A stretch of 64,000 nucleotides of DNA, taken from contig NZ_JQMP01000003.1 of assembly GCF_000744775.1 (NCBI RefSeq), positions 310,001 to 374,000 of the forward strand, in the 5' to 3' direction. The stretch is from Thermorudis peleae (GTDB lineage Bacteria > Chloroflexota > Chloroflexia > Thermomicrobiales > Thermomicrobiaceae). The notes beneath the pieces were generated by a model. The model was not told where the DNA came from and searched no databases. It saw only the letters and a list, made by a program, of their open reading frames with translations. Shown here piece after piece: positions 1 through 64,000 of this stretch (the first letter of the stretch is position 1; each line of letters starts with the position of its first letter). Made by a program: the position numbers and the translations under genes.

Positions 1-469
1 CCGCGAGAAGATAAGGTTCGGGGTCAGGCTTGCCGTACCGCACATCGTCTCCCGTGACCAGCACGTCGAGTTGAAGGCCATCGAGCAAGTGCTGTACCAC
101 CCACTCCGCTTCATGACGGCGTGCGCCGGTCACGATGCCAAGGTGCACTCCAGCCTGGGTGGCGCATTGCAGCGTCGCGGCAGCGTCGGGAAACAGCCGG
201 AGCGCGCTGAGATGCTCGGCAAAGGCCCGGGCTTTTGCTGCAACGAGTTCCTCAACCAGCGTGTCATAGGTCGGGAGCCCTCGCGCGGCGAGGTAGTCGC
301 GAAAGCTCGGGCGGTCAGGCCGCCCATACATCCAGCGGGTGTACTCCTCCCATGGCAGTGGACCGAGTCCCAGCGCCAGCAGCGCTGCATTACTGGCGGC
401 GTAGTGTGCCTGTTCGCTATCGAGCAACGTTCCGTCCAGATCGAAGAGCACAGCCAGGGCGCAGCCCAT
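1..469 (-). CDS. HAD-family phosphatase, 3' end cut by the window edge
   Basis: The minus-strand frame opens at ATG 469 (GTG 472 is an in-frame alternative) behind the purine-rich AAGGGAAGG and runs off the left edge, so about 156 residues are visible. It begins with HAD motif I, LFDLDGTLLDSE, holding the Asp nucleophile and the Asp acid/base. A motif II Thr follows in GIVTGARR and a motif III Lys in YGKPDPEPY. The helical stretch between motifs I and II is a C1 cap, as in phosphoglycolate phosphatase and beta-phosphoglucomutase relatives. Family membership is clear but the substrate cannot be told. It is divergent from the DUF2089 gene at 598. Confidence 0.85.
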   Translation of the reverse strand, partial: MGCALAVLFDLDGTLLDSEQAHYAASNAALLALGLGPLPWEEYTRWMYGRPDRPSFRDYLAARGLPTYDTLVEELVAAKARAFAEHLSALRLFPDAAATLQCATQAGVHLGIVTGARRHEAEWVVQHLLDGLQLDVLVTGDDVRYGKPDPEPYLLA

Positions 470-545
470 CACCCCATCCTTCCCTTGCTCCAACTCTAGC
501 GGGTTTCATTGCCGCAAGCAAAAATTGAAAATTTTCATCTTTTGA

Positions 546-574
546 TTGACATTGGACAGGAACTCTGCTATGCT
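546..574 (+). promoter_or_regulatory. sigma-A-type promoter for the DUF2089-DUF4097 pair
   Basis: TTGACA (546-551) is separated by exactly 17 bases from TATGCT (569-574). The predicted start near 581 leaves a leader of about 17 bases that contains AAAGGAGGTG. This supports ATG 598 rather than the in-frame ATG 580 as the start of the next gene. Confidence 0.75.
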
Positions 575-597
575 TTTGCATGATAAAGGAGGTGCCA

Positions 598-999
598 ATG
601 TTCCCTGCACCGACACAGTGCCCAACCTGTAACGAGCCCCTGCAGCTCCGTGAGCTTGCCTGCCCAAACTGCGGCACGGTTGTCCGCGGTCACTGGGCGC
701 CGGGCCCGTTTGCTCGCCTCTCGCGCGATCAGCAAGCGTTCCTGCTCCTCTTCGTCCGCAGTCGCGGCAACCTCAGTGAGGTTGAACGAGCGCTGGGAGT
801 TTCCTATCCCACCGTCCGCGCCAAGCTGGAAGAGGTCATCGATGCCTTGCGTGATGAACCGGCAGCCCAACCCCCGCGGCGGCCAAATCCCCGCCGCGAG
901 GTGCTTGAACGTGTCGCCCGTGGCGAGCTCAGTCCCACCGAAGCTCTCGCGCTACTGCGTCAACAAAAGCCGGCTGAAGGACAAGGAGGTGAAGGATGA
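598..999 (+). CDS. DUF2089-type zinc-ribbon/HTH regulator
   Basis: This 133-residue protein starts with a zinc ribbon (Cys8, Cys11, Cys22, Cys25 in CPTC...CPNC). A helix-turn-helix-like segment follows at about 45-80, including LSEVERALGVSYPTVRAKLE, which is the core of DUF2089. The last 25 residues, VLERVARGELSPTEALALL, form a short SHOCT-like helical motif. The same motif ends the downstream protein. The start at 598 is chosen because the promoter and AAAGGAGG sit directly upstream. Its stop overlaps the next ATG (ATGA), so the two are translationally coupled. By family and context it probably controls or partners the DUF4097 protein in an envelope-stress-like module; that role is inference. 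Confidence 0.8.
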   Translation: MFPAPTQCPTCNEPLQLRELACPNCGTVVRGHWAPGPFARLSRDQQAFLLLFVRSRGNLSEVERALGVSYPTVRAKLEEVIDALRDEPAAQPPRRPNPRREVLERVARGELSPTEALALLRQQKPAEGQGGEG

Positions 1000-2420
1000 C
1001 CGAGAACCAGCGTCAATCTTTTGCGATAGGCCATGCCTCACGGCTGTTTCTCCGCTTTGACCGTGCCCGCGTCGCCGTGCGCTGGGAGCCGGTTGATCAA
1101 CTCATTGTCGAGCATGATCCAGACCTCCCTGTCCGCGTCGATGTTGGTGGCAGCGATATCACTGTTGTTGCTGAGCGGAATGATGGCGATGAACCTGAAG
1201 ATTGGGGATGGGGATTAACCGGCGACTGGTGGGCTGGGCAACATCACCGGGCAACAAGTCGGCCTGGCCGCTTCACCGTCGGCGAGGGTGGCGTTCATGT
1301 CAGCCTCGGCCCTTTTGGTCACGTTGCAGTGACCGAGCAAGGTGTCGACGTCAAAGTTGAGACGCGGCTCGAAGCGCTCCGCGGCCTTGTCGATTGGCTC
1401 TTTGGCGGGTGGCGTGGCGGTGCCGAGCCTGTCGGACTCGTCCTCCGTGTTCCGCTTGCTGTCACCCAGCTGGAAGCACGTGGGAAACGTGGCACGCTTG
1501 TCCTCTCGAACCTCAACGGTGAGGCAACGTTGCATCTACGCTCTGGCGATCTCCTCGTCTCTGGTGGTCGCGGCCACATTACCGCGTCGCTTGGTTCGGG
1601 TGATGTCCAGGTTGTCGATCTTCAAGGAGATGTTGATGTCCAGGCTGGTTCTGGCGACATCACCCTGAGCGCAATTGATGGAGCGATTCACCTCAAGGGC
1701 GGCAGCGGTGATGTCATGATTGAGGGCGGATCTGGGGCAACACAGATCGCCTTTGGCTCTGGCGACGTGCGGTACATCGACCGTATAGCGTCGTCGCTTG
1801 TTATCCAAAGCGGCTCTGGCGATATTGACCTGCAAAGTGGACGCGCTCAGCAGACCTCAGTGCAACTCGGCAGCGGTGACATCATCAGCCGACTCTGGCT
1901 TGACGTTGGCCAGCACGAGTTCGTTACCGGAACTGGTGACGTCAAGATCAGCATCCCGCAAAACCTGCCAGCTCGCATTGAAGTCGTTGCCCGTGGTGAT
2001 ATCGACTCCGATATCCCTCTCGTAACAGTCGGCCAACGGGGACCACGCAGCATGTTTGGTCGGCGTATGGTCGGGAGTATCGGCACGGGCGAACCACGCG
2101 CTGAAATCCTCATCCGCTCAGGGCAGGGCGACGTAACGCTTCGCTGGCTTGCTTCTCGCGCTCCCTCATCTCCCGCGGCCGCGCCAGAGCCGCCCACACC
2201 ACCGCAGCCCCAACCGGCCGATACACCGTCTGCGCCAGCCGAGCCGGCTGGCCCTACGGCATCGGCTGAACCAGCCGCAGCCACAACTCGTACCGCTGAT
2301 ACTGAAACCAGCGAACAGCGCATGTCGGAGCGAGCTGTGCTCGAGGCCCTTGCTCGGGGAGAAATCAGTGTTGCGGAAGCCGAAGAGTTACTGGAGTTAC
2401 TGTCCCGCCGCTCAGAATAG
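996..2420 (+). CDS. DUF4097 beta-strand repeat protein
   Basis: The protein has 474 residues. About 150-385 is a run of short beta repeats ending in GSGD, GTGD or GQGD, nine or so in total (GSGDVQ, GSGDIT, GSGDVM, GSGDVR, GSGDID and others), typical of the DUF4097/LiaX-YvlB beta-helix-like fold. A Pro/Ala-rich linker (about 388-435) leads to a final helical motif, VLEALARGEISVAEAEELL, matching the tail of the upstream DUF2089 protein. There is no signal peptide or membrane segment. In Firmicutes, relatives sit in cell-envelope stress circuits; a similar role here is inference. ATG 996 overlaps the upstream stop. Confidence 0.8.
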   Translation: MTENQRQSFAIGHASRLFLRFDRARVAVRWEPVDQLIVEHDPDLPVRVDVGGSDITVVAERNDGDEPEDWGWGLTGDWWAGQHHRATSRPGRFTVGEGGVHVSLGPFGHVAVTEQGVDVKVETRLEALRGLVDWLFGGWRGGAEPVGLVLRVPLAVTQLEARGKRGTLVLSNLNGEATLHLRSGDLLVSGGRGHITASLGSGDVQVVDLQGDVDVQAGSGDITLSAIDGAIHLKGGSGDVMIEGGSGATQIAFGSGDVRYIDRIASSLVIQSGSGDIDLQSGRAQQTSVQLGSGDIISRLWLDVGQHEFVTGTGDVKISIPQNLPARIEVVARGDIDSDIPLVTVGQRGPRSMFGRRMVGSIGTGEPRAEILIRSGQGDVTLRWLASRAPSSPAAAPEPPTPPQPQPADTPSAPAEPAGPTASAEPAAATTRTADTETSEQRMSERAVLEALARGEISVAEAEELLELLSRRSE

Positions 2421-2463
2421 ACCATGTATTGTGCATATGTGGTAAGCAAAGGAAGAGAAGAAG

Positions 2464-2673
2464 ATGCATCCGTGGATAGCCCAGGAACTGAGTCGTTTCC
2501 ATCGCGAGCAGGTGCTTGCATATGCTGCCGCGGAGCGCCGAGCGCGGCAGCTCCCGCGGGCGCGCCCGCGTCATGTACGGCTCTGGATCGGCCTCGTGTT
2601 GCTGCGTCTGGGGTCTTGGCTCGTTGATGCGCCAGCTCCGGCTCTCCTGATGCCGTTACCGCCACGAGCCTAG
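2464..2673 (+). CDS. small hypothetical protein with a basic N-terminus
   Basis: This 69-residue ORF starts at ATG 2464, a few bases after the purine run GGAAGAGAAGAAG and 43 bases after the DUF4097 stop. The N-terminal half is an amphipathic, Arg-rich helix (HREQVLAYAAAERRARQLPR). The C-terminal half is hydrophobic (LWIGLVLLRLGSWLVD) and could be one membrane or interfacial helix. Small proteins with this layout recur in Actinobacteria and Chloroflexota, but I know of no function. It probably belongs to the same transcript as the two genes before it. Confidence 0.6.
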   Translation: MHPWIAQELSRFHREQVLAYAAAERRARQLPRARPRHVRLWIGLVLLRLGSWLVDAPAPALLMPLPPRA

Positions 2674-2743
2674 TCTCGTTTTCCCTTCTCCTGCCCGGTG
2701 ATCTATACTGCGTTGTGCCAGCGGGCAGGGGAAGGGGGCAGCA

Positions 2744-3976
2744 GTGACAGTCTCGCTTGGGGTTCTGGTAGTTCTTGTTATCCTCGTGCTTGCTGTTGGG
2801 TTCTTCCTTGGGCAGTTGCTGTCTCGCCGCCAGGCCACGTCGCTGCCATCTCCCTTGCCGGAAACAATTGCCCGTCTCGAAGCCGTCCAGAGTCAGCTTA
2901 TGCCAACACTTGCTGCTCTCCGTGAAAGCGTTGGCGAAGTTCGGGGACGGCTTGATGACACGAGCCAGCGCCAACAAGCGCTTGAATCCACACTGCTCGC
3001 GATTCAAGAAAAACTGGTGACGCTGCAAAACAACGAAGAAGAGACGCGGCGCCGGCAGCAAGACATGGCGGCGATCCTCAGCCGCCTCGAGAACGCCAGC
3101 CAGCATCAACAGACGATCGTCTCTTCCCTGCAGAACTTGCACAACGTGCTGAGTGACGCGCAGTTGCGGCTGGCTGCGTTGCAGCGTGGTGAGCAGGAAA
3201 CCCAACGTCGCCAGCAAGAGATGACGGAGACGCTCAGCCGGCTGGAAGCCGTTGTTGCAGGTGTGCGTTCTCGTGGCCTCGCGGGTGAGCGCATTCTCAA
3301 AGCAGTTCTCGAGGCACTCCCGCCAGACTATAAAGTTGTCGGGCAGAAGATTAATGGGCGTGAGGTCGAGTTAGCCTTTCGCCTTCCCAATGGCAAGTGC
3401 ATTCCGATTGATTCCAAATGGATCGCGGCTCAGGAACTGGAGCGGCTTGCGACCTGCACTGATGACGTTGAGCGCGATAAGCTCGTCCGTGAGATCGAAC
3501 GAGCTCTCGAGCGGAAAGTCGACGAGGTTGCGAGCTATCTTGATCCTGAGCTGACGATTGGCATCGGCATTGCTGCCGTTCCAGAGGCGGTGTATCAGTC
3601 GGTTGAGCGCGTTCATGCGCATGCCCTGCAACGTGGCGTGGTCATCATTGCGTATAGCATGGCCGTGCCTTATCTCCTCACCCTTCTCCAGCTCTGCATC
3701 CGGTTTCTACCGCGGAGCGATCTTGATCCTGCCCGCTTGAACGCGCTGATTCACCAGCTGAGTCAGGCGTTGATGCAGGTCGACAATGAACTGAACGGTC
3801 GCTTCTCTCGTGCGCTCACCCTCCTGCAGAATAGCCGCAATGATCTTCAACGCCACATCGCTGATGCGCAGGGCGCGCTGACCCGTCTCTCGCAGTCCAC
3901 GAGCGCGCTGCTTGGTGAAGAGAACGCGTTGCTGCCTCCCCCGACATCATCGTCATCGCCCGAACTTCCGGCATAA
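2744..3976 (+). CDS. rmuC: DNA recombination protein RmuC family
   Basis: The protein has 410 residues with a GTG start at 2744 behind GGGGAAGGGGG. The order is a single N-terminal membrane helix (VLVVLVILVLAVGFFLGQLL), a long Gln/Arg-rich coiled coil (about 40-175), and the RmuC nuclease-like domain (about 185-370). The latter has the PD-(D/E)xK-type core FRLPNGKCIPIDSKW, which supplies Asp and Lys. RmuC proteins limit recombination between inverted repeats; the nuclease activity is family-level knowledge. A TATACT box (2704-2709) just upstream may be its -10, with only a weak -35. Confidence 0.9.
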   Translation: MTVSLGVLVVLVILVLAVGFFLGQLLSRRQATSLPSPLPETIARLEAVQSQLMPTLAALRESVGEVRGRLDDTSQRQQALESTLLAIQEKLVTLQNNEEETRRRQQDMAAILSRLENASQHQQTIVSSLQNLHNVLSDAQLRLAALQRGEQETQRRQQEMTETLSRLEAVVAGVRSRGLAGERILKAVLEALPPDYKVVGQKINGREVELAFRLPNGKCIPIDSKWIAAQELERLATCTDDVERDKLVREIERALERKVDEVASYLDPELTIGIGIAAVPEAVYQSVERVHAHALQRGVVIIAYSMAVPYLLTLLQLCIRFLPRSDLDPARLNALIHQLSQALMQVDNELNGRFSRALTLLQNSRNDLQRHIADAQGALTRLSQSTSALLGEENALLPPPTSSSSPELPA

Positions 3977-4021
3977 TCCTGCTGATAACGCAATGCGCTG
4001 CATACCGTGGAGGAAGTTCCA

Positions 4022-5038
4022 ATGCCCACCGCGTTCGAGCGAATACAGGCAATAGTCGCCGGAGAACAGCTTGATCGTCCGCCGGTGAGTCTCTGGCGAC
4101 ACTTTCCGATTGTCGATCAGACGGCTGACGGTTTAGCTGCCGCAACACTCGCCTGGCAGCGTGCATTTGGCTTCGATCTCATCAAGCTTATGCCACCAGG
4201 GGATTACCCGACGATCGACTGGGGAGCGGAAAGTGTCTACCGTGGGAGTCCTGGCGGTACGCGGGAGACAACGCGCTTTCCTGTCACGACGCCAGAAGAT
4301 TGGGCACGGCTGGCGAGCGTGCCGGTCGATCGGGGCATGTTTCGTGTTGTTATCGAAGCAGCTCGGTTAGTTCGTGCAGCGATTGGCGACAGCGTCCCAA
4401 TCCTCCAGACGGTGTTCAGCCCGCTGACCGTTGCGGTGAAGCTCTCGGGTGGCCGTGTCTTTACCCACCTCCAGGAGCATCCTGACCTTGTCCGCCAAGG
4501 ACTTGAGACAATAACTGCAGTAACTCGGGCATTTGTTGCGGCGACGCTTGATCGTGGGGCACATGGCCTCTTCTTTGCGACACAATGCGCAACAGCCGAT
4601 GTCTTGTCCCGTGAAGCGTATGCGACATTCGGCGTGCCGTACGACCTCGCTGTTCTGGAGGCGGCAGCTGGCGCCTTTCCGGTGCTCCTCCACCTCCACG
4701 GCGCACAGCCGTTCCTTGATCTTGCTCGCGACTATCCTGTGCACATCGTGAATTGGCATGATCGGCGTGCTGGCCCGTCGCTTGCGGAGGGTGCGCAGCG
4801 AACTGGTCGCGCCGTTGCTGGCGGGATCGACGAGCGGGCGATCCTCTTCCTCCCGCCCACAGAGGCCGCTGCCCAAGCTCGTGACGCGGTCGCCCAGTGC
4901 GCCGGCCGTGGGCTGTTGGTTGCTCCTGGCTGTGTTATTCCGGTTGCTACCCCATGGGAAACCGTTCGCGCTGTCGTCACCGCCGTTCGCGGCAGAAACG
5001 ACGGCGAATTACTCCGCCACGACGCGGATAGTGTGTAA
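4022..5038 (+). CDS. uroporphyrinogen decarboxylase superfamily protein, not canonical HemE
   Basis: The chosen start is ATG 4022, seven bases after GTGGAGG, giving 338 residues; an in-frame GTG at 4007 lies inside that RBS. The fold is the URO-D TIM barrel, recognisable in HLHGAQPF, the metal-site-like segment, and the C-terminal GGIDERAILFLPP followed by LLVAPGCVIPVATPWE. The HemE signature RPPVWxMRQAGRY is replaced by RPPVSLWRHFPIVDQT, so this is one of the URO-D-like decarboxylase or corrinoid-methyltransferase relatives, of unknown substrate. Its last 30 bases overlap the end of the convergent decarboxylase gene. Confidence 0.8.
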   Translation: MPTAFERIQAIVAGEQLDRPPVSLWRHFPIVDQTADGLAAATLAWQRAFGFDLIKLMPPGDYPTIDWGAESVYRGSPGGTRETTRFPVTTPEDWARLASVPVDRGMFRVVIEAARLVRAAIGDSVPILQTVFSPLTVAVKLSGGRVFTHLQEHPDLVRQGLETITAVTRAFVAATLDRGAHGLFFATQCATADVLSREAYATFGVPYDLAVLEAAAGAFPVLLHLHGAQPFLDLARDYPVHIVNWHDRRAGPSLAEGAQRTGRAVAGGIDERAILFLPPTEAAAQARDAVAQCAGRGLLVAPGCVIPVATPWETVRAVVTAVRGRNDGELLRHDADSV

Positions 5039-6547
5039 GCGCGGATCGGCTGGCCCGCTGGCATACATGCCGGCGGCTCGGCCTGCTTCAAGATAGGCAA
5101 TCGCCTCAGCAGTAATCAGCTCTCCCGGTGCAATCACCGGAATTCCCGGTGGATACGGCGTGACCGGCTCAGCAGCGATTCGCCCGATTGCTTCGCTGAG
5201 CGGCACAGCGACACTTGGCGCGAAGAAGGCTTCGCGGGGAGTAAGTGCGGGTGGGCATGCCGTTAACACCGCGCCGGTCGAGCGGAACGCTGCGAATGCT
5301 GATGCCCTGGCTGACGATGCTGGCCCTTGAGCCCGTGCCCATTCGGCGAGTCCACGCATGCCGTCGACCAGACGGTCGATGGTTTCCTGAGTATCGCCAA
5401 GCGAAATCACAAACATCACGCTTACGAGATCGCTCATCTCCACGGCAACACCAAAGCGCTCGCGGAGGACGCGTTCAGCCTCGTATCCCGTGATGCCAAG
5501 TCCCTGCACATCCACCAGAATGCGCGTTGGATCAAACGCTGCTCCTGGGCGATCAGCAATCAGCTCCGGCCCGTGTACCCACAAACCACGGATCTGTGCT
5601 AAAGCAACCCGGGCCTCAGCCGCTAAAGCCAGCACTCGATCGAGCAGTTCTTGCCCCTCGAGAACCATACGTCGACGGGCTGCATCAATTGATGCGTACA
5701 AGAACGCCGCAGGACTGGTCGTCTGCACCAGTTCAACACAAGGTCCAAGGTGGGCTCGCGTCACGCGCTCGCCCCGGCAGAGCAGGAGCGCTGCCTGCGT
5801 AATCCCCCCGAGGAGCTTGTGAATACTCGTTACTGCTGCATCAGCCCCAGCCTGGACCGCTGGTGTTGGCAACGCTGGGTGAAACGCAAAGTGTGGTCCC
5901 CAGGCCTCGTCGACATACAGTGGTACGCCTGCCTGCTGGCAGATGGCAGCGATTGCTGGCAGATCACTTGCCACACCGGTATAGGTCGGGCTGACAAGCA
6001 TCACGGCTGTCGCGTCAGGATGCTCCGCCAGGGCTCTGGCGACGACCTCAGCTGGCATATCCAGCAAGAGGTTGGCTTCGGGGTGTAAGGCTGGTGTGAG
6101 GTAAACGGGCCGGGCGCCACTCAAAATGAGCCCGGCGAGCAACGATTTATGCAAGGCCCGTGTCACAATGAGCGGACGTCCTGGCCGAGCCAGGGCAAGC
6201 ATAGCCGCGACATTGCCGGTCGTGCTGCCGTTGACGAGGAAGAGAGCATCATCAGCACCCCATGCTTCAGCTGCTAACTGCTCGGCCTGCCGCAGTGTTT
6301 CCGCTGTGAGATGCGTGTCATCAACACCGCCGGCGTGCGGGATATCCAGCGCCAATGCCTGCGCCCCAAACACTTTGGTTAACTCTGGAGGCGCACCGCG
6401 TCCTTGCTTATGCCCAGGCACCGAAAACGAGACAAGCTGCTGCTCCTGGAATGCTTGCCAGGCGGTAAAGTATGGCGCCTCGACTTGTGCTCGCGTTGCT
6501 GCTCGTGCCACTGCGCCAGCTGTCCTCCCGTCACGCCCATGCCCCAT
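5009..6547 (-). CDS. Orn/Lys/Arg decarboxylase family PLP enzyme
   Basis: The protein has 512 residues and belongs to the short (about 480-510 residue) fold-type I group, like Bacillus SpeA/YaaO. Landmarks are SVPGHKQGRG near residue 40, VTSIHKLLGG near 230 whose Lys should carry PLP, and YVDEAWGPHFAFH for the cofactor-binding Asp. The C-terminal domain holds VTPYPPGIPVIAPGE. It would decarboxylate a basic amino acid for polyamine synthesis, with arginine likeliest but not provable. The N-terminus is uncertain: ATG 6547 has no clear RBS, and a GTG about 45 bases downstream follows GGGAGG. It is convergent with the URO-D-like gene, with 30 bases of overlap. Confidence 0.88.
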   Translation of the reverse strand: MGHGRDGRTAGAVARAATRAQVEAPYFTAWQAFQEQQLVSFSVPGHKQGRGAPPELTKVFGAQALALDIPHAGGVDDTHLTAETLRQAEQLAAEAWGADDALFLVNGSTTGNVAAMLALARPGRPLIVTRALHKSLLAGLILSGARPVYLTPALHPEANLLLDMPAEVVARALAEHPDATAVMLVSPTYTGVASDLPAIAAICQQAGVPLYVDEAWGPHFAFHPALPTPAVQAGADAAVTSIHKLLGGITQAALLLCRGERVTRAHLGPCVELVQTTSPAAFLYASIDAARRRMVLEGQELLDRVLALAAEARVALAQIRGLWVHGPELIADRPGAAFDPTRILVDVQGLGITGYEAERVLRERFGVAVEMSDLVSVMFVISLGDTQETIDRLVDGMRGLAEWARAQGPASSARASAFAAFRSTGAVLTACPPALTPREAFFAPSVAVPLSEAIGRIAAEPVTPYPPGIPVIAPGELITAEAIAYLEAGRAAGMYASGPADPRLHTIRVVAE

Positions 6548-6688
6548 AATGGGGCTGCCAAGGCGATAGGTTTACCACAGATCGCGCGTTATACTCCAGC
6601 ATAAAAGGCTAGACGGCGTCGCGTTGACGTGCCACAATTGCACAGTGAACGCCAACACGCCATGCGTGGCGAGTAGCGGAGTTCGGCA

Positions 6689-7477
6689 GTGGCAGAAGAA
6701 CCGATCCGCGACGGGCAACCGACCGAAGACGATCTGTTTGAAGCGATTCAGCGTTTCTTGGCTGAGCAGACTGGCGATGAGCTCGATGCCGATCTGCGTG
6801 CTGCCTATGACGGTGCCCGCCATTTTGTGCAACAGCAACTCCAAGGGCGACCGGAGTTAGCACGCTTACTCCTTGCCCTCGAGCGCTTGATCGAAAGCGA
6901 ATTTCCTGGCTTATTCACGGCTCCTGTCCGGTCTCGCTTGGCCGAGATGCTGTATACCTACGGCATTGCGCACCTGCTGCTTCTCCAGGGGCAGCGCATT
7001 CCCGCCTTGCCGATTACGCCCGAGTCCTATAGCGAGGCTGAGGACGAGGAAGAAGATGACGGAGGCGAGGCTCGGCCGCTCGTTATCTACGATCTGTGGT
7101 TCCCGCATGATGTTGCCCTCGAGCAGGCTGAAGATGGCTACTATCTCCATGTCAGCGACGGGCGCATCGACCTTGCCCTCTACCTTGGCGAAGAGCCGAA
7201 CGAGCGTGGAGCGCTTACCGACTTGCTCAACCACCTCCGCTATGCCCGGGCGCATACGCCACCGGGTGAGCCGCTTGCGGAGTCTGACCGCATCACGCCA
7301 GTCCTGACGGTTGAGCTCGACTATAGTGGCTCCGAGTTGGTTGAAGCCAACGACCATGTCGATATCCTTTTCCTCGACCCTGATGGTGAGCCGATTGTCC
7401 GCATGCATGCGCGCGCAGCTGAGCTGCAGCTCATTGTTGAGGAACTCCAGGCAACGGGCCCTGACCGTGGCCTCTAA
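6689..7477 (+). CDS. hypothetical acidic protein
   Basis: The protein has 262 residues with a GTG start at 6689 after a GGAG. I do not recognise the family. Residues 1-105 are predicted helical. An acidic linker, SEAEDEEEDDGGEA, sits near 113-127. The rest looks like an alpha/beta domain (YDLWFPHDVALEQAEDGYY, then LDYSGSELVEANDHVDILF). There are no cysteines, membrane spans or signal peptide, so it is probably cytosolic. Codon use resembles its neighbours. A TATACT box at 6590-6595 could be its -10. It ends just before a strong hairpin. Confidence 0.7.
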   Translation: MAEEPIRDGQPTEDDLFEAIQRFLAEQTGDELDADLRAAYDGARHFVQQQLQGRPELARLLLALERLIESEFPGLFTAPVRSRLAEMLYTYGIAHLLLLQGQRIPALPITPESYSEAEDEEEDDGGEARPLVIYDLWFPHDVALEQAEDGYYLHVSDGRIDLALYLGEEPNERGALTDLLNHLRYARAHTPPGEPLAESDRITPVLTVELDYSGSELVEANDHVDILFLDPDGEPIVRMHARAAELQLIVEELQATGPDRGL

Positions 7478-7491
7478 CATCCAGTGTCCTC

Positions 7492-7520
7492 ACCGGCCCA
7501 GGAGAGGCACCTGGGCCGGT
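7492..7520 (+). terminator. GC-rich hairpin after the 6689-7477 gene
   Basis: An 11-bp perfect stem (ACCGGCCCAGG pairing with CCTGGGCCGGT) closes a 7-base loop and is followed only by TTG. It directly abuts the next -35 box. Confidence 0.6.
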
Positions 7521-7550
7521 TTGACGTTGTCGTAACATTCTCGCTATACT
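7521..7550 (+). promoter_or_regulatory. sigma-A-type promoter upstream of the OsmC region
   Basis: TTGACG (7521-7526), an 18-base spacer and TATACT (7545-7550) make a strong promoter. The predicted start near 7557 is about 330 bases before the OsmC ATG, so the transcript either has a long leader or a small upstream gene. Confidence 0.65.
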
Positions 7551-7579
7551 CGGGAATTGGCTGCTGCAGTGAGGGCGGA

Positions 7580-7884
7580 ATGATGGCGACCATGCAGCTT
7601 ACGATCGACAAGCAACTGCTTCACCTTAATGCCACGCGCGCATGGCTCGTACCGCCCTGCCCGCCGATGATTGGCGTCTTCTCCTTCTGGCCCCGTATCT
7701 GCAACTGTACCGGGCGCTGACCGTCGCCCTCTGGTGGGCGGGTCAGCGAACGTCGTGCCTGACGGGAGCGTCGGGCACTGTGCCATCCTGCACGGCTCGT
7801 GCACACGATGGCCAGTTTGCCTCGACATCTCGCTTTTGTCGCCGTTGTTTTGACACCCTGACACCAATGCAGAGGGAGGTTTGA
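7580..7884 (+). other. 413-bp gap (7478-7890): possible frameshifted or dual small ORF before OsmC
   Basis: ATG 7580/7583 sits 5-8 bases after GAGGGCGG and 20-odd bases after the predicted transcript start. That frame stops at 7720 after 46 residues. A second frame (ATG 7642 to stop 7884, 80 residues) has strongly GC-biased third positions and ends FCRRCFDTLTPMQREV. A single -1 shift between about 7630 and 7660 would join them into one protein of roughly 100 residues with a Cys-rich C-terminus (CLTG, SCTA, FCRRC). It may be a real small gene with a frameshift or sequencing error, two overlapping ORFs, or only a leader. I recognise no family. Confidence 0.35.
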
Positions 7885-7890
7885 AGGACG

Positions 7891-8433
7891 ATGGCGCGCA
7901 ACGGCAATGGCGAGCAGATCAAGGAGACCTTTGCTACGCTGGCTGAGGCGATCAAGGCCAATCCGCTCATGGCCGAAGGGCTGATGACGGTTCATACCCG
8001 CTGGATTGGCGGGACGCAGGTTGAAGGACATGTCCGGAATTTCCCACCGATGATTATCGACGAGCCGCCTGCCCTTGGTGGCCAGGATACTGGGCCAAAT
8101 CCCGTGGAACTCTTGCTCCTCGCGCTCGGAGCCTGCCAGGAAATTACGTACAGCGTCTTAGCACATCAGCTGGGAATTCAGCTTGATGGCGTTGAGATTG
8201 ATCTCACTGGCACGCTTGACTTACGGGGCTTCCTTGGGTTGGATCCGAATATTCGCCCTGGCTTTACCAAGATTGAAATGCGTGTCCGGCTGCAGAGCCC
8301 AGAGCCTGAGGAGCGGCTCCGCGAGCTTGCTGAACGGGTTGCTCGCGTCTGCCCGGTCGAAGACATGCTGACGCGCCCAGTACCGATCGCAACGCAACTC
8401 GAAATTACTCGTCCGGCTGTAGCAGCCGATTAG
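7891..8433 (+). CDS. OsmC family protein
   Basis: The protein has 180 residues, starting at ATG 7891 behind GAGGGAGG. It has the OsmC/Ohr fold. The two redox cysteines are in [15 protein letters not shown] (about residue 92) and in ARVCPVEDM (about 155), the expected spacing. The N-terminal helix and the segment [16 protein letters not shown] are usual for the YhfA-like group. Such proteins reduce organic hydroperoxides or handle thiols in the cytosol. It heads a run of sulfur-related genes and is followed 47 bases later by a rhodanese, so a thiol/sulfane-sulfur role is plausible. The substrate is not known. Confidence 0.88.
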
Positions 8434-8480
8434 CGCACCAAGCGAAGCAACGAGGAAAGTCGAGAAGGAGGGAGGAAACA

Positions 8481-9383
8481 ATGGCACAGGTACAGCTTGA
8501 GGTTGATCCGCGTATCGCCAACCGTGGCTATGCTCACCCTGAGGTGCTGGTGTCGACCGAGTGGGTTGCCGAGCACCTTGATGATCCCAATGTCCGTATC
8601 GTCGAGTCCGATGAGGACGTGCTGCTCTATGAGCTGGGTCACATCCCGGGTGCGGTCAAGATTGACTGGCATACGGACCTGCAAGATCCGTTGGTCCGTG
8701 ACTTCATCGGCCCGGAGCAGTTCGCTCAGCTCATGAGCCGGCTCGGCATCACGCCGCAGACGCGCGTCGTCTTCTATGGTGATAAGAACAACTGGTGGGC
8801 CGCGTACGCCTACTGGTTCTTCCGCTACATGGGCCATGGCCCGCTCTCGATCATGGACGGTGGACGCAAGAAGTGGGAGGCCGAAGGACGCCCGCTCGTC
8901 CGCGAGGTGCCGAGCTACCCACCCACGGAGTATCCAGTGCCGACGCCGAATCCGGAATTGCGAGCGTTCCGCGACGAGGTGCTCGCTCACATCGGGTATC
9001 GGGGTCGCCAGAAGGTTGGTGAGGGTAAGCCGCTGGTCGATGTGCGCTCGCCAGGCGAGTACCGTGGTGAACTCCTCCACATGCCGGATTATCCGCAGGA
9101 GGGTGCGCTCCGTGGTGGCCACATCCCCGGCGCAGCCAATATTCCGTGGGCACAGGCAGTGCGCGAGGATGGCACCTTTAAGGATGCGGAAGAGCTGCGT
9201 CAGCTCTACCAGAGTCAAGGGGTGACTCCTGATAAGGATGTGATCGTCTACTGCCGCATCGGTGAGCGATCGTCACACACCTGGTTCGTGCTCCACGAGC
9301 TGCTTGGGTATCCAAAGGTCAAGAACTACGATGGCTCGTGGACAGAATGGGGCAACGCCGTTGGTCTGCCCATCGAGCGGTAA
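8481..9383 (+). CDS. two-domain thiosulfate/3-mercaptopyruvate sulfurtransferase (rhodanese)
   Basis: The protein has 300 residues, starting at ATG 8481 after GGAGGGAGG. Two rhodanese domains are present. The N-terminal one (about 15-145) lacks the active Cys. The C-terminal one (about 155-300) has the loop [12 protein letters not shown] with catalytic Cys258. The six-residue loop CRIGER resembles actinobacterial thiosulfate sulfurtransferases (CysA type) more than the CG[S/T]GVT loop of mercaptopyruvate enzymes. It transfers sulfane sulfur to thiol acceptors in the cytosol. It follows OsmC and precedes carbonic anhydrase, probably in one transcript with partial termination at 9398-9437. Confidence 0.92.
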
Positions 9384-9397
9384 CCGTGTCGTGAAGT

Positions 9398-9437
9398 CTC
9401 GGCCGGGCGGTTGACCTGTCCGGCACGCCCGGCCGAG
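9398..9437 (+). terminator. GC-rich hairpin between rhodanese and carbonic anhydrase
   Basis: CTCGGCCGGGCG (9398-9409) pairs perfectly with CGCCCGGCCGAG (9426-9437) around a 16-base loop. No T run follows. It ends 12 bases before the next RBS, so it may be a processing or attenuation hairpin. Confidence 0.5.
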
Positions 9438-9461
9438 CTATCGTCGGAAGGGAGAGGCACT

Positions 9462-9959
9462 GTGTCTGCAGTCTCCCAGTTCCTTGAGGCGAATGCACGC
9501 TATGCATCGTCGTTTGCCAAGGGCGATCTTGCCGCACCGCCAACCAAGCGCGTGGCGATTGTGACATGCATGGATGCTCGCCTTGATCCAGCGAAATTCC
9601 TTGGGCTTGAAGAAGGTGATGCGCACGTCATTCGCAACGCTGGCGGGCGCGTCACGGCTGATGTTCTCCGGTCCCTTATCATTTCCCAACAATTTCTGGG
9701 CACCCGTGAAATCCTCGTGATTCACCATACAGACTGCGGCATGCTGACCTTTACCGATGAGCAACTGCGTCAGCGGCTCCGTGAGCAGTTTGGCGTACCC
9801 GCCGACGATTGGGCCTTTCTGCCGTTTACCGATCTCGAACAGAGTGTCCGTGACGATATAGCGCTTATTCGGCGTTCGCCGTTCATTGTGCCGGAGACAA
9901 CGGTTACGGGTTGGATCTATGATGTACGAACGGGGAAGCTCTTGCCAGTTGACCAGTGA
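9462..9959 (+). CDS. beta-class carbonic anhydrase
   Basis: The start is GTG 9462 behind GGAAGGGAGAGG, giving 165 residues; longer upstream frames run through the hairpin. Zinc ligands are visible as TCMDARLDP (Cys, with the Asp-Arg dyad) and VIHHTDCGM (His and Cys). GGRVT and the C-terminal PFIVPETTVTGWIYDV fit the small beta-CA group found in Mycobacterium (Rv1284 type) and many thermophiles. It interconverts CO2 and bicarbonate in the cytosol. Its position between a rhodanese and SBP56 is notable, since some beta-CA homologues hydrolyse CS2 or COS; that is speculation here. Confidence 0.92.
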   Translation: MSAVSQFLEANARYASSFAKGDLAAPPTKRVAIVTCMDARLDPAKFLGLEEGDAHVIRNAGGRVTADVLRSLIISQQFLGTREILVIHHTDCGMLTFTDEQLRQRLREQFGVPADDWAFLPFTDLEQSVRDDIALIRRSPFIVPETTVTGWIYDVRTGKLLPVDQ

Positions 9960-9968
9960 TCCTTGCCC

Positions 9969-9997
9969 TTGACAGTGGCAGCCTTGGTGAGGATGAT
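9969..9997 (+). promoter_or_regulatory. candidate promoter for SBP56
   Basis: TTGACA (9969-9974) lies 17 bases before GATGAT (9992-9997). The -35 is consensus and the -10 is weak. It is 80 bases upstream of the SBP56 RBS. Confidence 0.4.
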
Positions 9998-10079
9998 ACC
10001 ACGTATCCAATGCACGCTTCGACGCATGCGTGGTGCTTCGCATCGCGTTTGAGCGGCAAAAGAAAAGGAGGGAGTCTCC

Positions 10080-11471
10080 ATGGCAACGTGGCGCCCAGAT
10101 CCAACCTTCTATCCGTCGCCTCGCTCGGCAATGAAAGCGCCGCCCGAAGAACTGGCCTATGTTGTCCGTCTCAATCCCAATGGCGATGGGCGGCCCGACG
10201 CCTTGTGCGTCGTTGATGTCAATCCACAGTCATCGACCTACAGCAAGATTGTGGCGACGGTCGAGATGCCATACACCGGTGGTGAGTTGCACCACTTTGG
10301 CTGGAATGCCTGCAGTTCGGCACTCTGCCCAAATGCCCCGCATCCGCATATTGAGCGTCGCTACCTCATCATCCCTGATATTCGCAGCTCGCACATCACC
10401 GTGATCGACACAAAACCTGATCCCTCAAACCCCAAGGTCGTGAAGGTGATCCAGCCGGAAGAGGTTGCTGACCGCGCTGGCTATTCGCGTGGTCATACCG
10501 TCCACTGTGGACCGGATGGCATTTACGTCAGTGCGCTTGGGTCACCTAATGGCGAGGGTCCAGGAGGCATCTTCGTGCTCGATCATGATTCATTCGATGT
10601 CCTGGGACGCTGGGAAATCGACCGTGGCGAGCAGTACCTTGCCTACGACTTCTGGTGGAACCTTGGCCATGACACGCTGGTCACCAGCGAGTGGGGTACC
10701 CCGAAGATGGTCGAGCACGGGGTTCAAGCTGACTTGCTGCTCAATGCGCAGTATGGCCATAAGCTCCACTTCTGGGACTTGCGCCGTCGCCGCGTGATCC
10801 AGACCGTTGATTTGGGGGCTGAGCACCAGATGGCGCTTGAGCTGCGCCCAGCGCATGATCCGACCAAGGCCTACGGATTTGTGAATACGGTAGTCAGTCT
10901 GCACGATCTCTCAGCGAACATCTTCCTCTGGTATCGTGAGAATGGCAAGTGGGCGGCACGCAAGGTTATTACGATTCCAGCCGAGCCAGCTGAAGAAGAC
11001 CAGCTGCCACCCGTCCTCAAGCCATTCAAGGCGGTGCCGCCGCTGGTCACTGACATTGATCTCTCGCTCGATGACCGCTTCCTCTACGTCTCCTGCTGGG
11101 GCACTGGCGAGCTGCGTCAGTATGACGTCAGTGATCCATTCAATCCCAAGCTCACTGGTGTCGTCCAGATCGGCGGCATTGTCCGCCGGGCAGGACACCC
11201 TGCAGTCAATGGCCCGCTCAACGGCGCCCCGCAGATGGTTGAAATTAGCCGCGACGGCCGCCGAGTCTACGTCACGAACTCGCTTTACGCCGCGTGGGAT
11301 GCCCAGTTCTATCCTGATGGCATCCGCGGGTGGATGGTGAAGATCGACGTGAATCCGGAGGGTGGCATCGCGCTCGATCCGAACTTCTTCATCGACTTCG
11401 GCGACCAGCGAGCGCATCAGGTGCGGCTCCAGGGCGGTGATGCATCGTCCGATTCCTACTGCTTCCCATAA
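10080..11471 (+). CDS. selenium-binding protein SBP56 family (methanethiol oxidase)
   Basis: The protein has 463 residues, starting at ATG 10080 seven bases after AAGGAGGGAG. It is a full-length SBP56 beta-propeller, with FGWNACSSALCPN carrying the conserved Cys pair, the copper/His motifs YSRGHTVHCGPDG and VTSEWGTPKM, and the C-terminal DQRAHQVRLQGGDASSDSYC. Bacterial members are methanethiol oxidases giving sulfide, formaldehyde and H2O2 with a copper cofactor. There is no signal peptide, so it is predicted cytosolic, whereas several characterised bacterial enzymes are periplasmic. The rhodanese and OsmC upstream could handle its sulfide and peroxide products. Confidence 0.93.
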   Translation: MATWRPDPTFYPSPRSAMKAPPEELAYVVRLNPNGDGRPDALCVVDVNPQSSTYSKIVATVEMPYTGGELHHFGWNACSSALCPNAPHPHIERRYLIIPDIRSSHITVIDTKPDPSNPKVVKVIQPEEVADRAGYSRGHTVHCGPDGIYVSALGSPNGEGPGGIFVLDHDSFDVLGRWEIDRGEQYLAYDFWWNLGHDTLVTSEWGTPKMVEHGVQADLLLNAQYGHKLHFWDLRRRRVIQTVDLGAEHQMALELRPAHDPTKAYGFVNTVVSLHDLSANIFLWYRENGKWAARKVITIPAEPAEEDQLPPVLKPFKAVPPLVTDIDLSLDDRFLYVSCWGTGELRQYDVSDPFNPKLTGVVQIGGIVRRAGHPAVNGPLNGAPQMVEISRDGRRVYVTNSLYAAWDAQFYPDGIRGWMVKIDVNPEGGIALDPNFFIDFGDQRAHQVRLQGGDASSDSYCFP

Positions 11472-11495
11472 CGCATGGGGCAGTGATGGATGTCT

Positions 11496-11527
11496 GCTGC
11501 CCCGGGTATGGTGACGCCCGGGGCAGC
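11496..11527 (+). terminator. GC-rich hairpin after SBP56
   Basis: GCTGCCCCGGG pairs with CCCGGGGCAGC around a 10-base loop. No T run follows, and it sits 32 bases before the next gene. Confidence 0.55.
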
Positions 11528-11559
11528 GCTGTGTCTCTGGCTGAAAGGACGACCGAGCA

Positions 11560-12264
11560 ATGAGCCCGCTCTGGCCCTGGCTTTCACTCATCTTCCTCGG
11601 AGCGTTTCACGGTGTAAATCCAGCGATGGGCTGGCTCTTCGCCGTTGCGCTTGGCCTGCAGGAACGGCGCACGCGTGCCGTCGTCGAAGCAATGGGGCCG
11701 ATCGCGCTTGGCCACGCTCTCGCGATTGGTGTGGTTGCGGTCGTCGTTGGCGTGTTGCGAGTTGTTCTCCCCCAATGGCTCCTGCTTCTCTTCGGTGGCG
11801 TCGCGATCCTCGGTTTTGCTGCCTATAAGCTTGTGACGCGCTTCCGTCATCCGCGATGGGTTGGGTTCCGCGTTAAGCCGTACGAGCTCGTGATCTGGTC
11901 GGCCTTGATGGCAACGGCTCACGGCGCTGGCCTGATGCTCGTGCCGGTCATCGCCGCGCTCCGTGGCGGCCCAGCGCCTAATGTTGGTGGCCATGCAGCG
12001 CACCTCGTCCTCGCTGGCCAATCACTGGGCATGGCCCTACTCGCAGTTGTGGTGCATACAGTGGCGATGCTGGTCGTCATGGCGGCCGTTGCCCTCGTCG
12101 TCTACCACGAACTCGGTGTTGATATCCTGCGGAGTGCGTGGATCAATCTCGATTTCATCTGGCTCGCAGCGCTCGTTCTTGCTGGGGGCATTACCCTTGC
12201 GCTCGGGTTGTGGCCCGTTGTGCACGGTACCGCACACCTGTCAGTGCTCGGGCGCACAGGCTAA
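11560..12264 (+). CDS. His-motif polytopic membrane protein
   Basis: The protein has 234 residues, with ATG 11560 after GAAAGGACGACC. There are about six membrane helices. Histidines fall in conserved-looking intramembrane motifs: GAFHGVNPAMGW (helix 1), IALGHALAIG (helix 2), ATAHGAGLM (helix 4) and VVHTVAML (helix 5). This pattern recalls the NicO/UreJ/HupE and LysE-like metal or small-solute exporters, but I cannot name the family. Next to SBP56 it might supply or export a metal such as copper, or export a sulfur product; that is inference only. Confidence 0.7.
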   Translation: MSPLWPWLSLIFLGAFHGVNPAMGWLFAVALGLQERRTRAVVEAMGPIALGHALAIGVVAVVVGVLRVVLPQWLLLLFGGVAILGFAAYKLVTRFRHPRWVGFRVKPYELVIWSALMATAHGAGLMLVPVIAALRGGPAPNVGGHAAHLVLAGQSLGMALLAVVVHTVAMLVVMAAVALVVYHELGVDILRSAWINLDFIWLAALVLAGGITLALGLWPVVHGTAHLSVLGRTG

Positions 12265-12411
12265 GCTCAGGGTAGAATAGCCCGGGTGCGTGACGCGCGC
12301 TGACCGAGCAATGCCCTGACCAATGGCGGTAGGGGCCCTGGGCGCAACGGCGCGCGATTGCGGCGCGGCGGGCACCATGTCATCCTACGGCGTCATTGGA
12401 AGGGGTGAACC

Positions 12412-14049
12412 ATGCCGCGAATGACCGGCGGGCAGGCGCTTATTCAGCAGTTGCTTCGTGAGGGAGTCGATACCGTCTTTGGCCTCCCTGGTGTCCAGCT
12501 CGATGGTGCCTTTGATGCCTTGTATGAGGCTCGCGACCGCATCCGCGTGATCCACACGCGCCACGAACAGGCAACCTCCTACATGGCCGACGGCTATCAT
12601 CGCACCACCGGGAAGATTGGGGCGTGTCTCGTCGTACCCGGACCGGGGTTGCTCAATGCCATGGCCGGTTTGTCAACGGCCTATGCTTGCAACTCCAAAG
12701 TGCTCTGTATTGCTGGTCAGATTCCCAGCGACCAGATCGGCAAAGGCCGGGGCATGCTGCATGAGATTCCCGATCAACTGAACGCTGTCCGCTCGGTTAC
12801 GAAGTGGGCAGCACGAGCGATGCGCCCGGAAGAGGTGCCCGGTATTGTCCATCACGCTGTGCAGCAACTCCACACGGGCCGCCCGCGTCCTGTCGAAATC
12901 GAAGTCCCTCAGGACATACTGCTCATAGAAGGTGACATCACGTTGATTGATGAGCCGGTCCAGCCATCGTTACCTGAGCCTGATCCTGATGCGCTTGATC
13001 ACGCTGCACGATTGCTTGGCCAGGCCGAACGCCCAATCATCTTCGCTGGCGGGGGTGTCGTTGCTGCCAACGCGAGCGAGGAATTGCAGGCGCTGGCCGA
13101 GATGCTTGAAGCTCCGGTGATCCTTTCGATGAACGGCAAAGGAGCGCTTTCGGATCGTCACTACTTAACGCAGGCGATGGTTGCTGCCTGGACGCTGTTG
13201 CCCAAGGCTGACGTGATCTTCGCCGTTGGCACGCGCTTTCTGCAGCCGGCAACGGCCGACTGGGGGCCGAAAGGACAGCCACTGATCCACCTTGATATCG
13301 ACCCTGAGGAAATTGGTCGCAACTACCCGGCGACGGTTGGTATTGTCGCTGATGCGAAGCGCGGCCTGGCGGCGCTGCTCGAACGTGTTCCAGCGTATAA
13401 CCGCAAGCGCGCGAGCCGTAAAGATGAACTGCTTGCGCTGAAGGAGCGCGTCCATGACCTCTTCTGGGAAGTGCAGCCCCAAGCGGCATTCGCACAAGCG
13501 CTCCGTGACGCGTTGCCCGAAGAGGGGATTCTGGTCAGTGAGAGCACGCAAGTCGGGTATTGGACCTGGCAGGCTTTCCCTGTCTATCAACCCCGAACCT
13601 TCTTGACTTCAGGGTACCAAGGGACCCTTGGCTACGGGTTTGCAACGGCCCTTGGGGCAAAGGTTGGCAACCCTGATCGTCCAGTTGTCTCGATTAATGG
13701 CGATGGCGGCTTCATGTACAACGTCCAGGAGTTGGCGACCGCTGTCCAGCACCACATCAATGTCGTCACTGTCGTGTTCAACGACAATGCCTATGGCAAC
13801 GTGAAGCGGATTCAGAAGGAGCGCTTCAACGGCCATGTGATCGCTTCTGACCTTGTCAATCCTGACTTTGTGAAGTTAGCAGAAGCCTTCGGCGTCGAAG
13901 GCCGGCGTGTCACAACGCCCGATGCGCTCCGTCGCGCCCTGGAAGAGACGATCTCTGCCGACCACCCGGTACTCATTGAAGTCCCAGTCGGCGAAATGCC
14001 GAGTATCTGGCCAATCTTGTTGCGTGGGCAGCACGGTATCGTCGACTAG
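12412..14049 (+). CDS. thiamine-pyrophosphate enzyme, acetolactate-synthase-like
   Basis: The protein has 545 residues, starting at ATG 12412 after GGAAGGGGTG. It has the three-domain layout of the POX/ALS family. The Pyr domain has the catalytic Glu in HTRHEQATSYMADGY (about residue 50). A central Rossmann domain is at about 190-330. The PP domain carries the ThDP-Mg motif NGDGGFMYN ending in FNDNAYGN (about 430-465). No regulatory small subunit (ilvN) is adjacent, so biosynthetic acetolactate synthase is unlikely. Acetolactate- or pyruvate-decarboxylating or glyoxylate-carboligase-like activity is equally possible. It is transcribed alone and ends in a hairpin shared with the convergent oxidase operon. 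Confidence 0.85.
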   Translation: MPRMTGGQALIQQLLREGVDTVFGLPGVQLDGAFDALYEARDRIRVIHTRHEQATSYMADGYHRTTGKIGACLVVPGPGLLNAMAGLSTAYACNSKVLCIAGQIPSDQIGKGRGMLHEIPDQLNAVRSVTKWAARAMRPEEVPGIVHHAVQQLHTGRPRPVEIEVPQDILLIEGDITLIDEPVQPSLPEPDPDALDHAARLLGQAERPIIFAGGGVVAANASEELQALAEMLEAPVILSMNGKGALSDRHYLTQAMVAAWTLLPKADVIFAVGTRFLQPATADWGPKGQPLIHLDIDPEEIGRNYPATVGIVADAKRGLAALLERVPAYNRKRASRKDELLALKERVHDLFWEVQPQAAFAQALRDALPEEGILVSESTQVGYWTWQAFPVYQPRTFLTSGYQGTLGYGFATALGAKVGNPDRPVVSINGDGGFMYNVQELATAVQHHINVVTVVFNDNAYGNVKRIQKERFNGHVIASDLVNPDFVKLAEAFGVEGRRVTTPDALRRALEETISADHPVLIEVPVGEMPSIWPILLRGQHGIVD

Positions 14050-14113
14050 CAACGGCGTGTCCGCTGCGTGGTCGGACAGGCGTTGCCGGCGCAGGTGCCG
14101 GTGCCATCGGAGA

Positions 14114-14147
14114 AGCAGCGGGTCGGAGGATGCCCCGACCCGCTGCT
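14114..14147. terminator. bidirectional hairpin between convergent genes
   Basis: A 13-bp perfect stem (AGCAGCGGGTCGG with CCGACCCGCTGCT) closes an 8-base loop. It lies between the TPP enzyme and the 3' end of the oxidase operon. There is no T run on either strand. Confidence 0.6.
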
Positions 14148-14170
14148 GACCGCCGAGCGCATGTGCAGCG

Positions 14171-15865
14171 TTAGTAGACCTTAACCGGTGGCGAGACGGG
14201 ATGAAGTGGCAGATAGGTCAGTAGGAACGGCCCATAGGCTAGCACGACAAGGGCAACAGCAAGGCCGAACCAGAGGCCAAGGCGGTCAAATCCTGCCCAG
14301 GTTTCCTCTGGTCCGTGAACATAATCAGTCTGCGGGATGGTGACCGGCTCAGCTAACGGCGCACCAGCCAGGACCGTGCCGAGTGTCACAACGAAGAAGA
14401 GTAGGCCGCTGATTCCAAGGATTGTTCCACCGATTGCTGTGAGCCAGTTCGCCAGATCCCAGTGAAAGAGGTGGAGATAGGTCGCGTTGCCGATCATCGT
14501 GCGGCGTGGCTCGCCGGTCAGTCCGCCAACGAACTGGCCGTTCGAGAAGAGGAACATGCCGATAGCCCACAGCCAGGCTTGCCAGCGAGCGAGTCCTGGC
14601 CAGGCAAGTTGCCGCCCAGTGAAATAGGGAACGAGCCAGTAGCAGACGCCAATGATCGTCAGGGCAACAGCCGTACCAACGGTCAAGTGGAAGTGCGCTG
14701 GGATATACGCCGTGTTGTGAACAACCAGGTTCAGCGTGTAGCTCGCGTTGACAATACCGGTTGCCCCACCGATCACGAACAGCAGCATTGCCAGGAGTTG
14801 TGCGGTCACGCTCGGATTGTCCCAGGGCAAGGTGCGAATCCAGCCGAGCAGTCCCTTGCCGCCACGTGCTCGCCCGCCTGATTCCAGCGCCGCCCCGACG
14901 GTAAAAGCGGTAATGAAACTGCCCGCTGCAACGAAGAAGGTGAGGCTCATTTGCAGTGCCTTGACGAAAATTGGGATGCCTGGATCAAGGAACTGGTGAT
15001 GGACGCCGACCGGCGTTGAGAACAGCAGGAAGATAATGAACGCCAGTCGCCCCAGCGCATCGCTCGGCAGCCGCCCCCCAACCTGCTTGGGGATCATGAC
15101 ATACCAGGAGACATACGCCGGCAGAAGCCAAAAGTAGACGATGGCGTGACCGGTATACCAGAAGAGCGTTCGCGTAAACTCCGGATCAATGGTCTCGACC
15201 CAGCCAAGTGACCAGGGGAGCAGGAAGAAGATTACCTCGACCGCAACGCCGAGCGAGGCGAGATCCCACATAAGGTAGGTCATGATCGATATATAGGCGA
15301 GAAGAGGAATGCGCTCGCCGGGATGCTCCCGTCGCCAGGCTCGCAAGGTCAAGAGCTGGTTAGCCGAAACCAGCCAGGTTGAGACGACCAGGAGTGCGGC
15401 GCCGAGATAGAACAGGGGACTGGCTGGCAACGGTGCATAGAAGGTGTAGAGCACAGTCGCCTGATCCGTGAACATGGTATAGCCGGCAAGTAGCGCGCCC
15501 AGCAGAAGCGTCACAAACGAGAGTTGGAGCAGCCACGTGCTTGCCAGCGGACGATTGAATCCTTTAATCGTCGTCAGCGAAAGGAAACTGTTGGCAAAGG
15601 CAAAGGTAAACAGAAACGCCAGGAGAACGCCATGAATCGTCAGCCCCTGGTAGTAATACGCACGGCCCATGATCGGCGTTGGGTAGAGATCGAGTCCAAT
15701 GCGATTGAGCGCCTGCAGGATGCCATAGAAGCCGCCGATGGCAAGACCGACGAGTCCGATGACGAGTTGTCCAGCGATTGGCCAGCGCTGGTTTGCTGCA
15801 ATTTCGAGCGCGCCAACCGCGCCACTGCCGCCGCGTGCCGCAGCAACTGCCGCCGTCCCGCTCAT
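14171..15865 (-). CDS. cbaA: ba3-type cytochrome c oxidase subunit I
   Basis: The protein has 564 residues, with 13 or so membrane helices. It carries the B-family haem-copper motifs: LTIHGVLLAFLF with the low-spin haem His near residue 75, GHAIVYFWLLPAYVSWY with the CuB His and the cross-linked Tyr (about 235-250), VGVHHQF with the CuB His pair (about 285), and IPAHFHLTVGTAVAL with the two haem His near 385. It reduces O2 to water and pumps protons with a B-type K-channel. Its ATG overlaps the subunit II stop (15862-15865). No subunit III is present, as usual for ba3 enzymes. Confidence 0.95.
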   Translation of the reverse strand: MSGTAAVAAARGGSGAVGALEIAANQRWPIAGQLVIGLVGLAIGGFYGILQALNRIGLDLYPTPIMGRAYYYQGLTIHGVLLAFLFTFAFANSFLSLTTIKGFNRPLASTWLLQLSFVTLLLGALLAGYTMFTDQATVLYTFYAPLPASPLFYLGAALLVVSTWLVSANQLLTLRAWRREHPGERIPLLAYISIMTYLMWDLASLGVAVEVIFFLLPWSLGWVETIDPEFTRTLFWYTGHAIVYFWLLPAYVSWYVMIPKQVGGRLPSDALGRLAFIIFLLFSTPVGVHHQFLDPGIPIFVKALQMSLTFFVAAGSFITAFTVGAALESGGRARGGKGLLGWIRTLPWDNPSVTAQLLAMLLFVIGGATGIVNASYTLNLVVHNTAYIPAHFHLTVGTAVALTIIGVCYWLVPYFTGRQLAWPGLARWQAWLWAIGMFLFSNGQFVGGLTGEPRRTMIGNATYLHLFHWDLANWLTAIGGTILGISGLLFFVVTLGTVLAGAPLAEPVTIPQTDYVHGPEETWAGFDRLGLWFGLAVALVVLAYGPFLLTYLPLHPVSPPVKVY

Positions 15866-16329
15866 CGCACCACCACCTTCCCGTACATCGTCTGGTGGCC
15901 GAACCCGCAGTATTCGTTGCAGAGGAAAACGTAGTCCCCTGGCTTCGTAAAGTGCGCCGTAACCTTTGTCACTTCACCAGGAACGACCATGGCATTGACA
16001 TCAGTGCCAGTGAGCTCGAACCCGTGTGTGACATCAGGCGAAGAGACAAGGAACGTCACTGTGGAACCAACCGGCACCGTAATTTCATTGGGATTAAACT
16101 GCCACGCCTGCGCAATAATGACCGCTTCGTAGGTGTTCGGCCCGGTTTGGCGCAACCCCGGCTGGTTAAACGGCGGGGTTTGGCGGAGCGTGCGAGCGTC
16201 CACACGCTCGACCGGTGCGGGAAGGCGTACGCGCGTTAGAGCAACGCTGATGCCAATGGCTGCTTGGAAGCCAAGGAGAACAGCGACGGCGACGATCAGG
16301 AACATGCGCTCATAGCGGTCGAGCTTCAT
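15862..16329 (-). CDS. cbaB: ba3-type cytochrome c oxidase subunit II (CuA)
   Basis: The protein has 155 residues with one N-terminal membrane anchor (MFLIVAVAVLLGFQAAIGI) and a periplasmic cupredoxin domain. CuA ligands are His in SSPDVTHGFEL and the cluster CNEYCGFGHQTM near the C-terminus (two Cys, His, Met). The size and single helix match Thermus CbaB. It accepts electrons from a cytochrome c or cupredoxin and passes them to subunit I. It overlaps cbaA by four bases, and subunit IIa ends three bases upstream. Confidence 0.95.
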   Translation of the reverse strand: MKLDRYERMFLIVAVAVLLGFQAAIGISVALTRVRLPAPVERVDARTLRQTPPFNQPGLRQTGPNTYEAVIIAQAWQFNPNEITVPVGSTVTFLVSSPDVTHGFELTGTDVNAMVVPGEVTKVTAHFTKPGDYVFLCNEYCGFGHQTMYGKVVVR

Positions 16330-16332
16330 TGC

Positions 16333-16476
16333 TCACCCCCGCTGAATCAGCAAGAGCAACACTGCGCCCCAGGTTCCAAGGATGATGAACAGAAAGAGCA
16401 GGGATAAAAACAACGTGCCGACCGGGCGGGTTTCCTCCCCGTCCGATCGGCGAGCCGAGGGATCAGTCGTGGCCAT
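16333..16476 (-). CDS. cytochrome c oxidase subunit IIa-like
   Basis: ATG 16476 follows GGAGGGAGCC at good spacing and gives 47 residues; longer upstream frames are spurious. The sequence is a short polar N-terminus and a single membrane helix, VGTLFLSLLFLFIILGTWG. That layout and its place directly before subunit II match the ba3 subunit IIa (CbaD/COX2A) that completes the helix pair of subunit II. It overlaps the preceding gene by 14 bases. Confidence 0.75.
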   Translation of the reverse strand: MATTDPSARRSDGEETRPVGTLFLSLLFLFIILGTWGAVLLLLIQRG

Positions 16477-16693
16477 GGCTCCCTCCTTCGCCAAGTTGCC
16501 GGTCAACGGCCTCGACCGCTTGACGCCAGACAAGCAGTGCGGCGGCAATGATAAGCAGTGCAACACCACCGAGCAAGAGTGTTCGCGGTGTCGCTCCGCC
16601 GCTCAGTATCACCAGTGCACTGTGAAGGAAGACCACTGCACTGATCCCTCCAGCCACAAGGAGTCCGATCCAGAGCAGAAATAGCCGATTCAT
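16463..16693 (-). CDS. two-helix membrane protein heading the ba3 operon
   Basis: The protein has 76 residues. Two hydrophobic helices (LFLLWIGLLVAGGISAVVFL and LLLGGVALLIIAAALLVW) are followed by a charged tail ending GEGGSHGHD. It is translationally coupled to the IIa gene. I do not recognise a family. By position it is an accessory or assembly factor of the ba3 oxidase, and the His-rich end could touch copper or haem delivery. A start with RBS lies at ATG 16693 after GGAGGATAAGC on the minus strand. Confidence 0.7.
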   Translation of the reverse strand: MNRLFLLWIGLLVAGGISAVVFLHSALVILSGGATPRTLLLGGVALLIIAAALLVWRQAVEAVDRQLGEGGSHGHD

Positions 16694-17079
16694 TGCTTAT
16701 CCTCCCGCCAGCGCCGATTTCGTCAGGAGTTGCGCTGGCCTTCTAGCAAAAGCCTAGAATGCGCCGGATGCCTACGCCTCACCCCGGAGGAGAGTTTTTC
16801 CCTACCCGTTTGGGTAGGAGCATTGTGCGGAAGTTATTGGACACGGCTGCTGTCCGCGCTCCTCGCGCACGCTGATCTGTGTGAAGTTGGGCGCACGAGC
16901 CGGGTTCGCTCGAGATCAGCGCTCTCTCGTCGAGAGGGTAAGGAGAAGACGAACGAGGCAATGGGCGGACTATCGTGTGCTGCGTGTGTCGTAACACCGT
17001 CGAGCACGTCAAAAAGAGGTTGCTCAGGCATACTTGCATGAAGAGATGCTGCATGATCTCGTCGCATTGCCGCTTGCTC
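16694..17079. promoter_or_regulatory. 386-bp divergent control region of the ba3 operon and hemW
   Basis: No convincing gene is here. It holds several inverted repeats: GCCAGCGC (16707-16714) with GCGCTGGC (16732-16739), TTCTAG-N7-CTAGAA (16741-16759), and CCTACCC-N4-GGGTAGG (16801-16818) preceded by five T. A 26-codon ORF (16961-17041) has a fair RBS but no other support. Confidence 0.5.
16795..16818. promoter_or_regulatory. palindromic operator candidate CCTACCC-N4-GGGTAGG
   Basis: A perfect 7-4-7 inverted repeat follows a five-T run. A near copy with the same flanking T run lies at 25637-25662, upstream of the acyl-CoA synthetase fusion. The half-site TACCC/GGGTA resembles sites of LuxR/NarL-type regulators; the regulator is unknown. 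Confidence 0.5.
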
Positions 17080-18333
17080 ATGGTGAAAGCTGAAAATCAA
17101 ATGCTGACCCGCGCGCCATTGCCAGACGATGCACCGCTTGGCTGCTATATCCACATCCCCTTCTGTACCCGCATCTGCCCCTACTGCGATTTCACTGTCT
17201 ATCGGGCACGGGGGGCACCGATCGAGCAGTACGTTGATGCTGTCATCCGTGAGCTTACGCTGACAGCTGAGCACTACGGTTGCCTGCCAATCGCGACCGT
17301 CTACTTCGGTGGCGGGACGCCGTCACTGCTTCCTCCTCAAACAGTTGGGAACATCCTTGACACCGTCGCCCGCTACTTCCAGCTCTTGCCTGGCGCAGAA
17401 ATAAGCCTTGAGGCAAATCCGGAATCGGCACAAGTGGAGAACTTGCGCGGCTATCGCGCAGCAGGAGTAAACCGGCTGAGCATTGGCGTGCAGTCGTTTC
17501 AGCGCCGGGGACTCAAGATATTGGGCCGAGCGCATACACCGGAGACGCCGCGGCAGGCTGTTCAGGCTGCAAGGGCGGCAGGCTTTGCCAATGTCAACCT
17601 CGATTTCATCTATGGCTGGCCAGGCCAGACCCCGGCTGAATGGGCTGATGACCTTGCCCAGGCACTCGCCCTTGAGCCAGAGCACCTGTCGCTCTATGCG
17701 CTCACCATCGAGCCTGGCACGCCGTTTGCCCGCGGTGTCGCGCGTGGCGTGATCCGTCCACTCGACGACGATACGGTCGCTGACTTCGCGGAACTGGCGA
17801 TCGATAGACTGGCTACTGCTGGCTGGGAGCAGTACGAGATTTCAAATTGGGCGAGCGAACCGCAATTCCGCTCACGCCATAACCAGCTGTATTGGCAAAA
17901 CGGCCGTTACCTCGGCATTGGCGTCGGTGCCCATGGCTATCTCGGCACCGTGCGGTATCGCAACACGCGTCGGCTCGACCGTTACATAGCGATGCTCGCC
18001 GAAGGTCGCTTGCCAGTGGCCGAACAAGAGGAGATCGATCACCAGACGGCGATGGCCGAAACCATGATGTTGGGGTTGCGGCTGGTGCAGGACGGAGTAG
18101 ATGCTGCGGCGTTTGCCGTTCGGCATGGCAGTGCACTTGAGAGCGTCTACGGTCCTGTGCTGCATGAACTTGCGGAGCTTGGGTTGCTAGAGTGGGATGG
18201 ACGGTGTGCACGGCTGACCCGTCGCGGCATCTTGCTTGCCAACGAAGTAGCCGTGCACTTTCTACCAGAGCAACTGCCGACTGCTGTTGCTACGAGCGCG
18301 CGGGGATCGTCCAGCGAAAAGCAGCCTGTCTGA
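17080..18333 (+). CDS. hemW: HemW-type radical SAM protein
   Basis: The start is uncertain. ATG 17080 gives 417 residues and ATG 17101 gives 410; the frame extends to GTG 16975 but without an RBS. It opens with the radical-SAM cluster motif in YIHIPFCTRICPYCDF (CxxxCxxC), followed by YFGGGTPSLL for SAM binding, SIGVQSF, and the HemN C-terminal domain. The extra Cys two residues past the cluster found in true HemN coproporphyrinogen oxidases is absent (CDF). That places it in the HemW haem-chaperone group. Haem delivery to respiratory enzymes fits its place next to the ba3 operon. Confidence 0.88.
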   Translation: MVKAENQMLTRAPLPDDAPLGCYIHIPFCTRICPYCDFTVYRARGAPIEQYVDAVIRELTLTAEHYGCLPIATVYFGGGTPSLLPPQTVGNILDTVARYFQLLPGAEISLEANPESAQVENLRGYRAAGVNRLSIGVQSFQRRGLKILGRAHTPETPRQAVQAARAAGFANVNLDFIYGWPGQTPAEWADDLAQALALEPEHLSLYALTIEPGTPFARGVARGVIRPLDDDTVADFAELAIDRLATAGWEQYEISNWASEPQFRSRHNQLYWQNGRYLGIGVGAHGYLGTVRYRNTRRLDRYIAMLAEGRLPVAEQEEIDHQTAMAETMMLGLRLVQDGVDAAAFAVRHGSALESVYGPVLHELAELGLLEWDGRCARLTRRGILLANEVAVHFLPEQLPTAVATSARGSSSEKQPV

Positions 18334-18617
18334 CTGGATCGCGGGGACGTCTGGCAGACAACAGGAGCAGGGTGTTTCTCACCTGGCTGCATGCGAAACC
18401 AACAAGGCTGCCCTTCTGACAGCAGGAAGTTGGGCGTGAGAGCCGCTGACCTGCGTGCAGCGCGACAAGCGCGAGGGACAGGGGGTGGCGATGGAAGAAG
18501 CGTTCGTGTTGCCAACACGACGTCGACAGCCAGGAAGAGCCCAGACATTCCGGGTGGTGCCTGGTGTACTCCCCGGACTAGTGCAGCAATGCGGCAAAAG
18601 ATGTTCCCTTCGTGACG

Positions 18618-18998
18618 CTACTCTGACCCGCGTTGGGCAGCCTGACGAGCGTGCTGCCAATACCATCGTCCCCTCAGGAGCACAACTGCCCAGATGAGGA
18701 GCATAGTGACAAGCCGGAGTAAGGATAGGTGCGTGGTAAGCTCTTGGGGAAGCGGGCCGGGCTGGAGTAGCCCTCGCAGACAAGCGATTCTTGCGGGACA
18801 AGCCAGAAGCAGGAATGACACTGTCCCGAAGACAAACCACCCCTCGACGAGAAACGTCAGCAGCAAGCGCCACCATGTCCGACGCGGCGCAGCTCGCACG
18901 TTACCCCAAAACGGTGTGCCAAACCAGAGTGAAAGGCCAAAGGTGAGCAGGCATTCACTGAAGACGATCAACCAGGCGAGACGCACGACGAACGCCAT
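18618..18998 (-). CDS. small membrane protein, paralogue of 19555-19941
   Basis: The protein has 126 residues, with ATG 18998 after GGAAAGGGG. There are four hydrophobic segments. It aligns along its whole length with the 128-residue protein at 19555-19941: VVRLAW-L-FSE-LL, RA-PRR--W-RL, WF, LL-C--R-AC, LL-PGPLP--LT, LRLV-ML. Two cysteines in LLACPARIAC are shared (LLDCSSRTAC in the paralogue). I recognise no family. It is the last gene of the minus-strand cluster that starts with a LuxR regulator and the Cys-rich precursor, so roles in export, immunity or modification are possible. It overlaps the preceding gene by 44 bases. Confidence 0.65.
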   Translation of the reverse strand: MAFVVRLAWLIVFSECLLTFGLSLWFGTPFWGNVRAAPRRTWWRLLLTFLVEGWFVFGTVSFLLLACPARIACLRGLLQPGPLPQELTTHLSLLRLVTMLLIWAVVLLRGRWYWQHARQAAQRGSE

Positions 18999-19338
18999 CG
19001 GCAGCCCCTTTCCAGGATCGGACCAGTGGTGAGACAGCCGGAATGACAGCCGTGCGAAGGAGCATCACGCTCTCGGATACACTCCAGAGCGTCAGGCAGA
19101 ACGTAAGAGAAACCAAAACCGGATCCGGTAAGGAGCCCCGCAAGATGGTGCGAAAAACAACATCGGGTGAGCCGAAGAACAGGAGTTGGGCGAAAAGGAG
19201 AAGTAACCAGAGGATACCGTCCAAACGGGCAAGTCCGGGAGGCTGTGAGGGCCACCAGCCAGTTACGAGCCGAACTATACTGAACGTTACGAGCAGCGCC
19301 ACATCGAAAAGCCAGAGCCGCGTAATCAGGAAGTCCAT
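18955..19338 (-). CDS. small membrane protein of the Cys-rich peptide cluster
   Basis: The protein has 127 residues from ATG 19338, seven bases after GGAG; ATG 19344 is too close to that RBS. Three or four hydrophobic helices (LWLFDVALLVTFSIVRLV, GILWLLLLFAQLLFF, LVSLTFCLTLWSVSESVML) are followed by a basic, soluble tail. No family is recognised. It lies between the two paralogous membrane proteins and overlaps both the next gene (44 bases) and the small ORF before it, so tight co-expression is likely. Confidence 0.6.
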   Translation of the reverse strand: MDFLITRLWLFDVALLVTFSIVRLVTGWWPSQPPGLARLDGILWLLLLFAQLLFFGSPDVVFRTILRGSLPDPVLVSLTFCLTLWSVSESVMLLRTAVIPAVSPLVRSWKGAADGVRRASRLVDRLQ

Positions 19339-19553
19339 ACCCATTCTCCGTTTGTGTCAGGTCGCGTCAAACGAAATTGTATAGCACTCTCTGCGCCGTA
19401 GTAACACTGAGGCGCACAGCAGCGAGTGGCGAGCAGGTAGGTCAACTGAGCCAGTACCGTTGGCTTTGGCCTGGTCGACAGCCGGGCTAGACGTGTACGC
19501 CAGGATTCAGAAGTCAGCCGAAGCTCTCTATCGTATGGTTCGTTGCTCGCCAT
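19326..19553 (-). CDS. possible small Cys-containing protein
   Basis: This 75-residue ORF starts at ATG 19553, one base after the stop of the 128-residue membrane gene, with GGGAG about nine bases upstream. It fills an otherwise empty 200-base gap and ends inside the next gene's start. The sequence is basic at the N-terminus and contains LLATRCCAPQCYYGAE with three close cysteines. There is no recognisable domain. Position and RBS argue for it; composition is not decisive. Confidence 0.4.
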   Translation of the reverse strand: MASNEPYDRELRLTSESWRTRLARLSTRPKPTVLAQLTYLLATRCCAPQCYYGAESAIQFRLTRPDTNGEWVWTS

Positions 19554-19554
19554 G

Positions 19555-19941
19555 TCACGTCGCTCCCTGGGCATCCTTCTGCAACGGAATTCGCCGGGCA
19601 CGCCGCCATATGAGCACGAGCAAGACCGCCACATATGCAAACAGCATAACGAGGCGAATAATGGCAGCGGTGCTGGTCAACAAGGGCGGTAGTGGTCCCG
19701 GATGGAGAAGGGCCAGGAAGCAGGCCGTCCGTGAAGAGCAATCGAGCAGGAGCCAGAAGATGCTGGAATACCCGAACCAAAGCATGAGGAGAAGAGTGGT
19801 GAGGCGTTGCCACACTTCCCGTCGCGGCAAGGCACGAGGGATAAACCGAGCCGGTTCCCTCCATTGAAAGAGCAAGAGATACGTCATCAGCAGATATTCG
19901 CTGAAGAGGAGTACCCATGCAAGCCGGACCACAAGCGACAT
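19555..19941 (-). CDS. small membrane protein, paralogue of 18618-18998
   Basis: The protein has 128 residues, with ATG 19941 eight bases after AAAGGAG. It has four predicted membrane helices and the paired cysteines LLDCSSRTAC in a loop followed by LLHPGPLPPLLT. The full-length similarity to the 18618-18998 product shows a duplication within the cluster. The function is unknown. Both paralogues begin with the same pattern of VVRLAW and FSE, so the N-terminal helix is conserved rather than a cleaved signal. Confidence 0.65.
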   Translation of the reverse strand: MSLVVRLAWVLLFSEYLLMTYLLLFQWREPARFIPRALPRREVWQRLTTLLLMLWFGYSSIFWLLLDCSSRTACFLALLHPGPLPPLLTSTAAIIRLVMLFAYVAVLLVLIWRRARRIPLQKDAQGAT

Positions 19942-19995
19942 CGTCCATCTCCTTTGAGTTTAGCTAGACCGTGCTGCAGCGCTGGTGTGCCTCCC

Positions 19996-20286
19996 TCACC
20001 GCCGATCGCTGGCACCCGGTCGCCAGCGCAACACTGCCTCGAACGCCAGGGTGAGCAGAAAGAGCACCAGGCTCCACGCCAGCGCCCGGCGCCAGGCGAA
20101 GGGTTCCAGGTGGCCGGTCTGCGTGACAGCGAGCAGGCTACCGAACAGCAGCGCCGTGCCGCCGATGAGGACGAGGGTACGCCAGGTCAGCGGGCGAGGA
20201 GGCTGGCGCTGGCTGACCAGGGCGTAGGCTAGGATGATTAGGAATGGGAAAGCGATCAGGAGCAGGTTCATGATGTTGCTGATCAT
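19996..20286 (-). CDS. three-helix membrane protein after the Cys-rich precursor
   Basis: The protein has 96 residues from ATG 20286, six bases after AAGGAG; GTG 20289 is in frame. Helices are IMNLLLIAFPFLIILAYAL, TLVLIGGTALLFGSLLAV and ALAWSLVLFLLTLAFEAVL, with a basic tail. There are no cysteines. It starts only about 20 bases after the precursor gene ends, so it is almost certainly co-transcribed. By analogy with peptide-toxin clusters it could be an immunity or export factor, but nothing in the sequence proves this. Confidence 0.65.
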   Translation of the reverse strand: MISNIMNLLLIAFPFLIILAYALVSQRQPPRPLTWRTLVLIGGTALLFGSLLAVTQTGHLEPFAWRRALAWSLVLFLLTLAFEAVLRWRPGASDRR

Positions 20287-20309
20287 CACTCACTCCTTTT
20301 CGTGTTCAC

Positions 20310-21299
20310 TTATGGGAGGCAAGATAGACAATTGCAACCGGCTGAAATAGAACATTCACTAGCTGCGGTAAGGCATGAACCAACGACCTCGGGGCAGCAA
20401 GCAAAGGCAAGCGGACTCCCTGTAACACAGCAAATGAAAATGCCAGCACAAAGTGCATCTAAGGCTATGCACGTCACACATACAGGACAACAAGTGTCCG
20501 CGACTGAGAGAACCGGTTCATCCACTTGTTGATGCTGAAGTAATAAGGCTAGTCCTTGGTTATGGATAGAAGTTGGTCGGTTGGTAGATACAATGCTTTC
20601 TCCTTTAGCATAGATAAGGATCATGCTATTTGCAGAATCCATTTTAGCAGCGTATGGTTTTAGTCCATTAATAGTAACTACCACGCTTTGGCCAAGCTTG
20701 TCTCTGATGATTGCTCCTGAGTAGGTTTGCTGTTTGATCGAAGTTGAAAAAGCCCAGCCGTGATCAGGGATCCAATTCTCTTCACGCCTAAGCCAATTAA
20801 CAATTGTGGATGTCTCGTGACTCTGTGCCTGAAGATAACTCTTTATAGACTGCAAGGCGGTAAAAGAATTCACCTCAATATTACTCTTCGTCGCTCGTGC
20901 GCTGCGCGGCAGTGAAAGGCTACCACTGAGCAGCACGTTTGCGGCGAGGGCCATGCCACCCAGCTGGCGCAACACTGCCCGCCGACTCCCTCGCCAGCCC
21001 CCTGATGTCGCTGCCAGCTGACTCGCCAGGGTGAGTGCTCGCCCCGGGCCAAGGAGCCGGGCCAGTTGCCAGGCCATCTGCCTCCCGGTCCAGGCTTGCA
21101 CCTGATCCCCCGCAATTCGAAACAGGGTCGGCGTCCAGGGCGCATCTGGTCCCAGCGCCTGCACACGCCAGGCGGCTACCTCTGGTTCCCGCAGGCTGCG
21201 GACAGTGAGCCGGCCGTCGGCCAGGCGGGCGACTTCCGCCGCCAGTTGCGCACAGGTGGCACAGTCGCCGTCGAATCCAAGGATCCAGGTCGGTGCCAT
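20310..21299 (-). CDS. mosaic precursor: DCC thiol domain, Tat-like signal, Cys-rich halocin-C8-like tail
   Basis: The protein has 329 residues, with ATG 21299 seven bases after GAGG. Residues 1-95 look like a DCC (DUF393) thioredoxin-like domain with FDGDCATC (Cys13, Cys16). Residues 104-136 form a Tat-type signal, GSRRAVLRQLGGMALAANVL, ending near RSARA. Residues 137-265 are a globular region of unknown type. Residues 270-329 hold 14 cysteines in 60 residues (CCPVCVTC, LCAGIFICC, ACCPE, GCNCLSCLP). Tat signal, roughly 130-residue middle and Cys-rich tail is the layout of the haloarchaeal halocin-C8 precursor, whose middle is the immunity protein. The gene switches from very GC-rich to AT-rich near 20885, exactly after the signal, suggesting an acquired 3' module. 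Confidence 0.7.
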   Translation of the reverse strand: MAPTWILGFDGDCATCAQLAAEVARLADGRLTVRSLREPEVAAWRVQALGPDAPWTPTLFRIAGDQVQAWTGRQMAWQLARLLGPGRALTLASQLAATSGGWRGSRRAVLRQLGGMALAANVLLSGSLSLPRSARATKSNIEVNSFTALQSIKSYLQAQSHETSTIVNWLRREENWIPDHGWAFSTSIKQQTYSGAIIRDKLGQSVVVTINGLKPYAAKMDSANSMILIYAKGESIVSTNRPTSIHNQGLALLLQHQQVDEPVLSVADTCCPVCVTCIALDALCAGIFICCVTGSPLAFACCPEVVGSCLTAASECSISAGCNCLSCLP

Positions 21300-21340
21300 T
21301 CCTGCACCTCACATTCCTATGACGGCAGTGTTCTGTTGAA

Positions 21341-21370
21341 AGGGTAGGTGGGGAAGCGTGGGGCCGTCAA
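21341..21370 (-). promoter_or_regulatory. weak promoter candidate for the Cys-rich precursor operon
   Basis: On the minus strand TTGACG (21370-21365) is followed after 18 bases by TACCCT (21346-21341), about 42 bases before the ATG. The -10 is poor. A hairpin TGTCGCC/GGCGACA (21393-21413) just downstream of the LuxR gene may separate the two units. Confidence 0.3.
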
Positions 21371-21423
21371 GGCACAACGTGATGAATTTTTGTGTCGCCA
21401 TTCAGAGGCGACAGCGGGCGTCC

Positions 21424-22110
21424 TCACCGGTGCAGGAGTCCTCGCGCTCGAGCGGCGTCGACAACTGCCCTGCGGGTTGGAGGCACACCGAGCTTAGCGG
21501 CAAGTCGGCGCACGTGCGTGCGGACCGTGTGACGCGAGCAGAAGAGTTGCTGGGCGATGGTGGCGTAGTCAAGGGTGGCGTCGGCCAGTAAGGGCAGGAT
21601 TTCCTGTTCCCGGGCACTCAGCAGCGGCGTCGGTCGACTGATGCGGTCCCGAGCCAGCGGGAACAGGACATCGGCGAGTGCCTGACTGATCATGACAAGG
21701 CGGGGGTTGCTACAGAGCAGGGCGCAGTAGAGGGAGAGCGCCTCGCCCGTCAGCTCGTGCCAGAGGAAGTAGCCGGTGATGGCGAGTGCTGGATCGAGCC
21801 ACGGGGCAAGAAAGGTCAGATCGGCATACCGAGCAAGGGCGAGGGCCGAGCACTGGTCAGCGGGACAAGGTCCCTGGCGGAGCGCTCGCAGGATCGCTGC
21901 AGTATGCGCGGCATCACGCGTAGCGCTGAGAATCAGCAACTGGGGACGTTCTTGGCGAGCAGTTGCCTCAGCTGCTGCCTGGGAGGCCGCATCGCCAATG
22001 AGCCGTACGGCCTGGCTGGCTGCCAGCAGCGCACAGATGGCGTCCTGGTCGGCTGGAGCAGCATCGTGGATCAGGAGGGTGGGGACTGGCTCGAGTGGCA
22101 TGATCGCCAT
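21424..22110 (-). CDS. LuxR-type transcription regulator with degenerate receiver
   Basis: ATG 22110 follows GAAGG at five bases and gives 228 residues; the longer frame to 22221 has no RBS. The C-terminal 65 residues are a LuxR/GerE HTH (LLSAREQEILPLLADAT, then TIAQQLFCSRHTVRTHVRRL). The N-terminal part is laid out like a response-regulator receiver (TLLIHDAAPADQDAICALL). The expected phospho-Asp strand reads PQLLILSATRD, so the Asp is replaced by Ser and phosphorylation is unlikely. Residues about 100-160 are unusually rich in Leu/Ala and could bind a ligand. It lies immediately upstream of, and on the same strand as, the Cys-rich peptide cluster, so it is the obvious candidate regulator. 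Confidence 0.8.
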   Translation of the reverse strand: MAIMPLEPVPTLLIHDAAPADQDAICALLAASQAVRLIGDAASQAAAEATARQERPQLLILSATRDAAHTAAILRALRQGPCPADQCSALALARYADLTFLAPWLDPALAITGYFLWHELTGEALSLYCALLCSNPRLVMISQALADVLFPLARDRISRPTPLLSAREQEILPLLADATLDYATIAQQLFCSRHTVRTHVRRLAAKLGVPPTRRAVVDAARARGLLHR

Positions 22111-22505
22111 GCGTGCCTTCAACCGTTCTCCTAGGCCCCTCGGAGACGAATGAAGTATTTGGCTCTGACTATCTCCGGGGGCCATAAAAAGGATAGCTGG
22201 GGTTGCGGCACCTGGCAACAAGTCAATTTGGTAAGGGAAACCATCGGGAAGCCACCCGGAAGGGCAAGCCGATGGGCATAAGCTCGAGCGGGAGTAAACG
22301 GCACAGTTCGGCTACCGCACAGTGCGGCAGATGCGTATCCCAGCATGGATTCGCTGGATACGATCGCACCATGCCTTCAGCGTGGGCTGTTTGTGGAGCT
22401 CGTCACGTGGGCAGGCTCGCCGGATGCGATCGTATCGCGCATTCGTGAACCAGAGGTCGGAACCTCTGGTGTGCAGGCCAGGATGACGGTTTTCCAGCGA
22501 ATGAT
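22111..22505. other. 395-bp intergenic region between metG and the LuxR gene
   Basis: No gene is supported. It contains a perfect 12-bp inverted repeat, GATACGATCGCA (22357-22368) and TGCGATCGTATC (22425-22436), with a 56-base spacer. A separate hairpin at 22449-22470 lies behind metG. The LuxR promoter should lie near 22120-22250 but no clear boxes were found. Confidence 0.5.
22449..22470 (-). terminator. hairpin after metG
   Basis: ACCAGAGGT and ACCTCTGGT form a perfect 9-bp stem with a 4-base loop, 36 bases past the metG stop on the minus strand. No T run follows. Confidence 0.5.
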
Positions 22506-24263
22506 TTAGCCGCGCGATTGTGCGAGCAGGCGCTGACGCTCTGCTTCAATCACCGACTCGTCCAGTTTCTGGAACAGCACCTGGGGTGGCTGGAGCGCCC
22601 GCCCGGGCTCGAGCGTGCTCGGTTGCCAGCGGTCGTGTGCCTCGTCCGGTGTCGGACGATACACCAGCACCTCATGCCCGCCGTCAGCGACCTCACCCGC
22701 GATCTCGCTTTGGCCAAAGAGCGGTGCCTGATAGCCGAGGAAGCGGCGAACCTGTTCGCTTGAGAATGGCAGTACTGGAGCAAGCAGTAGCGCAAGGCTG
22801 TCGATCGCCCGCAGTGCTACAAAGATGGTCGTTGCCGCCCCTTCAGGATTGTCACGAATCTGTGCCCACGGAGCTTTCTCGTCCAGGTAGCGGTTCACTT
22901 CCCGAGCCAGCGCCATTGCCTCACGCTGGGCAGCCTTCAGTTCAACGCGCTCATAGAGCGTAGCAATGGCCGGAAATGCCGCGGCAATCTGGTCAAGCAA
23001 ACTAGCATCGCGGTCGGCCAGTGGACCAGGCTGTGGGACACGCCCATCGAAGCGGCTGTGGGTAAAGCTCAAGACGCGGTGGACGAGGTTGCCCCAGGTA
23101 GCCAGCAGTTCATTGTTATTCCGCTCAACGAATCCCTGCCAGGTGAACTCGCTGTCCCGCGTTTCTGGCGCAATGCTCGTCAGGTAATCACGGAGTGGAT
23201 CAGGCGCATACCGGTCGAGAAAATCAGGTGCCCAGATCGCCCAGTTGCGGCTCGTCGAGAACTGCTGCCCTTCAAGGTTGAGGAACTCGTTGGCTGGGAT
23301 GTCGTAGGGAAGGTTCAGGCTCGGGTCATAGCCCAGCAGTTCCGCCGGCCAGATAATAGCGTGGAACGGAATATTGTCTTTGCCGATGAAGTAGTAACTG
23401 CGTGCTGCAGGGTCACGCCACCAGGCCTGCCATGCTTCTGGATCGCCCTGACGCTTTGCCCACTCGATACTTGCTGAGAGATAGCCAATCACTGCTTCAA
23501 ACCAGACGTAGAGCACCTTTTGCTCATAGCCAGGCACGGGAACTGGAATGCCCCAGTCAAGGTCGCGGGAAACCGGCCGGGGTTTGAGCCCTTCCTGCAG
23601 GAAGTTGCGGACAAAGTGCTGGACATTCGGACGCCAGTGCCGCTGCTGGTCGATATAGGCGAGGAGTTGGTCCGTGAAAGCTGGCAGGTCGAAGAAGAAG
23701 TGCTCGGTCTGGCGTACCACTGGTGTGCGACCGCAGAGCCGGCAGCGTGGGGAGATCAACTCCGTGGCATCAAGCGTTCGCCCACAGTTATCGCACTGGT
23801 CGCCGCGCGCGCTCGGATAGCCACAGAAGGGGCATGTACCTTCAACATACCGGTCGGGAAGGAAGCGCCGGTCGAACTCACAGTAGAGTTGCGTCTGTGT
23901 CTGGGTAAACAGATACCCACGCTCGAGAAGCCGAAGAAAGACGTCCTGGGAGATGGCGAAGTGATTCGGCGTGTGGGTATGGGTGAAGAGGTCGAAACTC
24001 ACTCCAAGCCGCACGTAAGTGTCAAGGAAGCGGCGATGGTAGCGGCGGAAAATCGCTTCCGGGGTGACGCCTTCGCGCTCGGCAGCTACAGTAATCGGCG
24101 TCCCGTGTGCATCGCTTCCACTCACCATCAGCACGCGGTTTCCACGCAGCCGGTGGTAACGGGCGAAGGTATCGGCAGGCAGGTACACGCCAGCAATGTG
24201 GCCAAGGTGCAAGTCCCCGTTCGCGTATGGCCAAGCAACGAAGATGCCAATTTGTGCAGGCAT
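22506..24263 (-). CDS. metG: methionyl-tRNA synthetase
   Basis: ATG 24263 follows GGGGTGGAG and yields 585 residues, beginning PAQIGIFVAWPYANGDLHLGH with the class-I HIGH-type motif (HLGH). The zinc knuckle has four Cys pairs (CPFCG, CDNCG, CRLCG around 125-165). The KMSKS-type loop reads QFSTSRN, where the first Lys is Gln. The anticodon-binding helical domain fills the C-terminus (about 430-550). There is no C-terminal tRNA-binding (EMAP-like) extension. The enzyme charges tRNA-Met in the cytosol. It is divergent from the FTR1-like gene and followed by a hairpin. Confidence 0.95.
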   Translation of the reverse strand: MPAQIGIFVAWPYANGDLHLGHIAGVYLPADTFARYHRLRGNRVLMVSGSDAHGTPITVAAEREGVTPEAIFRRYHRRFLDTYVRLGVSFDLFTHTHTPNHFAISQDVFLRLLERGYLFTQTQTQLYCEFDRRFLPDRYVEGTCPFCGYPSARGDQCDNCGRTLDATELISPRCRLCGRTPVVRQTEHFFFDLPAFTDQLLAYIDQQRHWRPNVQHFVRNFLQEGLKPRPVSRDLDWGIPVPVPGYEQKVLYVWFEAVIGYLSASIEWAKRQGDPEAWQAWWRDPAARSYYFIGKDNIPFHAIIWPAELLGYDPSLNLPYDIPANEFLNLEGQQFSTSRNWAIWAPDFLDRYAPDPLRDYLTSIAPETRDSEFTWQGFVERNNNELLATWGNLVHRVLSFTHSRFDGRVPQPGPLADRDASLLDQIAAAFPAIATLYERVELKAAQREAMALAREVNRYLDEKAPWAQIRDNPEGAATTIFVALRAIDSLALLLAPVLPFSSEQVRRFLGYQAPLFGQSEIAGEVADGGHEVLVYRPTPDEAHDRWQPSTLEPGRALQPPQVLFQKLDESVIEAERQRLLAQSRG

Positions 24264-24428
24264 GGTGTCTGCTCCACCCCTTCTGGTGCTCACGCGGACA
24301 TTCCCGCGCCGGTCTTTCCCTTGATTAAAGCAAATTGCGTCGTGCCTGCGCTGTGTGCTTGGTTCCCAGAGGATAGGAGGAGGCGGTATACTTCGCTGCC
24401 GCACACCCGGTGTGGCGGGAGGTGGTAG

Positions 24429-25451
24429 ATGCACGCGGTTTGGGCGGCCTTCAGCGCGGCATTCCTCGCCTCGGCAGTCGAGTTTGTTGAAGCTTTTACC
24501 ATTGTGCTCGTCGTCGGGCTGACGATTAACTGGCGGAGCGCGCTTGCTGGCACTGCAGCGGCGACCGCGACCCTCGCGTTGATTGTTGTCACACTCGGCG
24601 TGGCCATCACGCGCTGGGTGCCCTTGGAGACACTACGCCTTGTCATTGGCGTGCTGCTCTTACTGTTCGGCTTGCAATGGCTCAAGAAAGCGATCTTGCG
24701 CGCGAGCGGATTAAAGGCCCAGCACGATGAGCTCGCTGTCTTTGAGAAGACGGCGGCCGCGTTGCGCGCTCAGGGGTTACGACCGGTGCATCGGCTTGAG
24801 CCTGCTGGGGTTGTGCTTTCGTATAAAGCCGTCTTCCTTGAAGGGTTGGAAGTCGCGTTTATTGTCGTCACCATGGGTGGCAGTGTCACAGCCCCCAGCT
24901 GTGATGCGCGCTGTGGACTGGGCAGTGCTGCCCTTGGAGCACTCGCAGCTGGATTGCTAGTGGTGCTCGTCGGCTGGCTCGTACGGGCACCACTTGCTCG
25001 CGTGCCCGAGAATACACTCAAGTTCATCGTTGGCCTTATGCTGACGACGTTCGGCACATTTTGGTCTGGTGAGGGCCTCGGCCTCGATTGGCCGCTGGCT
25101 GACGCCTTCCTGCTCGTCCTCCTCGCCGGATACACTGCTGTCGCTCTTCTCCTCGTTGCACTCTTGCGACGGCAAACGCCTGCAAAACGCGCTGGCACAA
25201 CGCCGCAGTGGACGTTCTGGCGTGCGAATGCGCTCGGACGGGCGCTCTACGCCGTCTACGACTTTGTCGCAGGCGACAGCGTGCTCCTCGTTGGTGTCGC
25301 CGTGACACTGGTTGTGCTGGCGGCCCTCCGTGCGCTGGTCACGCATGCGCCCGGCGGCGTCGAGCTAGCCCTCCTGGTTGTCGCCATTGTCGTGACGCTG
25401 CTGGCATCACTTGGCCATGAAGTTGGAATGCCCGTAGCGCGAACACGGTAA
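24429..25451 (+). CDS. polytopic membrane protein with FTR1-like ExxE motifs
   Basis: The protein has 340 residues with nine or so membrane helices, starting at ATG 24429 behind GGGAGGTGG. Two helices carry paired glutamates, VEFVEAFTIVLVVG (helix 1) and FLEGLEVAFIVVTMGG (about residue 140). The latter resembles the REGLE motif of the Ftr1 iron permease family, and the two halves look like a repeat. This is the COG4280-like group of uncharacterised membrane proteins. Metal transport is inference from the motif. A TATACT (24387-24392) may be its -10. No periplasmic iron partner is adjacent. Confidence 0.7.
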   Translation: MHAVWAAFSAAFLASAVEFVEAFTIVLVVGLTINWRSALAGTAAATATLALIVVTLGVAITRWVPLETLRLVIGVLLLLFGLQWLKKAILRASGLKAQHDELAVFEKTAAALRAQGLRPVHRLEPAGVVLSYKAVFLEGLEVAFIVVTMGGSVTAPSCDARCGLGSAALGALAAGLLVVLVGWLVRAPLARVPENTLKFIVGLMLTTFGTFWSGEGLGLDWPLADAFLLVLLAGYTAVALLLVALLRRQTPAKRAGTTPQWTFWRANALGRALYAVYDFVAGDSVLLVGVAVTLVVLAALRALVTHAPGGVELALLVVAIVVTLLASLGHEVGMPVARTR

Positions 25452-25473
25452 GTCCGCGTTACGGTAAAGAGGG

Positions 25474-25524
25474 CGGGTACAGGCGAGCGTTCAGGTACGC
25501 TGAAGTGCAGTTTGCCTGTACCCG
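25474..25524 (+). terminator. nested hairpin after the FTR1-like gene
   Basis: CGGGTACAGGC (25474-25484) pairs with GCCTGTACCCG (25514-25524). Inside is a smaller AGCGT-TCAGGT-ACGCT hairpin. No T run follows directly. The rest of 25525-25730 holds no gene. Confidence 0.45.
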
Positions 25525-25636
25525 TCTGACTAGGCGGCGAGGCATCTTCACTGCTTGCAAGGCGAAGCGGGATACTACCGCTTCTACCGAGGAGCGTACC
25601 AGCTGCTGGAACGACTTCGCCCTACCCGCCTGCACG

Positions 25637-25662
25637 TTTTTTTACCTACCCAGTTGGGTGGG
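25637..25662. promoter_or_regulatory. palindromic operator candidate, second copy
   Basis: Seven T, then CCTACCC-AGTT-GGGTGGG (one mismatch in the palindrome). It matches the site at 16795-16818 in 24 of 31 aligned positions. A further CCTACCC half-site is at 25621-25627. It lies 70-90 bases before the acyl-CoA synthetase fusion. Confidence 0.5.
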
Positions 25663-25730
25663 GCGTTTGCCAGCACGCTCGGTTATGCTGGAACTGCAGT
25701 GGTGTGCGGCCTGGCTGAAGGAGGCCGACA

Positions 25731-28457
25731 ATGGCGACGCCAGTCTACCCTGCCCACCGCGAAGCTGATGTTGCCCTGCGTGATGGCACAACCGTTCACG
25801 TCCGTCCCGTGCGACCAGACGATGCCCCAGCGCTCCAGGCATTCTACGAAGGCCTGTCACTCGAAGCTCGAATCTTGCGCTTCTTTTCTCCCGCAGTCGA
25901 CTTGGCTGCTGCGGCCCGGCGCGATACCGAAGTGGACTATGTGAACGACTGCACGCTCATTGCGCTAGCCGGGCCAGAGGCGCGGATTGTCGGCGTCGCA
26001 ACGTACCGGCGTATCCGTGGGGAGCGTGCGGAAGTCGGGATCACGATTGCGGATGATTACCAGGGGCGCGGTCTTGGCACGATTTTGATCGGGCACCTTG
26101 CCGAGATCGCTGCCGCTAACGGCATAACCATTTTCGAGGCGATTGTCTTGCCTGAGAACTACCGTATGGTCGAAGTCTTCCGTAACCTTGGTGTTCCCGT
26201 TGAGGTTCGAACTGGCCCTTCGGAAATTCGCGTCATCTTCCCCACCTCGCTCACGCCTGAAGCGATCGAGCGGTTTGAGCAGCGCGAACAGATTGCCGCG
26301 GCCAGTGCCTTGCGCGCGTTCCTGTGTCCACGGGCTGTTGCGGTCATTGGGGCGTCGCGCCAACGGGGAACGGTGGGCGGCGAGCTGTTCCACAATCTGC
26401 TCGACTTCGGCTTCAACGGCCCGGTCTATCCGGTAAACCGCAACGCGCCAGTGGTCCAGTCGGTGGTCGCATATCCCTCGATCGAGGAAGTTCCTGGGCC
26501 GGTTGACTTGGCGGTGATTGCGGTTCCAGCCCCGGCTGTGCCTGAGGTCGCTGAGCAGTGCGGTCGGAAGGGCGTGCGCGCCTTAGTGGTCGTCTCGGCT
26601 GGCTTTGCTGAAGTCGGTGGCGAGGGCCGAACCTTGCAGGATGAACTCCTGCGGATTTGCCGAGCATACGGTATGCGGCTTATTGGCCCAAACTGTATTG
26701 GCATCATCAATACCGATCCCGAGGTACGACTCAATGCAACGTTTGGCCCACTTCCGCCGCTGGAAGGGCGGATCGGGTTTGCTTCGCAGAGCGGCGCGCT
26801 TGGCCTCGCAATTATTGACTATGCGCGTTCGCTTGGGCTTGGCCTTTCGAGTTTCGTCTCGATGGGGAATAAGGCGGATATCTCTGGGAATGACTTGCTG
26901 AACTACTGGGAGACTGATCCACGGACAAGTGTCATCCTGCTGTACCTGGAATCGTTCGGGAATCCGCGGAAGTTCAGCCGCATTGCACGTCGTGTTGGCC
27001 GTGTGAAGCCAATTGTCGCGGTGAAAAGCGGACGAACCGCTGCCGGCGCGCGAGCAGCATCCTCGCATACGGCTGCGCTGTTGTCTTCGTCAGACGTGAC
27101 CGTTGATGCGCTCTTCCGGCAGTCTGGTGTGATCCGCACAGAGACGCTCGAAGGGCTCTTCGATGTGGCGGCATTGCTCGCAAATCAGCCGCTGCCGCCC
27201 GGGCGGCGCGTTGGCATTCTCACCAATGCTGGCGGCCCGGCGATTCTGGCTGCTGATACCTGCGAGGCACAGGGGCTGACTGTGCCGGTCTTAGCGCAAG
27301 AGACGCAGGCAGCGTTGCGAGCCGTGCTTGCTCCAGCTGCGAGTGTGACGAATCCAGTCGATATGACGGCGACGGCAACGGCTGAGCATTATCGCCAAGC
27401 TATCCCGATCCTCGCCCGCGATCCATCGGTCGACGCCGTCATGGTGATCTTCTTGCCGCCGTTGCGCTTGCCTGAGGAGTCGGTTGCCCGGGCCATTGTC
27501 GAGGCAGCACGCGACGTCAACGCACAAGGCAAGCCGGTCGTCTCCGTCTTCCTCTCGTCTCACGGCGTCCCTGAGGCATTACGAACAGCTGACGTTCGTG
27601 TGCCGTCATATGCCTTCCCTGAAGCAGCCGCGATTGCTCTTGCCCGGGCAGCACAGTACGCTGCCTGGCGCAATCGTCCTGTTAGCCAGCCGCCGTCGTT
27701 TCCGGATCTCCGTCGTGATGAGGCGGCGGCAATCGTTGCTGGTGTCCTCGGTCGAGGAGGCGGCTGGCTTGATCCAGCAGAAATCGAGCGCCTGCTTGCG
27801 TGCTACGGCATTCCTGTCGCCGAGCAGGCATTTGCCGAGACGCCCGAGGAAGCGGTCGAAGCAGCATTGCGCATCGGCTTCCCGGTTGCTGTTAAAGGCA
27901 TTGCACCGGGACTACTCCACAAGACCGATCGTGGCATGATCCGCCTCGCGCTTGCCTCACCGGAGGCGGTGCAGGCAGCGAGTCGCGAACTCTTGGATCG
28001 GCTCAAGGCCGAGCAGTCTCCAGCAACACCCGTCCGGCTCCTCGTCCAGCGGTACGTCTCCGGCGGCGTTGAGTTACTCGCTGGCATGACGCATGATCCC
28101 CACTTTGGCCCGGTCATTGTCTGTGGCATCGGCGGTGTCCTGGCCGAGCTTGTCCGAGACATTTCCGTCCGCCTGACCCCGCTCACGCCCGAAGACGCAC
28201 GCGAGATGCTCGAAGAATTGAAAGGGTATCCCGTGCTGCAGGGTTATCGCGGTTCACCGGTCGTTGACCTTGCTGCGTTGCAGGACCTGCTGCTCCGGCT
28301 CAGTACCCTTGCCGATGATCTGCCTGATATCGCTGAGCTTGATCTCAACCCAGTTATTGCATTGCCACAGGGAGCGGTTGTCGTTGACGCTCGTGCCCGG
28401 ATTGCGCCAGCTCAGCCGCCGTTGCCGTTAAGCGCCCGCACCCGTCCCTGGTGGTAG
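25731..28457 (+). CDS. GNAT acetyltransferase fused to ADP-forming acyl-CoA synthetase
   Basis: The protein has 908 residues, with ATG 25731 after GAAGGAGG. An N-terminal GNAT domain (about 15-170, with the acetyl-CoA loop DDYQGRGLGTIL) is followed by a CoA-binding Rossmann domain (about 195-320, PRAVAVIGASRQRGTVGG). Next come the succinyl-CoA-ligase-like domains with the phospho-His segment ARAASSHTAALL (about 445). A C-terminal ATP-grasp domain (about 690-900) has PVAVKGIAPGLLHKTDRG. This is the Pat/AcsCD-type architecture, which either acetylates lysines of acetyl-CoA synthetase or makes acyl-CoA from ATP. The His is retained, so synthetase activity is possible. In bacterial Pat proteins the GNAT domain is usually C-terminal, whereas here it is N-terminal. 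Confidence 0.92.
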   Translation: MATPVYPAHREADVALRDGTTVHVRPVRPDDAPALQAFYEGLSLEARILRFFSPAVDLAAAARRDTEVDYVNDCTLIALAGPEARIVGVATYRRIRGERAEVGITIADDYQGRGLGTILIGHLAEIAAANGITIFEAIVLPENYRMVEVFRNLGVPVEVRTGPSEIRVIFPTSLTPEAIERFEQREQIAAASALRAFLCPRAVAVIGASRQRGTVGGELFHNLLDFGFNGPVYPVNRNAPVVQSVVAYPSIEEVPGPVDLAVIAVPAPAVPEVAEQCGRKGVRALVVVSAGFAEVGGEGRTLQDELLRICRAYGMRLIGPNCIGIINTDPEVRLNATFGPLPPLEGRIGFASQSGALGLAIIDYARSLGLGLSSFVSMGNKADISGNDLLNYWETDPRTSVILLYLESFGNPRKFSRIARRVGRVKPIVAVKSGRTAAGARAASSHTAALLSSSDVTVDALFRQSGVIRTETLEGLFDVAALLANQPLPPGRRVGILTNAGGPAILAADTCEAQGLTVPVLAQETQAALRAVLAPAASVTNPVDMTATATAEHYRQAIPILARDPSVDAVMVIFLPPLRLPEESVARAIVEAARDVNAQGKPVVSVFLSSHGVPEALRTADVRVPSYAFPEAAAIALARAAQYAAWRNRPVSQPPSFPDLRRDEAAAIVAGVLGRGGGWLDPAEIERLLACYGIPVAEQAFAETPEEAVEAALRIGFPVAVKGIAPGLLHKTDRGMIRLALASPEAVQAASRELLDRLKAEQSPATPVRLLVQRYVSGGVELLAGMTHDPHFGPVIVCGIGGVLAELVRDISVRLTPLTPEDAREMLEELKGYPVLQGYRGSPVVDLAALQDLLLRLSTLADDLPDIAELDLNPVIALPQGAVVVDARARIAPAQPPLPLSARTRPWW

Positions 28458-28495
28458 GCTCTCCGCATGCCTCGTCACCTGGCCTGGCTCCCAGC

Positions 28496-28550
28496 CGCGA
28501 TTGCGTACGACGACAAGGGCTGAATCGGCTGGATGCCAGGTGCAATCGCG
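28496..28550 (+). other. inverted repeat in the gap after the synthetase fusion
   Basis: CGCGATTGC (28496-28504) and GCAATCGCG (28542-28550) are perfectly complementary, with a CCAGCC/GGCTGG pair overlapping. This is probably the 3' hairpin of the preceding gene. Nothing else is seen between 28458 and 28650. Confidence 0.35.
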
Positions 28551-28652
28551 TGCGTACCGGGTATCACGCGCATACGCATCTGGCGCAGACTCTGCCGCCG
28601 ATCAATCCTGCGTACTCTGCCGAAGTTCCACCGCGAGCGGCGTAAGCAACAC

Positions 28653-28681
28653 TTGACGGGCGACGCGAAGGAGGGTAGACT
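28653..28681 (+). promoter_or_regulatory. promoter of the ArsR repressor/metal ATPase operon
   Basis: TTGACG (28653-28658), 17-base spacer, TAGACT (28676-28681). The predicted start is near 28688, inside the palindrome described next. Confidence 0.6.
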
Positions 28682-28685
28682 ATAC

Positions 28686-28701
28686 TTCAGTATTGACTGA
28701 A
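28686..28701. promoter_or_regulatory. ArsR/SmtB-type operator candidate
   Basis: TTCAGT-ATTG-ACTGAA is a perfect 6-4-6 palindrome at the predicted transcription start, 20 bases before the repressor's ATG. Position and form fit autoregulation by the ArsR-family protein encoded next. Confidence 0.6.
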
Positions 28702-28721
28702 ATGTTCCGGGGAGGGCATCG

Positions 28722-29102
28722 ATGGTTCCTGATCGTGCTGATGTGTTGTGGCTGAAGGCCAAGCTCTTTCGCGGCTTTGCTGATCCAGCGCGCCTCGCCG
28801 TCCTCGAAGCTCTCCGCGATGGCCCGCAGACGGTCGCACGCTTGCGGCTGCTTACCGGCCTGACTGCGTCGAACTTGTCCAATCACCTGCGTTGTCTGCT
28901 TGACTGCGGCCTCGTCGAGCGCCAGCCTGCTGGGCGAACGGCATACTACCGGCTCCGCGATGATCGGGTAGCGATGGTGCTTGCGCTGGCTGAGGCGGTC
29001 GTTACCGAGACTGCCCATGGCGTCGCCATGTGTTCGAACTATGAGCTTGGTGATCACCACAGCGTATCCCCTGGATGTGTGGAGGTGGCCCATGGCCGCT
29101 AA
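28722..29102 (+). CDS. ArsR/SmtB-family metal-responsive repressor
   Basis: The protein has 126 residues, with ATG 28722 after GGGGAGGG. It has the winged-helix fold: FADPARLAVLEALRDGPQTV, recognition helix TGLTASNLSNHLRCLLDCG, wing VERQPAGRTAYYRL. Candidate metal ligands are Cys in HLRCLLDCG at the recognition helix (as in CmtR-type sensors) and a C-terminal MCSNYELGDHH with Cys and His. Co-transcription with a P1B-ATPase (11-base overlap) and the palindrome at its promoter indicate derepression by a soft or divalent metal such as Cd, Pb or Zn. Which metal cannot be told. Confidence 0.88.
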   Translation: MVPDRADVLWLKAKLFRGFADPARLAVLEALRDGPQTVARLRLLTGLTASNLSNHLRCLLDCGLVERQPAGRTAYYRLRDDRVAMVLALAEAVVTETAHGVAMCSNYELGDHHSVSPGCVEVAHGR

Positions 29103-31248
29103 GCGTGCCGAGCAGTTTCCGACGCTCACCATGGTGGTCGAAGGGCTCGACTGTGCTGACTGCGCTCGCCTCATTGAGCGCACGCTTGGTGCATTGCCCG
29201 GCGTCACGAGCGTGATGGCCCTACCGGCCAGTGGCGCGGTTCGCGTGACCTACGACCCGACGCAGGTAGATCCAGCGCGCATGCATGCAGCGCTATCAGC
29301 TGTTGGCCATCCTCCAGTGCTTCCGGAAACTGCAGCGCCACGTTCACGGCAGGCTGACCGCCGTCTCCTTATGGCCGGCCTGGGTATTGTCACGCTGGTC
29401 ATGTTGACGGTGCTTGGCGAAGCGATGGGGTGGCTTGACCGGCTCCAGGCCATTTTGCCCTGGCCAATCTGGCTTGGCCTGACGCTGATAGTTAGTGCGC
29501 CGGTAATCCGTGACGTTAGCCGTGCTGCCTGGCATCGACACGTCACGGCCCATACGGTGATGACGCTTGGGTTGCTTGCTGCTCTGGCCCTCGGGCAATG
29601 GGTTACAGCGTTGCTCGTGGCAACGTTTATCCGTTTCGGGGACATGGTCGAACGGATCACCACAGCTCGCGCGCGGACAGCTATCGCAGCGCTTGCTGCG
29701 TTTGCCCCGCACGCCGCCCGAGTGGAACGCGAGGGGCAAGAAGTGCTTGTGCCGGCAGATGCAGTACAACCCGGTGACATCGTTGTCGTTCGACCAGGCG
29801 AAACGATCCCCGTTGATGGCCTTGTGATCAGCGGTCAGGCAACCGTCGAGCAGTCAGCGCTGACGGGCGAGAGCGTGCCCGTCGAGGCAGAAGCAGGGAT
29901 GCCAGTCTATGCCGCAAGTATCGTGCGCCTTGGTGCGCTCCGTGTCCAGGCGACTGCCGCTGGGGAGGGGACGACATTCGGGCGGATGCTCCGGCTTGTG
30001 CAAGAAGCAGAGGCGAACCGGACGCCGATCCAACGCATTGCCGATCGCTTTGCTGGAGCGTATTTGCCTGTCGTGCTCGCCGTCGCTGGGATCACGCTCC
30101 TGCTCCGTCATGATGGGGTAGCCGCTGCGGCTGTCTTGGTCGTTGCCTGCGCCTGCCCAATTGCGCTGGCCACCCCAGTTGCGGTCCTCGCGGCGATCGG
30201 CGCTACTGCACGCAAGGGGATTGTTGTCCGAGGGGGTGCCGTTCTCGAGGCATTGGCCCAGGCTGACGTGTTGCTGCTCGACAAAACAGGGACGCTCACG
30301 ACTGGGCGTCCGTCACTCACCGCCGTTGTCCCAGCCGATGGCTGGTCGGCTGATACCGTGCTTGCGCTTGCTGCGGCGGCTGAGCGAGACTCCGAGCATC
30401 CCCTGGCTGAGGCCGTACGGGAAGCCGCTCGCATGCGCGGGCTCGCCATTGAGCGGCCAGACAGGTTTAGCGCGCGTCCAGGCTTTGGCGTTGTTGCTCA
30501 GGTTGCTGGGAAGACGGTTGTTGTCGGTCGCGAGCCGGAAGGGAGTGTGCCGGAGACGCTCGCCACAGCTGCTGCATCTCTTGTTCAAGCCGGGAACACG
30601 CTCCTGTGGGTGAACGTCGACGGCCAACCGGCAGGGGTGCTTGCTGCAGCTGACACGCTCCGAGGTGACGTGCCACTGGCGCTTGCTGAGCTCCGAGCGC
30701 TCGGCTTTCGCGAGATTATGCTCCTGACTGGTGATCACCCACAAGTTGCTGCCGCGTTTGCTCAATCACTCGGGATCCCCTACCGTGCAGGTATGTTGCC
30801 CGAAGAGAAGATCAGTGTGGTGCAGGATTACCAAAGGCAGGGGCGACGCGTGGTAATGGTCGGCGATGGCGTGAACGATGCTCCTGCATTAGCGCAGGCT
30901 GATGTTGGGGTTGCGATGGGAGTGATTGGCACGCCAGCGGCAATTGAGGCAGCATCCGTTGCGCTGCTGCGCGAAGATTGGATGCTACTGCCGGCGCTTG
31001 TGCGGCTCGCACGCCAGACTCGCCGCGTCATTTGGCTCAACCTTGGATTCGCCGTTACCTATAATGTGCTTGGTCTTTCCCTCGCTGCGAGCGGGATGCT
31101 TTCTCCCGCGCTTGCTGCGGCAGCGCAAACATTGCCTGATCTTGTCGTGCTGGGCAACAGTGCGCGCCTACTCCGTGGGCTGCGCCCTGTTCACGCAGTG
31201 CCTCAACCTGGGGCGGCGCATTGCCAGAGATCGCATTGTCGCAGCTGA
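29092..31248 (+). CDS. P1B-type heavy-metal-exporting ATPase
   Basis: ATG 29092 after GTGGAGG gives 718 residues; the longer frame runs back through the repressor. An N-terminal HMA domain has GLDCADCARLIERT (CxxC). Eight helices follow with the actuator loop TGESVPVE, the phosphorylation site LLDKTGTLTTG, the HP locus SEHPLAEAV and the hinge GDGVNDAPAL. The intramembrane metal motif reads VACACPIALATP, a CxCP form rather than the common CPC, which makes the metal uncertain (Cd/Zn/Pb or Cu). The last residues, AAHCQRSHCRS, form a Cys/His tail that could be a second metal site. It exports metal from the cytosol under control of the ArsR protein it overlaps. Confidence 0.92.
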   Translation: MAAKRAEQFPTLTMVVEGLDCADCARLIERTLGALPGVTSVMALPASGAVRVTYDPTQVDPARMHAALSAVGHPPVLPETAAPRSRQADRRLLMAGLGIVTLVMLTVLGEAMGWLDRLQAILPWPIWLGLTLIVSAPVIRDVSRAAWHRHVTAHTVMTLGLLAALALGQWVTALLVATFIRFGDMVERITTARARTAIAALAAFAPHAARVEREGQEVLVPADAVQPGDIVVVRPGETIPVDGLVISGQATVEQSALTGESVPVEAEAGMPVYAASIVRLGALRVQATAAGEGTTFGRMLRLVQEAEANRTPIQRIADRFAGAYLPVVLAVAGITLLLRHDGVAAAAVLVVACACPIALATPVAVLAAIGATARKGIVVRGGAVLEALAQADVLLLDKTGTLTTGRPSLTAVVPADGWSADTVLALAAAAERDSEHPLAEAVREAARMRGLAIERPDRFSARPGFGVVAQVAGKTVVVGREPEGSVPETLATAAASLVQAGNTLLWVNVDGQPAGVLAAADTLRGDVPLALAELRALGFREIMLLTGDHPQVAAAFAQSLGIPYRAGMLPEEKISVVQDYQRQGRRVVMVGDGVNDAPALAQADVGVAMGVIGTPAAIEAASVALLREDWMLLPALVRLARQTRRVIWLNLGFAVTYNVLGLSLAASGMLSPALAAAAQTLPDLVVLGNSARLLRGLRPVHAVPQPGAAHCQRSHCRS

Positions 31249-31339
31249 CCTGTGTCGGTGCCTGGCCATGTGGAAGGCGTGTTTCCTTCGACCGTGACCA
31301 CCTTCTGATAGGGGATAGCCTTTCGGTACCACGCGCTAG

Positions 31340-31400
31340 CCCAATTCACCCTATCCGGTTGATGCCAGGCGGCATAGGAAAAACCAGCGGGTGAATTGGG
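31340..31400 (+). ncRNA. structured 5' leader of the subtilase gene (candidate regulatory RNA)
   Basis: CCCAATTCACCC (31340-31351) pairs perfectly with GGGTGAATTGGG (31389-31400). Inside are GGTT/AACC and then ATGCC/GGCAT closing an AGGC tetraloop, with internal loops TATCC/AGC and G/AGGAAA. No T run follows and the ATG is 95 bases further on, so it looks like a folded leader, not a terminator. I matched it to no known riboswitch. The rest of 31249-31495 shows no gene. Confidence 0.45.
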
Positions 31401-31495
31401 GACGGTTGTCCCTCTCTCCTCCGTGTCACTCACTCGAAAACCATCAACGAAATGCCTGCCCGCAGGCATGTGTGTTGGTGACAGGAGGAGAGCTC

Positions 31496-33433
31496 ATGCG
31501 GCAGCGTGTACTCATTGCCTTGCTCGTAGTCAGCCTGCTGGTCGGGTGGCTCGTTACCGGTGGGAAGGTCGAGCGTGCACAAGCGGCAGACACGCCGCAG
31601 CGTTACATTGTCCTCATCCGGACAAACTCGGGGGATCTTGCAGAGAGTGTCGTAACAGCGCGCGTCGCTCAGCTTGCCGCTCGTCTCCAATTTCGCCCTG
31701 AGCGTGTCTTCACACGAGCATTACACGGCTTTGTCCTGCAGGCGACGCCTTCCCAGGCCCTTGCGCTCGCAAGCCAGCCCGAGGTTGCCCTTGTTGCGCC
31801 AGACGTACCCCTGAAAACCTCGGCTCAGACGGTGCCAACTGGTGTCCAGCGCATCGGCACACTCCAGAACACAACCGCCAAGATTAATGGCGTCGACGAT
31901 CCGATGCCCATTGATGTCGCGGTGCTCGACAGCGGGATTGCCAGCCATCCAGACTTAAACGTTGTTGGTGGCTATGATTGCACCGGGAGCGGTGATACCC
32001 AAGACCGGCTCGGGCATGGTACGCACGTCGCTGGCATTATCGGCGCTCGTGATAACGGATTCGGCGTCGTCGGTGTTGCTCCCGGTGCTCGCCTCTGGGC
32101 GGTGAAAGTCTTTAATGACCAGGGGACTGGCTATACCTCGTGGCTGATCTGTGGGCTTGACTGGGTCACTGCCCATGCCAATACCATCAAGGTCGTCAAT
32201 TTCAGCGGTGGTGGAAGTGGCTCAAATACCCCGAACTGTGGCGCAGGTGTCGATCCACTACATCAGGCAATTTGCCGCGCTGTGGCTGCCGGTGTGACGG
32301 TTGTTGTCGCCGCCGGTAATGACGGCCGTGATGCAAGCAACACGATTCCCGCAGCCTATCCCGAAGTTATCACCGTGGGAGCGATTGTCGACACGGACGG
32401 CAAACCTGGTGGGCTTGGCCCAGCAACAACCGTTGGAGCTGATGATACGCGGGCGAGCTTTAGCAACTATGGTCCTGCAGTGACGCTCTATGCTCCTGGC
32501 GTGCTCATCCTCTCGACATATCTCAATGGTGGCTATGCTACGCTTTCTGGGACCAGCATGGCCACACCACATGTGACGGGAGCCGCAGCGCTGTATCTTG
32601 TGACCAATCCAGGAGCTAGCCCGAGTGCTGTCAAAAGCTGGCTGGTCAACCACGGCGAAGCTGGCCCCTGGGGCCCCCAGCCACTGGTCAATGTCGCGTG
32701 GTCATCGAGCGCAACCCATGACCTGCAGGTTACCAACCTCACCGTACCGTCGACTGTCACTGCCGGGGTAACCGCGACGGTTCAGGTCACGGTTCGCAAT
32801 GCGGGAACGACCACGGATACAGCGCTTGTTTCGGTCACGGCCAATGGCAGCGCGATAGCCCCAACGCAGTCGGCTTCATTAGCTCCTGGTGCGAGCCAGA
32901 CCCTGAGCTTCTCCTGGAAGCCAGCAAGCGCTGGCACGGTGACTCTCACAGCACAGGCAGCTCTGAGCAGTGGCACTGATGCGAACCCCGCTGACAATAC
33001 CCGCAGCGTGACTGTCACTGTGCAGTCGGGCTCGAGCCAGGTTTCACCAACGCCATCACCAACTCCGAGCCAGCCAGCTCATGACGTAGCGGTCACGGCT
33101 ATAAACGCACCGAGTACGCTACGCCAAGGGGAAACAGCGAGCGTTCGTGTCACGGTCGTCAATCGGGGCACTGTTGCCGAGACAGTTACTGTTCAGTTAG
33201 CCAGCAATCCTACAAACCCATCTGCTGGCACTATGACAACGACAATATCGCTCTCGCCTGGGCAGACGAGCGGAATAACCTTTGCCTGGCGTACGACGGG
33301 AGCAACAGCGCCTGGCACCTACCAGTTGACCGCAACTGCCTCCATCGCCAACGATGTCGTACCCAGTAATAACACGGCCTCGACAACACTCACGGTCACT
33401 GGGCGAACGACTACCACCGGCCGCTGGCGCTAG
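31496..33433 (+). CDS. secreted subtilisin-like serine protease with two CARDB domains
   Basis: ATG 31496 after ACAGGAGGAG gives 645 residues. A signal peptide (VLIALLVVSLLVGWLVTGG, cut near AQAA) is followed by an I9-type propeptide (about 35-110) and an S8 peptidase domain (about 120-400). The latter carries Asp in VAVLDSGIASHPDL, His in GHGTHVAGIIG, oxyanion Asn in AAGNDGRD and Ser in GTSMATPHVTGAA. Two CARDB-like beta domains (about 405-510 and 530-640) are joined by a SPTPSPTPS linker. It is exported and probably matures by self-cleavage, giving peptides that the two peptide-uptake systems at 39-50 kb could import. A structured leader precedes it. Confidence 0.95.
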   Translation: MRQRVLIALLVVSLLVGWLVTGGKVERAQAADTPQRYIVLIRTNSGDLAESVVTARVAQLAARLQFRPERVFTRALHGFVLQATPSQALALASQPEVALVAPDVPLKTSAQTVPTGVQRIGTLQNTTAKINGVDDPMPIDVAVLDSGIASHPDLNVVGGYDCTGSGDTQDRLGHGTHVAGIIGARDNGFGVVGVAPGARLWAVKVFNDQGTGYTSWLICGLDWVTAHANTIKVVNFSGGGSGSNTPNCGAGVDPLHQAICRAVAAGVTVVVAAGNDGRDASNTIPAAYPEVITVGAIVDTDGKPGGLGPATTVGADDTRASFSNYGPAVTLYAPGVLILSTYLNGGYATLSGTSMATPHVTGAAALYLVTNPGASPSAVKSWLVNHGEAGPWGPQPLVNVAWSSSATHDLQVTNLTVPSTVTAGVTATVQVTVRNAGTTTDTALVSVTANGSAIAPTQSASLAPGASQTLSFSWKPASAGTVTLTAQAALSSGTDANPADNTRSVTVTVQSGSSQVSPTPSPTPSQPAHDVAVTAINAPSTLRQGETASVRVTVVNRGTVAETVTVQLASNPTNPSAGTMTTTISLSPGQTSGITFAWRTTGATAPGTYQLTATASIANDVVPSNNTASTTLTVTGRTTTTGRWR

Positions 33434-33455
33434 CTCGACCGTTCCCCGCGCAGTT

Positions 33456-33516
33456 GCGCCCGCTCCCGTGCTCAGCTACCCTCAAGACGGAACGTGAGCA
33501 CGAGAGGAGCGGGCGC
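33456..33516 (+). terminator. long stem-loop between the subtilase and the next gene, enclosing an RBS
   Basis: GCGCCCGCTCC plus CGTGCTCA (33456-33474) pair with TGAGCACG (33495-33502) and GGAGCGGGCGC (33506-33516), 19 bp with a 3-base bulge. The right arm contains GAGGAG, the RBS of GTG 33518. It could end the protease transcript and/or hide the next start. Confidence 0.55.
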
Positions 33517-33517
33517 C

Positions 33518-33994
33518 GTGCGCGATGCACTCCAGCAGGCCCAGCAGGTCTTTCGTGATGTTGCCCAACGTGGGCCGCAGTATCTCGACCTTGCGCAGCG
33601 TCTCGCCAACGATGTGCGCCTCGCAGGACAAATCCCTGCCCTTCCGTCAGGAGCGGAGAGACTGACCGGAGCAGCGTTCCGGCTCTTGCCTGGTCTTGGC
33701 GGTGTTCTCCGGAGTTTGCAAACCCTGCTACGTGGCCTCCGCATGCTCCAGGCGGCCGTGCGCACAGCGCAACCAGACGTTGTGGATGAGCACCTTGCGG
33801 CCGTTGGCTTGACCCGGGATCAGCTTGATGCTGATATCGCAGCCTTGACTGCGGCGCTTGCCCAACTCGGCGTTGCTGCCAAGAACGGGGCGGCCGACGT
33901 GCTAGAACGTGGCGCGCGCTTTGCTGGGAAGATGGTCGGCCGCGGGTTGCGCGCGCTGCGGTCGCGCCGGCCGCCGGACAAGACCACGCCTTAG
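33518..33994 (+). CDS. hypothetical helical protein
   Basis: The start GTG 33518 follows GAGGAG and gives 158 residues; GTG 33494 in the same frame lacks an RBS. It is Ala/Leu/Arg-rich and mostly helical, with a basic C-terminus (GRGLRALRSRRPPDK) and no cysteines. A mid-protein hydrophobic stretch, AAFRLLPGLGGVLRSLQTLL, could associate with membrane. No family is recognised. Its RBS is locked in a long stem-loop, so expression may depend on read-through or unfolding. Its last four bases overlap the end of the convergent PRC/CBS gene. Confidence 0.6.
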   Translation: MRDALQQAQQVFRDVAQRGPQYLDLAQRLANDVRLAGQIPALPSGAERLTGAAFRLLPGLGGVLRSLQTLLRGLRMLQAAVRTAQPDVVDEHLAAVGLTRDQLDADIAALTAALAQLGVAAKNGAADVLERGARFAGKMVGRGLRALRSRRPPDKTTP

Positions 33995-34938
33995 CTTTCA
34001 ACATCGGGCAGTTGATCAAACTCGGCAGCATCGATGACGAGCACAACGGTATGCTCTTCGACATGGTCGATGACGTCGGCTGGAAGTCGCTTACGCTTTC
34101 GTCCAAAGAGCCCATGCGTAACTGTAAATCCTGTCAGTTTCCCGCTCGTGCTGTCTCGGAAGACTTCGTCGATTGTCCCAAGCTTCTTGCCGTGAGCTCC
34201 AAGCACATCCATCCCGTTCACGATACCGAGATCGGTGGCGTGAGTGGCCGCGATCTCGGCGTGTGCTACTGCGGTGATGGGCACTGCCCCAACAAGCCGG
34301 CCCTCGGTATCAACGACCGGCAGGGCATCAACACCGCTGAGCTGGTCACCCAGGGTGCGTAACCAGGCTTGTGCAGCATGAATCGGCATTGTTGGCGTCA
34401 GCTCTGGCGTGATTGGCAGTGCAACGGCGCGAATTGGCTGATCGAGCGCATCATCAGGGAGTGAACTCAGGTCGCGGAGCCGCACGATGCCGACAGGTCG
34501 GTCGCCTTCGACGACGATGAGCGAAAGGCGACTTTCACCGCCAAGCCGTTCATGGGCTACACGTGCTGGCTGATCGATCTCGATCACGCTTGGCGTCGGG
34601 GTCATCAGTGATGCAATCGTTGGCTCGGTGCTCGCCGCTGTCTCCGCTGTCTCTGGCATTGGCGTCTCTGGGGCGATGAGCGGTAGGTCTGGTTGCGAAG
34701 CATGCGTGGTGTCGTGCATAGCATCGAGTTCGTCACGCGAGACACGCAACGTGACACGCCGCTCTTCGGGAAGCGCTTCCGCCACAGCGGCGAGTGGAAT
34801 GGCACGTGCTGGCCCCCGTTCTGAGCCAACAAGCAACACTGGGGGGTCGACGGCTTGGACAATCCCGAGTTCTTCGCCAGTAGCATCGAAGACACGCATA
34901 CCAGGTTGCACCCATGCAGATTCTGGTGTCGTCATCAT
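33991..34938 (-). CDS. PRC-barrel/CBS-domain protein
   Basis: ATG 34938 (or 34935) after GGAAGGAGAGG gives 315 residues. Longer frames cross the promoter at 34983-35011. The order is an N-terminal PRC-like/DUF2171 beta-barrel (about 1-70, PGMRVFDATGEELGIV), an acidic linker, a CBS pair (about 110-225, IASLMTPTPSVIEI and ITAVAHAEIA), and a C-terminal PRC barrel (about 228-310, NGMDVLGAHGKKLGTIDEVF). CBS pairs bind adenine nucleotides and PRC barrels mediate RNA or membrane-complex contacts. The role here is unknown, perhaps stress-related. It is a single-gene unit with its own strong promoter. Confidence 0.85.
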   Translation of the reverse strand: MMTTPESAWVQPGMRVFDATGEELGIVQAVDPPVLLVGSERGPARAIPLAAVAEALPEERRVTLRVSRDELDAMHDTTHASQPDLPLIAPETPMPETAETAASTEPTIASLMTPTPSVIEIDQPARVAHERLGGESRLSLIVVEGDRPVGIVRLRDLSSLPDDALDQPIRAVALPITPELTPTMPIHAAQAWLRTLGDQLSGVDALPVVDTEGRLVGAVPITAVAHAEIAATHATDLGIVNGMDVLGAHGKKLGTIDEVFRDSTSGKLTGFTVTHGLFGRKRKRLPADVIDHVEEHTVVLVIDAAEFDQLPDVES

Positions 34939-34982
34939 GATTCCTCTCCTTCCTTTTGAGTTATCCATGAAGATATATCGAG

Positions 34983-35011
34983 AGTATATCAAAAGAATGT
35001 GAAGAGTGCAA
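34983..35011 (-). promoter_or_regulatory. promoter of the PRC/CBS gene
   Basis: On the minus strand TTGCAC (35011-35006), 17-base spacer, TATACT (34988-34983). The predicted start leaves a leader of about 38 bases with a clear RBS. Confidence 0.7.
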
Positions 35012-35042
35012 GCTTGGAAAGACAACTTATCACATACTTCAT

Positions 35043-35054
35043 ATAATCGATTAT
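35043..35054. promoter_or_regulatory. AT-rich palindrome upstream of the PRC/CBS promoter
   Basis: ATAATCGATTAT is a perfect 12-base palindrome within an unusually AT-rich gap (34939-35157). It is about 32 bases upstream of the -35 box, so activator binding is possible. Confidence 0.35.
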
Positions 35055-35157
35055 GAACAGATTCTTCCCTTCTTTGTTTTGAGATTGCTGATTTAGCTCA
35101 CAAGGATGCGATGGTAAGTGTAAAACAGGGCACTAATCGATGATCGTTTTTGGGGAA

Positions 35158-36666
35158 TCAGCGGTGGGGCGGGAGTGTTTGCTGGAGTGTTTCCCACGCC
35201 TGTTCGGCGGTTTCCGCAAGCACCGCATCAGCTGGCTCAGGACGATAGCGAGCGACAATGTATGCCTGAGTAAGCTGTTGGAGAGCGGGCGCTGCCTCGG
35301 GGAAGCGTTCAGCGAGCTGAGCTGCATACTCGCTCGGCGTTTGGTTGGGCTTCTGGGGTAGTCCAAGGCGCTGCCCGAAGCGGAGCAGCCGGCGCCAGCA
35401 AAGTCGAATCGCAACAGTATATCGCCACCGTGGATCACGGCGGAGTGCATCAAGGGGGTCTGGACGTGCACGGCGAAGCAAACGCGCCAGTCGATGTCCA
35501 ATCGTGGCAAGCGGTGCCCGTTCTCTGGCGAGCGGCTCGCGATCGAGCTGATAGGTTCGCCGCCAGCGCCATTGCCGGCGGAAGACGCGGCGGACCAGCC
35601 ATGAACCCAAAACAGCAAGGACAGCTGCAGCGAGGAGATAGCGTGCTGGATCCGTGAGCGAGAGCTGTATCCGCGCGAAACGCTCGGCCTGCCCCAGCGC
35701 CTCAAGCACACTGCTCAGGCGACCACCCCCGGTTAGGTGCAAGTGCTGGTGCTGGAGCAGCCAAAGCACGGGAAAGAGGATGACGAAGGTTACTGCAGCA
35801 AGGAGTAAGATCACCGCTTGGACGAGGAGTGCCACCAGCCAGAGGATCGGCAACATGATTGCCCAGATAACGATCAACGTTCGATAGGTGAGCAGCAAGG
35901 CGAGGCCCACCGCCACCACGAGTACCGCCGTAAGCGCAAGCACCGTGAGCGCGATCCAGCTGCGATAGGGAAGAGGTGCGCTTGCCCGTAGTGCTTCGAT
36001 CCGCAGCCGCGCAAGGCCGATCGCAGCCAAGCTGGCGACCATATACCAGAGGACAACGAGCGGGAGTTGTCGATGCAACGCTGCTCCGGGCGGCAGGAGA
36101 AGAAGCGCCAGGATCAGTCCAAGTACGATCCCGCCGACGCCGAGGCGAAACTGCTCATACGTGCTCTCCGTGTCCGGCGGCTCACGCGTTCGACCGCGCC
36201 ACCATGCATAGGCGACCAGTGCGACGATGCCCCACACGGGGCGTTCAGCCGTGCTCGGTCGGAAGATCAGCGCATGGGCAAGCTCACGCGGCCAAGGGGC
36301 TATCCATGCAATCTGGGAAAATCCCAAAAGCTTTGTGCTGAGGACGAAGGCAAGTCCGAGGCCAATCCAGAGAACTGGCTCCTCTGAGGTGCGAGGCAGA
36401 CGACGGCGCTCCACCAGCCGGGCGAAGGCCGTGCAGGCGAGCAGCAAGAGGGCAATCCCCCAAGCTGGAGGCGGGGCGTACGGAGGCTGATAGGCTGGTA
36501 TCAGGGCTCCGGCAAAGAGGTAAACGATCGCCGCTTCGGCCAGGACGAGCGCTGCTGTCACCAACCAGCCAGGGACGTCGTGCACCGCTGTGGCGAGCTG
36601 GACTTTCCCTTGGCGTCTCCAGCGCCAGGCGCCAAGGTGACGCCGGAGTAATGCTGGGAATGCCAT
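35158..36666 (-). CDS. membrane protein with C-terminal DUF4129
   Basis: The protein has 502 residues. About eight membrane helices fill residues 30-300. The C-terminal cytosolic part (about 400-500) is DUF4129, recognisable in RLCWRRLLRFGQRLGLP, QTPSEYAAQLAERFPE and AYIVARYRPEP. In many bacteria this follows moxR and DUF58 genes, often fused to a transglutaminase-like domain. No transglutaminase part is visible here. It is the last gene of the minus-strand operon, 65 bases after the DUF58 gene. The complex is thought to act in envelope or protein-complex assembly, which remains largely uncharacterised. Confidence 0.8.
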   Translation of the reverse strand: MAFPALLRRHLGAWRWRRQGKVQLATAVHDVPGWLVTAALVLAEAAIVYLFAGALIPAYQPPYAPPPAWGIALLLLACTAFARLVERRRLPRTSEEPVLWIGLGLAFVLSTKLLGFSQIAWIAPWPRELAHALIFRPSTAERPVWGIVALVAYAWWRGRTREPPDTESTYEQFRLGVGGIVLGLILALLLLPPGAALHRQLPLVVLWYMVASLAAIGLARLRIEALRASAPLPYRSWIALTVLALTAVLVVAVGLALLLTYRTLIVIWAIMLPILWLVALLVQAVILLLAAVTFVILFPVLWLLQHQHLHLTGGGRLSSVLEALGQAERFARIQLSLTDPARYLLAAAVLAVLGSWLVRRVFRRQWRWRRTYQLDREPLARERAPLATIGHRLARLLRRARPDPLDALRRDPRWRYTVAIRLCWRRLLRFGQRLGLPQKPNQTPSEYAAQLAERFPEAAPALQQLTQAYIVARYRPEPADAVLAETAEQAWETLQQTLPPHR

Positions 36667-36731
36667 CCCATGCCCTCCACCGTGTGCTGCCTCGTCACCA
36701 GCATAACCATGCGGATGTGAGTTCGCCAGGG

Positions 36732-38054
36732 TTACGGTGGGATTGGCGAAGGTGGGAGATGAGCGTCAAGTGGCAGACTGTACCGCGGCGTATGATGGAC
36801 AAGACGCGCTGGCAAGACAAGGAGAGGAAGGCCAGCCGGAGGAATGCATTCTGGCTGGCCAAGCGTCACCAGTACCAGTGGACGCCCAAGCAGATGTTGC
36901 TGTGCCAAGAGTTGCACAAGCGTCGGTGAAAGCAGCGGTGTCACGACGGCAAGCGTACAGCCTGAAGGCAGGCAGCTTATTTCGTGCGCGAGGAAGCGCG
37001 TGAAGCGTAGCGCAGCCAACGGCGTCAGCTTCGCTAATGCCTCCATAATGGCACGTAGTTGCGATGGTCCGCTGCTTGGCCCAAGGCGCAGCGGCTGGTC
37101 AGACCCGGCAAGGACACCGTTGGCGTAGACGCCGACAGCCCATCGTGCAGCCAGCGCGTCTCGCGCAAAGGCGGCCGCTGCGGCGATGACGCTCTCTGCC
37201 CGTTCGAGATCAAAACCCTCCCAGGGGCGCTCCGTTGTCTCCAGGTTCAGAAAAAGCGCAAGCTGAAGCGATGCTGCTGGTTCAAATTGCTTCACCATGA
37301 GCCGTTGCGTACGTGCCGTCGCCTTCCAGTGAATGAGCCGAAGCGAGTCCTCGGGACGATAGTCACGGACGCCAATTGGGCGAAAAGGGTCCGCAAGCAG
37401 CGCACGGGGCAAACGCGCTTCTCCCGAAGGCGTTTGCGGCGGCGGGACAAGAGCCGGGACAGTAATAGGGTGTGGATAGACCAGCAGCCGCAGGGTTATT
37501 GGGCGACTTTCGGCCCGGCTAAAGAAGCCAAACAGGTCGCCAGCCCGCAGGTCAACTGGCCCAATGGCAAAAGCGCCGCGCTCGGGGCTGCTGAGCGTAT
37601 AGGTCAAGCGAATTCGTTCGCGCCAGCGCAGTGCTGTCGTAAGTTGGATACTGACCATGCCATAGCGTTCGCTTGGCGCAGGATCAGCACCAGCCACCTG
37701 GAGCCGATCAGCAAGATGGATGACGAGCTCGAGCCACGGGAGGGGAAGCCACCGTCGGTTTACCACACTGACTGTCAGCTGCGTCTGTTCCTCAGGAAAA
37801 AGGCGCGATGCAGCAAGCTGGAGGGTTACCTCCACGCCGTCGAGGCTCATCCGCGTCCACACCCAACTCACAATGATCGCTGCCAAAATGCTTGCTCCAA
37901 GGACCCGCAGTGCCGGTTGTCCTATCAGGACGCCGAGGACAAGCACGAGGGCGGCACCCCACGTCCACAAGCTCGAGAAGAACCGCCATTCAACTGGCAC
38001 AGCCCGAGTATGTTGACGTAACCAGAGAACGATACGATGCCAGAAACGGCACAT
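36732..38054 (-). CDS. DUF58 domain protein
   Basis: The protein has 440 residues. Two N-terminal membrane helices (about 28-70) precede a beta-rich region and the DUF58 signature DPFRPIGVRDYRPEDSLRLI with HWKATAR (about 235-265), then a vWA-like C-terminal domain (about 270-400). DUF58 proteins pair with MoxR AAA+ ATPases as presumed chaperone or metal-insertion partners. Its ATG overlaps the moxR stop by one base (TGATG), giving tight coupling. Confidence 0.88.
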   Translation of the reverse strand: MCRFWHRIVLWLRQHTRAVPVEWRFFSSLWTWGAALVLVLGVLIGQPALRVLGASILAAIIVSWVWTRMSLDGVEVTLQLAASRLFPEEQTQLTVSVVNRRWLPLPWLELVIHLADRLQVAGADPAPSERYGMVSIQLTTALRWRERIRLTYTLSSPERGAFAIGPVDLRAGDLFGFFSRAESRPITLRLLVYPHPITVPALVPPPQTPSGEARLPRALLADPFRPIGVRDYRPEDSLRLIHWKATARTQRLMVKQFEPAASLQLALFLNLETTERPWEGFDLERAESVIAAAAAFARDALAARWAVGVYANGVLAGSDQPLRLGPSSGPSQLRAIMEALAKLTPLAALRFTRFLAHEISCLPSGCTLAVVTPLLSPTLVQLLAQQHLLGRPLVLVTLGQPECIPPAGLPLLVLPARLVHHTPRYSLPLDAHLPPSPIPP

Positions 38055-39001
38055 CAGCGGGACTCCACAGGAACCGGCAGGGTATCGAGTAATTCGGCGA
38101 CGATCTGTTCCGCGTCTCTGCCGCGCAGTTGCGCTTCCGGACTGAGAATCAGCCGGTGACTCAGCACAGGAATCGCCAGCGCCTTCACGTCGTCTGGGAT
38201 GACATAATCGCGTCCCTGCAACGCAGCACGCGCTTGAACGCTCTGGAAGAGTGCCAGCGTTGCGCGCGGACTTGCCCCCAGCCGAATTGCCTCATGGGCG
38301 CGCGTAGCGCGAACCAGGTCAAGCAAGTACCCGCGCACGTCGTCGCTGACAGCGACAAGTCGGCAGGCTCGGGCTGCGGCTACGACCTCCTCGAGTGCAG
38401 CGACGGGTTCAATGGCTGCTACTGGATCGGCATCCTGAAAACGCGTGAGCAGTGCGTCCTCAGCTGCGCGATCAGGATAACCAAGACGCACCCGGAGCAA
38501 AAACCGATCAAGCTGGGCTTCGGGGAGTGGGAACGTACCCTCTAATTCAACCGGGTTCTGGGTGGCAATCACCAGGAATGGCCGGGGTAGAGGAAAGGTT
38601 TGCCCTTCAATGCTGACCTGTCGCTCTTGCATGGCTTCTAGCAGCGCGGCCTGCGTGCGCGGTGTTGCGCGGTTCAGTTCATCAGCCAGGAGCACGTTGC
38701 TGAAAATTGGCCCTGGATGAAAGACGAAATCACTGCTTCGTTGGTCATAGATCATCAACCCGGTGATGTCCGAGGGCAGCAGGTCGGGAGTGCATTGAAG
38801 ACGCCGGAACTGGCCACCGATTGCTTGCGCCAGTGCTCGTGCCAGCGTGGTCTTGCCAACGCCTGGGACATCATCAATCAACACATGTCCCTCGCAGAGC
38901 AAGGCGACGAGGACCAACTCAATGACCGTTGGCTGGCCGATGAATGCGCGGGTGATGGTAGCGGCGAGTCGTGCGCCGAGGTCAGCAACCGGTGTAACCA
39001 T
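38054..39001 (-). CDS. MoxR family AAA+ ATPase
   Basis: The protein has 315 residues, with ATG 39001 ten bases after AGGAGG. Walker A is VPGVGKTTLARALA (about residue 43), Walker B is NVLLADELNRATPRTQAALLEAM (split here by the family's ELNR signature; about 105), and sensor 1 is LVIATQNPVELEGTFPLPEAQ. The C-terminal lid is the AAA_lid_2 type. MoxR ATPases act as chaperones for partner proteins, here presumably the DUF58 and DUF4129 products downstream. It is divergent from the first peptide ABC operon across a region with two inverted repeats. Confidence 0.92.
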   Translation of the reverse strand: MVTPVADLGARLAATITRAFIGQPTVIELVLVALLCEGHVLIDDVPGVGKTTLARALAQAIGGQFRRLQCTPDLLPSDITGLMIYDQRSSDFVFHPGPIFSNVLLADELNRATPRTQAALLEAMQERQVSIEGQTFPLPRPFLVIATQNPVELEGTFPLPEAQLDRFLLRVRLGYPDRAAEDALLTRFQDADPVAAIEPVAALEEVVAAARACRLVAVSDDVRGYLLDLVRATRAHEAIRLGASPRATLALFQSVQARAALQGRDYVIPDDVKALAIPVLSHRLILSPEAQLRGRDAEQIVAELLDTLPVPVESR

Positions 39002-39069
39002 GCCAAGAAAACCTCCTGATCTGTATGGTCATTGTACGCGCACGCTTGACAAACGAGGCAATTGCGCCG

Positions 39070-39128
39070 TCTTCTGTTTTCGGCAGGGCAGCAAGCAGGC
39101 AAGCACAAAAGAAGCCGAAAACAGAAGA
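39070..39128. repeat. 15-bp perfect inverted repeat in the moxR/ABC divergent region
   Basis: TCTTCTGTTTTCGGC (39070-39084) and GCCGAAAACAGAAGA (39114-39128) are perfectly complementary with a 29-base A-rich loop. A TTGACA (39046-39051) lies just before the left arm. No T run follows on either strand, so a terminator is unlikely. Confidence 0.55.
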
Positions 39129-39193
39129 AAACCCGCAATAAGGTTATTTCTCGGCACGATCTCCCCAGAATATTGCCGAGCTGATCTTCATCG

Positions 39194-39211
39194 GTTACAG
39201 TACGCTGTAAC
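39194..39211. promoter_or_regulatory. operator candidate upstream of the first peptide ABC operon
   Basis: GTTACAG-TACG-CTGTAAC is a perfect 7-4-7 palindrome ending 37 bases before the GTG start of the binding protein. Confidence 0.45.
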
Positions 39212-39248
39212 GAAACGTTTACGGCGTGAGTAGAGCAAGGGGGAACAG

Positions 39249-41003
39249 GTGACAGAGTGGGGTGAGCCAGGACAAGATTGGATTTGGGTATTCCTCCATC
39301 AGCAGCTCGGACGACGGGCCTTTTTGCGCCGCGCTGCCGAACTCGGGTTGAGCGGGCCAGCATTGCTTGCTGTGCTTGCAGCCTGTGCAGGTGAGACGAA
39401 GACGCCGACGACTGGCCCAGGTGCCGGAACGCCGCTTGTTGCCAGTCCAACGAGTGCTGGCACGAGCGTAGCGACCAAACAAGCCACACCAGCTGGGCAA
39501 CCCAAGCAGGGCGGGCAGATTATCATCGGTACCCTTGGCGAGGCGCAGACGATTAACCCGTTTGTCTCCAATGAGTCTGAAGGCAACTGGCGAGTCAAGA
39601 TGCTCTTCGACCAGTTCGTCCGCCTCAAGCTGGACACGCTCGAACCAAAACCGGGACTTGCCAAGTCGTGGCAGCGTGACAATCTGACCTATACGTTCCA
39701 GCTCCAAGACAATGCCAAGTTCTCCGATGGCTCTGACCTGACGGCCGACGATGTCGCCTTTACAATCAAAGGCATCTTGGCCAAGGCGACGGCGAGCCCG
39801 CGCCAGTCGCGGTTCCTGTCAATCCAGGGGGCGAAGGCCTATGCCGCTGGCAGTGCCGACGACGTTGCTGGGATCAAGGTGCTCGACCCGAAGCGGCTCC
39901 AGATCACCCTCGAGCAGCCGGATGCCTCCTTCCTCATCAACTTGCGCTACGTCAGCCCAGTGCCCAAACGCTTGCTTGAAGGCAAAGACCTCTCCGCCAA
40001 ATCCCAGGATCCGTTCTTCCAGAAGCCAATTGGGGCTGGGCCATTCAAGTTCGTCTCCTGGACAGTTGGCGGTGATTTTGTGGCCGAGCGCAATCCCTAC
40101 TACTACGAGCAGGGCCTTCCCTATCTGGATCGCTTCACGCACCGCGTGATTGCTGATGCGCAGTCATTGGCGAATGCCTTGTTATCGGGCGACATCGACG
40201 GCTCACTCTATCCCACCCCAGCAACCTACCAGCAACTCAAGAACAACGCGAACCTGACCGTCATCGTCCCGCCGTTCACGCAACCAGATGGCTGGCTCTT
40301 CAACCTGAAGCACCCCTATTTGTCCAAGAAAGAGGTGCGCCAGGCAGTTGCCTATGCCCTCGATATGAACCAGTTTGCGAACGACTCGCTCTATGGGCTC
40401 GGCAAGCCTGGGCGTGGTCCAATCGCGCCGAGCAACTGGGCCTTCGATGACAGCATTCAGCCATGGCCCTATGACCTGGACAAGGCGAAGCAGTTGTTGC
40501 AACAGGCTGGCCCGCCCCCGAGCGATATCGAGTTCCTGGCTAACAAAGGCAATATTCTTCGCGAGGACTTCCTCACCTACACGCAGCAGCAATTGGAGAA
40601 AATTGGTTGGAAGATCAAGGCCTCGGTCATCGAGTGGACGGTGCTGGTGACCCGGACCATTAACAAGAACTTCGATGTAAGCCAGGCCACCTTCGTTGGC
40701 ACCACGATTGATCCTGGCGATCTTGCCATCCAGTTTATGACCAACGGTTCGCAGAACTATGCGAGCTACAGCAATCCGCAGCTTGACACGCTGCTGGATC
40801 AGGCCCGGAAAGAGCTTGACACCCAGAAGGCCAAGGACTTATACAAGCAAATCCAGCGGATCTTGCTTGATGATCTCCCGGCGTATTGGGCCTGGTACCG
40901 GCCATTCTTGCACGTCATCAAGAAGCAGTTCGCCGGGTATGTGCCAACAGTGGAGACAGGCGGAATCTTCGCCGAACTCGAGCGCGTCTACGTCGCGAAG
41001 TAG
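39249..41003 (+). CDS. oligopeptide ABC transporter substrate-binding lipoprotein (first operon)
   Basis: The protein has 584 residues, with GTG 39249 after AAGGGGG. The N-terminus has a Tat-type motif (GRRAFLRRAAELGLSG) and a lipobox LAAC at about residue 45, then a Thr/Gly/Pro-rich linker, so it should be an exported, lipid-anchored protein. The mature part is SBP_bac_5 (DppA/OppA family), with TYTFQLQDNAKFSDG and SDLTADDVAFTIKG near residues 140-170. It captures peptides or similar solutes for the two permeases downstream. The exact ligand is unknown. Confidence 0.92.
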   Translation: MTEWGEPGQDWIWVFLHQQLGRRAFLRRAAELGLSGPALLAVLAACAGETKTPTTGPGAGTPLVASPTSAGTSVATKQATPAGQPKQGGQIIIGTLGEAQTINPFVSNESEGNWRVKMLFDQFVRLKLDTLEPKPGLAKSWQRDNLTYTFQLQDNAKFSDGSDLTADDVAFTIKGILAKATASPRQSRFLSIQGAKAYAAGSADDVAGIKVLDPKRLQITLEQPDASFLINLRYVSPVPKRLLEGKDLSAKSQDPFFQKPIGAGPFKFVSWTVGGDFVAERNPYYYEQGLPYLDRFTHRVIADAQSLANALLSGDIDGSLYPTPATYQQLKNNANLTVIVPPFTQPDGWLFNLKHPYLSKKEVRQAVAYALDMNQFANDSLYGLGKPGRGPIAPSNWAFDDSIQPWPYDLDKAKQLLQQAGPPPSDIEFLANKGNILREDFLTYTQQQLEKIGWKIKASVIEWTVLVTRTINKNFDVSQATFVGTTIDPGDLAIQFMTNGSQNYASYSNPQLDTLLDQARKELDTQKAKDLYKQIQRILLDDLPAYWAWYRPFLHVIKKQFAGYVPTVETGGIFAELERVYVAK

Positions 41004-41024
41004 TCAGCGAGAGGGAGTGTTGCT

Positions 41025-41993
41025 GTGACGACTGGCATCGTCGCGTATCTCATTCGTCGCCTGGTGGCGGCGGTGCCATTGTTGCTCGGGCTCACGCTTT
41101 TGCTCTTCGTGCTTGTCCATCTTGCGCCGGGTGATCCTGTTGCTGCCTTTGTCTCGGAGCAGAGCGCGAGTCCTGAGTTTATTGAGCAGGCGCGCAAGAA
41201 TTTTGGGCTCGATAAGCCATTGCCGGTACAGTACGTGATCTATCTCTCGCATCTCCTTCATGGTGACCTCGGGCGGGCGTATGGCTTTGGTGGCAAGCCC
41301 GTGCTGGTCCTGATTAAGGAGCGGGTAACGGCGACGCTGGTGTTGCAGGCACTGGCAATCGCCTTAGCGCTACTCTGTGCCATCCCGTTAGGGATCATCT
41401 CGGCTGTGCGGCAGTACAGCGTGCTTGATCACACGGCAACGGTCGGAGCCTTCATCGGGTTGGCCCTGCCAAATTTCTGGCTTGCCCTGCTCTTGCAGTT
41501 CTATTTGAGTGTCAAGCTTGGGTGGTTGCCAGCGTTGAGTGCTGGGCAAGCCCAGGCGCCGCTTGCCGAACGCTGGAAATTCGTGCTCATGCCTGTGCTC
41601 GCGCTCGCTCTGCCGCTCATCGCGTACTTTACTCGATTCGTCCGCTCCGCAATGCTCGAGGTCTTGCGTCAGGACTATCTCACCACGGCGCGTGCCAAAG
41701 GGTTAAGTGAACGGGTGGTCCTCTGGCGCCATGCCTTGCGCAATGCGCTGATTCCACTTATCACGGTGACTGGGCTTCAGGTCGCGCATATTGTTGGCGG
41801 CGCAGTGATTATCGAGCAGATCTTTGCCTGGCCTGGATTGGGGAACTTAACCTATGAAGCCATTACGCGCCGGGATTATCCGGTAATTCTCGGAGTAACC
41901 CTTCTCGCTGGAGTCTTTGTGGTCGTCGTCAACATTGTTGTTGATCTCCTCTATGTCCTTGTTGATCCTCGCGTGACGTTCGACCGAGCATAG
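41025..41993 (+). CDS. oligopeptide ABC permease, DppB/OppB type (first operon)
   Basis: The protein has 322 residues from GTG 41025. Six membrane helices are seen, and the EAA loop reads TTARAKGLSERVVLWRHALR (about 220-240). The DppB-type N-terminus YLIRRLVAAVPLLLGLTLLL and the conserved HLAPGDPVAAF are present. It forms the heterodimeric channel with the next gene. No ATPase gene follows in this operon, so the motor must be encoded elsewhere. Confidence 0.93.
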   Translation: MTTGIVAYLIRRLVAAVPLLLGLTLLLFVLVHLAPGDPVAAFVSEQSASPEFIEQARKNFGLDKPLPVQYVIYLSHLLHGDLGRAYGFGGKPVLVLIKERVTATLVLQALAIALALLCAIPLGIISAVRQYSVLDHTATVGAFIGLALPNFWLALLLQFYLSVKLGWLPALSAGQAQAPLAERWKFVLMPVLALALPLIAYFTRFVRSAMLEVLRQDYLTTARAKGLSERVVLWRHALRNALIPLITVTGLQVAHIVGGAVIIEQIFAWPGLGNLTYEAITRRDYPVILGVTLLAGVFVVVVNIVVDLLYVLVDPRVTFDRA

Positions 41994-42008
41994 GACGGAG
42001 GAGCGGAC

Positions 42009-42902
42009 GTGCAGGCCGTTGACGTTGCAACGCAATCCCAGCGCTCGCTTCAAGCGCCGCCGCGGCAGGCGACATTCTGGCGCCGCTTTGCCCGCAACCG
42101 GCTCGCTGTGCTTGGACTCGGCATTTTGATCGTCTTCTATGTCATCGCATTGCTTGCGCCGTTGATCTCACGCTATCCCCCTGATCGCATTCAGGCGGGC
42201 TATCGTGACCGGCCGCCTTCGGCCGAGCACTGGCTTGGCACGGATCGGAACGGCCGTGATGTCTATGCACGGCTTATCGTTGGTGCGCGCATCTCCTTGT
42301 CCGTTGGCCTCGCTGCTGTTGCCATCATCATGTCAGTTGGGGTCGTGTTGGGAGCGCTTGCTGGTTATTTCGGCGGCTGGGTGGACATGGTCTTGATGCG
42401 CTTAACCGATGTGCTCTTGACAGTTCCACAGTTACTCCTACTCATCGTTGCTGCCGCACTCTTTTCACCGGGATTGCCGACGACCATCGTGGCAATTGGG
42501 CTGACCTCATGGCCTGGAACCGCGCGCCTTGTCCGAGGTGAATTCCTCTCCTTGAAACAGCGGGAGTTCGTTACCGCAGCACGTGCGCTCGGGGCATCGA
42601 CTCCCCGGATCATCTTTCTTCATCTCTTCCCCAATGCCATCGGTGTCATTGTCGTGCAAGCGACGCTGTGGTTGTCCTATGCTGTACTGCTTGAGGCAAG
42701 CCTGTCATACCTCGGCCTTGGCGTGCAAATCCCCACCCCGTCCTGGGGAAATATGTTGCAGGACGGACAACGTGAACTCTTGAACGGTGCGTGGTGGCTC
42801 ACCGTCTTTCCCGGGTTGGCGATTTTCTTGTTCGTCTTGGCGTTTAACCTGGTTGGCGATGGGTTGCGTGATGCCCTCGACCCACGTCTGCGTCGGCGAT
42901 AG
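42009..42902 (+). CDS. oligopeptide ABC permease, DppC/OppC type (first operon)
   Basis: The protein has 297 residues, with GTG 42009 after GACGGAGGAG. The N-terminal OppC_N helix (NRLAVLGLGILIVFYVIALL) is followed by HWLGTDRNGRDVYARL, the C-type signature. The EAA loop is FVTAARALGASTPRIIFLHL (about 195-215). The sequence ends DALDPRLRRR. It pairs with the DppB-type permease 15 bases upstream. The M24-like gene follows 56 bases later and is probably on the same transcript. Confidence 0.93.
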   Translation: MQAVDVATQSQRSLQAPPRQATFWRRFARNRLAVLGLGILIVFYVIALLAPLISRYPPDRIQAGYRDRPPSAEHWLGTDRNGRDVYARLIVGARISLSVGLAAVAIIMSVGVVLGALAGYFGGWVDMVLMRLTDVLLTVPQLLLLIVAAALFSPGLPTTIVAIGLTSWPGTARLVRGEFLSLKQREFVTAARALGASTPRIIFLHLFPNAIGVIVVQATLWLSYAVLLEASLSYLGLGVQIPTPSWGNMLQDGQRELLNGAWWLTVFPGLAIFLFVLAFNLVGDGLRDALDPRLRRR

Positions 42903-42958
42903 ACTGCCGGAAGAAGGCCTGTCTGGTAACAGGAAGCATGAGCGAAAGGATGGAAGCG

Positions 42959-44146
42959 ATGCCACGACTGCGTTTGAGTGACGCGGAGTACGCTCGGCGG
43001 CGAACAGCGATCCTCGACCGACTCGGCCAGCAGCAGATCGATGGCCTGGTCGTGTTTGGCCCCAACAATGTCTCGTACTTCAGCCGTTTCGGTTTCATCC
43101 CGACCGAGCGGCCGATGGCGTACGTGCTCACGCGAGATGCCTCGGCTCTGCTGGTTCCGCGGCTTGAGCTCGAGCATGCTGAAGCCTTTGCGCTTGTCGA
43201 TCGTGTCACTGCGTATCCCGAGTATCCCGATGCGCGGCACCCCATGGAATACCTGAAAGACCTGCTCATTGATATGGGGATGGGGCGAGCACGGATCGGA
43301 GTCGATTCCGATGGTTATGGCCGGCTCTATGGCTATCGCGGGCCGAAGCTGAGCCAGCTCCTGCCAGATGCGACCGTCATTGATGTGGCCGACGATGTCG
43401 AGTATCTCCAGATGATCAATTCGGAAGAAGAGCTCGAACTCCTGCGTGAGAGCGCGCGCTGGGCGAACCTTGCGCATGCCTACCTCCAGGAGTATTGCCG
43501 GCCTGGAGCAACCGAGACCGAAGTCTCGATGCGCGCGTCCTATGAGGCATCGCAGGCCATGCTGCGTGCCCTTGGGCCAGAATTCCTGCCGCGTGGCTCC
43601 GGACTTGCCTCAGCTGGTTTCCGTGGCCAGATCGGCAAAGCGTCGGCCCTGCCACACGCGATGACGAGCAATGCCCGCATGCAGGCGGGGGACGTGCTGG
43701 TAACCGGCGCAACGGCATACATCTGGGGCTATAGCTGCGAGCTTGAGCGAACAATGATCCTTGGTGAGCCGACGCCTGAGCAGGCGCGGTTTTTTGACCT
43801 CATGCTCCAGGCGCAAACCCTCGCCATTGAGACGATTAAGCCAGGCATCCCCTGCTCAGCGGTTGACCAGGCTGTGCGCGCCTTCTTCAAGGAACACGGC
43901 CTTGAGCAATACTGGCGGCACCATACGGGGCATGCGAAGTCGACTCAAGTCCACGAAGCGCCATTCCTTGACATCGGCGATCATCGGATTATCGAAGTCG
44001 GCATGGTCTTCACCGTTGAACCGGGGATCTACGTGCCAGAAATCGGAGGATTCCGTCACTCAGATACGGTCGCGGTTACACCCGACGGTGTGGAGATGAT
44101 CACCTATTATCCGCGAGATCTCGAGAGCTTAACTATCCCGGCGTAA
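42959..44146 (+). CDS. M24/creatinase-like hydrolase with degenerate metal site
   Basis: ATG 42959, eight bases after AAAGGA, gives 395 residues; ATG 42938 is an alternative with a closer RBS. It has the creatinase N-terminal domain (about 1-140) and a pita-bread domain (about 150-395). Compared with Xaa-Pro peptidases, metal ligands are altered. IDxG is replaced by VTGATAYIWGY, SDITRT by SCELERT, and the last Glu (RIEDT) by FRHSDT. HHTGH and TVEPG are kept. The CELERT segment resembles the ALERT of creatinase, which needs no metal. It may hydrolyse an amidino or C-N substrate imported by the ABC operon it closes. Confidence 0.85.
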   Translation: MPRLRLSDAEYARRRTAILDRLGQQQIDGLVVFGPNNVSYFSRFGFIPTERPMAYVLTRDASALLVPRLELEHAEAFALVDRVTAYPEYPDARHPMEYLKDLLIDMGMGRARIGVDSDGYGRLYGYRGPKLSQLLPDATVIDVADDVEYLQMINSEEELELLRESARWANLAHAYLQEYCRPGATETEVSMRASYEASQAMLRALGPEFLPRGSGLASAGFRGQIGKASALPHAMTSNARMQAGDVLVTGATAYIWGYSCELERTMILGEPTPEQARFFDLMLQAQTLAIETIKPGIPCSAVDQAVRAFFKEHGLEQYWRHHTGHAKSTQVHEAPFLDIGDHRIIEVGMVFTVEPGIYVPEIGGFRHSDTVAVTPDGVEMITYYPRDLESLTIPA

Positions 44147-44163
44147 AGAAGCGTGTCAATACC

Positions 44164-44206
44164 GCGTGGCCTGGGAGGGAATAACCACCTTCCAGGTCAC
44201 GCTTTG
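44164..44206 (+). terminator. rho-independent terminator of the first ABC operon
   Basis: GCGTGGCCTGGGAGG (44164-44178) pairs with CCTTCCAGGTCACGC (44188-44202) over 15 positions including two G-U pairs, followed by TTTG. Confidence 0.75.
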
Positions 44207-44248
44207 TCTCGTGCCTCACATTTCCACCGAAGATGGGAGTCTGTGGCA

Positions 44249-44395
44249 GTGTCGGAGAGTCCCTCACCGCGTGGATCACCAGAACGTCACGCAGTACGGC
44301 GTGCCGCCTTGCTCGGCATTGCCTTTGGCCTTGTGCTCGTCGTGATCGTTATTGGGATCGCGCTGCTCTTGGCAGCGTTGACACTGGTGCGCTAG
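44249..44395 (+). CDS. small single-helix membrane protein
   Basis: GTG 44249 lies about nine bases after GGGAG and gives 48 residues; GTG 44243 and longer frames cross the terminator. A polar, Arg-rich N-terminus (SPSPRGSPERHAVRRAA) leads to one strongly hydrophobic helix, LLGIAFGLVLVVIVIGIALL. No family is recognised. It ends four bases into the convergent SufR-like gene. Confidence 0.45.
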   Translation: MSESPSPRGSPERHAVRRAALLGIAFGLVLVVIVIGIALLLAALTLVR

Positions 44396-45063
44396 TCGTG
44401 GTGCGCGCCAGTGCCCGCTGGTGTACGTGGGCGAATCGTGTATGCGCAGCAACCGTCACCGTCGAGCAAGTAGCAACACCGCTCGATTTCAGCACCAAGC
44501 ACGTCGCGGTATGCCTCAAGCTCAAACCGGCAGGCAGCTGGGAACGCTTCGGCAACATGGCGGAGTGGGCAATGGTGCTGGATAAGGCGATAGGTTCCGT
44601 CGGGGAGCACTTCGCAGCGGGCAAGGTAGCCAAATTCGTCGAGTTGCTCAGCCAGAAGCTGGACGCGTTCGGCAAACGACGGCGTGTTACCGAGCGCCGT
44701 CGCAAGTGCCGCTCGCATGCGATCCGCCCGCCGTGCGAGGAGCAACTCGACCTTTGCTGAACCATCAATCGCCGCTAAATCGGTCAGGATATCCCGAGCA
44801 ATGCCTGCATACTGGGTTGGGAACAGGGTATCTGCTTGGGCCGACAATCGATAGAGCCGAGCCGGGCGGCCAACGCGCCGGCGGATCATGGTCGTCTCGA
44901 CAAGCCCATCACGCTCAAGCGCAGCCAGATGCTTCCGTACAGCCATCGTCGTGAGGCCAAGTGTATGCGCAAGCTGGTCAGCAGTCAGCCCGCTGCTCTG
45001 CTTCAGAAGCGAGAGGATCGCTTGTCGCGTCGGCTGCCGCTTCGTTCCTGTCTCAATGCGCAT
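44392..45063 (-). CDS. SufR/ArsR-like regulator with C-terminal cysteines
   Basis: The protein has 223 residues. The N-terminal winged helix (PTRQAILSLLKQSSGLTADQ, then HTLGLTTMAVRKHLAALERD) is followed by a basic wing RRRVGRP. The C-terminal third has regularly placed cysteines: ARCEVLPDG, HHCPLRHVAE, AACRFELEA, ERCCYLLDGDGCCAY. This spacing resembles, but does not exactly equal, the CX12CX13CX14C pattern of the iron-sulfur repressor SufR. A redox or Fe-S sensing role is therefore likely by family. It diverges from the gene at 45128; a small palindrome, TCATA-CCA-TATGA (45083-45095), sits in between. Confidence 0.82.
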   Translation of the reverse strand: MRIETGTKRQPTRQAILSLLKQSSGLTADQLAHTLGLTTMAVRKHLAALERDGLVETTMIRRRVGRPARLYRLSAQADTLFPTQYAGIARDILTDLAAIDGSAKVELLLARRADRMRAALATALGNTPSFAERVQLLAEQLDEFGYLARCEVLPDGTYRLIQHHCPLRHVAEAFPAACRFELEAYRDVLGAEIERCCYLLDGDGCCAYTIRPRTPAGTGAHHD

Positions 45064-45127
45064 ATGCGCCTCCAGTCGCTTATCATACCATATGAAGTAA
45101 TCCGGACGGCGTAAGGAGAACGGCGCG

Positions 45128-46315
45128 ATGTCGGCGTGGCAAGCCAGTGCAAGGGAAAAAGGAGAACCGTTGCGCTATTCGCTGCGAGCACGTCTCCTCG
45201 CTGCTGCAAGCTATGTTGGTGCACTCTGTGCACTCTGGTTGGTCTGGCCAGTACGCAGTCCGTTTATCTTGCGACATGCCCGTGTTGCTCTTGTGGTCCA
45301 TGGTATGCGTGCCCTCCTCCTCATCAGTGCGCTGCTTGTTGTCGGGGTACGTGCTGGCCTTGATCTGTGGCAAGGCGTGCAAATTGCCCTCAGCAGCGTG
45401 CTCGTCTTATTCGTGGGTATACCCTGGGTGCCATCGCTTGCATCGGTGTGGCATGGGCCGATTTTCTGGCTGACACTCGGGACGTGGGTGCTCAGCCTGT
45501 TGGGAGCAGTTCTTGCACTCGCCGGCAAGACGATTGATATCGGGGCAATGCTCAACGCTGGGTGGCCAGAGGAACCACCAGCCGAGCCAGTTCAGTTCGG
45601 CAGCGCTGAAGATCCCGAGCGTCTGCGCGCCCTCTCTCAAGCGCGGCTGACGCGGATACAGGAGGCCTCTCGTACCGCAGCCCTTGAGCGACAGCGGTGG
45701 GAGCGCATTGCGCTTCTCGAAGCCCAACGCCAGCTTGTCGCTGAGCGGCGGACACAATTGCGGCTCCTGGCAAGTCAAGGCGAATTGAGCGAAGTGCAGC
45801 GCGCCTTAGCTGACCGCGAGCTTGCGGACTATGATCGTGCATTGGCTGCTGAGCTCGAGGACTGGCGACAGCGCCGGCCAGTACGTCAGCCTGCCCCAGC
45901 CGCTCCCGCCGTCCTTACCCATCTGCCCGAAGCTGTGGTGCAAGCGGTGACCATCATCGACCAGGCGGGCGTTCCACTTGCCAGCTGGGGAGACCCAGTC
46001 ATGGATGATGCACCAGCTGCGGGCATGATGCTGGCGCTTGAATCGTTAACCGAAGGCATGACTGGAAGTCCCGTGCAAAAGACAGGCCTGGGAGAAGGCA
46101 CAGTCGTCCTGGTCGCTCGCGGCAACTGGACACGGTTGCTCGCCTGGTTCTCGGGTGATCCTGCCCCGGCACAAGAGCAACGACTCCGGGCCTATCTTGA
46201 AGCGTTCGAGCAAGCCAACGAGCGGCTACTCCAACATGTGGCCGTGCGACCGGAACACCTCACGCTTCCGCCCTTTCCCTATGCTTTACCACCCCGTACC
46301 CCTTCCACCCGATAG
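45128..46315 (+). CDS. hypothetical membrane/coiled-coil protein with possible roadblock-like domain
   Basis: The protein has 395 residues, with ATG 45128 after TAAGGAG. Three or four membrane helices (about 20-135) precede a highly charged Arg/Glu/Gln coiled coil (about 160-250) and a Pro/Ala linker. The C-terminal domain (about 265-370), with AVTIIDQAGVPLASWGDPV and GTVVLVARGNWTRLLAWF, resembles the roadblock/LC7-type fold by eye. No family is assigned with confidence. It diverges from the SufR-like regulator and has about 130 bases before the next operon. Confidence 0.65.
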   Translation: MSAWQASAREKGEPLRYSLRARLLAAASYVGALCALWLVWPVRSPFILRHARVALVVHGMRALLLISALLVVGVRAGLDLWQGVQIALSSVLVLFVGIPWVPSLASVWHGPIFWLTLGTWVLSLLGAVLALAGKTIDIGAMLNAGWPEEPPAEPVQFGSAEDPERLRALSQARLTRIQEASRTAALERQRWERIALLEAQRQLVAERRTQLRLLASQGELSEVQRALADRELADYDRALAAELEDWRQRRPVRQPAPAAPAVLTHLPEAVVQAVTIIDQAGVPLASWGDPVMDDAPAAGMMLALESLTEGMTGSPVQKTGLGEGTVVLVARGNWTRLLAWFSGDPAPAQEQRLRAYLEAFEQANERLLQHVAVRPEHLTLPPFPYALPPRTPSTR

Positions 46316-46349
46316 CGAGCATTGCCGAATTGGCATCGAATTTTGTCTC

Positions 46350-46378
46350 TTGACAGGTAAAGCTTGCTCGATTACTCT
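46350..46378 (+). promoter_or_regulatory. candidate promoter of the second peptide ABC operon
   Basis: TTGACA (46350-46355) with TTACTC 17 bases on (46373-46378). The -35 is consensus and the -10 is poor. It lies about 70 bases before the ATG. Confidence 0.35.
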
Positions 46379-46449
46379 CCTCTTCTGTCGGAATATGGCG
46401 TGTTAGCACGCAGGATGACTCGCGGCGGTATACACAGGAGAGGAACACA

Positions 46450-48174
46450 ATGGGGCAGGAGCGTCGGAGTGGATTCATCATCTGGCGGCGAACAGCGACT
46501 CGACGTGAGCTTCTCCAGGGCGCAGTAGGGCTCGTCGGCGGTGGGATTGCCGCAAGTGTGCTTGCCGCCTGTGGCGGGAGTAGTGGTGGGCAAGCAAGCC
46601 CAACCTCGGCGGCAAGTGCTGGTGGTAAGGGGAGCACCCCTGCGCCAAGCGGGACGAAGGCCAGCACGGGGACAGCGCCAACGGCGACAGTGCCACCGTT
46701 AAGCCAAGGCAAGAAAGGCGGAGTTCTGCGCGTTGCCATTATCGGCGAGCCTCCCGCGCTTGACCCAATGTTTACTACGGCAACCATTACGAGTAATCTT
46801 GCGTGGCATCTCTTTGAGCCTCTCTTTTATCGTGATGCACACTTCACACCCAAGCCCTTGCTTGCTGATTCATTCCAGTTTCAGGATGACAACAAAACCC
46901 TTGTCATCATCCTGCGCCAGGGCGTGAAGTTCCATGATGGACGACCAATGACGGCCGACGACGTTATTGCCTCCCTCGTGCGCTATAGCAAGCTCTCGGG
47001 GCGTGGCAAGATCCTCTTTAAACGTGTCAAGAACCTTGACAAGGTTGACGATCACACAATTCGCTTCCAGTTCTCTGATCCAACTGGCATTGCTCCCATC
47101 TTCCTGTCGCAAACAGACGCGTTCATCATTCCCAAGGATCTGGCGGAAGCCTATCCCGATAAAGCGCTGGGCCAGTTTATCGGGACCGGACCGTTCAAGT
47201 TTAAGGATTGGCAGCATGACCGACAGATTACCTTTGTCCGTTTTGACGACTACGCTCCGCTCAAGGGCAATCCAGACGGCTATGGCGGGGCGAAAGTCGC
47301 GTTCTTTGATGAGCTGCGTTTTATTCCCGTCCCGGAACAAGCGGTTCGTGGGGATGGGTTGACAACGAAGGAGTTTGACTTTGCTGAGCAATTGAGCCTT
47401 GACAATTATCAAGAATTCAAGTCACAACCTGACCTCGGTCTGCAGATTACCTTACCGTACTATTTCTATGGCGCCCATTTCAACAAAGCAAAAGAGAGCA
47501 TGATGAGCAACCGCACACTGCGCCAGGCGTTACTGGCGGCTGTCAACGTTGATCCAGTTGCGAAGGCAGGCTTTAGTGCTCCTGACTTTTACCGGCTCTA
47601 TTCGAGTCAATCGGCTCCCGAGACCCCGTGGTATACCGAAGGGGGCAAGGAGTACTACAACCAAAAGAATCCTGACAAAGCCAAGCAATTGCTGAAAGAG
47701 GCTGGGTATGACGGCAAGCCAATTCGATGGCTTGCGACGAAGGAGTACTCCTATAACTACAACATGGCCGTCGTGCTCAAGCAACAACTTGAGGCGATCG
47801 GCGTGACGATCGACCTTCAGGTAATGGACTGGGCAACACTTGTCAAAACGCGCAGCCAGCGTGATGCGTGGGATATTTTCATCACCGGGCATGAGTCCTA
47901 CCAGCATCCTGTCCTGCAGCCGTACATGAGCCCGACCTGGCCTGGTTTCTGGGAAAATGCGCAGCGGGATGACCTCGTGGCAAAACTCATGGGTGAAACT
48001 GATGAGGCAAAGATCAAGCAATACGTCACTCAGCTTGATCAGGTCTGGTGGGAAGATGCTGCAATGATCAAGGTGTGTGAAGGTGCTGTCTTGCGCGGCT
48101 ACACCAAAAAGCTCCAAGGATACGCGAATCTACCCGACTGGTTCTTCTGGAACTGCTGGTTCTCAGGTGCATAA
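46450..48174 (+). CDS. oligopeptide ABC transporter substrate-binding lipoprotein (second operon)
   Basis: The protein has 574 residues, with ATG 46450 after AGGAGAGGAAC. A twin-arginine region (RRTATRRELLQGAVGLVGG) and lipobox LAACGG (about residue 41) precede a Ser/Thr/Gly-rich linker. The SBP_bac_5 domain follows, with ALDPMFTTATITSNLAWHLF and RPMTADDVIASLVRYS. It belongs to the same family as the 39249 product but is not a recent duplicate. The ligand is not known. Permeases follow 15 bases later. Confidence 0.92.
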   Translation: MGQERRSGFIIWRRTATRRELLQGAVGLVGGGIAASVLAACGGSSGGQASPTSAASAGGKGSTPAPSGTKASTGTAPTATVPPLSQGKKGGVLRVAIIGEPPALDPMFTTATITSNLAWHLFEPLFYRDAHFTPKPLLADSFQFQDDNKTLVIILRQGVKFHDGRPMTADDVIASLVRYSKLSGRGKILFKRVKNLDKVDDHTIRFQFSDPTGIAPIFLSQTDAFIIPKDLAEAYPDKALGQFIGTGPFKFKDWQHDRQITFVRFDDYAPLKGNPDGYGGAKVAFFDELRFIPVPEQAVRGDGLTTKEFDFAEQLSLDNYQEFKSQPDLGLQITLPYYFYGAHFNKAKESMMSNRTLRQALLAAVNVDPVAKAGFSAPDFYRLYSSQSAPETPWYTEGGKEYYNQKNPDKAKQLLKEAGYDGKPIRWLATKEYSYNYNMAVVLKQQLEAIGVTIDLQVMDWATLVKTRSQRDAWDIFITGHESYQHPVLQPYMSPTWPGFWENAQRDDLVAKLMGETDEAKIKQYVTQLDQVWWEDAAMIKVCEGAVLRGYTKKLQGYANLPDWFFWNCWFSGA

Positions 48175-48189
48175 GCAGGAGCCAGCACC

Positions 48190-49134
48190 GTGATTGCGTA
48201 CATCGTTCGTCGCGTGCTCATGGCTATTCCGGTGATGCTGCTTGTTGCGGTCACGACGTTTCTCTTGCTCCATATGACACCGGGTGATCCCGTGGCCGTC
48301 TTACTTGGCCCTGATGCAACGACTGACCAGATCGCGGCTCTGCGTCGGCAGCTCGGCTTGACCGACCCCCTCTATCTCCAGCTCTATCACTGGTTTGCTC
48401 GTCTGCTGCATGGGGATCTCGGACAAAGCATCTTCCTACAGAAACCCGTCACCGCAGCAATTGCTGAGCGTCTTGCACCAACGCTCGAGTTGAGTATCCT
48501 CGCTCTCGTTGTCGCAGTCATTATTGGGATCCCAGCTGGCGTGCTCGCAGCTGTTCGCCAGGGGAGACTGCTTGATGTTGGCGTCATGCTTGTGGCGATG
48601 ATTGGGATTTCCATGCCAACGTTTTGGCTCGGCTTGAATTTGATTTTCCTCTTCGCCGTAACACTGCGGTGGCTCCCCGCTCAGGGGTATGTGCCACTCA
48701 GCCAGGGGGTTTGGGACAATCTCAGTCGGCTTATCTTGCCTGCACTTACCCTTGGTGCTGGGCAAGGAGCCTTCCTGGCGCGTATGACCCGTTCGGTGAT
48801 GCTGGAAGTGCTCAATGAGGATTTTGTCCGGACGGCACGCGCCAAAGGGCTCGTTGAGCGACGCGTGCTGCTCGGCCACGCGCTCCGTGCTGGACTCGTT
48901 CCGATCGTGACCGTGATCGGCATTACCTTTGCCTTGCTCATGGGTGGCGCAGTGGTGACCGAGCAAGTTTTTAACCTCCCTGGCGTTGGTCGCTTGCTCG
49001 TTCAAGCTGTCCTTCGACGAGATTTTCCCTTAATCCAAGGGATCGTCTTAGTTATCGCCCTTACCTATGTCCTGATTAATCTTGGTGTCGACTTACTGTA
49101 TGCTTTGCTAGATCCACGCATCCGCTATAGCTAA
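48190..49134 (+). CDS. oligopeptide ABC permease, DppB/OppB type (second operon)
   Basis: The protein has 314 residues from GTG 48190. It shows YIVRRVLMAIPVMLLVAVTT, HMTPGDPVAVLLGP and the EAA loop RTARAKGLVERRVLLGHALR (about 217-236), with six helices. It forms a channel with the next permease. No ATPase gene is in the operon. Confidence 0.93.
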   Translation: MIAYIVRRVLMAIPVMLLVAVTTFLLLHMTPGDPVAVLLGPDATTDQIAALRRQLGLTDPLYLQLYHWFARLLHGDLGQSIFLQKPVTAAIAERLAPTLELSILALVVAVIIGIPAGVLAAVRQGRLLDVGVMLVAMIGISMPTFWLGLNLIFLFAVTLRWLPAQGYVPLSQGVWDNLSRLILPALTLGAGQGAFLARMTRSVMLEVLNEDFVRTARAKGLVERRVLLGHALRAGLVPIVTVIGITFALLMGGAVVTEQVFNLPGVGRLLVQAVLRRDFPLIQGIVLVIALTYVLINLGVDLLYALLDPRIRYS

Positions 49135-49145
49135 TAAGAGGATGG

Positions 49146-50036
49146 ATGCGAATGGTCGTGCAAGAGCACATCGTGCTGTCCCCAGTCCAGCGGCGCCATC
49201 GAGGTCAGCTTCTGCGCGTTGTCCGCCGCTATCCAAACGGTGTTATCGGTGGGGTGATTGTGCTCCTTGTTGTGCTCATTGCGCTCTTCGCTGGATTGTT
49301 GACGAATCAAAGCCCGACGCGTGTCGATCCAGCGAACCGCTTGAGTCATCCCAGTGCTCAGCACTTCTTCGGGACGGACAATTTTGGACGCGATCTCTAC
49401 GCGCGGACGCTGTATGGCGCGCGAACCTCACTCCTGGCCGGGTTCGGCGTCGCCGCGCTCGCTGTTGCCGGCGGGATCATCGTTGGATTGTTAGCTGGGT
49501 ACTATCGACGGCTCGATGGGCCCCTCATGCGTATCATGGACGCGATCATGGCCTTCCCGGGCATTGTGCTTGCCATCGGTATCGTTGCGGCGACGGGGCC
49601 GAGCCTTTTTAACGTGATCCTCGCACTCGGTGTCATTGCGATGCCGCGTGTGGCGCGTGTTGTCCGGAGCATCGTCCTCAGTGTGCGTGCGCAGACGTAT
49701 GTCGAGGCCGCACGAGCGATTGGTGCAAGTGACGGCCGCATTGTGCTTCGCCATGTATTGCCCAATGCCTGGTCGCCGATTGTGATTCAGGGAACGTTTC
49801 TTTTCGCTGAAGGAGTGCTTGGAGAGGCGACGTTAAGCTTTCTTGGCGTTGGGCCTCCGCCTGAGTTTCCCAGTTGGGGAAATATCCTTGGTGAGGCGCG
49901 CCTCTATATTCGTGAAGCGCCGTGGATGATGCTGCTGCCGGGGATTGCCCTCACGCTCACAGTGCTGAGTTTGAATTTGCTGGGGGATGCTATCCGCGAT
50001 TTGCTTGATCCCCGTGTGCGGCGGCGAGAAGGGTAG
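49146..50036 (+). CDS. oligopeptide ABC permease, DppC/OppC type (second operon)
   Basis: The protein has 296 residues, with ATG 49146 directly after AAGAGGATGG. It shows VIGGVIVLLVVLIALFAGLL, QHFFGTDNFGRDLYARTLYG and the EAA loop YVEAARAIGASDGRIVLRHV (about 192-211). It ends DLLDPRVRRREG. It completes the second permease pair. A strong hairpin follows the stop. Confidence 0.93.
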   Translation: MRMVVQEHIVLSPVQRRHRGQLLRVVRRYPNGVIGGVIVLLVVLIALFAGLLTNQSPTRVDPANRLSHPSAQHFFGTDNFGRDLYARTLYGARTSLLAGFGVAALAVAGGIIVGLLAGYYRRLDGPLMRIMDAIMAFPGIVLAIGIVAATGPSLFNVILALGVIAMPRVARVVRSIVLSVRAQTYVEAARAIGASDGRIVLRHVLPNAWSPIVIQGTFLFAEGVLGEATLSFLGVGPPPEFPSWGNILGEARLYIREAPWMMLLPGIALTLTVLSLNLLGDAIRDLLDPRVRRREG

Positions 50037-50063
50037 ACACCTCGATCAGTAAAGGTAGGGCTG

Positions 50064-50101
50064 GCGATCACGGCACAGCCGAGCTATCGTGCCGTGATCG
50101 C
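50064..50101 (+). terminator. terminator-like hairpin of the second ABC operon
   Basis: GCGATCACGGCAC (50064-50076) and GTGCCGTGATCGC (50089-50101) form a perfect 13-bp stem with a 12-base loop. TGGTTTCGG follows, so the T run is weak. Confidence 0.65.
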
Positions 50102-50216
50102 TGGTTTCGGCATGAGATTGTCAGGTTACCCATCTGACATGCGCGATCGCATGCGTGGCGAAAGATATTGCCAACGTTACGAATGGTAATCCGGTGGCAC
50201 TTCCCTCCCTCGCAGG

Positions 50217-50265
50217 CACCCCAAATCCCATCCAAACGGATGGGGGCAAACGCTCCGTTGGGGTG
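50217..50265 (+). other. candidate structured leader of the DoxX gene
   Basis: CACCCCAA (50217-50224) pairs with TTGGGGTG (50258-50265), enclosing CCCATCC-AAAC-GGATGGG (50227-50244). It sits about 75 bases before the ATG. No known riboswitch was recognised. Confidence 0.35.
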
Positions 50266-50341
50266 GGGTCATCTGGCCTGTTGCCCACGAGAATATCTCC
50301 TGGAAGCACGGAATGCGCCGTGCAGAAAGGAGAGTCAAGCC

Positions 50342-51118
50342 ATGCGACGTCTCAGTCTTGTTGAAGTGATCGCGCTTGTGGTCGTCGCTGGATTCTTCGC
50401 GCTCCACATCATGCGCTCGTTTGGTGGAGGTGGTGCATCGTCGTTGATTGCCGCGTTGACGGTGCTTGTTGTGCTTGGAGGGATCGCGACCTTCGTATAT
50501 GAAGGATATCTTGGGAGCCGAGCGGCGTCGCCGGCGCCAACCTTTACTGAGCCTCGGCTTGCACATGCACTGTTCAACGATACACGGGCGGCTGGTCTGT
50601 GGTTCGTCGTTCGTCTCTATGTCGGTGCGCAGTGGCTCGAGGCTGGATATCACAAGTTGACCGATCCAGCCTGGATGCAGGGTGGCGTTGCACTCAAAGG
50701 CTTTTGGCAGCGCGTTGTGCAAGTGCCGGCAAACGGCCAACCGCCGATTACCTATGGCTGGTATCGGAGCTTCATCCAGTACATGCTCGATCAAGGCTGG
50801 TATAGCTGGTTTGCCAAGCTGGTGGCAATTGGCGAGTTCCTGGTCGGCATTGCCCTCATCTTGGGCCTCCTGACTGGCATTGTGGCAGCAATCGGCGCCT
50901 TCATGAACTTCAACTTCATGCTGGCGGGTGTGGCAAGCACCAACCCGGTGCTGTTCGTGCTCGAGATCGGGCTCATCCTTGCCTGGAAGGTCGCTGGTTG
51001 GTGGGGCGTCGACCATTACCTGCTGCCATTGCTTGGTGTGCCCTGGCAGCCCGGTCAGCTCTTCCGGCATGAACCGCAGACGCCACCCGCTCCAGCGCCT
51101 GGGACCGGCAATGCCTAG
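50342..51118 (+). CDS. DoxX/TQO-like membrane protein
   Basis: ATG 50342 after GAAAGGAGAG gives 258 residues; the longer frame crosses the leader. Two N-terminal helices (about 7-55) precede the DoxX domain (about 85-225). Its core is LYVGAQWLEAGYHKLTDPAW, then LVAIGEFLVGIALILGLLTG and GAFMNFNFMLAGVAS. Relatives include the small subunit of thiosulfate:quinone oxidoreductase and DoxX-type redox-complex proteins. The GYHKL/W pattern is typical of Chloroflexota and Actinobacteria members. Function here is probably membrane thiol or sulfur redox, unproven. It is convergent with the DMT transporter ten bases away. Confidence 0.85.
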   Translation: MRRLSLVEVIALVVVAGFFALHIMRSFGGGGASSLIAALTVLVVLGGIATFVYEGYLGSRAASPAPTFTEPRLAHALFNDTRAAGLWFVVRLYVGAQWLEAGYHKLTDPAWMQGGVALKGFWQRVVQVPANGQPPITYGWYRSFIQYMLDQGWYSWFAKLVAIGEFLVGIALILGLLTGIVAAIGAFMNFNFMLAGVASTNPVLFVLEIGLILAWKVAGWWGVDHYLLPLLGVPWQPGQLFRHEPQTPPAPAPGTGNA

Positions 51119-51128
51119 TAAGAACGCC

Positions 51129-52049
51129 TCAGCCTGCGTTTCCCGCGGGTGGCGGTGGGATGCTCAACCGCGCATCTCGCCGCCACCGCGGTGTGATCGC
51201 CAGCCACACAAGGCCGCTGAGCAGCAGGAGCATGCCAACGGCTGCCATCAGCGGCGGCCGTTCGCCGAGTACAACGATTCCGAGCGTCGTGGCTGTGAGC
51301 GGCTCAGCAAGCGAAAGCGTTGTCGCGGTCGACGCAGGCGTGACTCGGAGTCCACGGCTAAAACAAATGTAGGCAAGTGCGGTAGCAATAAGGCCGAGGT
51401 GGAGCGCGACTGCAAGCCCGCGGGGATTCGCAAGCCAGTCATGTGGACGAAGCAGCAACAGCGGGAGGAGCAGTGCCGCGCCGCCGGTGAACGCAATTGC
51501 CATCGTGCCGGTTTCCGGAGTGCCAGCCAGCAGTGCTTGCCGACTCGCCACCGTGAACATCGCATACGCAGCCCCAGCCCCGGCACAGAGCATGACACCG
51601 AGGAGATCGACATGATTCGCTCGGCCAGGCAGGAGAATACAGGCGAGCCCAAGCAATGCCAGGAACGTGGCAATCGGCCAGCCAGGTTCCCATGGTTCGC
51701 CGCGAAGCTTGGTCACCATGCCGGTCAGGATCGGGGCGCTACCAAGGGCAACGACTGTGCCAAGCGCAACCCCAGCGCGGACAACGCCAGCAAAGAAACA
51801 GAGCTGATACGCTGCAACCCCCAGCGCTGCAAGGAGGAGAGGAAGCCGAGGCCAGCACGCAGCGTGCCGGGAGAGTTGCCCTTGCAGACCAGCAACAACC
51901 AGAAGCGCAAGGCCGCCAATAAGGATGCGGCTTGCGCCAACACTTGGTGGCGTTGCGCCCGGCGGGGCAAACGCTTGGGCGGTGCCGGTGGTTCCCCAGA
52001 GAATCGCCGCTGCAACAATCCAGAGGCGCCCAAACGCTTTTCCTCGCAT
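51129..52049 (-). CDS. EamA/DMT-family transporter
   Basis: ATG 52049 after GGGAGGGGG gives 306 residues; longer frames pass through the palindromic control region. Ten membrane helices form two EamA repeats (about 8-140 and 155-290), with ILWGTTGTAQAF and AGAGAAYAMFTVASRQALL starting each, and LAEPLTATTLGIVVLGERPP at the second repeat's end. Members export amino acids or other metabolites; the substrate is unknown. A perfect 14-base palindrome (52119-52132) lies just upstream, so it is probably controlled by a dimeric repressor not encoded beside it. Confidence 0.9.
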   Translation of the reverse strand: MRGKAFGRLWIVAAAILWGTTGTAQAFAPPGATPPSVGASRILIGGLALLVVAGLQGQLSRHAACWPRLPLLLAALGVAAYQLCFFAGVVRAGVALGTVVALGSAPILTGMVTKLRGEPWEPGWPIATFLALLGLACILLPGRANHVDLLGVMLCAGAGAAYAMFTVASRQALLAGTPETGTMAIAFTGGAALLLPLLLLRPHDWLANPRGLAVALHLGLIATALAYICFSRGLRVTPASTATTLSLAEPLTATTLGIVVLGERPPLMAAVGMLLLLSGLVWLAITPRWRRDARLSIPPPPAGNAG

Positions 52050-52118
52050 GCCCCCTCCCACTGAAGGATAACGCGCCTGCTTGCAGGAGAGGGCAGCCGC
52101 TGGTAGACTAATAGTAAC

Positions 52119-52132
52119 ACTGTACGTACAGT
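52119..52132. promoter_or_regulatory. 14-base palindrome upstream of the DMT transporter
   Basis: ACTGTACGTACAGT is perfectly palindromic and lies just upstream of a TACTAT -10-like box for the transporter (52116-52111, minus strand). The form fits a TetR-type operator. Confidence 0.5.
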
Positions 52133-52168
52133 TCTGATGTTCGGCTTTCGGTGACAAAGAGACACATC

Positions 52169-52197
52169 TAGACAGGTAGCTGCCGGCAGGCTACACT
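52169..52197 (+). promoter_or_regulatory. nrdJ: nrdJ promoter
   Basis: TAGACA (52169-52174), 17-base spacer, TACACT (52192-52197). The -10 box overlaps the first NrdR-like box. Confidence 0.65.
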
Positions 52198-52238
52198 AGA
52201 TATCGTGGTTCTGTTGAATGGGGCCCTAGATATCGGGT
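52193..52238. promoter_or_regulatory. nrdJ: tandem NrdR boxes at the nrdJ promoter
   Basis: Box 1 is ACACTAGATATCGTGG (52193-52208) and box 2 is GCCCTAGATATCGGGT (52223-52238). Both resemble the NrdR consensus and share CTAGATATCG. They are 30 bases apart, near three helical turns, as NrdR boxes usually are. Repression by NrdR-ATP/dATP is expected. Confidence 0.75.
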
Positions 52239-52292
52239 GTACCCAGTCTGTATCGCGGGTGCTGCGCCGCAGCAAAGGATGGGGGACAGACG

Positions 52293-55200
52293 ATGGGAGC
52301 GGCGAGCAAGCGGAGTGAAATGACTAAAGGATTGCGAATCCCACGGTTCTACACGCGGCCAGGTGAAGATCCATACAGTACGGTGCGCTGGGTGAAGCGC
52401 ACATCGCGGATTACGAATCCCGATGGCTCGGTCGTCTTTGAAATGGCCGATGCCGAAGTGCCGGAAGACTGGTCGCAGGTCGCGACGGATATTGTCGTCT
52501 CAAAGTACTTCCGCAAGGCCGGCGTACCGCAGTATGACGCTGATGGCAAGCCGCTGCTCGACGAAGATGGCCAGCCAGTGCTTGGGCCGGAGCGAAGCGT
52601 GCGGCAAGTCGTGCGTCGACTCGTTGGCTGCTGGCGCGATTGGGGTGAGCGCTACGGGTACTTCGCGAGTGCCGAAGATGCCCAGGCGTTTGAAGATGAG
52701 CTTGCCTACATGCTGCTGCACCAGATTGCGGCGCCGAATTCGCCACAGTGGTTCAACACAGGACTGCATTGGGCGTATGGCATCACCGGACCGGCTCAGG
52801 GACATTACTATGTCGATCCTGCAACCGGTGAGGTCAAGCCGTCGCCCGATGCTTATTCTCACCCAGCCGCCCATGCCTGTTTCATTCAGTCGGTTGAAGA
52901 CGACCTCGTGAATCCCGGCGGTATCTTCGACCTGGTGCTGCGGGAAGCACGTGTCTTCAAGTATGGCTCGGGTTCGGGGACGAACTTCTCCAAGATTCGC
53001 GGTGAAGGTGAGCCGCTCTCTGGCGGTGGTACGTCCTCGGGCTTGATGAGCTTCCTCAAGGTCTTTGATCGTGCTGCTGGCGCCATTAAGAGCGGCGGCA
53101 CGACACGCCGCGCAGCCAAGATGGTGGTCGTCGATATCGACCATCCGGACATCGAGAAGTTCATCCGCTGGAAGGCGGAAGAGGAGAAGAAGGTTGCTGC
53201 CCTTATCGCCGCCGGATATTCAGCTGACTTCAATGGCGAGGCCTATGCAACAGTCTCTGGCCAGAATGCCAACAATTCCGTCCGCGTTCCTGACGAATTT
53301 ATTCATGCCGTGTTGACTGATGGAGACTGGCATCTTCGCTGGCGTACTGATGGACGGATTAGCAAGACGCTGAAGGCGCGCGAACTCTGGGACATGATCG
53401 CCGAGGCGGCCTGGCAGTGCGCCGACCCAGGTATTCAGTTCGATACCACCATTAATGACTGGCATACCTGCCCTGCCTCTGGCCGGATCAATGCCTCAAA
53501 TCCCTGCAGCGAGTACATGTTCCTCGACGATACGGCCTGCAACCTCGCCTCGCTCAATCTGTTGAAGTTCTATGACGTCGAGACTGGCAAGTTCGACCTT
53601 GCGGCCTTCCAGCATGCGGTGCGCCTCTGGACGATCGTCTTAGAAATCACTGTGCTCATGGCGCAGTATCCCAGCGAGACGATTGCCCGCAAAAGCTACG
53701 AATTCCGGACACTCGGCTTGGGTTACGCCAATCTCGGCTCGCTGCTCATGACGATGGGGCTGCCCTACGACTCCGATGCAGCGCGCGCAATCGCGGGCGC
53801 CATTACTGCCATCATGACCGGCCAGGCCTACGCGACTTCGGCTGAGATGGCGAGCGTGTTGGGGCCATTCCCGGGCTTTGCTGCCAATCGCGAGCACATG
53901 CTCCGGGTCATTCGCAATCATCGTCGCGCGGCCTACAACGCGCATCCCGCTGAATACGAGGGGCTGCATACCCCGCCGGTTGGTCTCGATCCGCAGCATT
54001 GCCCGCCGGATCTCCTCTCAGCCGCGCGCGCGGCGTGGGATCGCGCGCTCGAGTTAGGCGAGCGCTACGGGTATCGGAACGCCCAAGTAACCTGCATCGC
54101 TCCGACCGGTACCATCGGCTTGTTGATGGATTGTGATACGACCGGCATTGAGCCAGATTTTGCCCTCGTCAAGTTCAAGAAGCTGGCAGGCGGTGGATAT
54201 TTCAAGATTGCGAATAAGTCGATTGCTCCGGCGCTGAAGCGACTCGGCTACAGCCCTGAGCAGATCGAAGATATCCTGCGCTACGTCCTTGGTACCCTCT
54301 CGCTTGATGGCGCTCCCCATATCAATCGCGATTCACTGCGTGCCAAGGGCTTTACCGATGCTGATATTGCCCGTGTTGAGCAGGCCTTGCCCGGTGTTTT
54401 CGATCTCACCATGGCCTTCTCTCCGTGGGTGCTCGGGGAGGAGACGCTGCGCCGCCTTGGCTTTACACCTGAGCAGTGGACCAAGCCTGGCTTTTCGCTC
54501 CTCGAGGCGCTTGGCTTTACAGCGCAGCAGATTGAAGAAGCCAATGATGTCATCTGCGGCCGCCAGACGGTCGAAGGTGCGCCTCACCTGCGCACTGAAC
54601 ACCTTGCGGTGTTTGACTGCGCCAACGTGTGCGGCAAGCACGGCACACGCTATATCCATCACCTCGGGCATATCCGGATGATGGCGGCCGTGCAGCCGTT
54701 CATCTCGGGGGCTATTTCCAAGACCGTGAACATGCCCAACAGCGTGACTGTGCAAGACGTCGCCGATGCGTATCTTGCTGCATGGCGTCTTGGTCTCAAG
54801 GCGCTCGCGATCTACCGCGATGGCTCGAAGCTTTCGCAGCCACTGTCAACCCGGGCCAGCGACAAGGACAAGAAGGAGACGGGCGAGACAGCAGCGCAGG
54901 GTGCGGTAGCGCAACCCGAGCAGCGTGTGATTGTCGTCGAGCGGCCAAAGCGCCGGCCGTTGCCACCGAAGCGCCGTGGGCTGACCTTCGAAGGCCGAGT
55001 CGCTGGACATAAGATTTACCTGCGAACAGGCGAGTACGAGGACGGGACGCTCGGCGAGATCTTCATCGATATGCACAAGGAAGGAGCTGCCTTCCGCAGC
55101 CTGATGAACTGCTTTGCGATCGCGATTTCCAAGGGCTTGCAGTACGGCGTACCCCTGGAAGAGTTCGTCGACACGTTCACCTTCCAACGGTTTGAGCCGC

Positions 55201-55700
55201 AGGGCATGGTCGAAGGCCATCCCTACATCAAGATGGCCACATCCATTGTCGACTACATCTTCCGCGTGCTCGGGTATGAGTATCTCGGGCGAACCGACTT
55301 TGTTCAGGTCCAACCACCGATCCATGGTGGTGAACACGAACAGCCTGTGTCCTCGTCGGAGGCGTCGAAAGTCTCCGCGAGTGCAATGGGCCAGCCGAGT
55401 CCTGCTCGGTCGAGCGAGGCAGACGAATCCGCGAACCCATCGCCAGCGTCTGCAGGTCCTGCCGAGCCGCCGAAGAATGGCCATCGCACGCCGAACAGCC
55501 AGCGGCCACTCGCTGAGGAGCTCGTGCCGGTTGCCCAGGCCGTGACGGCTACCTTGCCGCGGCCAGTTGACCCGCTCAATGAGCAGCTTTCGCAGCTCAT
55601 GGGTGACGCGCCGTTCTGCGACGTCTGCGGGCACATTACTGTCCGTAATGGCTCCTGCTACAAGTGCCTCAACTGTGGCAACAGCCTCGGCTGCTCGTAA
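52293..55700 (+). CDS. nrdJ: adenosylcobalamin-dependent (class II) ribonucleotide reductase
   Basis: The protein has 1135 residues, with ATG 52293 after GGGGGACAG; MTKGL at 52320 is an alternative start. It contains the class II catalytic barrel, with [27 protein letters not shown] (first active-site Cys), [20 protein letters not shown], and [20 protein letters not shown] (finger-loop Cys). The second redox Cys follows. The C-terminal part has a Pro/Ala/Ser-rich linker and a zinc-ribbon tail, [17 protein letters not shown] then NCGNSLGC, typical of the long actinobacterial/Chloroflexota NrdJ. It makes dNTPs with or without oxygen. It is a single-gene unit with NrdR boxes and a strong terminator. 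Confidence 0.96.
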
Positions 55701-55722
55701 CCACGCGTTCAGCAGTGGTCCC

Positions 55723-55759
55723 ACCCTGGGAGAAGGTATTTCTCCCAGGGTTTCATTTT
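55723..55759 (+). terminator. rho-independent terminator of nrdJ
   Basis: ACCCTGGGAGAA and TTCTCCCAGGGT form a perfect 12-bp stem with a 5-base loop, followed by TTCATTTTG. It is the best intrinsic terminator in the window. Confidence 0.85.
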
Positions 55760-55849
55760 GAATGGCCAAGCATGCGCGATCGCCTACGAGGCGCGATATC
55801 CTACCAGTGCGGAGGAAGTAAGTAGCGCTCATATCATGAGGAGACAGCG

Positions 55850-56326
55850 ATGGACAACAACACCCGTGGTCCGGCTTGGATTACGCCACCCCCACTGTTG
55901 TACCTGCTTGGCGTCCTTGTTGGGATTGCGCTGAATCGCCTTCATCCAGTGCCGTTTATCCCCGCTGTGTCAAAGCGGTGGCGGCGCGCGCTCGGCGTGG
56001 GGCTGCTTGCTGGCGGACTTGGGCTGGCCGGAGTCGCTGTCCGCACGTTTCGTGAACATGGTGTCAACCCTGACCCGCGCACCCCTGTTCCCACGCTGGT
56101 GACGCAAGGGCCCTATGCACGGACGCGCAATCCGATCTACCTCGGCTTTACGCTTGCCTCAGCCGGACTTGCCTGTCTTGCTAACGCAGGCTGGTGCTGG
56201 CCGAGCCTGCTCGGGGTTCTGGTCGTGATGCAGCGGGGTGTTATCCCGCGGGAAGAGCGTTATCTTGCCCAACGGTTTGGTCAAGCCTATGCCGACTATT
56301 GCGCCCGTGTTCCGCGCTGGCTCTAG
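55850..56326 (+). CDS. isoprenylcysteine carboxyl methyltransferase-like membrane protein
   Basis: The protein has 158 residues, with ATG 55850 after GAGGAGACAGCG. It has four membrane helices, then the ICMT/PEMT signature GPYARTRNPIYLGFTLASAG (about 85-105) and the C-terminal REERYLAQRFGQAYADYCARVPRWL that completes the SAM-binding pocket. Bacterial members methylate unknown small or lipid substrates. It ends 10 bases before the AlkZ-like gene, so the two are probably co-transcribed. Confidence 0.88.
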   Translation: MDNNTRGPAWITPPPLLYLLGVLVGIALNRLHPVPFIPAVSKRWRRALGVGLLAGGLGLAGVAVRTFREHGVNPDPRTPVPTLVTQGPYARTRNPIYLGFTLASAGLACLANAGWCWPSLLGVLVVMQRGVIPREERYLAQRFGQAYADYCARVPRWL

Positions 56327-56336
56327 GGAGCGATCT

Positions 56337-57440
56337 ATGATGCAAACGATAACGATACGCGCGCTGAATCGGGCGACGCTCGCTCGGCAAGGCTTGCTCG
56401 CACGACAGAACCTCCCGCTGGTTGAGGCAGTGGGACGATTTGGCTGGCTCCAAGCGCAGTTGCCTGCTTCCCCAGCACTGAGCCTCTGGACTCGTGTCGA
56501 TGGTTTTCGTGTGGACGCATATCGAGCCGCGCTGAGCGCACGCCAGCTCGTACGTGCACCGTTCCTGCGCAATACGCTGCACCTCGTACCGGCCTCGGAC
56601 TACCTCCGTTATTGGCCCATCATTCGCCTAGCACTGGAGCATGCTTTTCGGAGTTTCTTCCGCCCTCACCAGCGCCAGTTTGACCGAGATCACGTACTCA
56701 CTGCTGCCCGATCCCTCCTAGCCGATGCGCCCCGGACAAACGGCGAGTTGGGTGCTCTCCTGACTACCTACATCCCTGAAGCAGAGGCAAGTGCGCTCGC
56801 GTATGCCGCACGAACCTTCTTGCCCCTCGTGCAAGTGCCTGATGAGCGAGCGCGGTGGGGATTTCCCGCGAATCCTGCGTATACACTAGCTGAGACCTGG
56901 CTTGGCCAGCCGGTTGCTGATCGGTGCGACGTCGAGGAGCTTGTGCTGCGTTATCTTGCCGCCTTCGGCCCAGCGACTGTGAAGGACATTCAGGCATGGC
57001 TTGGTGCACGTGATGTTGGAAAGGCGTTGCGTGCTGACCTGCCTGCCCTCTGCCAATTTCGTGGGCCCGATGGCGATGTCTTTTATGACAACCAAGATGC
57101 CCCGCGACCTGATGAAGACATTCCAGCGCCGCCGCGGCTTTTGCCAGAATTCGACGCGTTGCTCCTAGCCCATGCCGATCGCTCACGGATTATTGCCCCA
57201 GAATATCGCCGTGCGGTGTTCCTTAGTGCAGGGCGTGTCCGTGCAACAATCTTGGTCGACGGAATGGTAGCTGGAACATGGAGCATGCATGGAACTACGA
57301 GCCATGCACGCCTTGCAATCACCCCATTTCGACCGCTTACGAAAGCTACGAGTGAAGCGCTCGTGGCTGAAGCAGAGGCGCTGCTCGCGGTCTTGGCGCC
57401 AGGGGTGCCGACTCTTGCTGTCGATATAGTCTCACCGTAA
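56337..57440 (+). CDS. AlkZ-like (HTH_42) DNA glycosylase family protein
   Basis: The protein has 367 residues from ATG 56337 (ATG 56340 also possible) after AGGGAGCG. It is a winged-helix triple-domain protein of the DUF1006/HTH_42 family. The catalytic signature WLQAQLPAS gives Gln39-Ala-Gln41, the QxQ form seen in Streptomyces AlkZ, rather than the QxD of E. coli YcaQ/AlkX. The C-terminal barrel has LLPEFDALLLAHADRSRII and VDGMVAGTW. AlkZ-type enzymes unhook interstrand crosslinks or remove bulky alkyl adducts, often as self-resistance. No biosynthetic cluster is visible here, so a general repair role is the simplest view. Confidence 0.85.
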   Translation: MMQTITIRALNRATLARQGLLARQNLPLVEAVGRFGWLQAQLPASPALSLWTRVDGFRVDAYRAALSARQLVRAPFLRNTLHLVPASDYLRYWPIIRLALEHAFRSFFRPHQRQFDRDHVLTAARSLLADAPRTNGELGALLTTYIPEAEASALAYAARTFLPLVQVPDERARWGFPANPAYTLAETWLGQPVADRCDVEELVLRYLAAFGPATVKDIQAWLGARDVGKALRADLPALCQFRGPDGDVFYDNQDAPRPDEDIPAPPRLLPEFDALLLAHADRSRIIAPEYRRAVFLSAGRVRATILVDGMVAGTWSMHGTTSHARLAITPFRPLTKATSEALVAEAEALLAVLAPGVPTLAVDIVSP

Positions 57441-57451
57441 AGCCATGCGTC

Positions 57452-57931
57452 TTATTCGGCTGTTGCTGTCCGGACAAGCAGGACATCGCATGGCGCATGG
57501 TCAAGGACAAAACGGGCAGTGTGACCAACTGAGCCAGGGCCGTGCACGGGGTGATCTCCAGGGATTTCCCGCGCACGTATTGCAATCACGTCGGCCTGTA
57601 CTTCACGCGCAATCTCGACGATAACGCGCTCAGCTGGACCATCAGCAAGCCGCATCGATGCCGGCACACCAGCCTGTTTCGCGACCTGAAGGGCCTCGTT
57701 GAGTGCAGCTTGCGCAGCAGCCTCCTCAGCCGTGCGCAGTGCCCGCTCGCGCTCAGGGCCACCCACGGGCCCACGGCGCAGCGGGCTCGCCAGCCGTTCC
57801 AGTTCGCGCCGTGGCCGCGGATCACGGACATAGAGCAAGAGGAGCTCAACAGCATGGCCGCCAGTAAGTGCGAGGACGCGGGCAACCAGTGATGCACCGC
57901 CGCGTAGTCCGATAGCGCAGAGGACATACAT
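57452..57931 (-). CDS. universal stress protein (UspA) family
   Basis: ATG 57931 after AAAGGAG gives 159 residues. One UspA domain is present. The first strand is YVLCAIGLRGGASLVARVLAL, the centre has ADGPAERVIVEIAREVQADVIAI, and the ATP-loop region reads GPGSVGHTARFVLDHAPCDVLLV. The G-2x-G-9x-G(S/T) motif is only partly kept, so nucleotide binding is uncertain. It follows the anion permease by 14 bases in the same operon and ends 11 bases from the convergent AlkZ-like gene. Confidence 0.85.
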   Translation of the reverse strand: MYVLCAIGLRGGASLVARVLALTGGHAVELLLLYVRDPRPRRELERLASPLRRGPVGGPERERALRTAEEAAAQAALNEALQVAKQAGVPASMRLADGPAERVIVEIAREVQADVIAIRAREIPGDHPVHGPGSVGHTARFVLDHAPCDVLLVRTATAE

Positions 57932-57945
57932 TGCGGCAGCTCCTT

Positions 57946-59217
57946 TCACTGAAGGCTTATCCAAAGTAATAACGCGCCAACCAGCAGCATTGCCGGCACG
58001 ACCGTGAGCCCAAGCGTCAGGTATTCCCGGGTTGAGATGTCCAGCCCTTGGCGCCGCAGGAGAAGGACCCAGAGCATCGTCGCTAATGAGCCAACTGTCG
58101 TTAAGTTTGGGCCAAGATCAGCGCCAAGCACGGTGGCAAAGTGCAATGTGGTCACCATCGTTGGATCAAGATGGGCGCTTGCTAGCGCAGCGCGCATGAC
58201 CAAGGCCATTGGCACATTGTTGATCAAATTGGCTCCGATCGCTGTCCCGCTGGCGACGACAAGAATGGTTCGTAGTGGCGCTCCTCCTCCGAGACGCAAC
58301 AAAGCGTTGCCAAACGCCGCGGTAAGCCCAAGATTCTCGACTCCACGAACGACGATGAACATGCCGCTAATGAAACCAAAGAGCGCCCAGGAAATACCCT
58401 CCCGCAGCACGTTCCAGTCGAACGTGTCCGTCAGGAGCGCGATGACCATCAAGAGTGCCGCTCCAGCCAAGGCCACTGGGCCAAGGGGAAAGCGTACCAG
58501 CGCTGCCAGAACATAGCCCAGGCCGAGGAGCCCAAGTCCAATTAGCGTTGGAACGAAAGCCCGAGGCCGCGCTGGCTGAGCCTCGTTCAGCGAGCCAAGG
58601 TCATAGCGCAATCGCAGCGCACGATGAAACCAGAGCGTGAACACCGTCGTGTTAATCACAATAGCACAGAGGCTTGGCAGGAGCAGTGCCCGGAGAAAGA
58701 GCCCTAGGCCCACACTGTTGCCGAGGACAAGCAAATTAATCGGATTGCTCACTGGCAGCAAAAATGATGCCGTGTCGGCGATGAACGTCGTCGCAAACAT
58801 GAACGGCAGCGGCGGTAAGCGGAGCCGAGTGACAAGCGCATAGACAACCGGCGTCAGGATTAAGGCAGTCGCATCGTTGGAAAGGAACGCGGTGATAACC
58901 GTACCAAGCAGGAAGATCGCCAGATAGAGCCGGCGTGTGTTGCCACCGCCCCAGCGCGCTGCGAGCAGCGCCAGTGCGTCAAACACACCAGCACGGTCAG
59001 CCAGCGCAGAGACACCCATGAGTCCGAGAAAAAAGAGATACGCATTCCATTCGTTTGCCAGCACCTGCACTGCTTCGTGGAGGCTGACATAGCCCCCAAG
59101 GAGCATACCGACGGCTCCCGCGAGGGCTGCTATAGCTTTAGGGATACGGTAGGGGCGGAACATGACCACAACAAGCGTCGCCGCAAAGATGAGGATTCCC
59201 CCGACGAGATAGGCCAT
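57946..59217 (-). CDS. ArsB/SLC13-superfamily anion permease
   Basis: The protein has 423 residues with 11-12 membrane helices in two inverted halves. Signature re-entrant loops are ITAFLSNDATALILTPVVY (first half, about 110-130) and NLINNVPMALVMRAAL (second half, about 330), with SNDAT and NNVP as the facing tips. The segment PVSNPINLLVLGNSVGL is typical of the ArsB/YbiR group. It could export arsenite or move another oxyanion or dicarboxylate. No arsR or arsC gene is adjacent, so arsenic is not assured. A UspA gene follows at 14 bases. Confidence 0.85.
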   Translation of the reverse strand: MAYLVGGILIFAATLVVVMFRPYRIPKAIAALAGAVGMLLGGYVSLHEAVQVLANEWNAYLFFLGLMGVSALADRAGVFDALALLAARWGGGNTRRLYLAIFLLGTVITAFLSNDATALILTPVVYALVTRLRLPPLPFMFATTFIADTASFLLPVSNPINLLVLGNSVGLGLFLRALLLPSLCAIVINTTVFTLWFHRALRLRYDLGSLNEAQPARPRAFVPTLIGLGLLGLGYVLAALVRFPLGPVALAGAALLMVIALLTDTFDWNVLREGISWALFGFISGMFIVVRGVENLGLTAAFGNALLRLGGGAPLRTILVVASGTAIGANLINNVPMALVMRAALASAHLDPTMVTTLHFATVLGADLGPNLTTVGSLATMLWVLLLRRQGLDISTREYLTLGLTVVPAMLLVGALLLWISLQ

Positions 59218-59316
59218 GTTTCCCCTCCCTTCGCCGCGAGTCTACCAAGCTGGACAGGGTGTGCAGAAGCGGCGATGATGAAACGGCGCATGTCAGTGAA
59301 GATGAGGAGAAGCGCT

Positions 59317-60162
59317 ATGGCACCATGGCCAGTCGAGCAAGCAATGCAAGAGGCGCCGGTGTGTGTGACCTGTGGCACACAGTATCCACCCGCCTCTGCT
59401 CCAGCCACCTGCCCCGTGTGCACCGATGAGCGACAATATATCCCACCCGAAGGCCAACGCTGGACATGCCTCGCTGCCATGCAGGGGCAGTATCAGAACC
59501 GCTTCACAACCCTCGCCACACAGATAACGGAAATCATGACAGAGCCGGCATTTGGCATCGGCCAACGGGCGTTTCTCATCGAAACCGAGCATGGCAACGT
59601 GCTGTGGGATCTCGTTGCCTTCATCGATGAGGCGACGATTGCGACAATCCACGCCCGCGGCGGCGTTCGCGCTATTGCGATTTCCCATCCGCACTACTAC
59701 ACGACCATGGCCACCTGGGCGGCTGCGCTCGAAGCCCCAATCGTGTTAGCAGCAGCCGATCGCGCGTGGGTCCAGTACCCATCGCCATGGCTTCAGTTTT
59801 TCGATGAAACAGCGACGCTGCTGCCTGGCCTTACCGTCATCCGTTGTGGCGGACATTTCCCCGGTGCAAGTGTCTTGCATTGGGCAGATGGTGCTGATGG
59901 CGAAGGAGTATTGTTCAGTGGCGATACCTTGCAGGTCGGTGCTGATCGGTGCTCAGTGAGTGTCCTTTATAGCTATCCCAACTCCATTCCCGTTGATCCG
60001 GTGACGATCGGTGCGATTGCGGCCCGGCTCGAACCGTATTCGTTCGCACAAGTCTATGGTGCGTTTGGTCGGCATATCGTACGCGATGCCAAGGCGGCCG
60101 TCCTGCGTTCACTCGCACGGTACATCCAGCACATCACTGACCCAACCACGAACGCGCGCTAA
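59317..60162 (+). CDS. MBL-fold protein with N-terminal zinc ribbon and altered metal motif
   Basis: ATG 59317 after GAGGAGAAG gives 281 residues; longer frames overlap the divergent permease. A small zinc ribbon (VCVTCGTQYPP with TCPVCTDE, four Cys at about 12-35) precedes a metallo-beta-lactamase fold. The usual HxHxDH is ISHPHYYTTM, so Asp and the third His are lost. CGGHFPGASVLHW and LFSGDTLQV keep a His and an Asp, so a single-metal site is possible. I know this arrangement from uncharacterised bacterial hydrolases only. Confidence 0.8.
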   Translation: MAPWPVEQAMQEAPVCVTCGTQYPPASAPATCPVCTDERQYIPPEGQRWTCLAAMQGQYQNRFTTLATQITEIMTEPAFGIGQRAFLIETEHGNVLWDLVAFIDEATIATIHARGGVRAIAISHPHYYTTMATWAAALEAPIVLAAADRAWVQYPSPWLQFFDETATLLPGLTVIRCGGHFPGASVLHWADGADGEGVLFSGDTLQVGADRCSVSVLYSYPNSIPVDPVTIGAIAARLEPYSFAQVYGAFGRHIVRDAKAAVLRSLARYIQHITDPTTNAR

Positions 60163-60244
60163 GCCGCAACACGAGCATGCTGTGAAACCTGCTCGCAAGC
60201 ACACGTGATGAATGAAGCCCCGCTCGGCGACGGTGTCATGCTAG

Positions 60245-60273
60245 TTGACAACATCGCCTAAGCTCGCTAGTCT
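60245..60273 (+). promoter_or_regulatory. promoter of the aco operon
   Basis: TTGACA (60245-60250), 17-base spacer, TAGTCT (60268-60273). The predicted start near 60280 is about 35 bases before the ATG. No sigma-54 type -24/-12 element was seen. Confidence 0.65.
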
Positions 60274-60314
60274 GTGAGTAAAGATTCCCCTGCAGCCGAA
60301 GAAAGGCGGTGAGC

Positions 60315-61736
60315 ATGGCACAGCTCATCGTGATGCCGAAGTTAGGGCTCACCATGACAGAAGGGCGTGTTTGTCGATGGTACAAGCAGCCTGGTGAGTC
60401 TGTGCAACAAGGTGAGCCAGTCGTTGAGGTGGAAACAGAGAAAATTACCATCGATGTCGAAGCACCAGAATCAGGTGTACTTGCTGAAATTCTCGCCCCG
60501 GAAGGAGCGACGTTGCCGGTTGCTGCACCACTCGCTGTTGTTGCAGCGCCTGGAGAAGTGGTCGACGTGACCGCGTTCGCTAGCAGCACGTATGCGCAGT
60601 CCAGTAACGCACCACAGCGTGATGCGGAATCTGCGCTGGCGGGTGCCAAGCGTGCCGCAGATGGATTCCAGTCATCGCAAGCAGAGACGCACAGTGGAAC
60701 AATCGTTGCCACGCCAGCCGCACGGAAACTCGCTCGTGAGCATGGTCTTGATCTCAGCCAAATTCGTGGCACTGGGCCTGGGGGGCGAATTACCGCTGAA
60801 GATGTCGAGCGTGTCATTGCAGCGCGCCGGACGGAACCAGGCGCTGGTGAACCGGTGACGGTATACAGTGATGGGCTACGTCTCTCCGGTGAGCTCTTTT
60901 GGCCCCAGCGCCCGCTTGCTGAGCCAGTGCCGGCCGTTGTGCTCTGCACCGGAATTCAGGGAGTGAAATCCCTTGGCATGCTGCTGCTTGGTCAAGCCCT
61001 GGCAGAAGCTGGCATTGCTGCTCTTGCCTTCGATTACCGCGGGTTCGGCGCAAGCGAAGGGCCGCGTGGCTGGCTTGATCCGCATCTCCAGGTCCGCGAT
61101 ATCCGGGCTGCTGTCGCGTGGCTAGCTGGAGATGCTCGCGTCGATAGTCGATGGCTTGGGCTTGTGGGCATGAGCTTTGGTGGCGGGCACGCATTGGTTG
61201 CTGCAGCAGATGACCCCTTGGTACGAGTGGTCGTTGCGCTCGCCCCAGTGACGAATGGTCGGCGGTGGCTGCGGTCGCTGCGCGCAGAGTGGGAGTGGCA
61301 GACGCTCCTGCAGCAAATTGCGGACGATCGGCAGAAACGAGCTCGGGGTGGCGATGGGGAGTGGGTGCGGCTGGATGCATTAGTCCCGCCTGATCCCGAG
61401 AGCCGTCTCGTGCTTGAAACCATTAGCCGGCAGCAACCGGGGTTGGAGGTGTTCCCACGAGTACCACTCTGGGCAGGTGAAGCCATCGCTGCGTATCGAC
61501 CAGAGGAGGCTGCGGGACGACTCAATGGTCGACCACTCCTCATCGTGCACGGTGAACTTGATGTTCTCGTGCCTCCGGAAGAGGGCGTAGCGGCTGCAGC
61601 ACAAGCGACAGAGCCGAAACGCCTCATGCTGGTTCCCCAGATGGGACACTTCACGTGGCTTCGCCCAGACCATCCGGTTTTCCAACAGGTCATGACTGAG
61701 GTGATCAACTGGCTGCGAATGGGCTGGAACCTCTAA
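60315..61736 (+). CDS. acoC: acetoin-cleaving E2: lipoyl domain, E3-binding domain, alpha/beta hydrolase
   Basis: ATG 60315 after GAAAGGCGG gives 473 residues. Residues 1-78 are a lipoyl domain with VEVETEKITIDVEAP (Lys43 to be lipoylated). After a linker, residues about 131-170 are a peripheral-subunit-binding domain (ATPAARKLAREHGLDLSQ, then GTGPGGRITAEDV). Residues about 180-473 are an alpha/beta hydrolase with a full triad, Ser in VGMSFGGGH, Asp in GELDVLVPP and His in QMGHFTW. The usual 2-oxo acid acyltransferase domain is missing. A lipoyl plus hydrolase layout is known for proteobacterial AcoC; the added PSBD is less usual. The adjacent acoA/acoB/acoX support acetoin cleavage. Confidence 0.85.
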   Translation: MAQLIVMPKLGLTMTEGRVCRWYKQPGESVQQGEPVVEVETEKITIDVEAPESGVLAEILAPEGATLPVAAPLAVVAAPGEVVDVTAFASSTYAQSSNAPQRDAESALAGAKRAADGFQSSQAETHSGTIVATPAARKLAREHGLDLSQIRGTGPGGRITAEDVERVIAARRTEPGAGEPVTVYSDGLRLSGELFWPQRPLAEPVPAVVLCTGIQGVKSLGMLLLGQALAEAGIAALAFDYRGFGASEGPRGWLDPHLQVRDIRAAVAWLAGDARVDSRWLGLVGMSFGGGHALVAAADDPLVRVVVALAPVTNGRRWLRSLRAEWEWQTLLQQIADDRQKRARGGDGEWVRLDALVPPDPESRLVLETISRQQPGLEVFPRVPLWAGEAIAAYRPEEAAGRLNGRPLLIVHGELDVLVPPEEGVAAAAQATEPKRLMLVPQMGHFTWLRPDHPVFQQVMTEVINWLRMGWNL

Positions 61737-61768
61737 CGGCGGGTAGATGAACAGAGAGGAGGCCGACG

Positions 61769-62782
61769 ATGGCAATGACCACAAGCCCAATCACCCTCCC
61801 GCGGGAAAAGCTGCTCTGGATGTACGAGCGGATGGTGACAATCCGACGTTTTGAGGAGCGAGTAGCGCGCGAATTCGGCGCTGGGAAGCTTCCAGGCTTC
61901 GTCCATCTCTATGCTGGAGAAGAAGCGATTGCTGTCGGCGTGTGTGCCCACTTGACTGATCATGACTACATTACCAGTACGCACCGAGGTCATGGTCACT
62001 GCATCGCCAAAGGGGTTGATGTCAAGGCAATGATGGCCGAGCTTTTCGGCCGAGCAACCGGCGCTTGCCGAGGCAAAGGTGGCTCAATGCATATCGCTGA
62101 CGTCGACAAAGGCATGCTGGGAGCGAACGGCATCGTCGGTGCGGGCGCGCCCTTAGCCTGTGGAGCTGGGTTGACCGCGAAAACGCTCGGCACCGATCAG
62201 GTTGCCGTTTGCTTCTTCGGCGACGGCGGCGCTGAACAAGGCGCTGTCCATGAATCGATGAACCTTGCAGCCATTTGGAAGCTCCCCGTGGTCTTTGTCT
62301 GTGAGAACAATCTCTACGCGGAATCGACGCCATGGACCTATCACTGCGCTGCTCCCGACATTGCGAGCCGGGCCGCGGCCTACGATATACCTGGCGTCCT
62401 CGTCGATGGCGCTGACGTGTTTGCAGTCTACGAAGCGGCTGGTGAGGCAATTGCGCGAGCTCGCCGTGGCGAAGGTCCAAGCTTGCTGGAATGCCGCGCA
62501 TTCCGCTACTTTGGCCACTTCCAGGGCGATGCCGTGACCTATCGGACCAAGGAAGAAGAAGAGGAATACCGGCGCCGCGATCCAATCGCGCGCTTTCGTG
62601 CCACGGTTCTCGAGCAAGGACTGCTCAATGAAGATGAGCTGAACGCAATCGACGAAGCCGTTGCCCGTGAGATCGAAGAGGCGGTGCAGTTCGCTGAAAG
62701 TAGCCCCTATCCACCAGGCGAAGAATGCCTGACTGACGTCTACGTTACCTATCCAGCTGAACAACTGGCATATCGCAATTAG
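61769..62782 (+). CDS. acoA: acetoin dehydrogenase E1 alpha subunit (TPP-dependent)
   Basis: The protein has 337 residues, with ATG 61769 after GAGGAGG. It is the E1-alpha fold, with RRFEERVAREFGAGKLPGFV, HRGHGHCIAKGVD and RGKGGSMHIAD. The TPP-Mg motif starts at FFGDGGAEQGAVHESMNLAA and closes with CENNLYAEST (about 150-195). It decarboxylates or cleaves its 2-oxo/acetoin substrate with E1 beta and passes the acetaldehyde unit to lipoyl-E2. Pyruvate dehydrogenase E1 is the alternative; acoX downstream argues for acetoin. Confidence 0.9.
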   Translation: MAMTTSPITLPREKLLWMYERMVTIRRFEERVAREFGAGKLPGFVHLYAGEEAIAVGVCAHLTDHDYITSTHRGHGHCIAKGVDVKAMMAELFGRATGACRGKGGSMHIADVDKGMLGANGIVGAGAPLACGAGLTAKTLGTDQVAVCFFGDGGAEQGAVHESMNLAAIWKLPVVFVCENNLYAESTPWTYHCAAPDIASRAAAYDIPGVLVDGADVFAVYEAAGEAIARARRGEGPSLLECRAFRYFGHFQGDAVTYRTKEEEEEYRRRDPIARFRATVLEQGLLNEDELNAIDEAVAREIEEAVQFAESSPYPPGEECLTDVYVTYPAEQLAYRN

Positions 62783-62799
62783 TGGTGAGGAGGCTGGCC

Positions 62800-63819
62800 A
62801 TGGCGGTCACCACGCGAACGCTGACCTATCGTGAAGCGATCAACGAAGCGATTCGCCTCGAGATGCGGCGTGATCCTACGGTTGTGCTTATGGGCGAAGA
62901 TGTTGCAGGAGGAGCCGGCATTGGCCATATTGAGGCGCAAGGAGCATGGGGTGGCCCGCTTGGTGTGACCAAGAGCTTAGTCAGTGAGTTCGGCCGCTCA
63001 CGCATCCTTGACACGCCGATCAGCGAAACCGCCTTCATCGGGGCAGCGGTCGGTGCAGCCGCAACCGGATTGCGACCAATTGCTGAGTTGATGTTCGTTG
63101 ACTTCTTCGGCGTCTGTATGGACCAGATCTTTAACCAGGGTGCGAAGTTACGGTACATGTTCGGTGGCAAGGCCAAGGTGCCGATGGTCATTCGCACAAT
63201 GATTGGCGCTGGCTTTGGCGCAGCGGGCCAACATTCCGGCTGTCATTATTCTGTCTTCACCCACATGCCAGGACTCAAGACCGTTGCTCCAGCAACACCC
63301 TATGACGCCAAAGGCCTCCTCATCGCTTCAATTCGTGACGACGATCCCGTCATCTTCTTTGAGCACAAGATGCTCTACGACATGCCCGGCGACGTGCCCG
63401 AAGGCGAGTACGTTATCCCCCTTGGCAAAGCAGAGATTAAGCGAGAAGGGAGCGATGTGACGATCGTGGCCATATCGCGCATGGTGCATGTCGCGCTCGA
63501 GGCAGCACAGCGGCTCGCCCAAGAAGGAATTGAAGCGGAAGTCGTCGATCTCCGAACACTCTCACCGCTTGACGAAGAGACGGTCCTGAGTTCTCTCGCC
63601 AAGACGCGTCGACTTGTTGTCGTCGATGAGGACAACCCACGCTGCAGCGTAGCAGCCGACATCGCTGCGTTAGCAGTCGACAAAGGGTTCGATTATTTAG
63701 ACGCGCCAGTCAAGCTAGTAACGGCACCGCATACGCCAGTGCCATTTAGCCCGGCGCTTGAGCAGTACTACATTCCAAGCCCAGAGCGCGTGATTGCCGC
63801 CGTGCATGCCCTGAGTTAG
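62800..63819 (+). CDS. acoB: acetoin dehydrogenase E1 beta subunit
   Basis: ATG 62800 after GAGGAGG gives 339 residues. The Pyr domain (about 1-180) has LTYREAINEAIRLEMRRDPT, MGEDVAGGAGIGHIEAQGAW and DTPISETAFIGAAVGAAATG. The C-terminal transketolase domain (about 200-330) has EVVDLRTLSPLDEETVL. It forms the alpha2beta2 E1 with the product 17 bases upstream. The segment AGFGAAGQHSGCHYSVFTHMPG matches the usual QHSQ loop except that the second Gln is replaced. Confidence 0.9.
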   Translation: MAVTTRTLTYREAINEAIRLEMRRDPTVVLMGEDVAGGAGIGHIEAQGAWGGPLGVTKSLVSEFGRSRILDTPISETAFIGAAVGAAATGLRPIAELMFVDFFGVCMDQIFNQGAKLRYMFGGKAKVPMVIRTMIGAGFGAAGQHSGCHYSVFTHMPGLKTVAPATPYDAKGLLIASIRDDDPVIFFEHKMLYDMPGDVPEGEYVIPLGKAEIKREGSDVTIVAISRMVHVALEAAQRLAQEGIEAEVVDLRTLSPLDEETVLSSLAKTRRLVVVDEDNPRCSVAADIAALAVDKGFDYLDAPVKLVTAPHTPVPFSPALEQYYIPSPERVIAAVHALS

Positions 63820-63830
63820 GTTGCCGTGCA

Positions 63831-64000
63831 GTGACGGAACCAGCAGTTGGGTTAATCGCGAACCCCGCTGCGGGAAAGGATATTCGCCGACTCGTTGCTC
63901 CAGCCTCAACATTCGATAACAGCGAGAAGGTGCGAATCGTCCGGCGTATTCTTGCCGGGCTGGCTGCTATGAACATCCCCAGCGTCGCTTATCTGCCAGA
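63831..64000 (+). CDS. acoX: AcoX, ATP-NAD kinase-like protein, 3' end cut by the window edge
   Basis: GTG 63831 starts 11 bases after the acoB stop. The 56 visible residues read VGLIANPAAGKDIRRLVAPA, then SEKVRIVRRILAGLAAMNIP. This is the start of the AcoX family, whose NPxxGKDIRR motif is highly characteristic. AcoX is found in aco operons and resembles ATP-NAD kinase; its reaction is not established. It identifies the operon as acetoin-type. A dihydrolipoamide dehydrogenase gene may follow beyond the window. Confidence 0.88.
   Translation, partial: MTEPAVGLIANPAAGKDIRRLVAPASTFDNSEKVRIVRRILAGLAAMNIPSVAYLP

Follow-up and report, generated by a model that had tools for sequence, protein, structure and literature searches.

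The window analysed here, a 64,000-nucleotide stretch of the Thermorudis peleae genome, contains at 20310..21299 on the minus strand a gene encoding a protein of 329 amino acids that consists of four parts: a DCC-like domain, a Tat-type signal, a middle domain and a cysteine-rich tail. The frame begins with ATG and continues uninterrupted for 329 codons, and the 2.93 Mb genome contains no second copy of the gene. Residues 1-98 (21006..21299, minus strand) form a divergent DCC/thioredoxin-fold domain, as judged from the predicted structure, the folds retrieved from the PDB and a profile match; the motif FDGDCATC occupies residues 9-16, with the CxxC at 13-16. This domain is followed by an internal Tat-type signal, assigned from the sequence and from relatives (residues 101-136; 20892..20999, minus strand; SRRAVL at 105-110, SRRAVLR up to residue 111, and the AxA motif ARA at 134-136), by a middle domain for which an alpha/beta structure with a beta meander is predicted (residues 137-245; 20565..20891, minus strand), and by a hydrophobic tail of ~6 kDa (residues 269-329; 20313..20495, minus strand), the proposed active peptide. 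The first-pass annotation had described one reading frame that joins a thiol domain, a Tat-type signal, a middle part and a tail with 14 cysteines in 60 residues, and both the intact frame and the cysteine count are borne out: The last 60 residues contain 14 cysteines, and the other reading frames called by our script in the window reach at most 9 cysteines per 60 residues. No match to the precursor protein was obtained with Pfam, NCBIfam and PHROGs at E<=10, and none to the window with Rfam. In a scan for promoters and terminators, the signals were too close to those of shuffled controls to be usable.

The precursor gene is part of an array of genes on one strand. Upstream lies a co-directional gene for a LuxR/GerE-type regulator (21424..22221, minus strand) that is 38% identical to the response regulator encoded upstream of the Thermomicrobium roseum homologue. 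Downstream, a gene for a 97-aa protein with three transmembrane segments (19996..20289, minus strand) starts 20 bp after the precursor gene, the same position as in relatives, and three more genes for 3-TM proteins follow, encoding 128 (19555..19941), ~129 (18955..19344) and 126 amino acids (18618..18998, all minus strand); the first and the last of these three are paralogues (41% identity, E 4e-22). All transmembrane segments were counted with a simple hydropathy script. The order is the same in T. roseum, where a response regulator gene and the precursor gene are followed by five small hypothetical reading frames with one to three predicted transmembrane segments each. Small multi-TM proteins are also encoded 3' of the precursor in the genomes G001, G005, G009, G111, G112, G117 (at three loci), G400 and G472, and genes for ABC transporters are additionally present at the loci of G019, G112 and G341. 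In Chloroflexota, the precursor gene is thus usually flanked by a LuxR-type regulator on one side and by small 3-TM proteins on the other. By analogy, this may be read as the usual layout of a bacteriocin with its immunity functions, with the 3-TM proteins as candidate immunity proteins, and the adjacent 97-aa protein and its neighbours are better candidates for this role than the middle domain. No processing protease was identified adjoining the precursor gene of the window. A few genes upstream of the precursor, an S8 serine peptidase is encoded in T. roseum (L097, 624-2675) and in Rubrobacter radiotolerans (L095, 1534-2931); this enzyme could be a maturation protease.

Structure of the precursor protein

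An AlphaFold2 model of the full-length precursor, as suggested by the first-pass annotation, was built with 18 sequences and gave two confident domains: the N-terminal domain (residues 1-98, pLDDT mostly 86-97) and the middle domain (about 140-241, ~105 residues). The signal region (101-138) and the helices of the tail were predicted with low confidence. Comparison with the PDB returned thioredoxin, glutaredoxin, PDI and GST-N folds for residues 1-95; with Z values of at most 7.5, this establishes the fold class only. For the middle domain there was no convincing solved relative in the PDB, which in itself does not point to a new fold; the only matches were lipocalin-like, their rmsd was poor, and we do not believe them.

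The assignment of the N-terminal domain to the DCC family needs to be qualified. A profile of 16 modules matched a profile of genuine DCC proteins (PF04134) of the same order with a probability of 95% over the half that contains the CxxC motif, and this match and the thioredoxin fold support the assignment. However, although the precursor is the only place in the genome that is matched by PF04134, its score of 13.7 bits is below the gathering cut-off of 27.8 bits, as are the 17-18 bits of the best relatives. The domain is under constraint: Between the window protein and its G005 relative, the differences in the DCC part amount to 0.14, 0.20 and 0.51 at the three codon positions, and in close pairs they mostly concern the third base, which indicates purifying selection on this domain.

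Distribution and turnover of the DCC-Tat module

With the window protein as the query, relatives were found in its own family and order, among them those in G005, G001, G009 and G019, and the module of G112 retrieved T. roseum, Streptomyces, Rubrobacter and Hoyosella. Judged by this similarity of the modules from queries in both directions, the window protein is a member of a family of DCC-Tat precursors. A profile of the module found it in 16 of the 158 genomes of the class and in 13 of 400 genomes drawn from the phylum as a sample, with the matches in G013 and G018 being weak and either doubtful or remnants; some of the relatives stem from fragmented metagenome-assembled genomes. The hosts include T. 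roseum DSM 5159 (homologue WP_012642562.1), Candidatus Thermoflexus tengchongensis, a Thermoflexus sp., a Ktedonobacterales MAG and Bacterium HR08, and a genome may contain up to ten copies (six in G117, ten in G341). In plasmid records, the G112 module detected copies in Streptomyces and R. radiotolerans as well as a broken one in Hoyosella. The fusion of a DCC-like domain to a Tat-type signal is therefore widespread in Chloroflexota and Actinomycetota. It is not unique, and its recurrence in many relatives from two phyla also excludes an assembly error.

Many members of the family are broken. In-frame stop codons were detected within the module at eleven loci in the scans of the class and the phylum, and in G005 and G001 the frame is shifted ahead of the tail. 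This pattern suggests a rapid birth and death of the genes, and the many broken copies fit the rapid turnover of genes involved in conflicts.

Several loci show peculiarities of their own. Frameshifts and in-frame stops at differing sites as well as short remnants are present in L003 (G005), L004 and L013 (G001), L036, L037 and L039 (G117), and L048, L051 and L053 (G341). In L053 (1513-2364) and L055 (1483-2274; both G341, minus strand), shortened DCC modules run in frame into sequences that by eye resemble unrelated secreted metalloproteases; these may be recombination scars. In the Thermoflexus-type genomes G341 and G400, a DCC-Tat protein that has no Cys-rich tail is followed by a separate Cys-rich protein (L080, 12692-13249 and 13267-14247; also L047 and L052), which contains an HxH motif and, by eye, resembles a LytM/M23-type fold. 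Finally, Cys-rich reading frames with a similar middle part and no DCC-Tat module adjoin the DCC-Tat precursors in L014 (9758-10198; G009) and L011 (8-592, minus strand; G019); these are possibly spare cargoes or remnants.

Exchange of cargoes and the link to fulvocin C-related bacteriocins

The N-terminal module and the C-terminal part have separate histories. The window protein and its G005 relative share 67% identity in the N-module, whereas their C-parts are unrelated (Z -0.4). Conversely, the G019 protein is only 48% identical to the window protein in the N-module and has a homologous C-part (Z 27), and the N-modules of G019 and T. roseum are 78% identical while the C-parts are again unrelated (Z -0.6). 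The cargo of the window type is also present in G117 (full-length BLAST, E 4e-26) and G157, with ten cysteines that are invariant across four members; in other cargo tails, the pattern of cysteines differs. These comparisons show that DCC-Tat is a conserved unit that evolution has rejoined to unrelated Cys-rich cargoes, some of which are relatives of curated bacteriocins. The module thus looks like a reusable leader for folding and export.

The relationship to curated bacteriocins comes from the family model NF033852 (bacteriocin fulvocin C-related, cut-off 35 bits). It matches the DCC-Tat protein of the Chloroflexota genome G465 (107.9 bits, E 8.3e-31) and three DCC-Tat proteins of Streptomyces (93.7-105.6 bits, E 1.8e-26 to 4.2e-30). 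With the S. anulatus protein as the query, nine other Streptomyces plasmid records aligned over 99% of the length, the DCC domain included. The bacteriocin-like logic of the first-pass annotation has thus gained support, since the same front module carries a curated fulvocin C-related domain elsewhere. The window protein itself is not matched by NF033852 at the 35-bit cut-off, and no match was obtained in a sample of 301 Chloroflexota genomes, a search that carries no weight, since no control matched either and G465 may be outside the sample. As no family model matches the tail or the middle domain of the window protein, its label as a bacteriocin is an association via the leader.

The tail might accordingly be a secreted Cys-rich protein that serves in metal binding, surface redox chemistry or signalling rather than as an antimicrobial, with the small transmembrane proteins as unrelated neighbours; that no bacteriocin model recognizes the tail of the window protein agrees with this idea. 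However, the tail is hydrophobic, with a GRAVY value of 1.4 and only 3-4 charged residues, unlike metallothioneins, and relatives of curated bacteriocins are found behind the same leader. Moreover, the turnover of the cargoes, the frequent decay and the tandem paralogous genes for 3-TM proteins fit a conflict system. We therefore regard a function outside antagonism as unlikely, and the gene product is probably a secreted, cysteine-packed antibacterial peptide.

In Streptomyces sp. NBC_01224, the annotated fulvocin C-related coding sequence (L094, 5247-5951) is preceded by an open and conserved DCC region (5001-5255). The start of this coding sequence is close to the end of the DCC region, and the annotation therefore hides the DCC domain; other fulvocin C-related members may have been assigned wrong starts, too. 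An annotated start near the DCC end, just before the Tat signal, would also be expected if the DCC domain and the Tat-tail protein were made separately by means of an internal start and merely shared a reading frame, and the separate downstream gene for the Cys-rich part at some Thermoflexus-type loci points in the same direction. Yet the frame upstream of the Streptomyces start is open and conserved, both the frame and the spacing between the DCC domain and the twin arginines are preserved across highly diverged members, and cleavage by signal peptidase would separate the parts regardless. Separate synthesis is thus very unlikely. Our searches of the non-subscription literature on fulvocin and on DCC domains in combination with bacteriocins found no description of the fusion.

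Search for a relationship to halocin C8

The tail and the middle domain had initially been taken as related to halocin C8, and this proposal was not supported at the level of sequence. The model TIGR04449 (24-bit cut-off) gave no match to the precursor at E<=10 and none at E<=0.01 in the genome and 60 relatives, whereas the Haloferax volcanii control was matched. A comparison of profiles with tails and middle parts of haloarchaeal precursors yielded probabilities below 3%, no better than for reversed controls, and TIGR04450 likewise lent no support to homology. The comparison set consisted of three genuine haloarchaeal halocin C8 precursors, retrieved as annotated records with an approximate query that served no other purpose; TIGR04449 recognizes the one of them that was scanned. 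In two of the three, the RR signal is located at the annotated start, and the third coding sequence starts inside the signal. None of the three has a DCC domain, and a 68-residue hydrophobic protein is encoded 3' of two of them. We also rejected L042 and G111 as halocin C8-like (E 0.71 and 0.54, below the cut-off) and discarded weak hits to models named after toxins (MakA, 0.0085; Shiga B, 1.1) that were far below their cut-offs.

Export and the possible role of the redox domain

The genome encodes TatC (E 1.2e-60) and VKOR. None of the Tat models, TIGR01409 included, matches the window protein; the relatives in L042 and L033 reach the cut-off of TIGR01409. We assign the signal to the Tat type because of the twin arginines, the hydrophobic stretch and the AxA motif and because of these relatives. 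The N-terminus of a Tat signal remains on the cytoplasmic side, and a domain ahead of the twin arginines can therefore act on the cargo only prior to export. Tat generally exports folded proteins, and thiols in the cytoplasm are normally held in the reduced state; oxidation ahead of export would thus be required for a peptide that has up to seven disulfides. A precursor with a redox domain of its own would be a direct answer to this problem.

In the reading that we prefer, the precursor gives rise to a secreted, disulfide-rich bacteriocin-like peptide that is made as a fusion with a redox leader, of which the DCC domain would stay in the cytoplasm; we assign a probability of roughly 0.55 to this reading, in which the activity, the cleavage and the redox function are inferred. 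The many family members broken by stops or frameshifts and the low confidence of the modelled tail speak against it. The DCC domain would oxidize or shuffle the cysteines of the tail in the cytoplasm, while the middle domain, which we propose to be a propeptide or a chaperone, would keep the tail soluble. Tat would then export the folded middle and tail parts, and signal peptidase would cut near residue 136, so that the DCC domain would never exit the cytoplasm. Outside the cell, VKOR might contribute a later oxidation, and a protease would release a peptide of ~6-7 kDa with 14 cysteines. This peptide may attack close competitors at their membranes, and the producer would be protected by the 3-TM proteins.

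The N-terminal domain may act as a catalyst or as a recognition element. In the latter case, an enzyme-derived leader would bind a chaperone, a Tat docking partner or a modifying enzyme and would be removed together with the signal. There is precedent for enzyme-derived leaders on natural-product precursors: In the NHLP and N11P families, a domain derived from nitrile hydratase or Nif11 is the common N-terminal leader of variable core peptides; in the NHLP leaders, the catalytic residues are gone, Gly-Gly motifs for cleavage are present, and an ABC transport system is encoded in the same cluster (PMC2887384). The reuse of the DCC-Tat module on unrelated cargoes can be understood in the same way, as can the modules of G054 and G472 that have lost the CxxC motif and retained the layout. 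However, the CxxC motif is present in 27 of the 29 modules inspected, unlike in the NHLP leaders, which favours a catalytic role in the oxidation or isomerization of the cargo cysteines, and no RiPP modification enzyme was seen in the gene-flanking regions that were read, the reading frames of which were searched against families in part. A mere recognition leader is therefore doubtful. The two modules that lack the motif indicate that some members can do without redox chemistry or make use of another oxidant. For the catalytic role, we tentatively consider it possible that DCC-Tat is a self-contained, swappable leader for oxidation and export, i. e. a thiol oxidase that acts in cis, forms the disulfides of whichever Cys-rich bacteriocin follows it before this leaves the cytoplasm, hands the folded cargo to Tat and is left behind after cleavage. 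If this is true, it would represent a previously unrecognized route for the secretion of disulfide peptides that is common to Chloroflexota and Actinomycetota. The module also provides a search handle, with which many Cys-rich secreted peptides that lack an annotation are uncovered; they belong to several unrelated types. Thermophiles are among its hosts, and heat-stable antimicrobials would be expected there.

Relation to known systems

The DCC-Tat precursors share features with four known groups of proteins. (i) The fulvocin C-related members from Streptomyces plasmids and G465 that we examined start with the same DCC-like domain and Tat-type signal and continue with a middle part and a Cys-rich tail, whereas the middle and the tail of the window protein remain unmatched. 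NF033852 begins behind the Tat signal, and the DCC module is outside the curated model; the DCC part may have escaped attention for this reason. (ii) With the DCC1-like thiol-disulfide oxidoreductases (PF04134), the N-terminal domain has the DxxCxxC motif, the thioredoxin fold and profile similarity in common. However, it scores below the Pfam cut-off and aligns well only over the CxxC half, and it is fused to a Tat signal and a cargo, whereas the DCC1-like proteins stand alone. (iii) The precursor of halocin C8, ProC8, is a substrate of Tat export from which HalI and halocin C8 arise (PMC11509114). The window protein resembles it in layout, i. e. a Tat signal, a middle part of ~150-190 residues and a hydrophobic Cys-rich tail, and a small hydrophobic protein is encoded next door in two of the three haloarchaeal loci, as it is beside the precursor gene in the window; membership in this family at the level of sequence is not supported. 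Moreover, no DCC domain precedes the signal in haloarchaea, and the Tat-type signal is internal in our protein and N-terminal there. (iv) As in the NHLP and N11P families, a leader derived from an enzyme is combined with variable cargo, but the DCC-Tat leader has mostly kept its CxxC motif and relies on a Tat-type signal for export.
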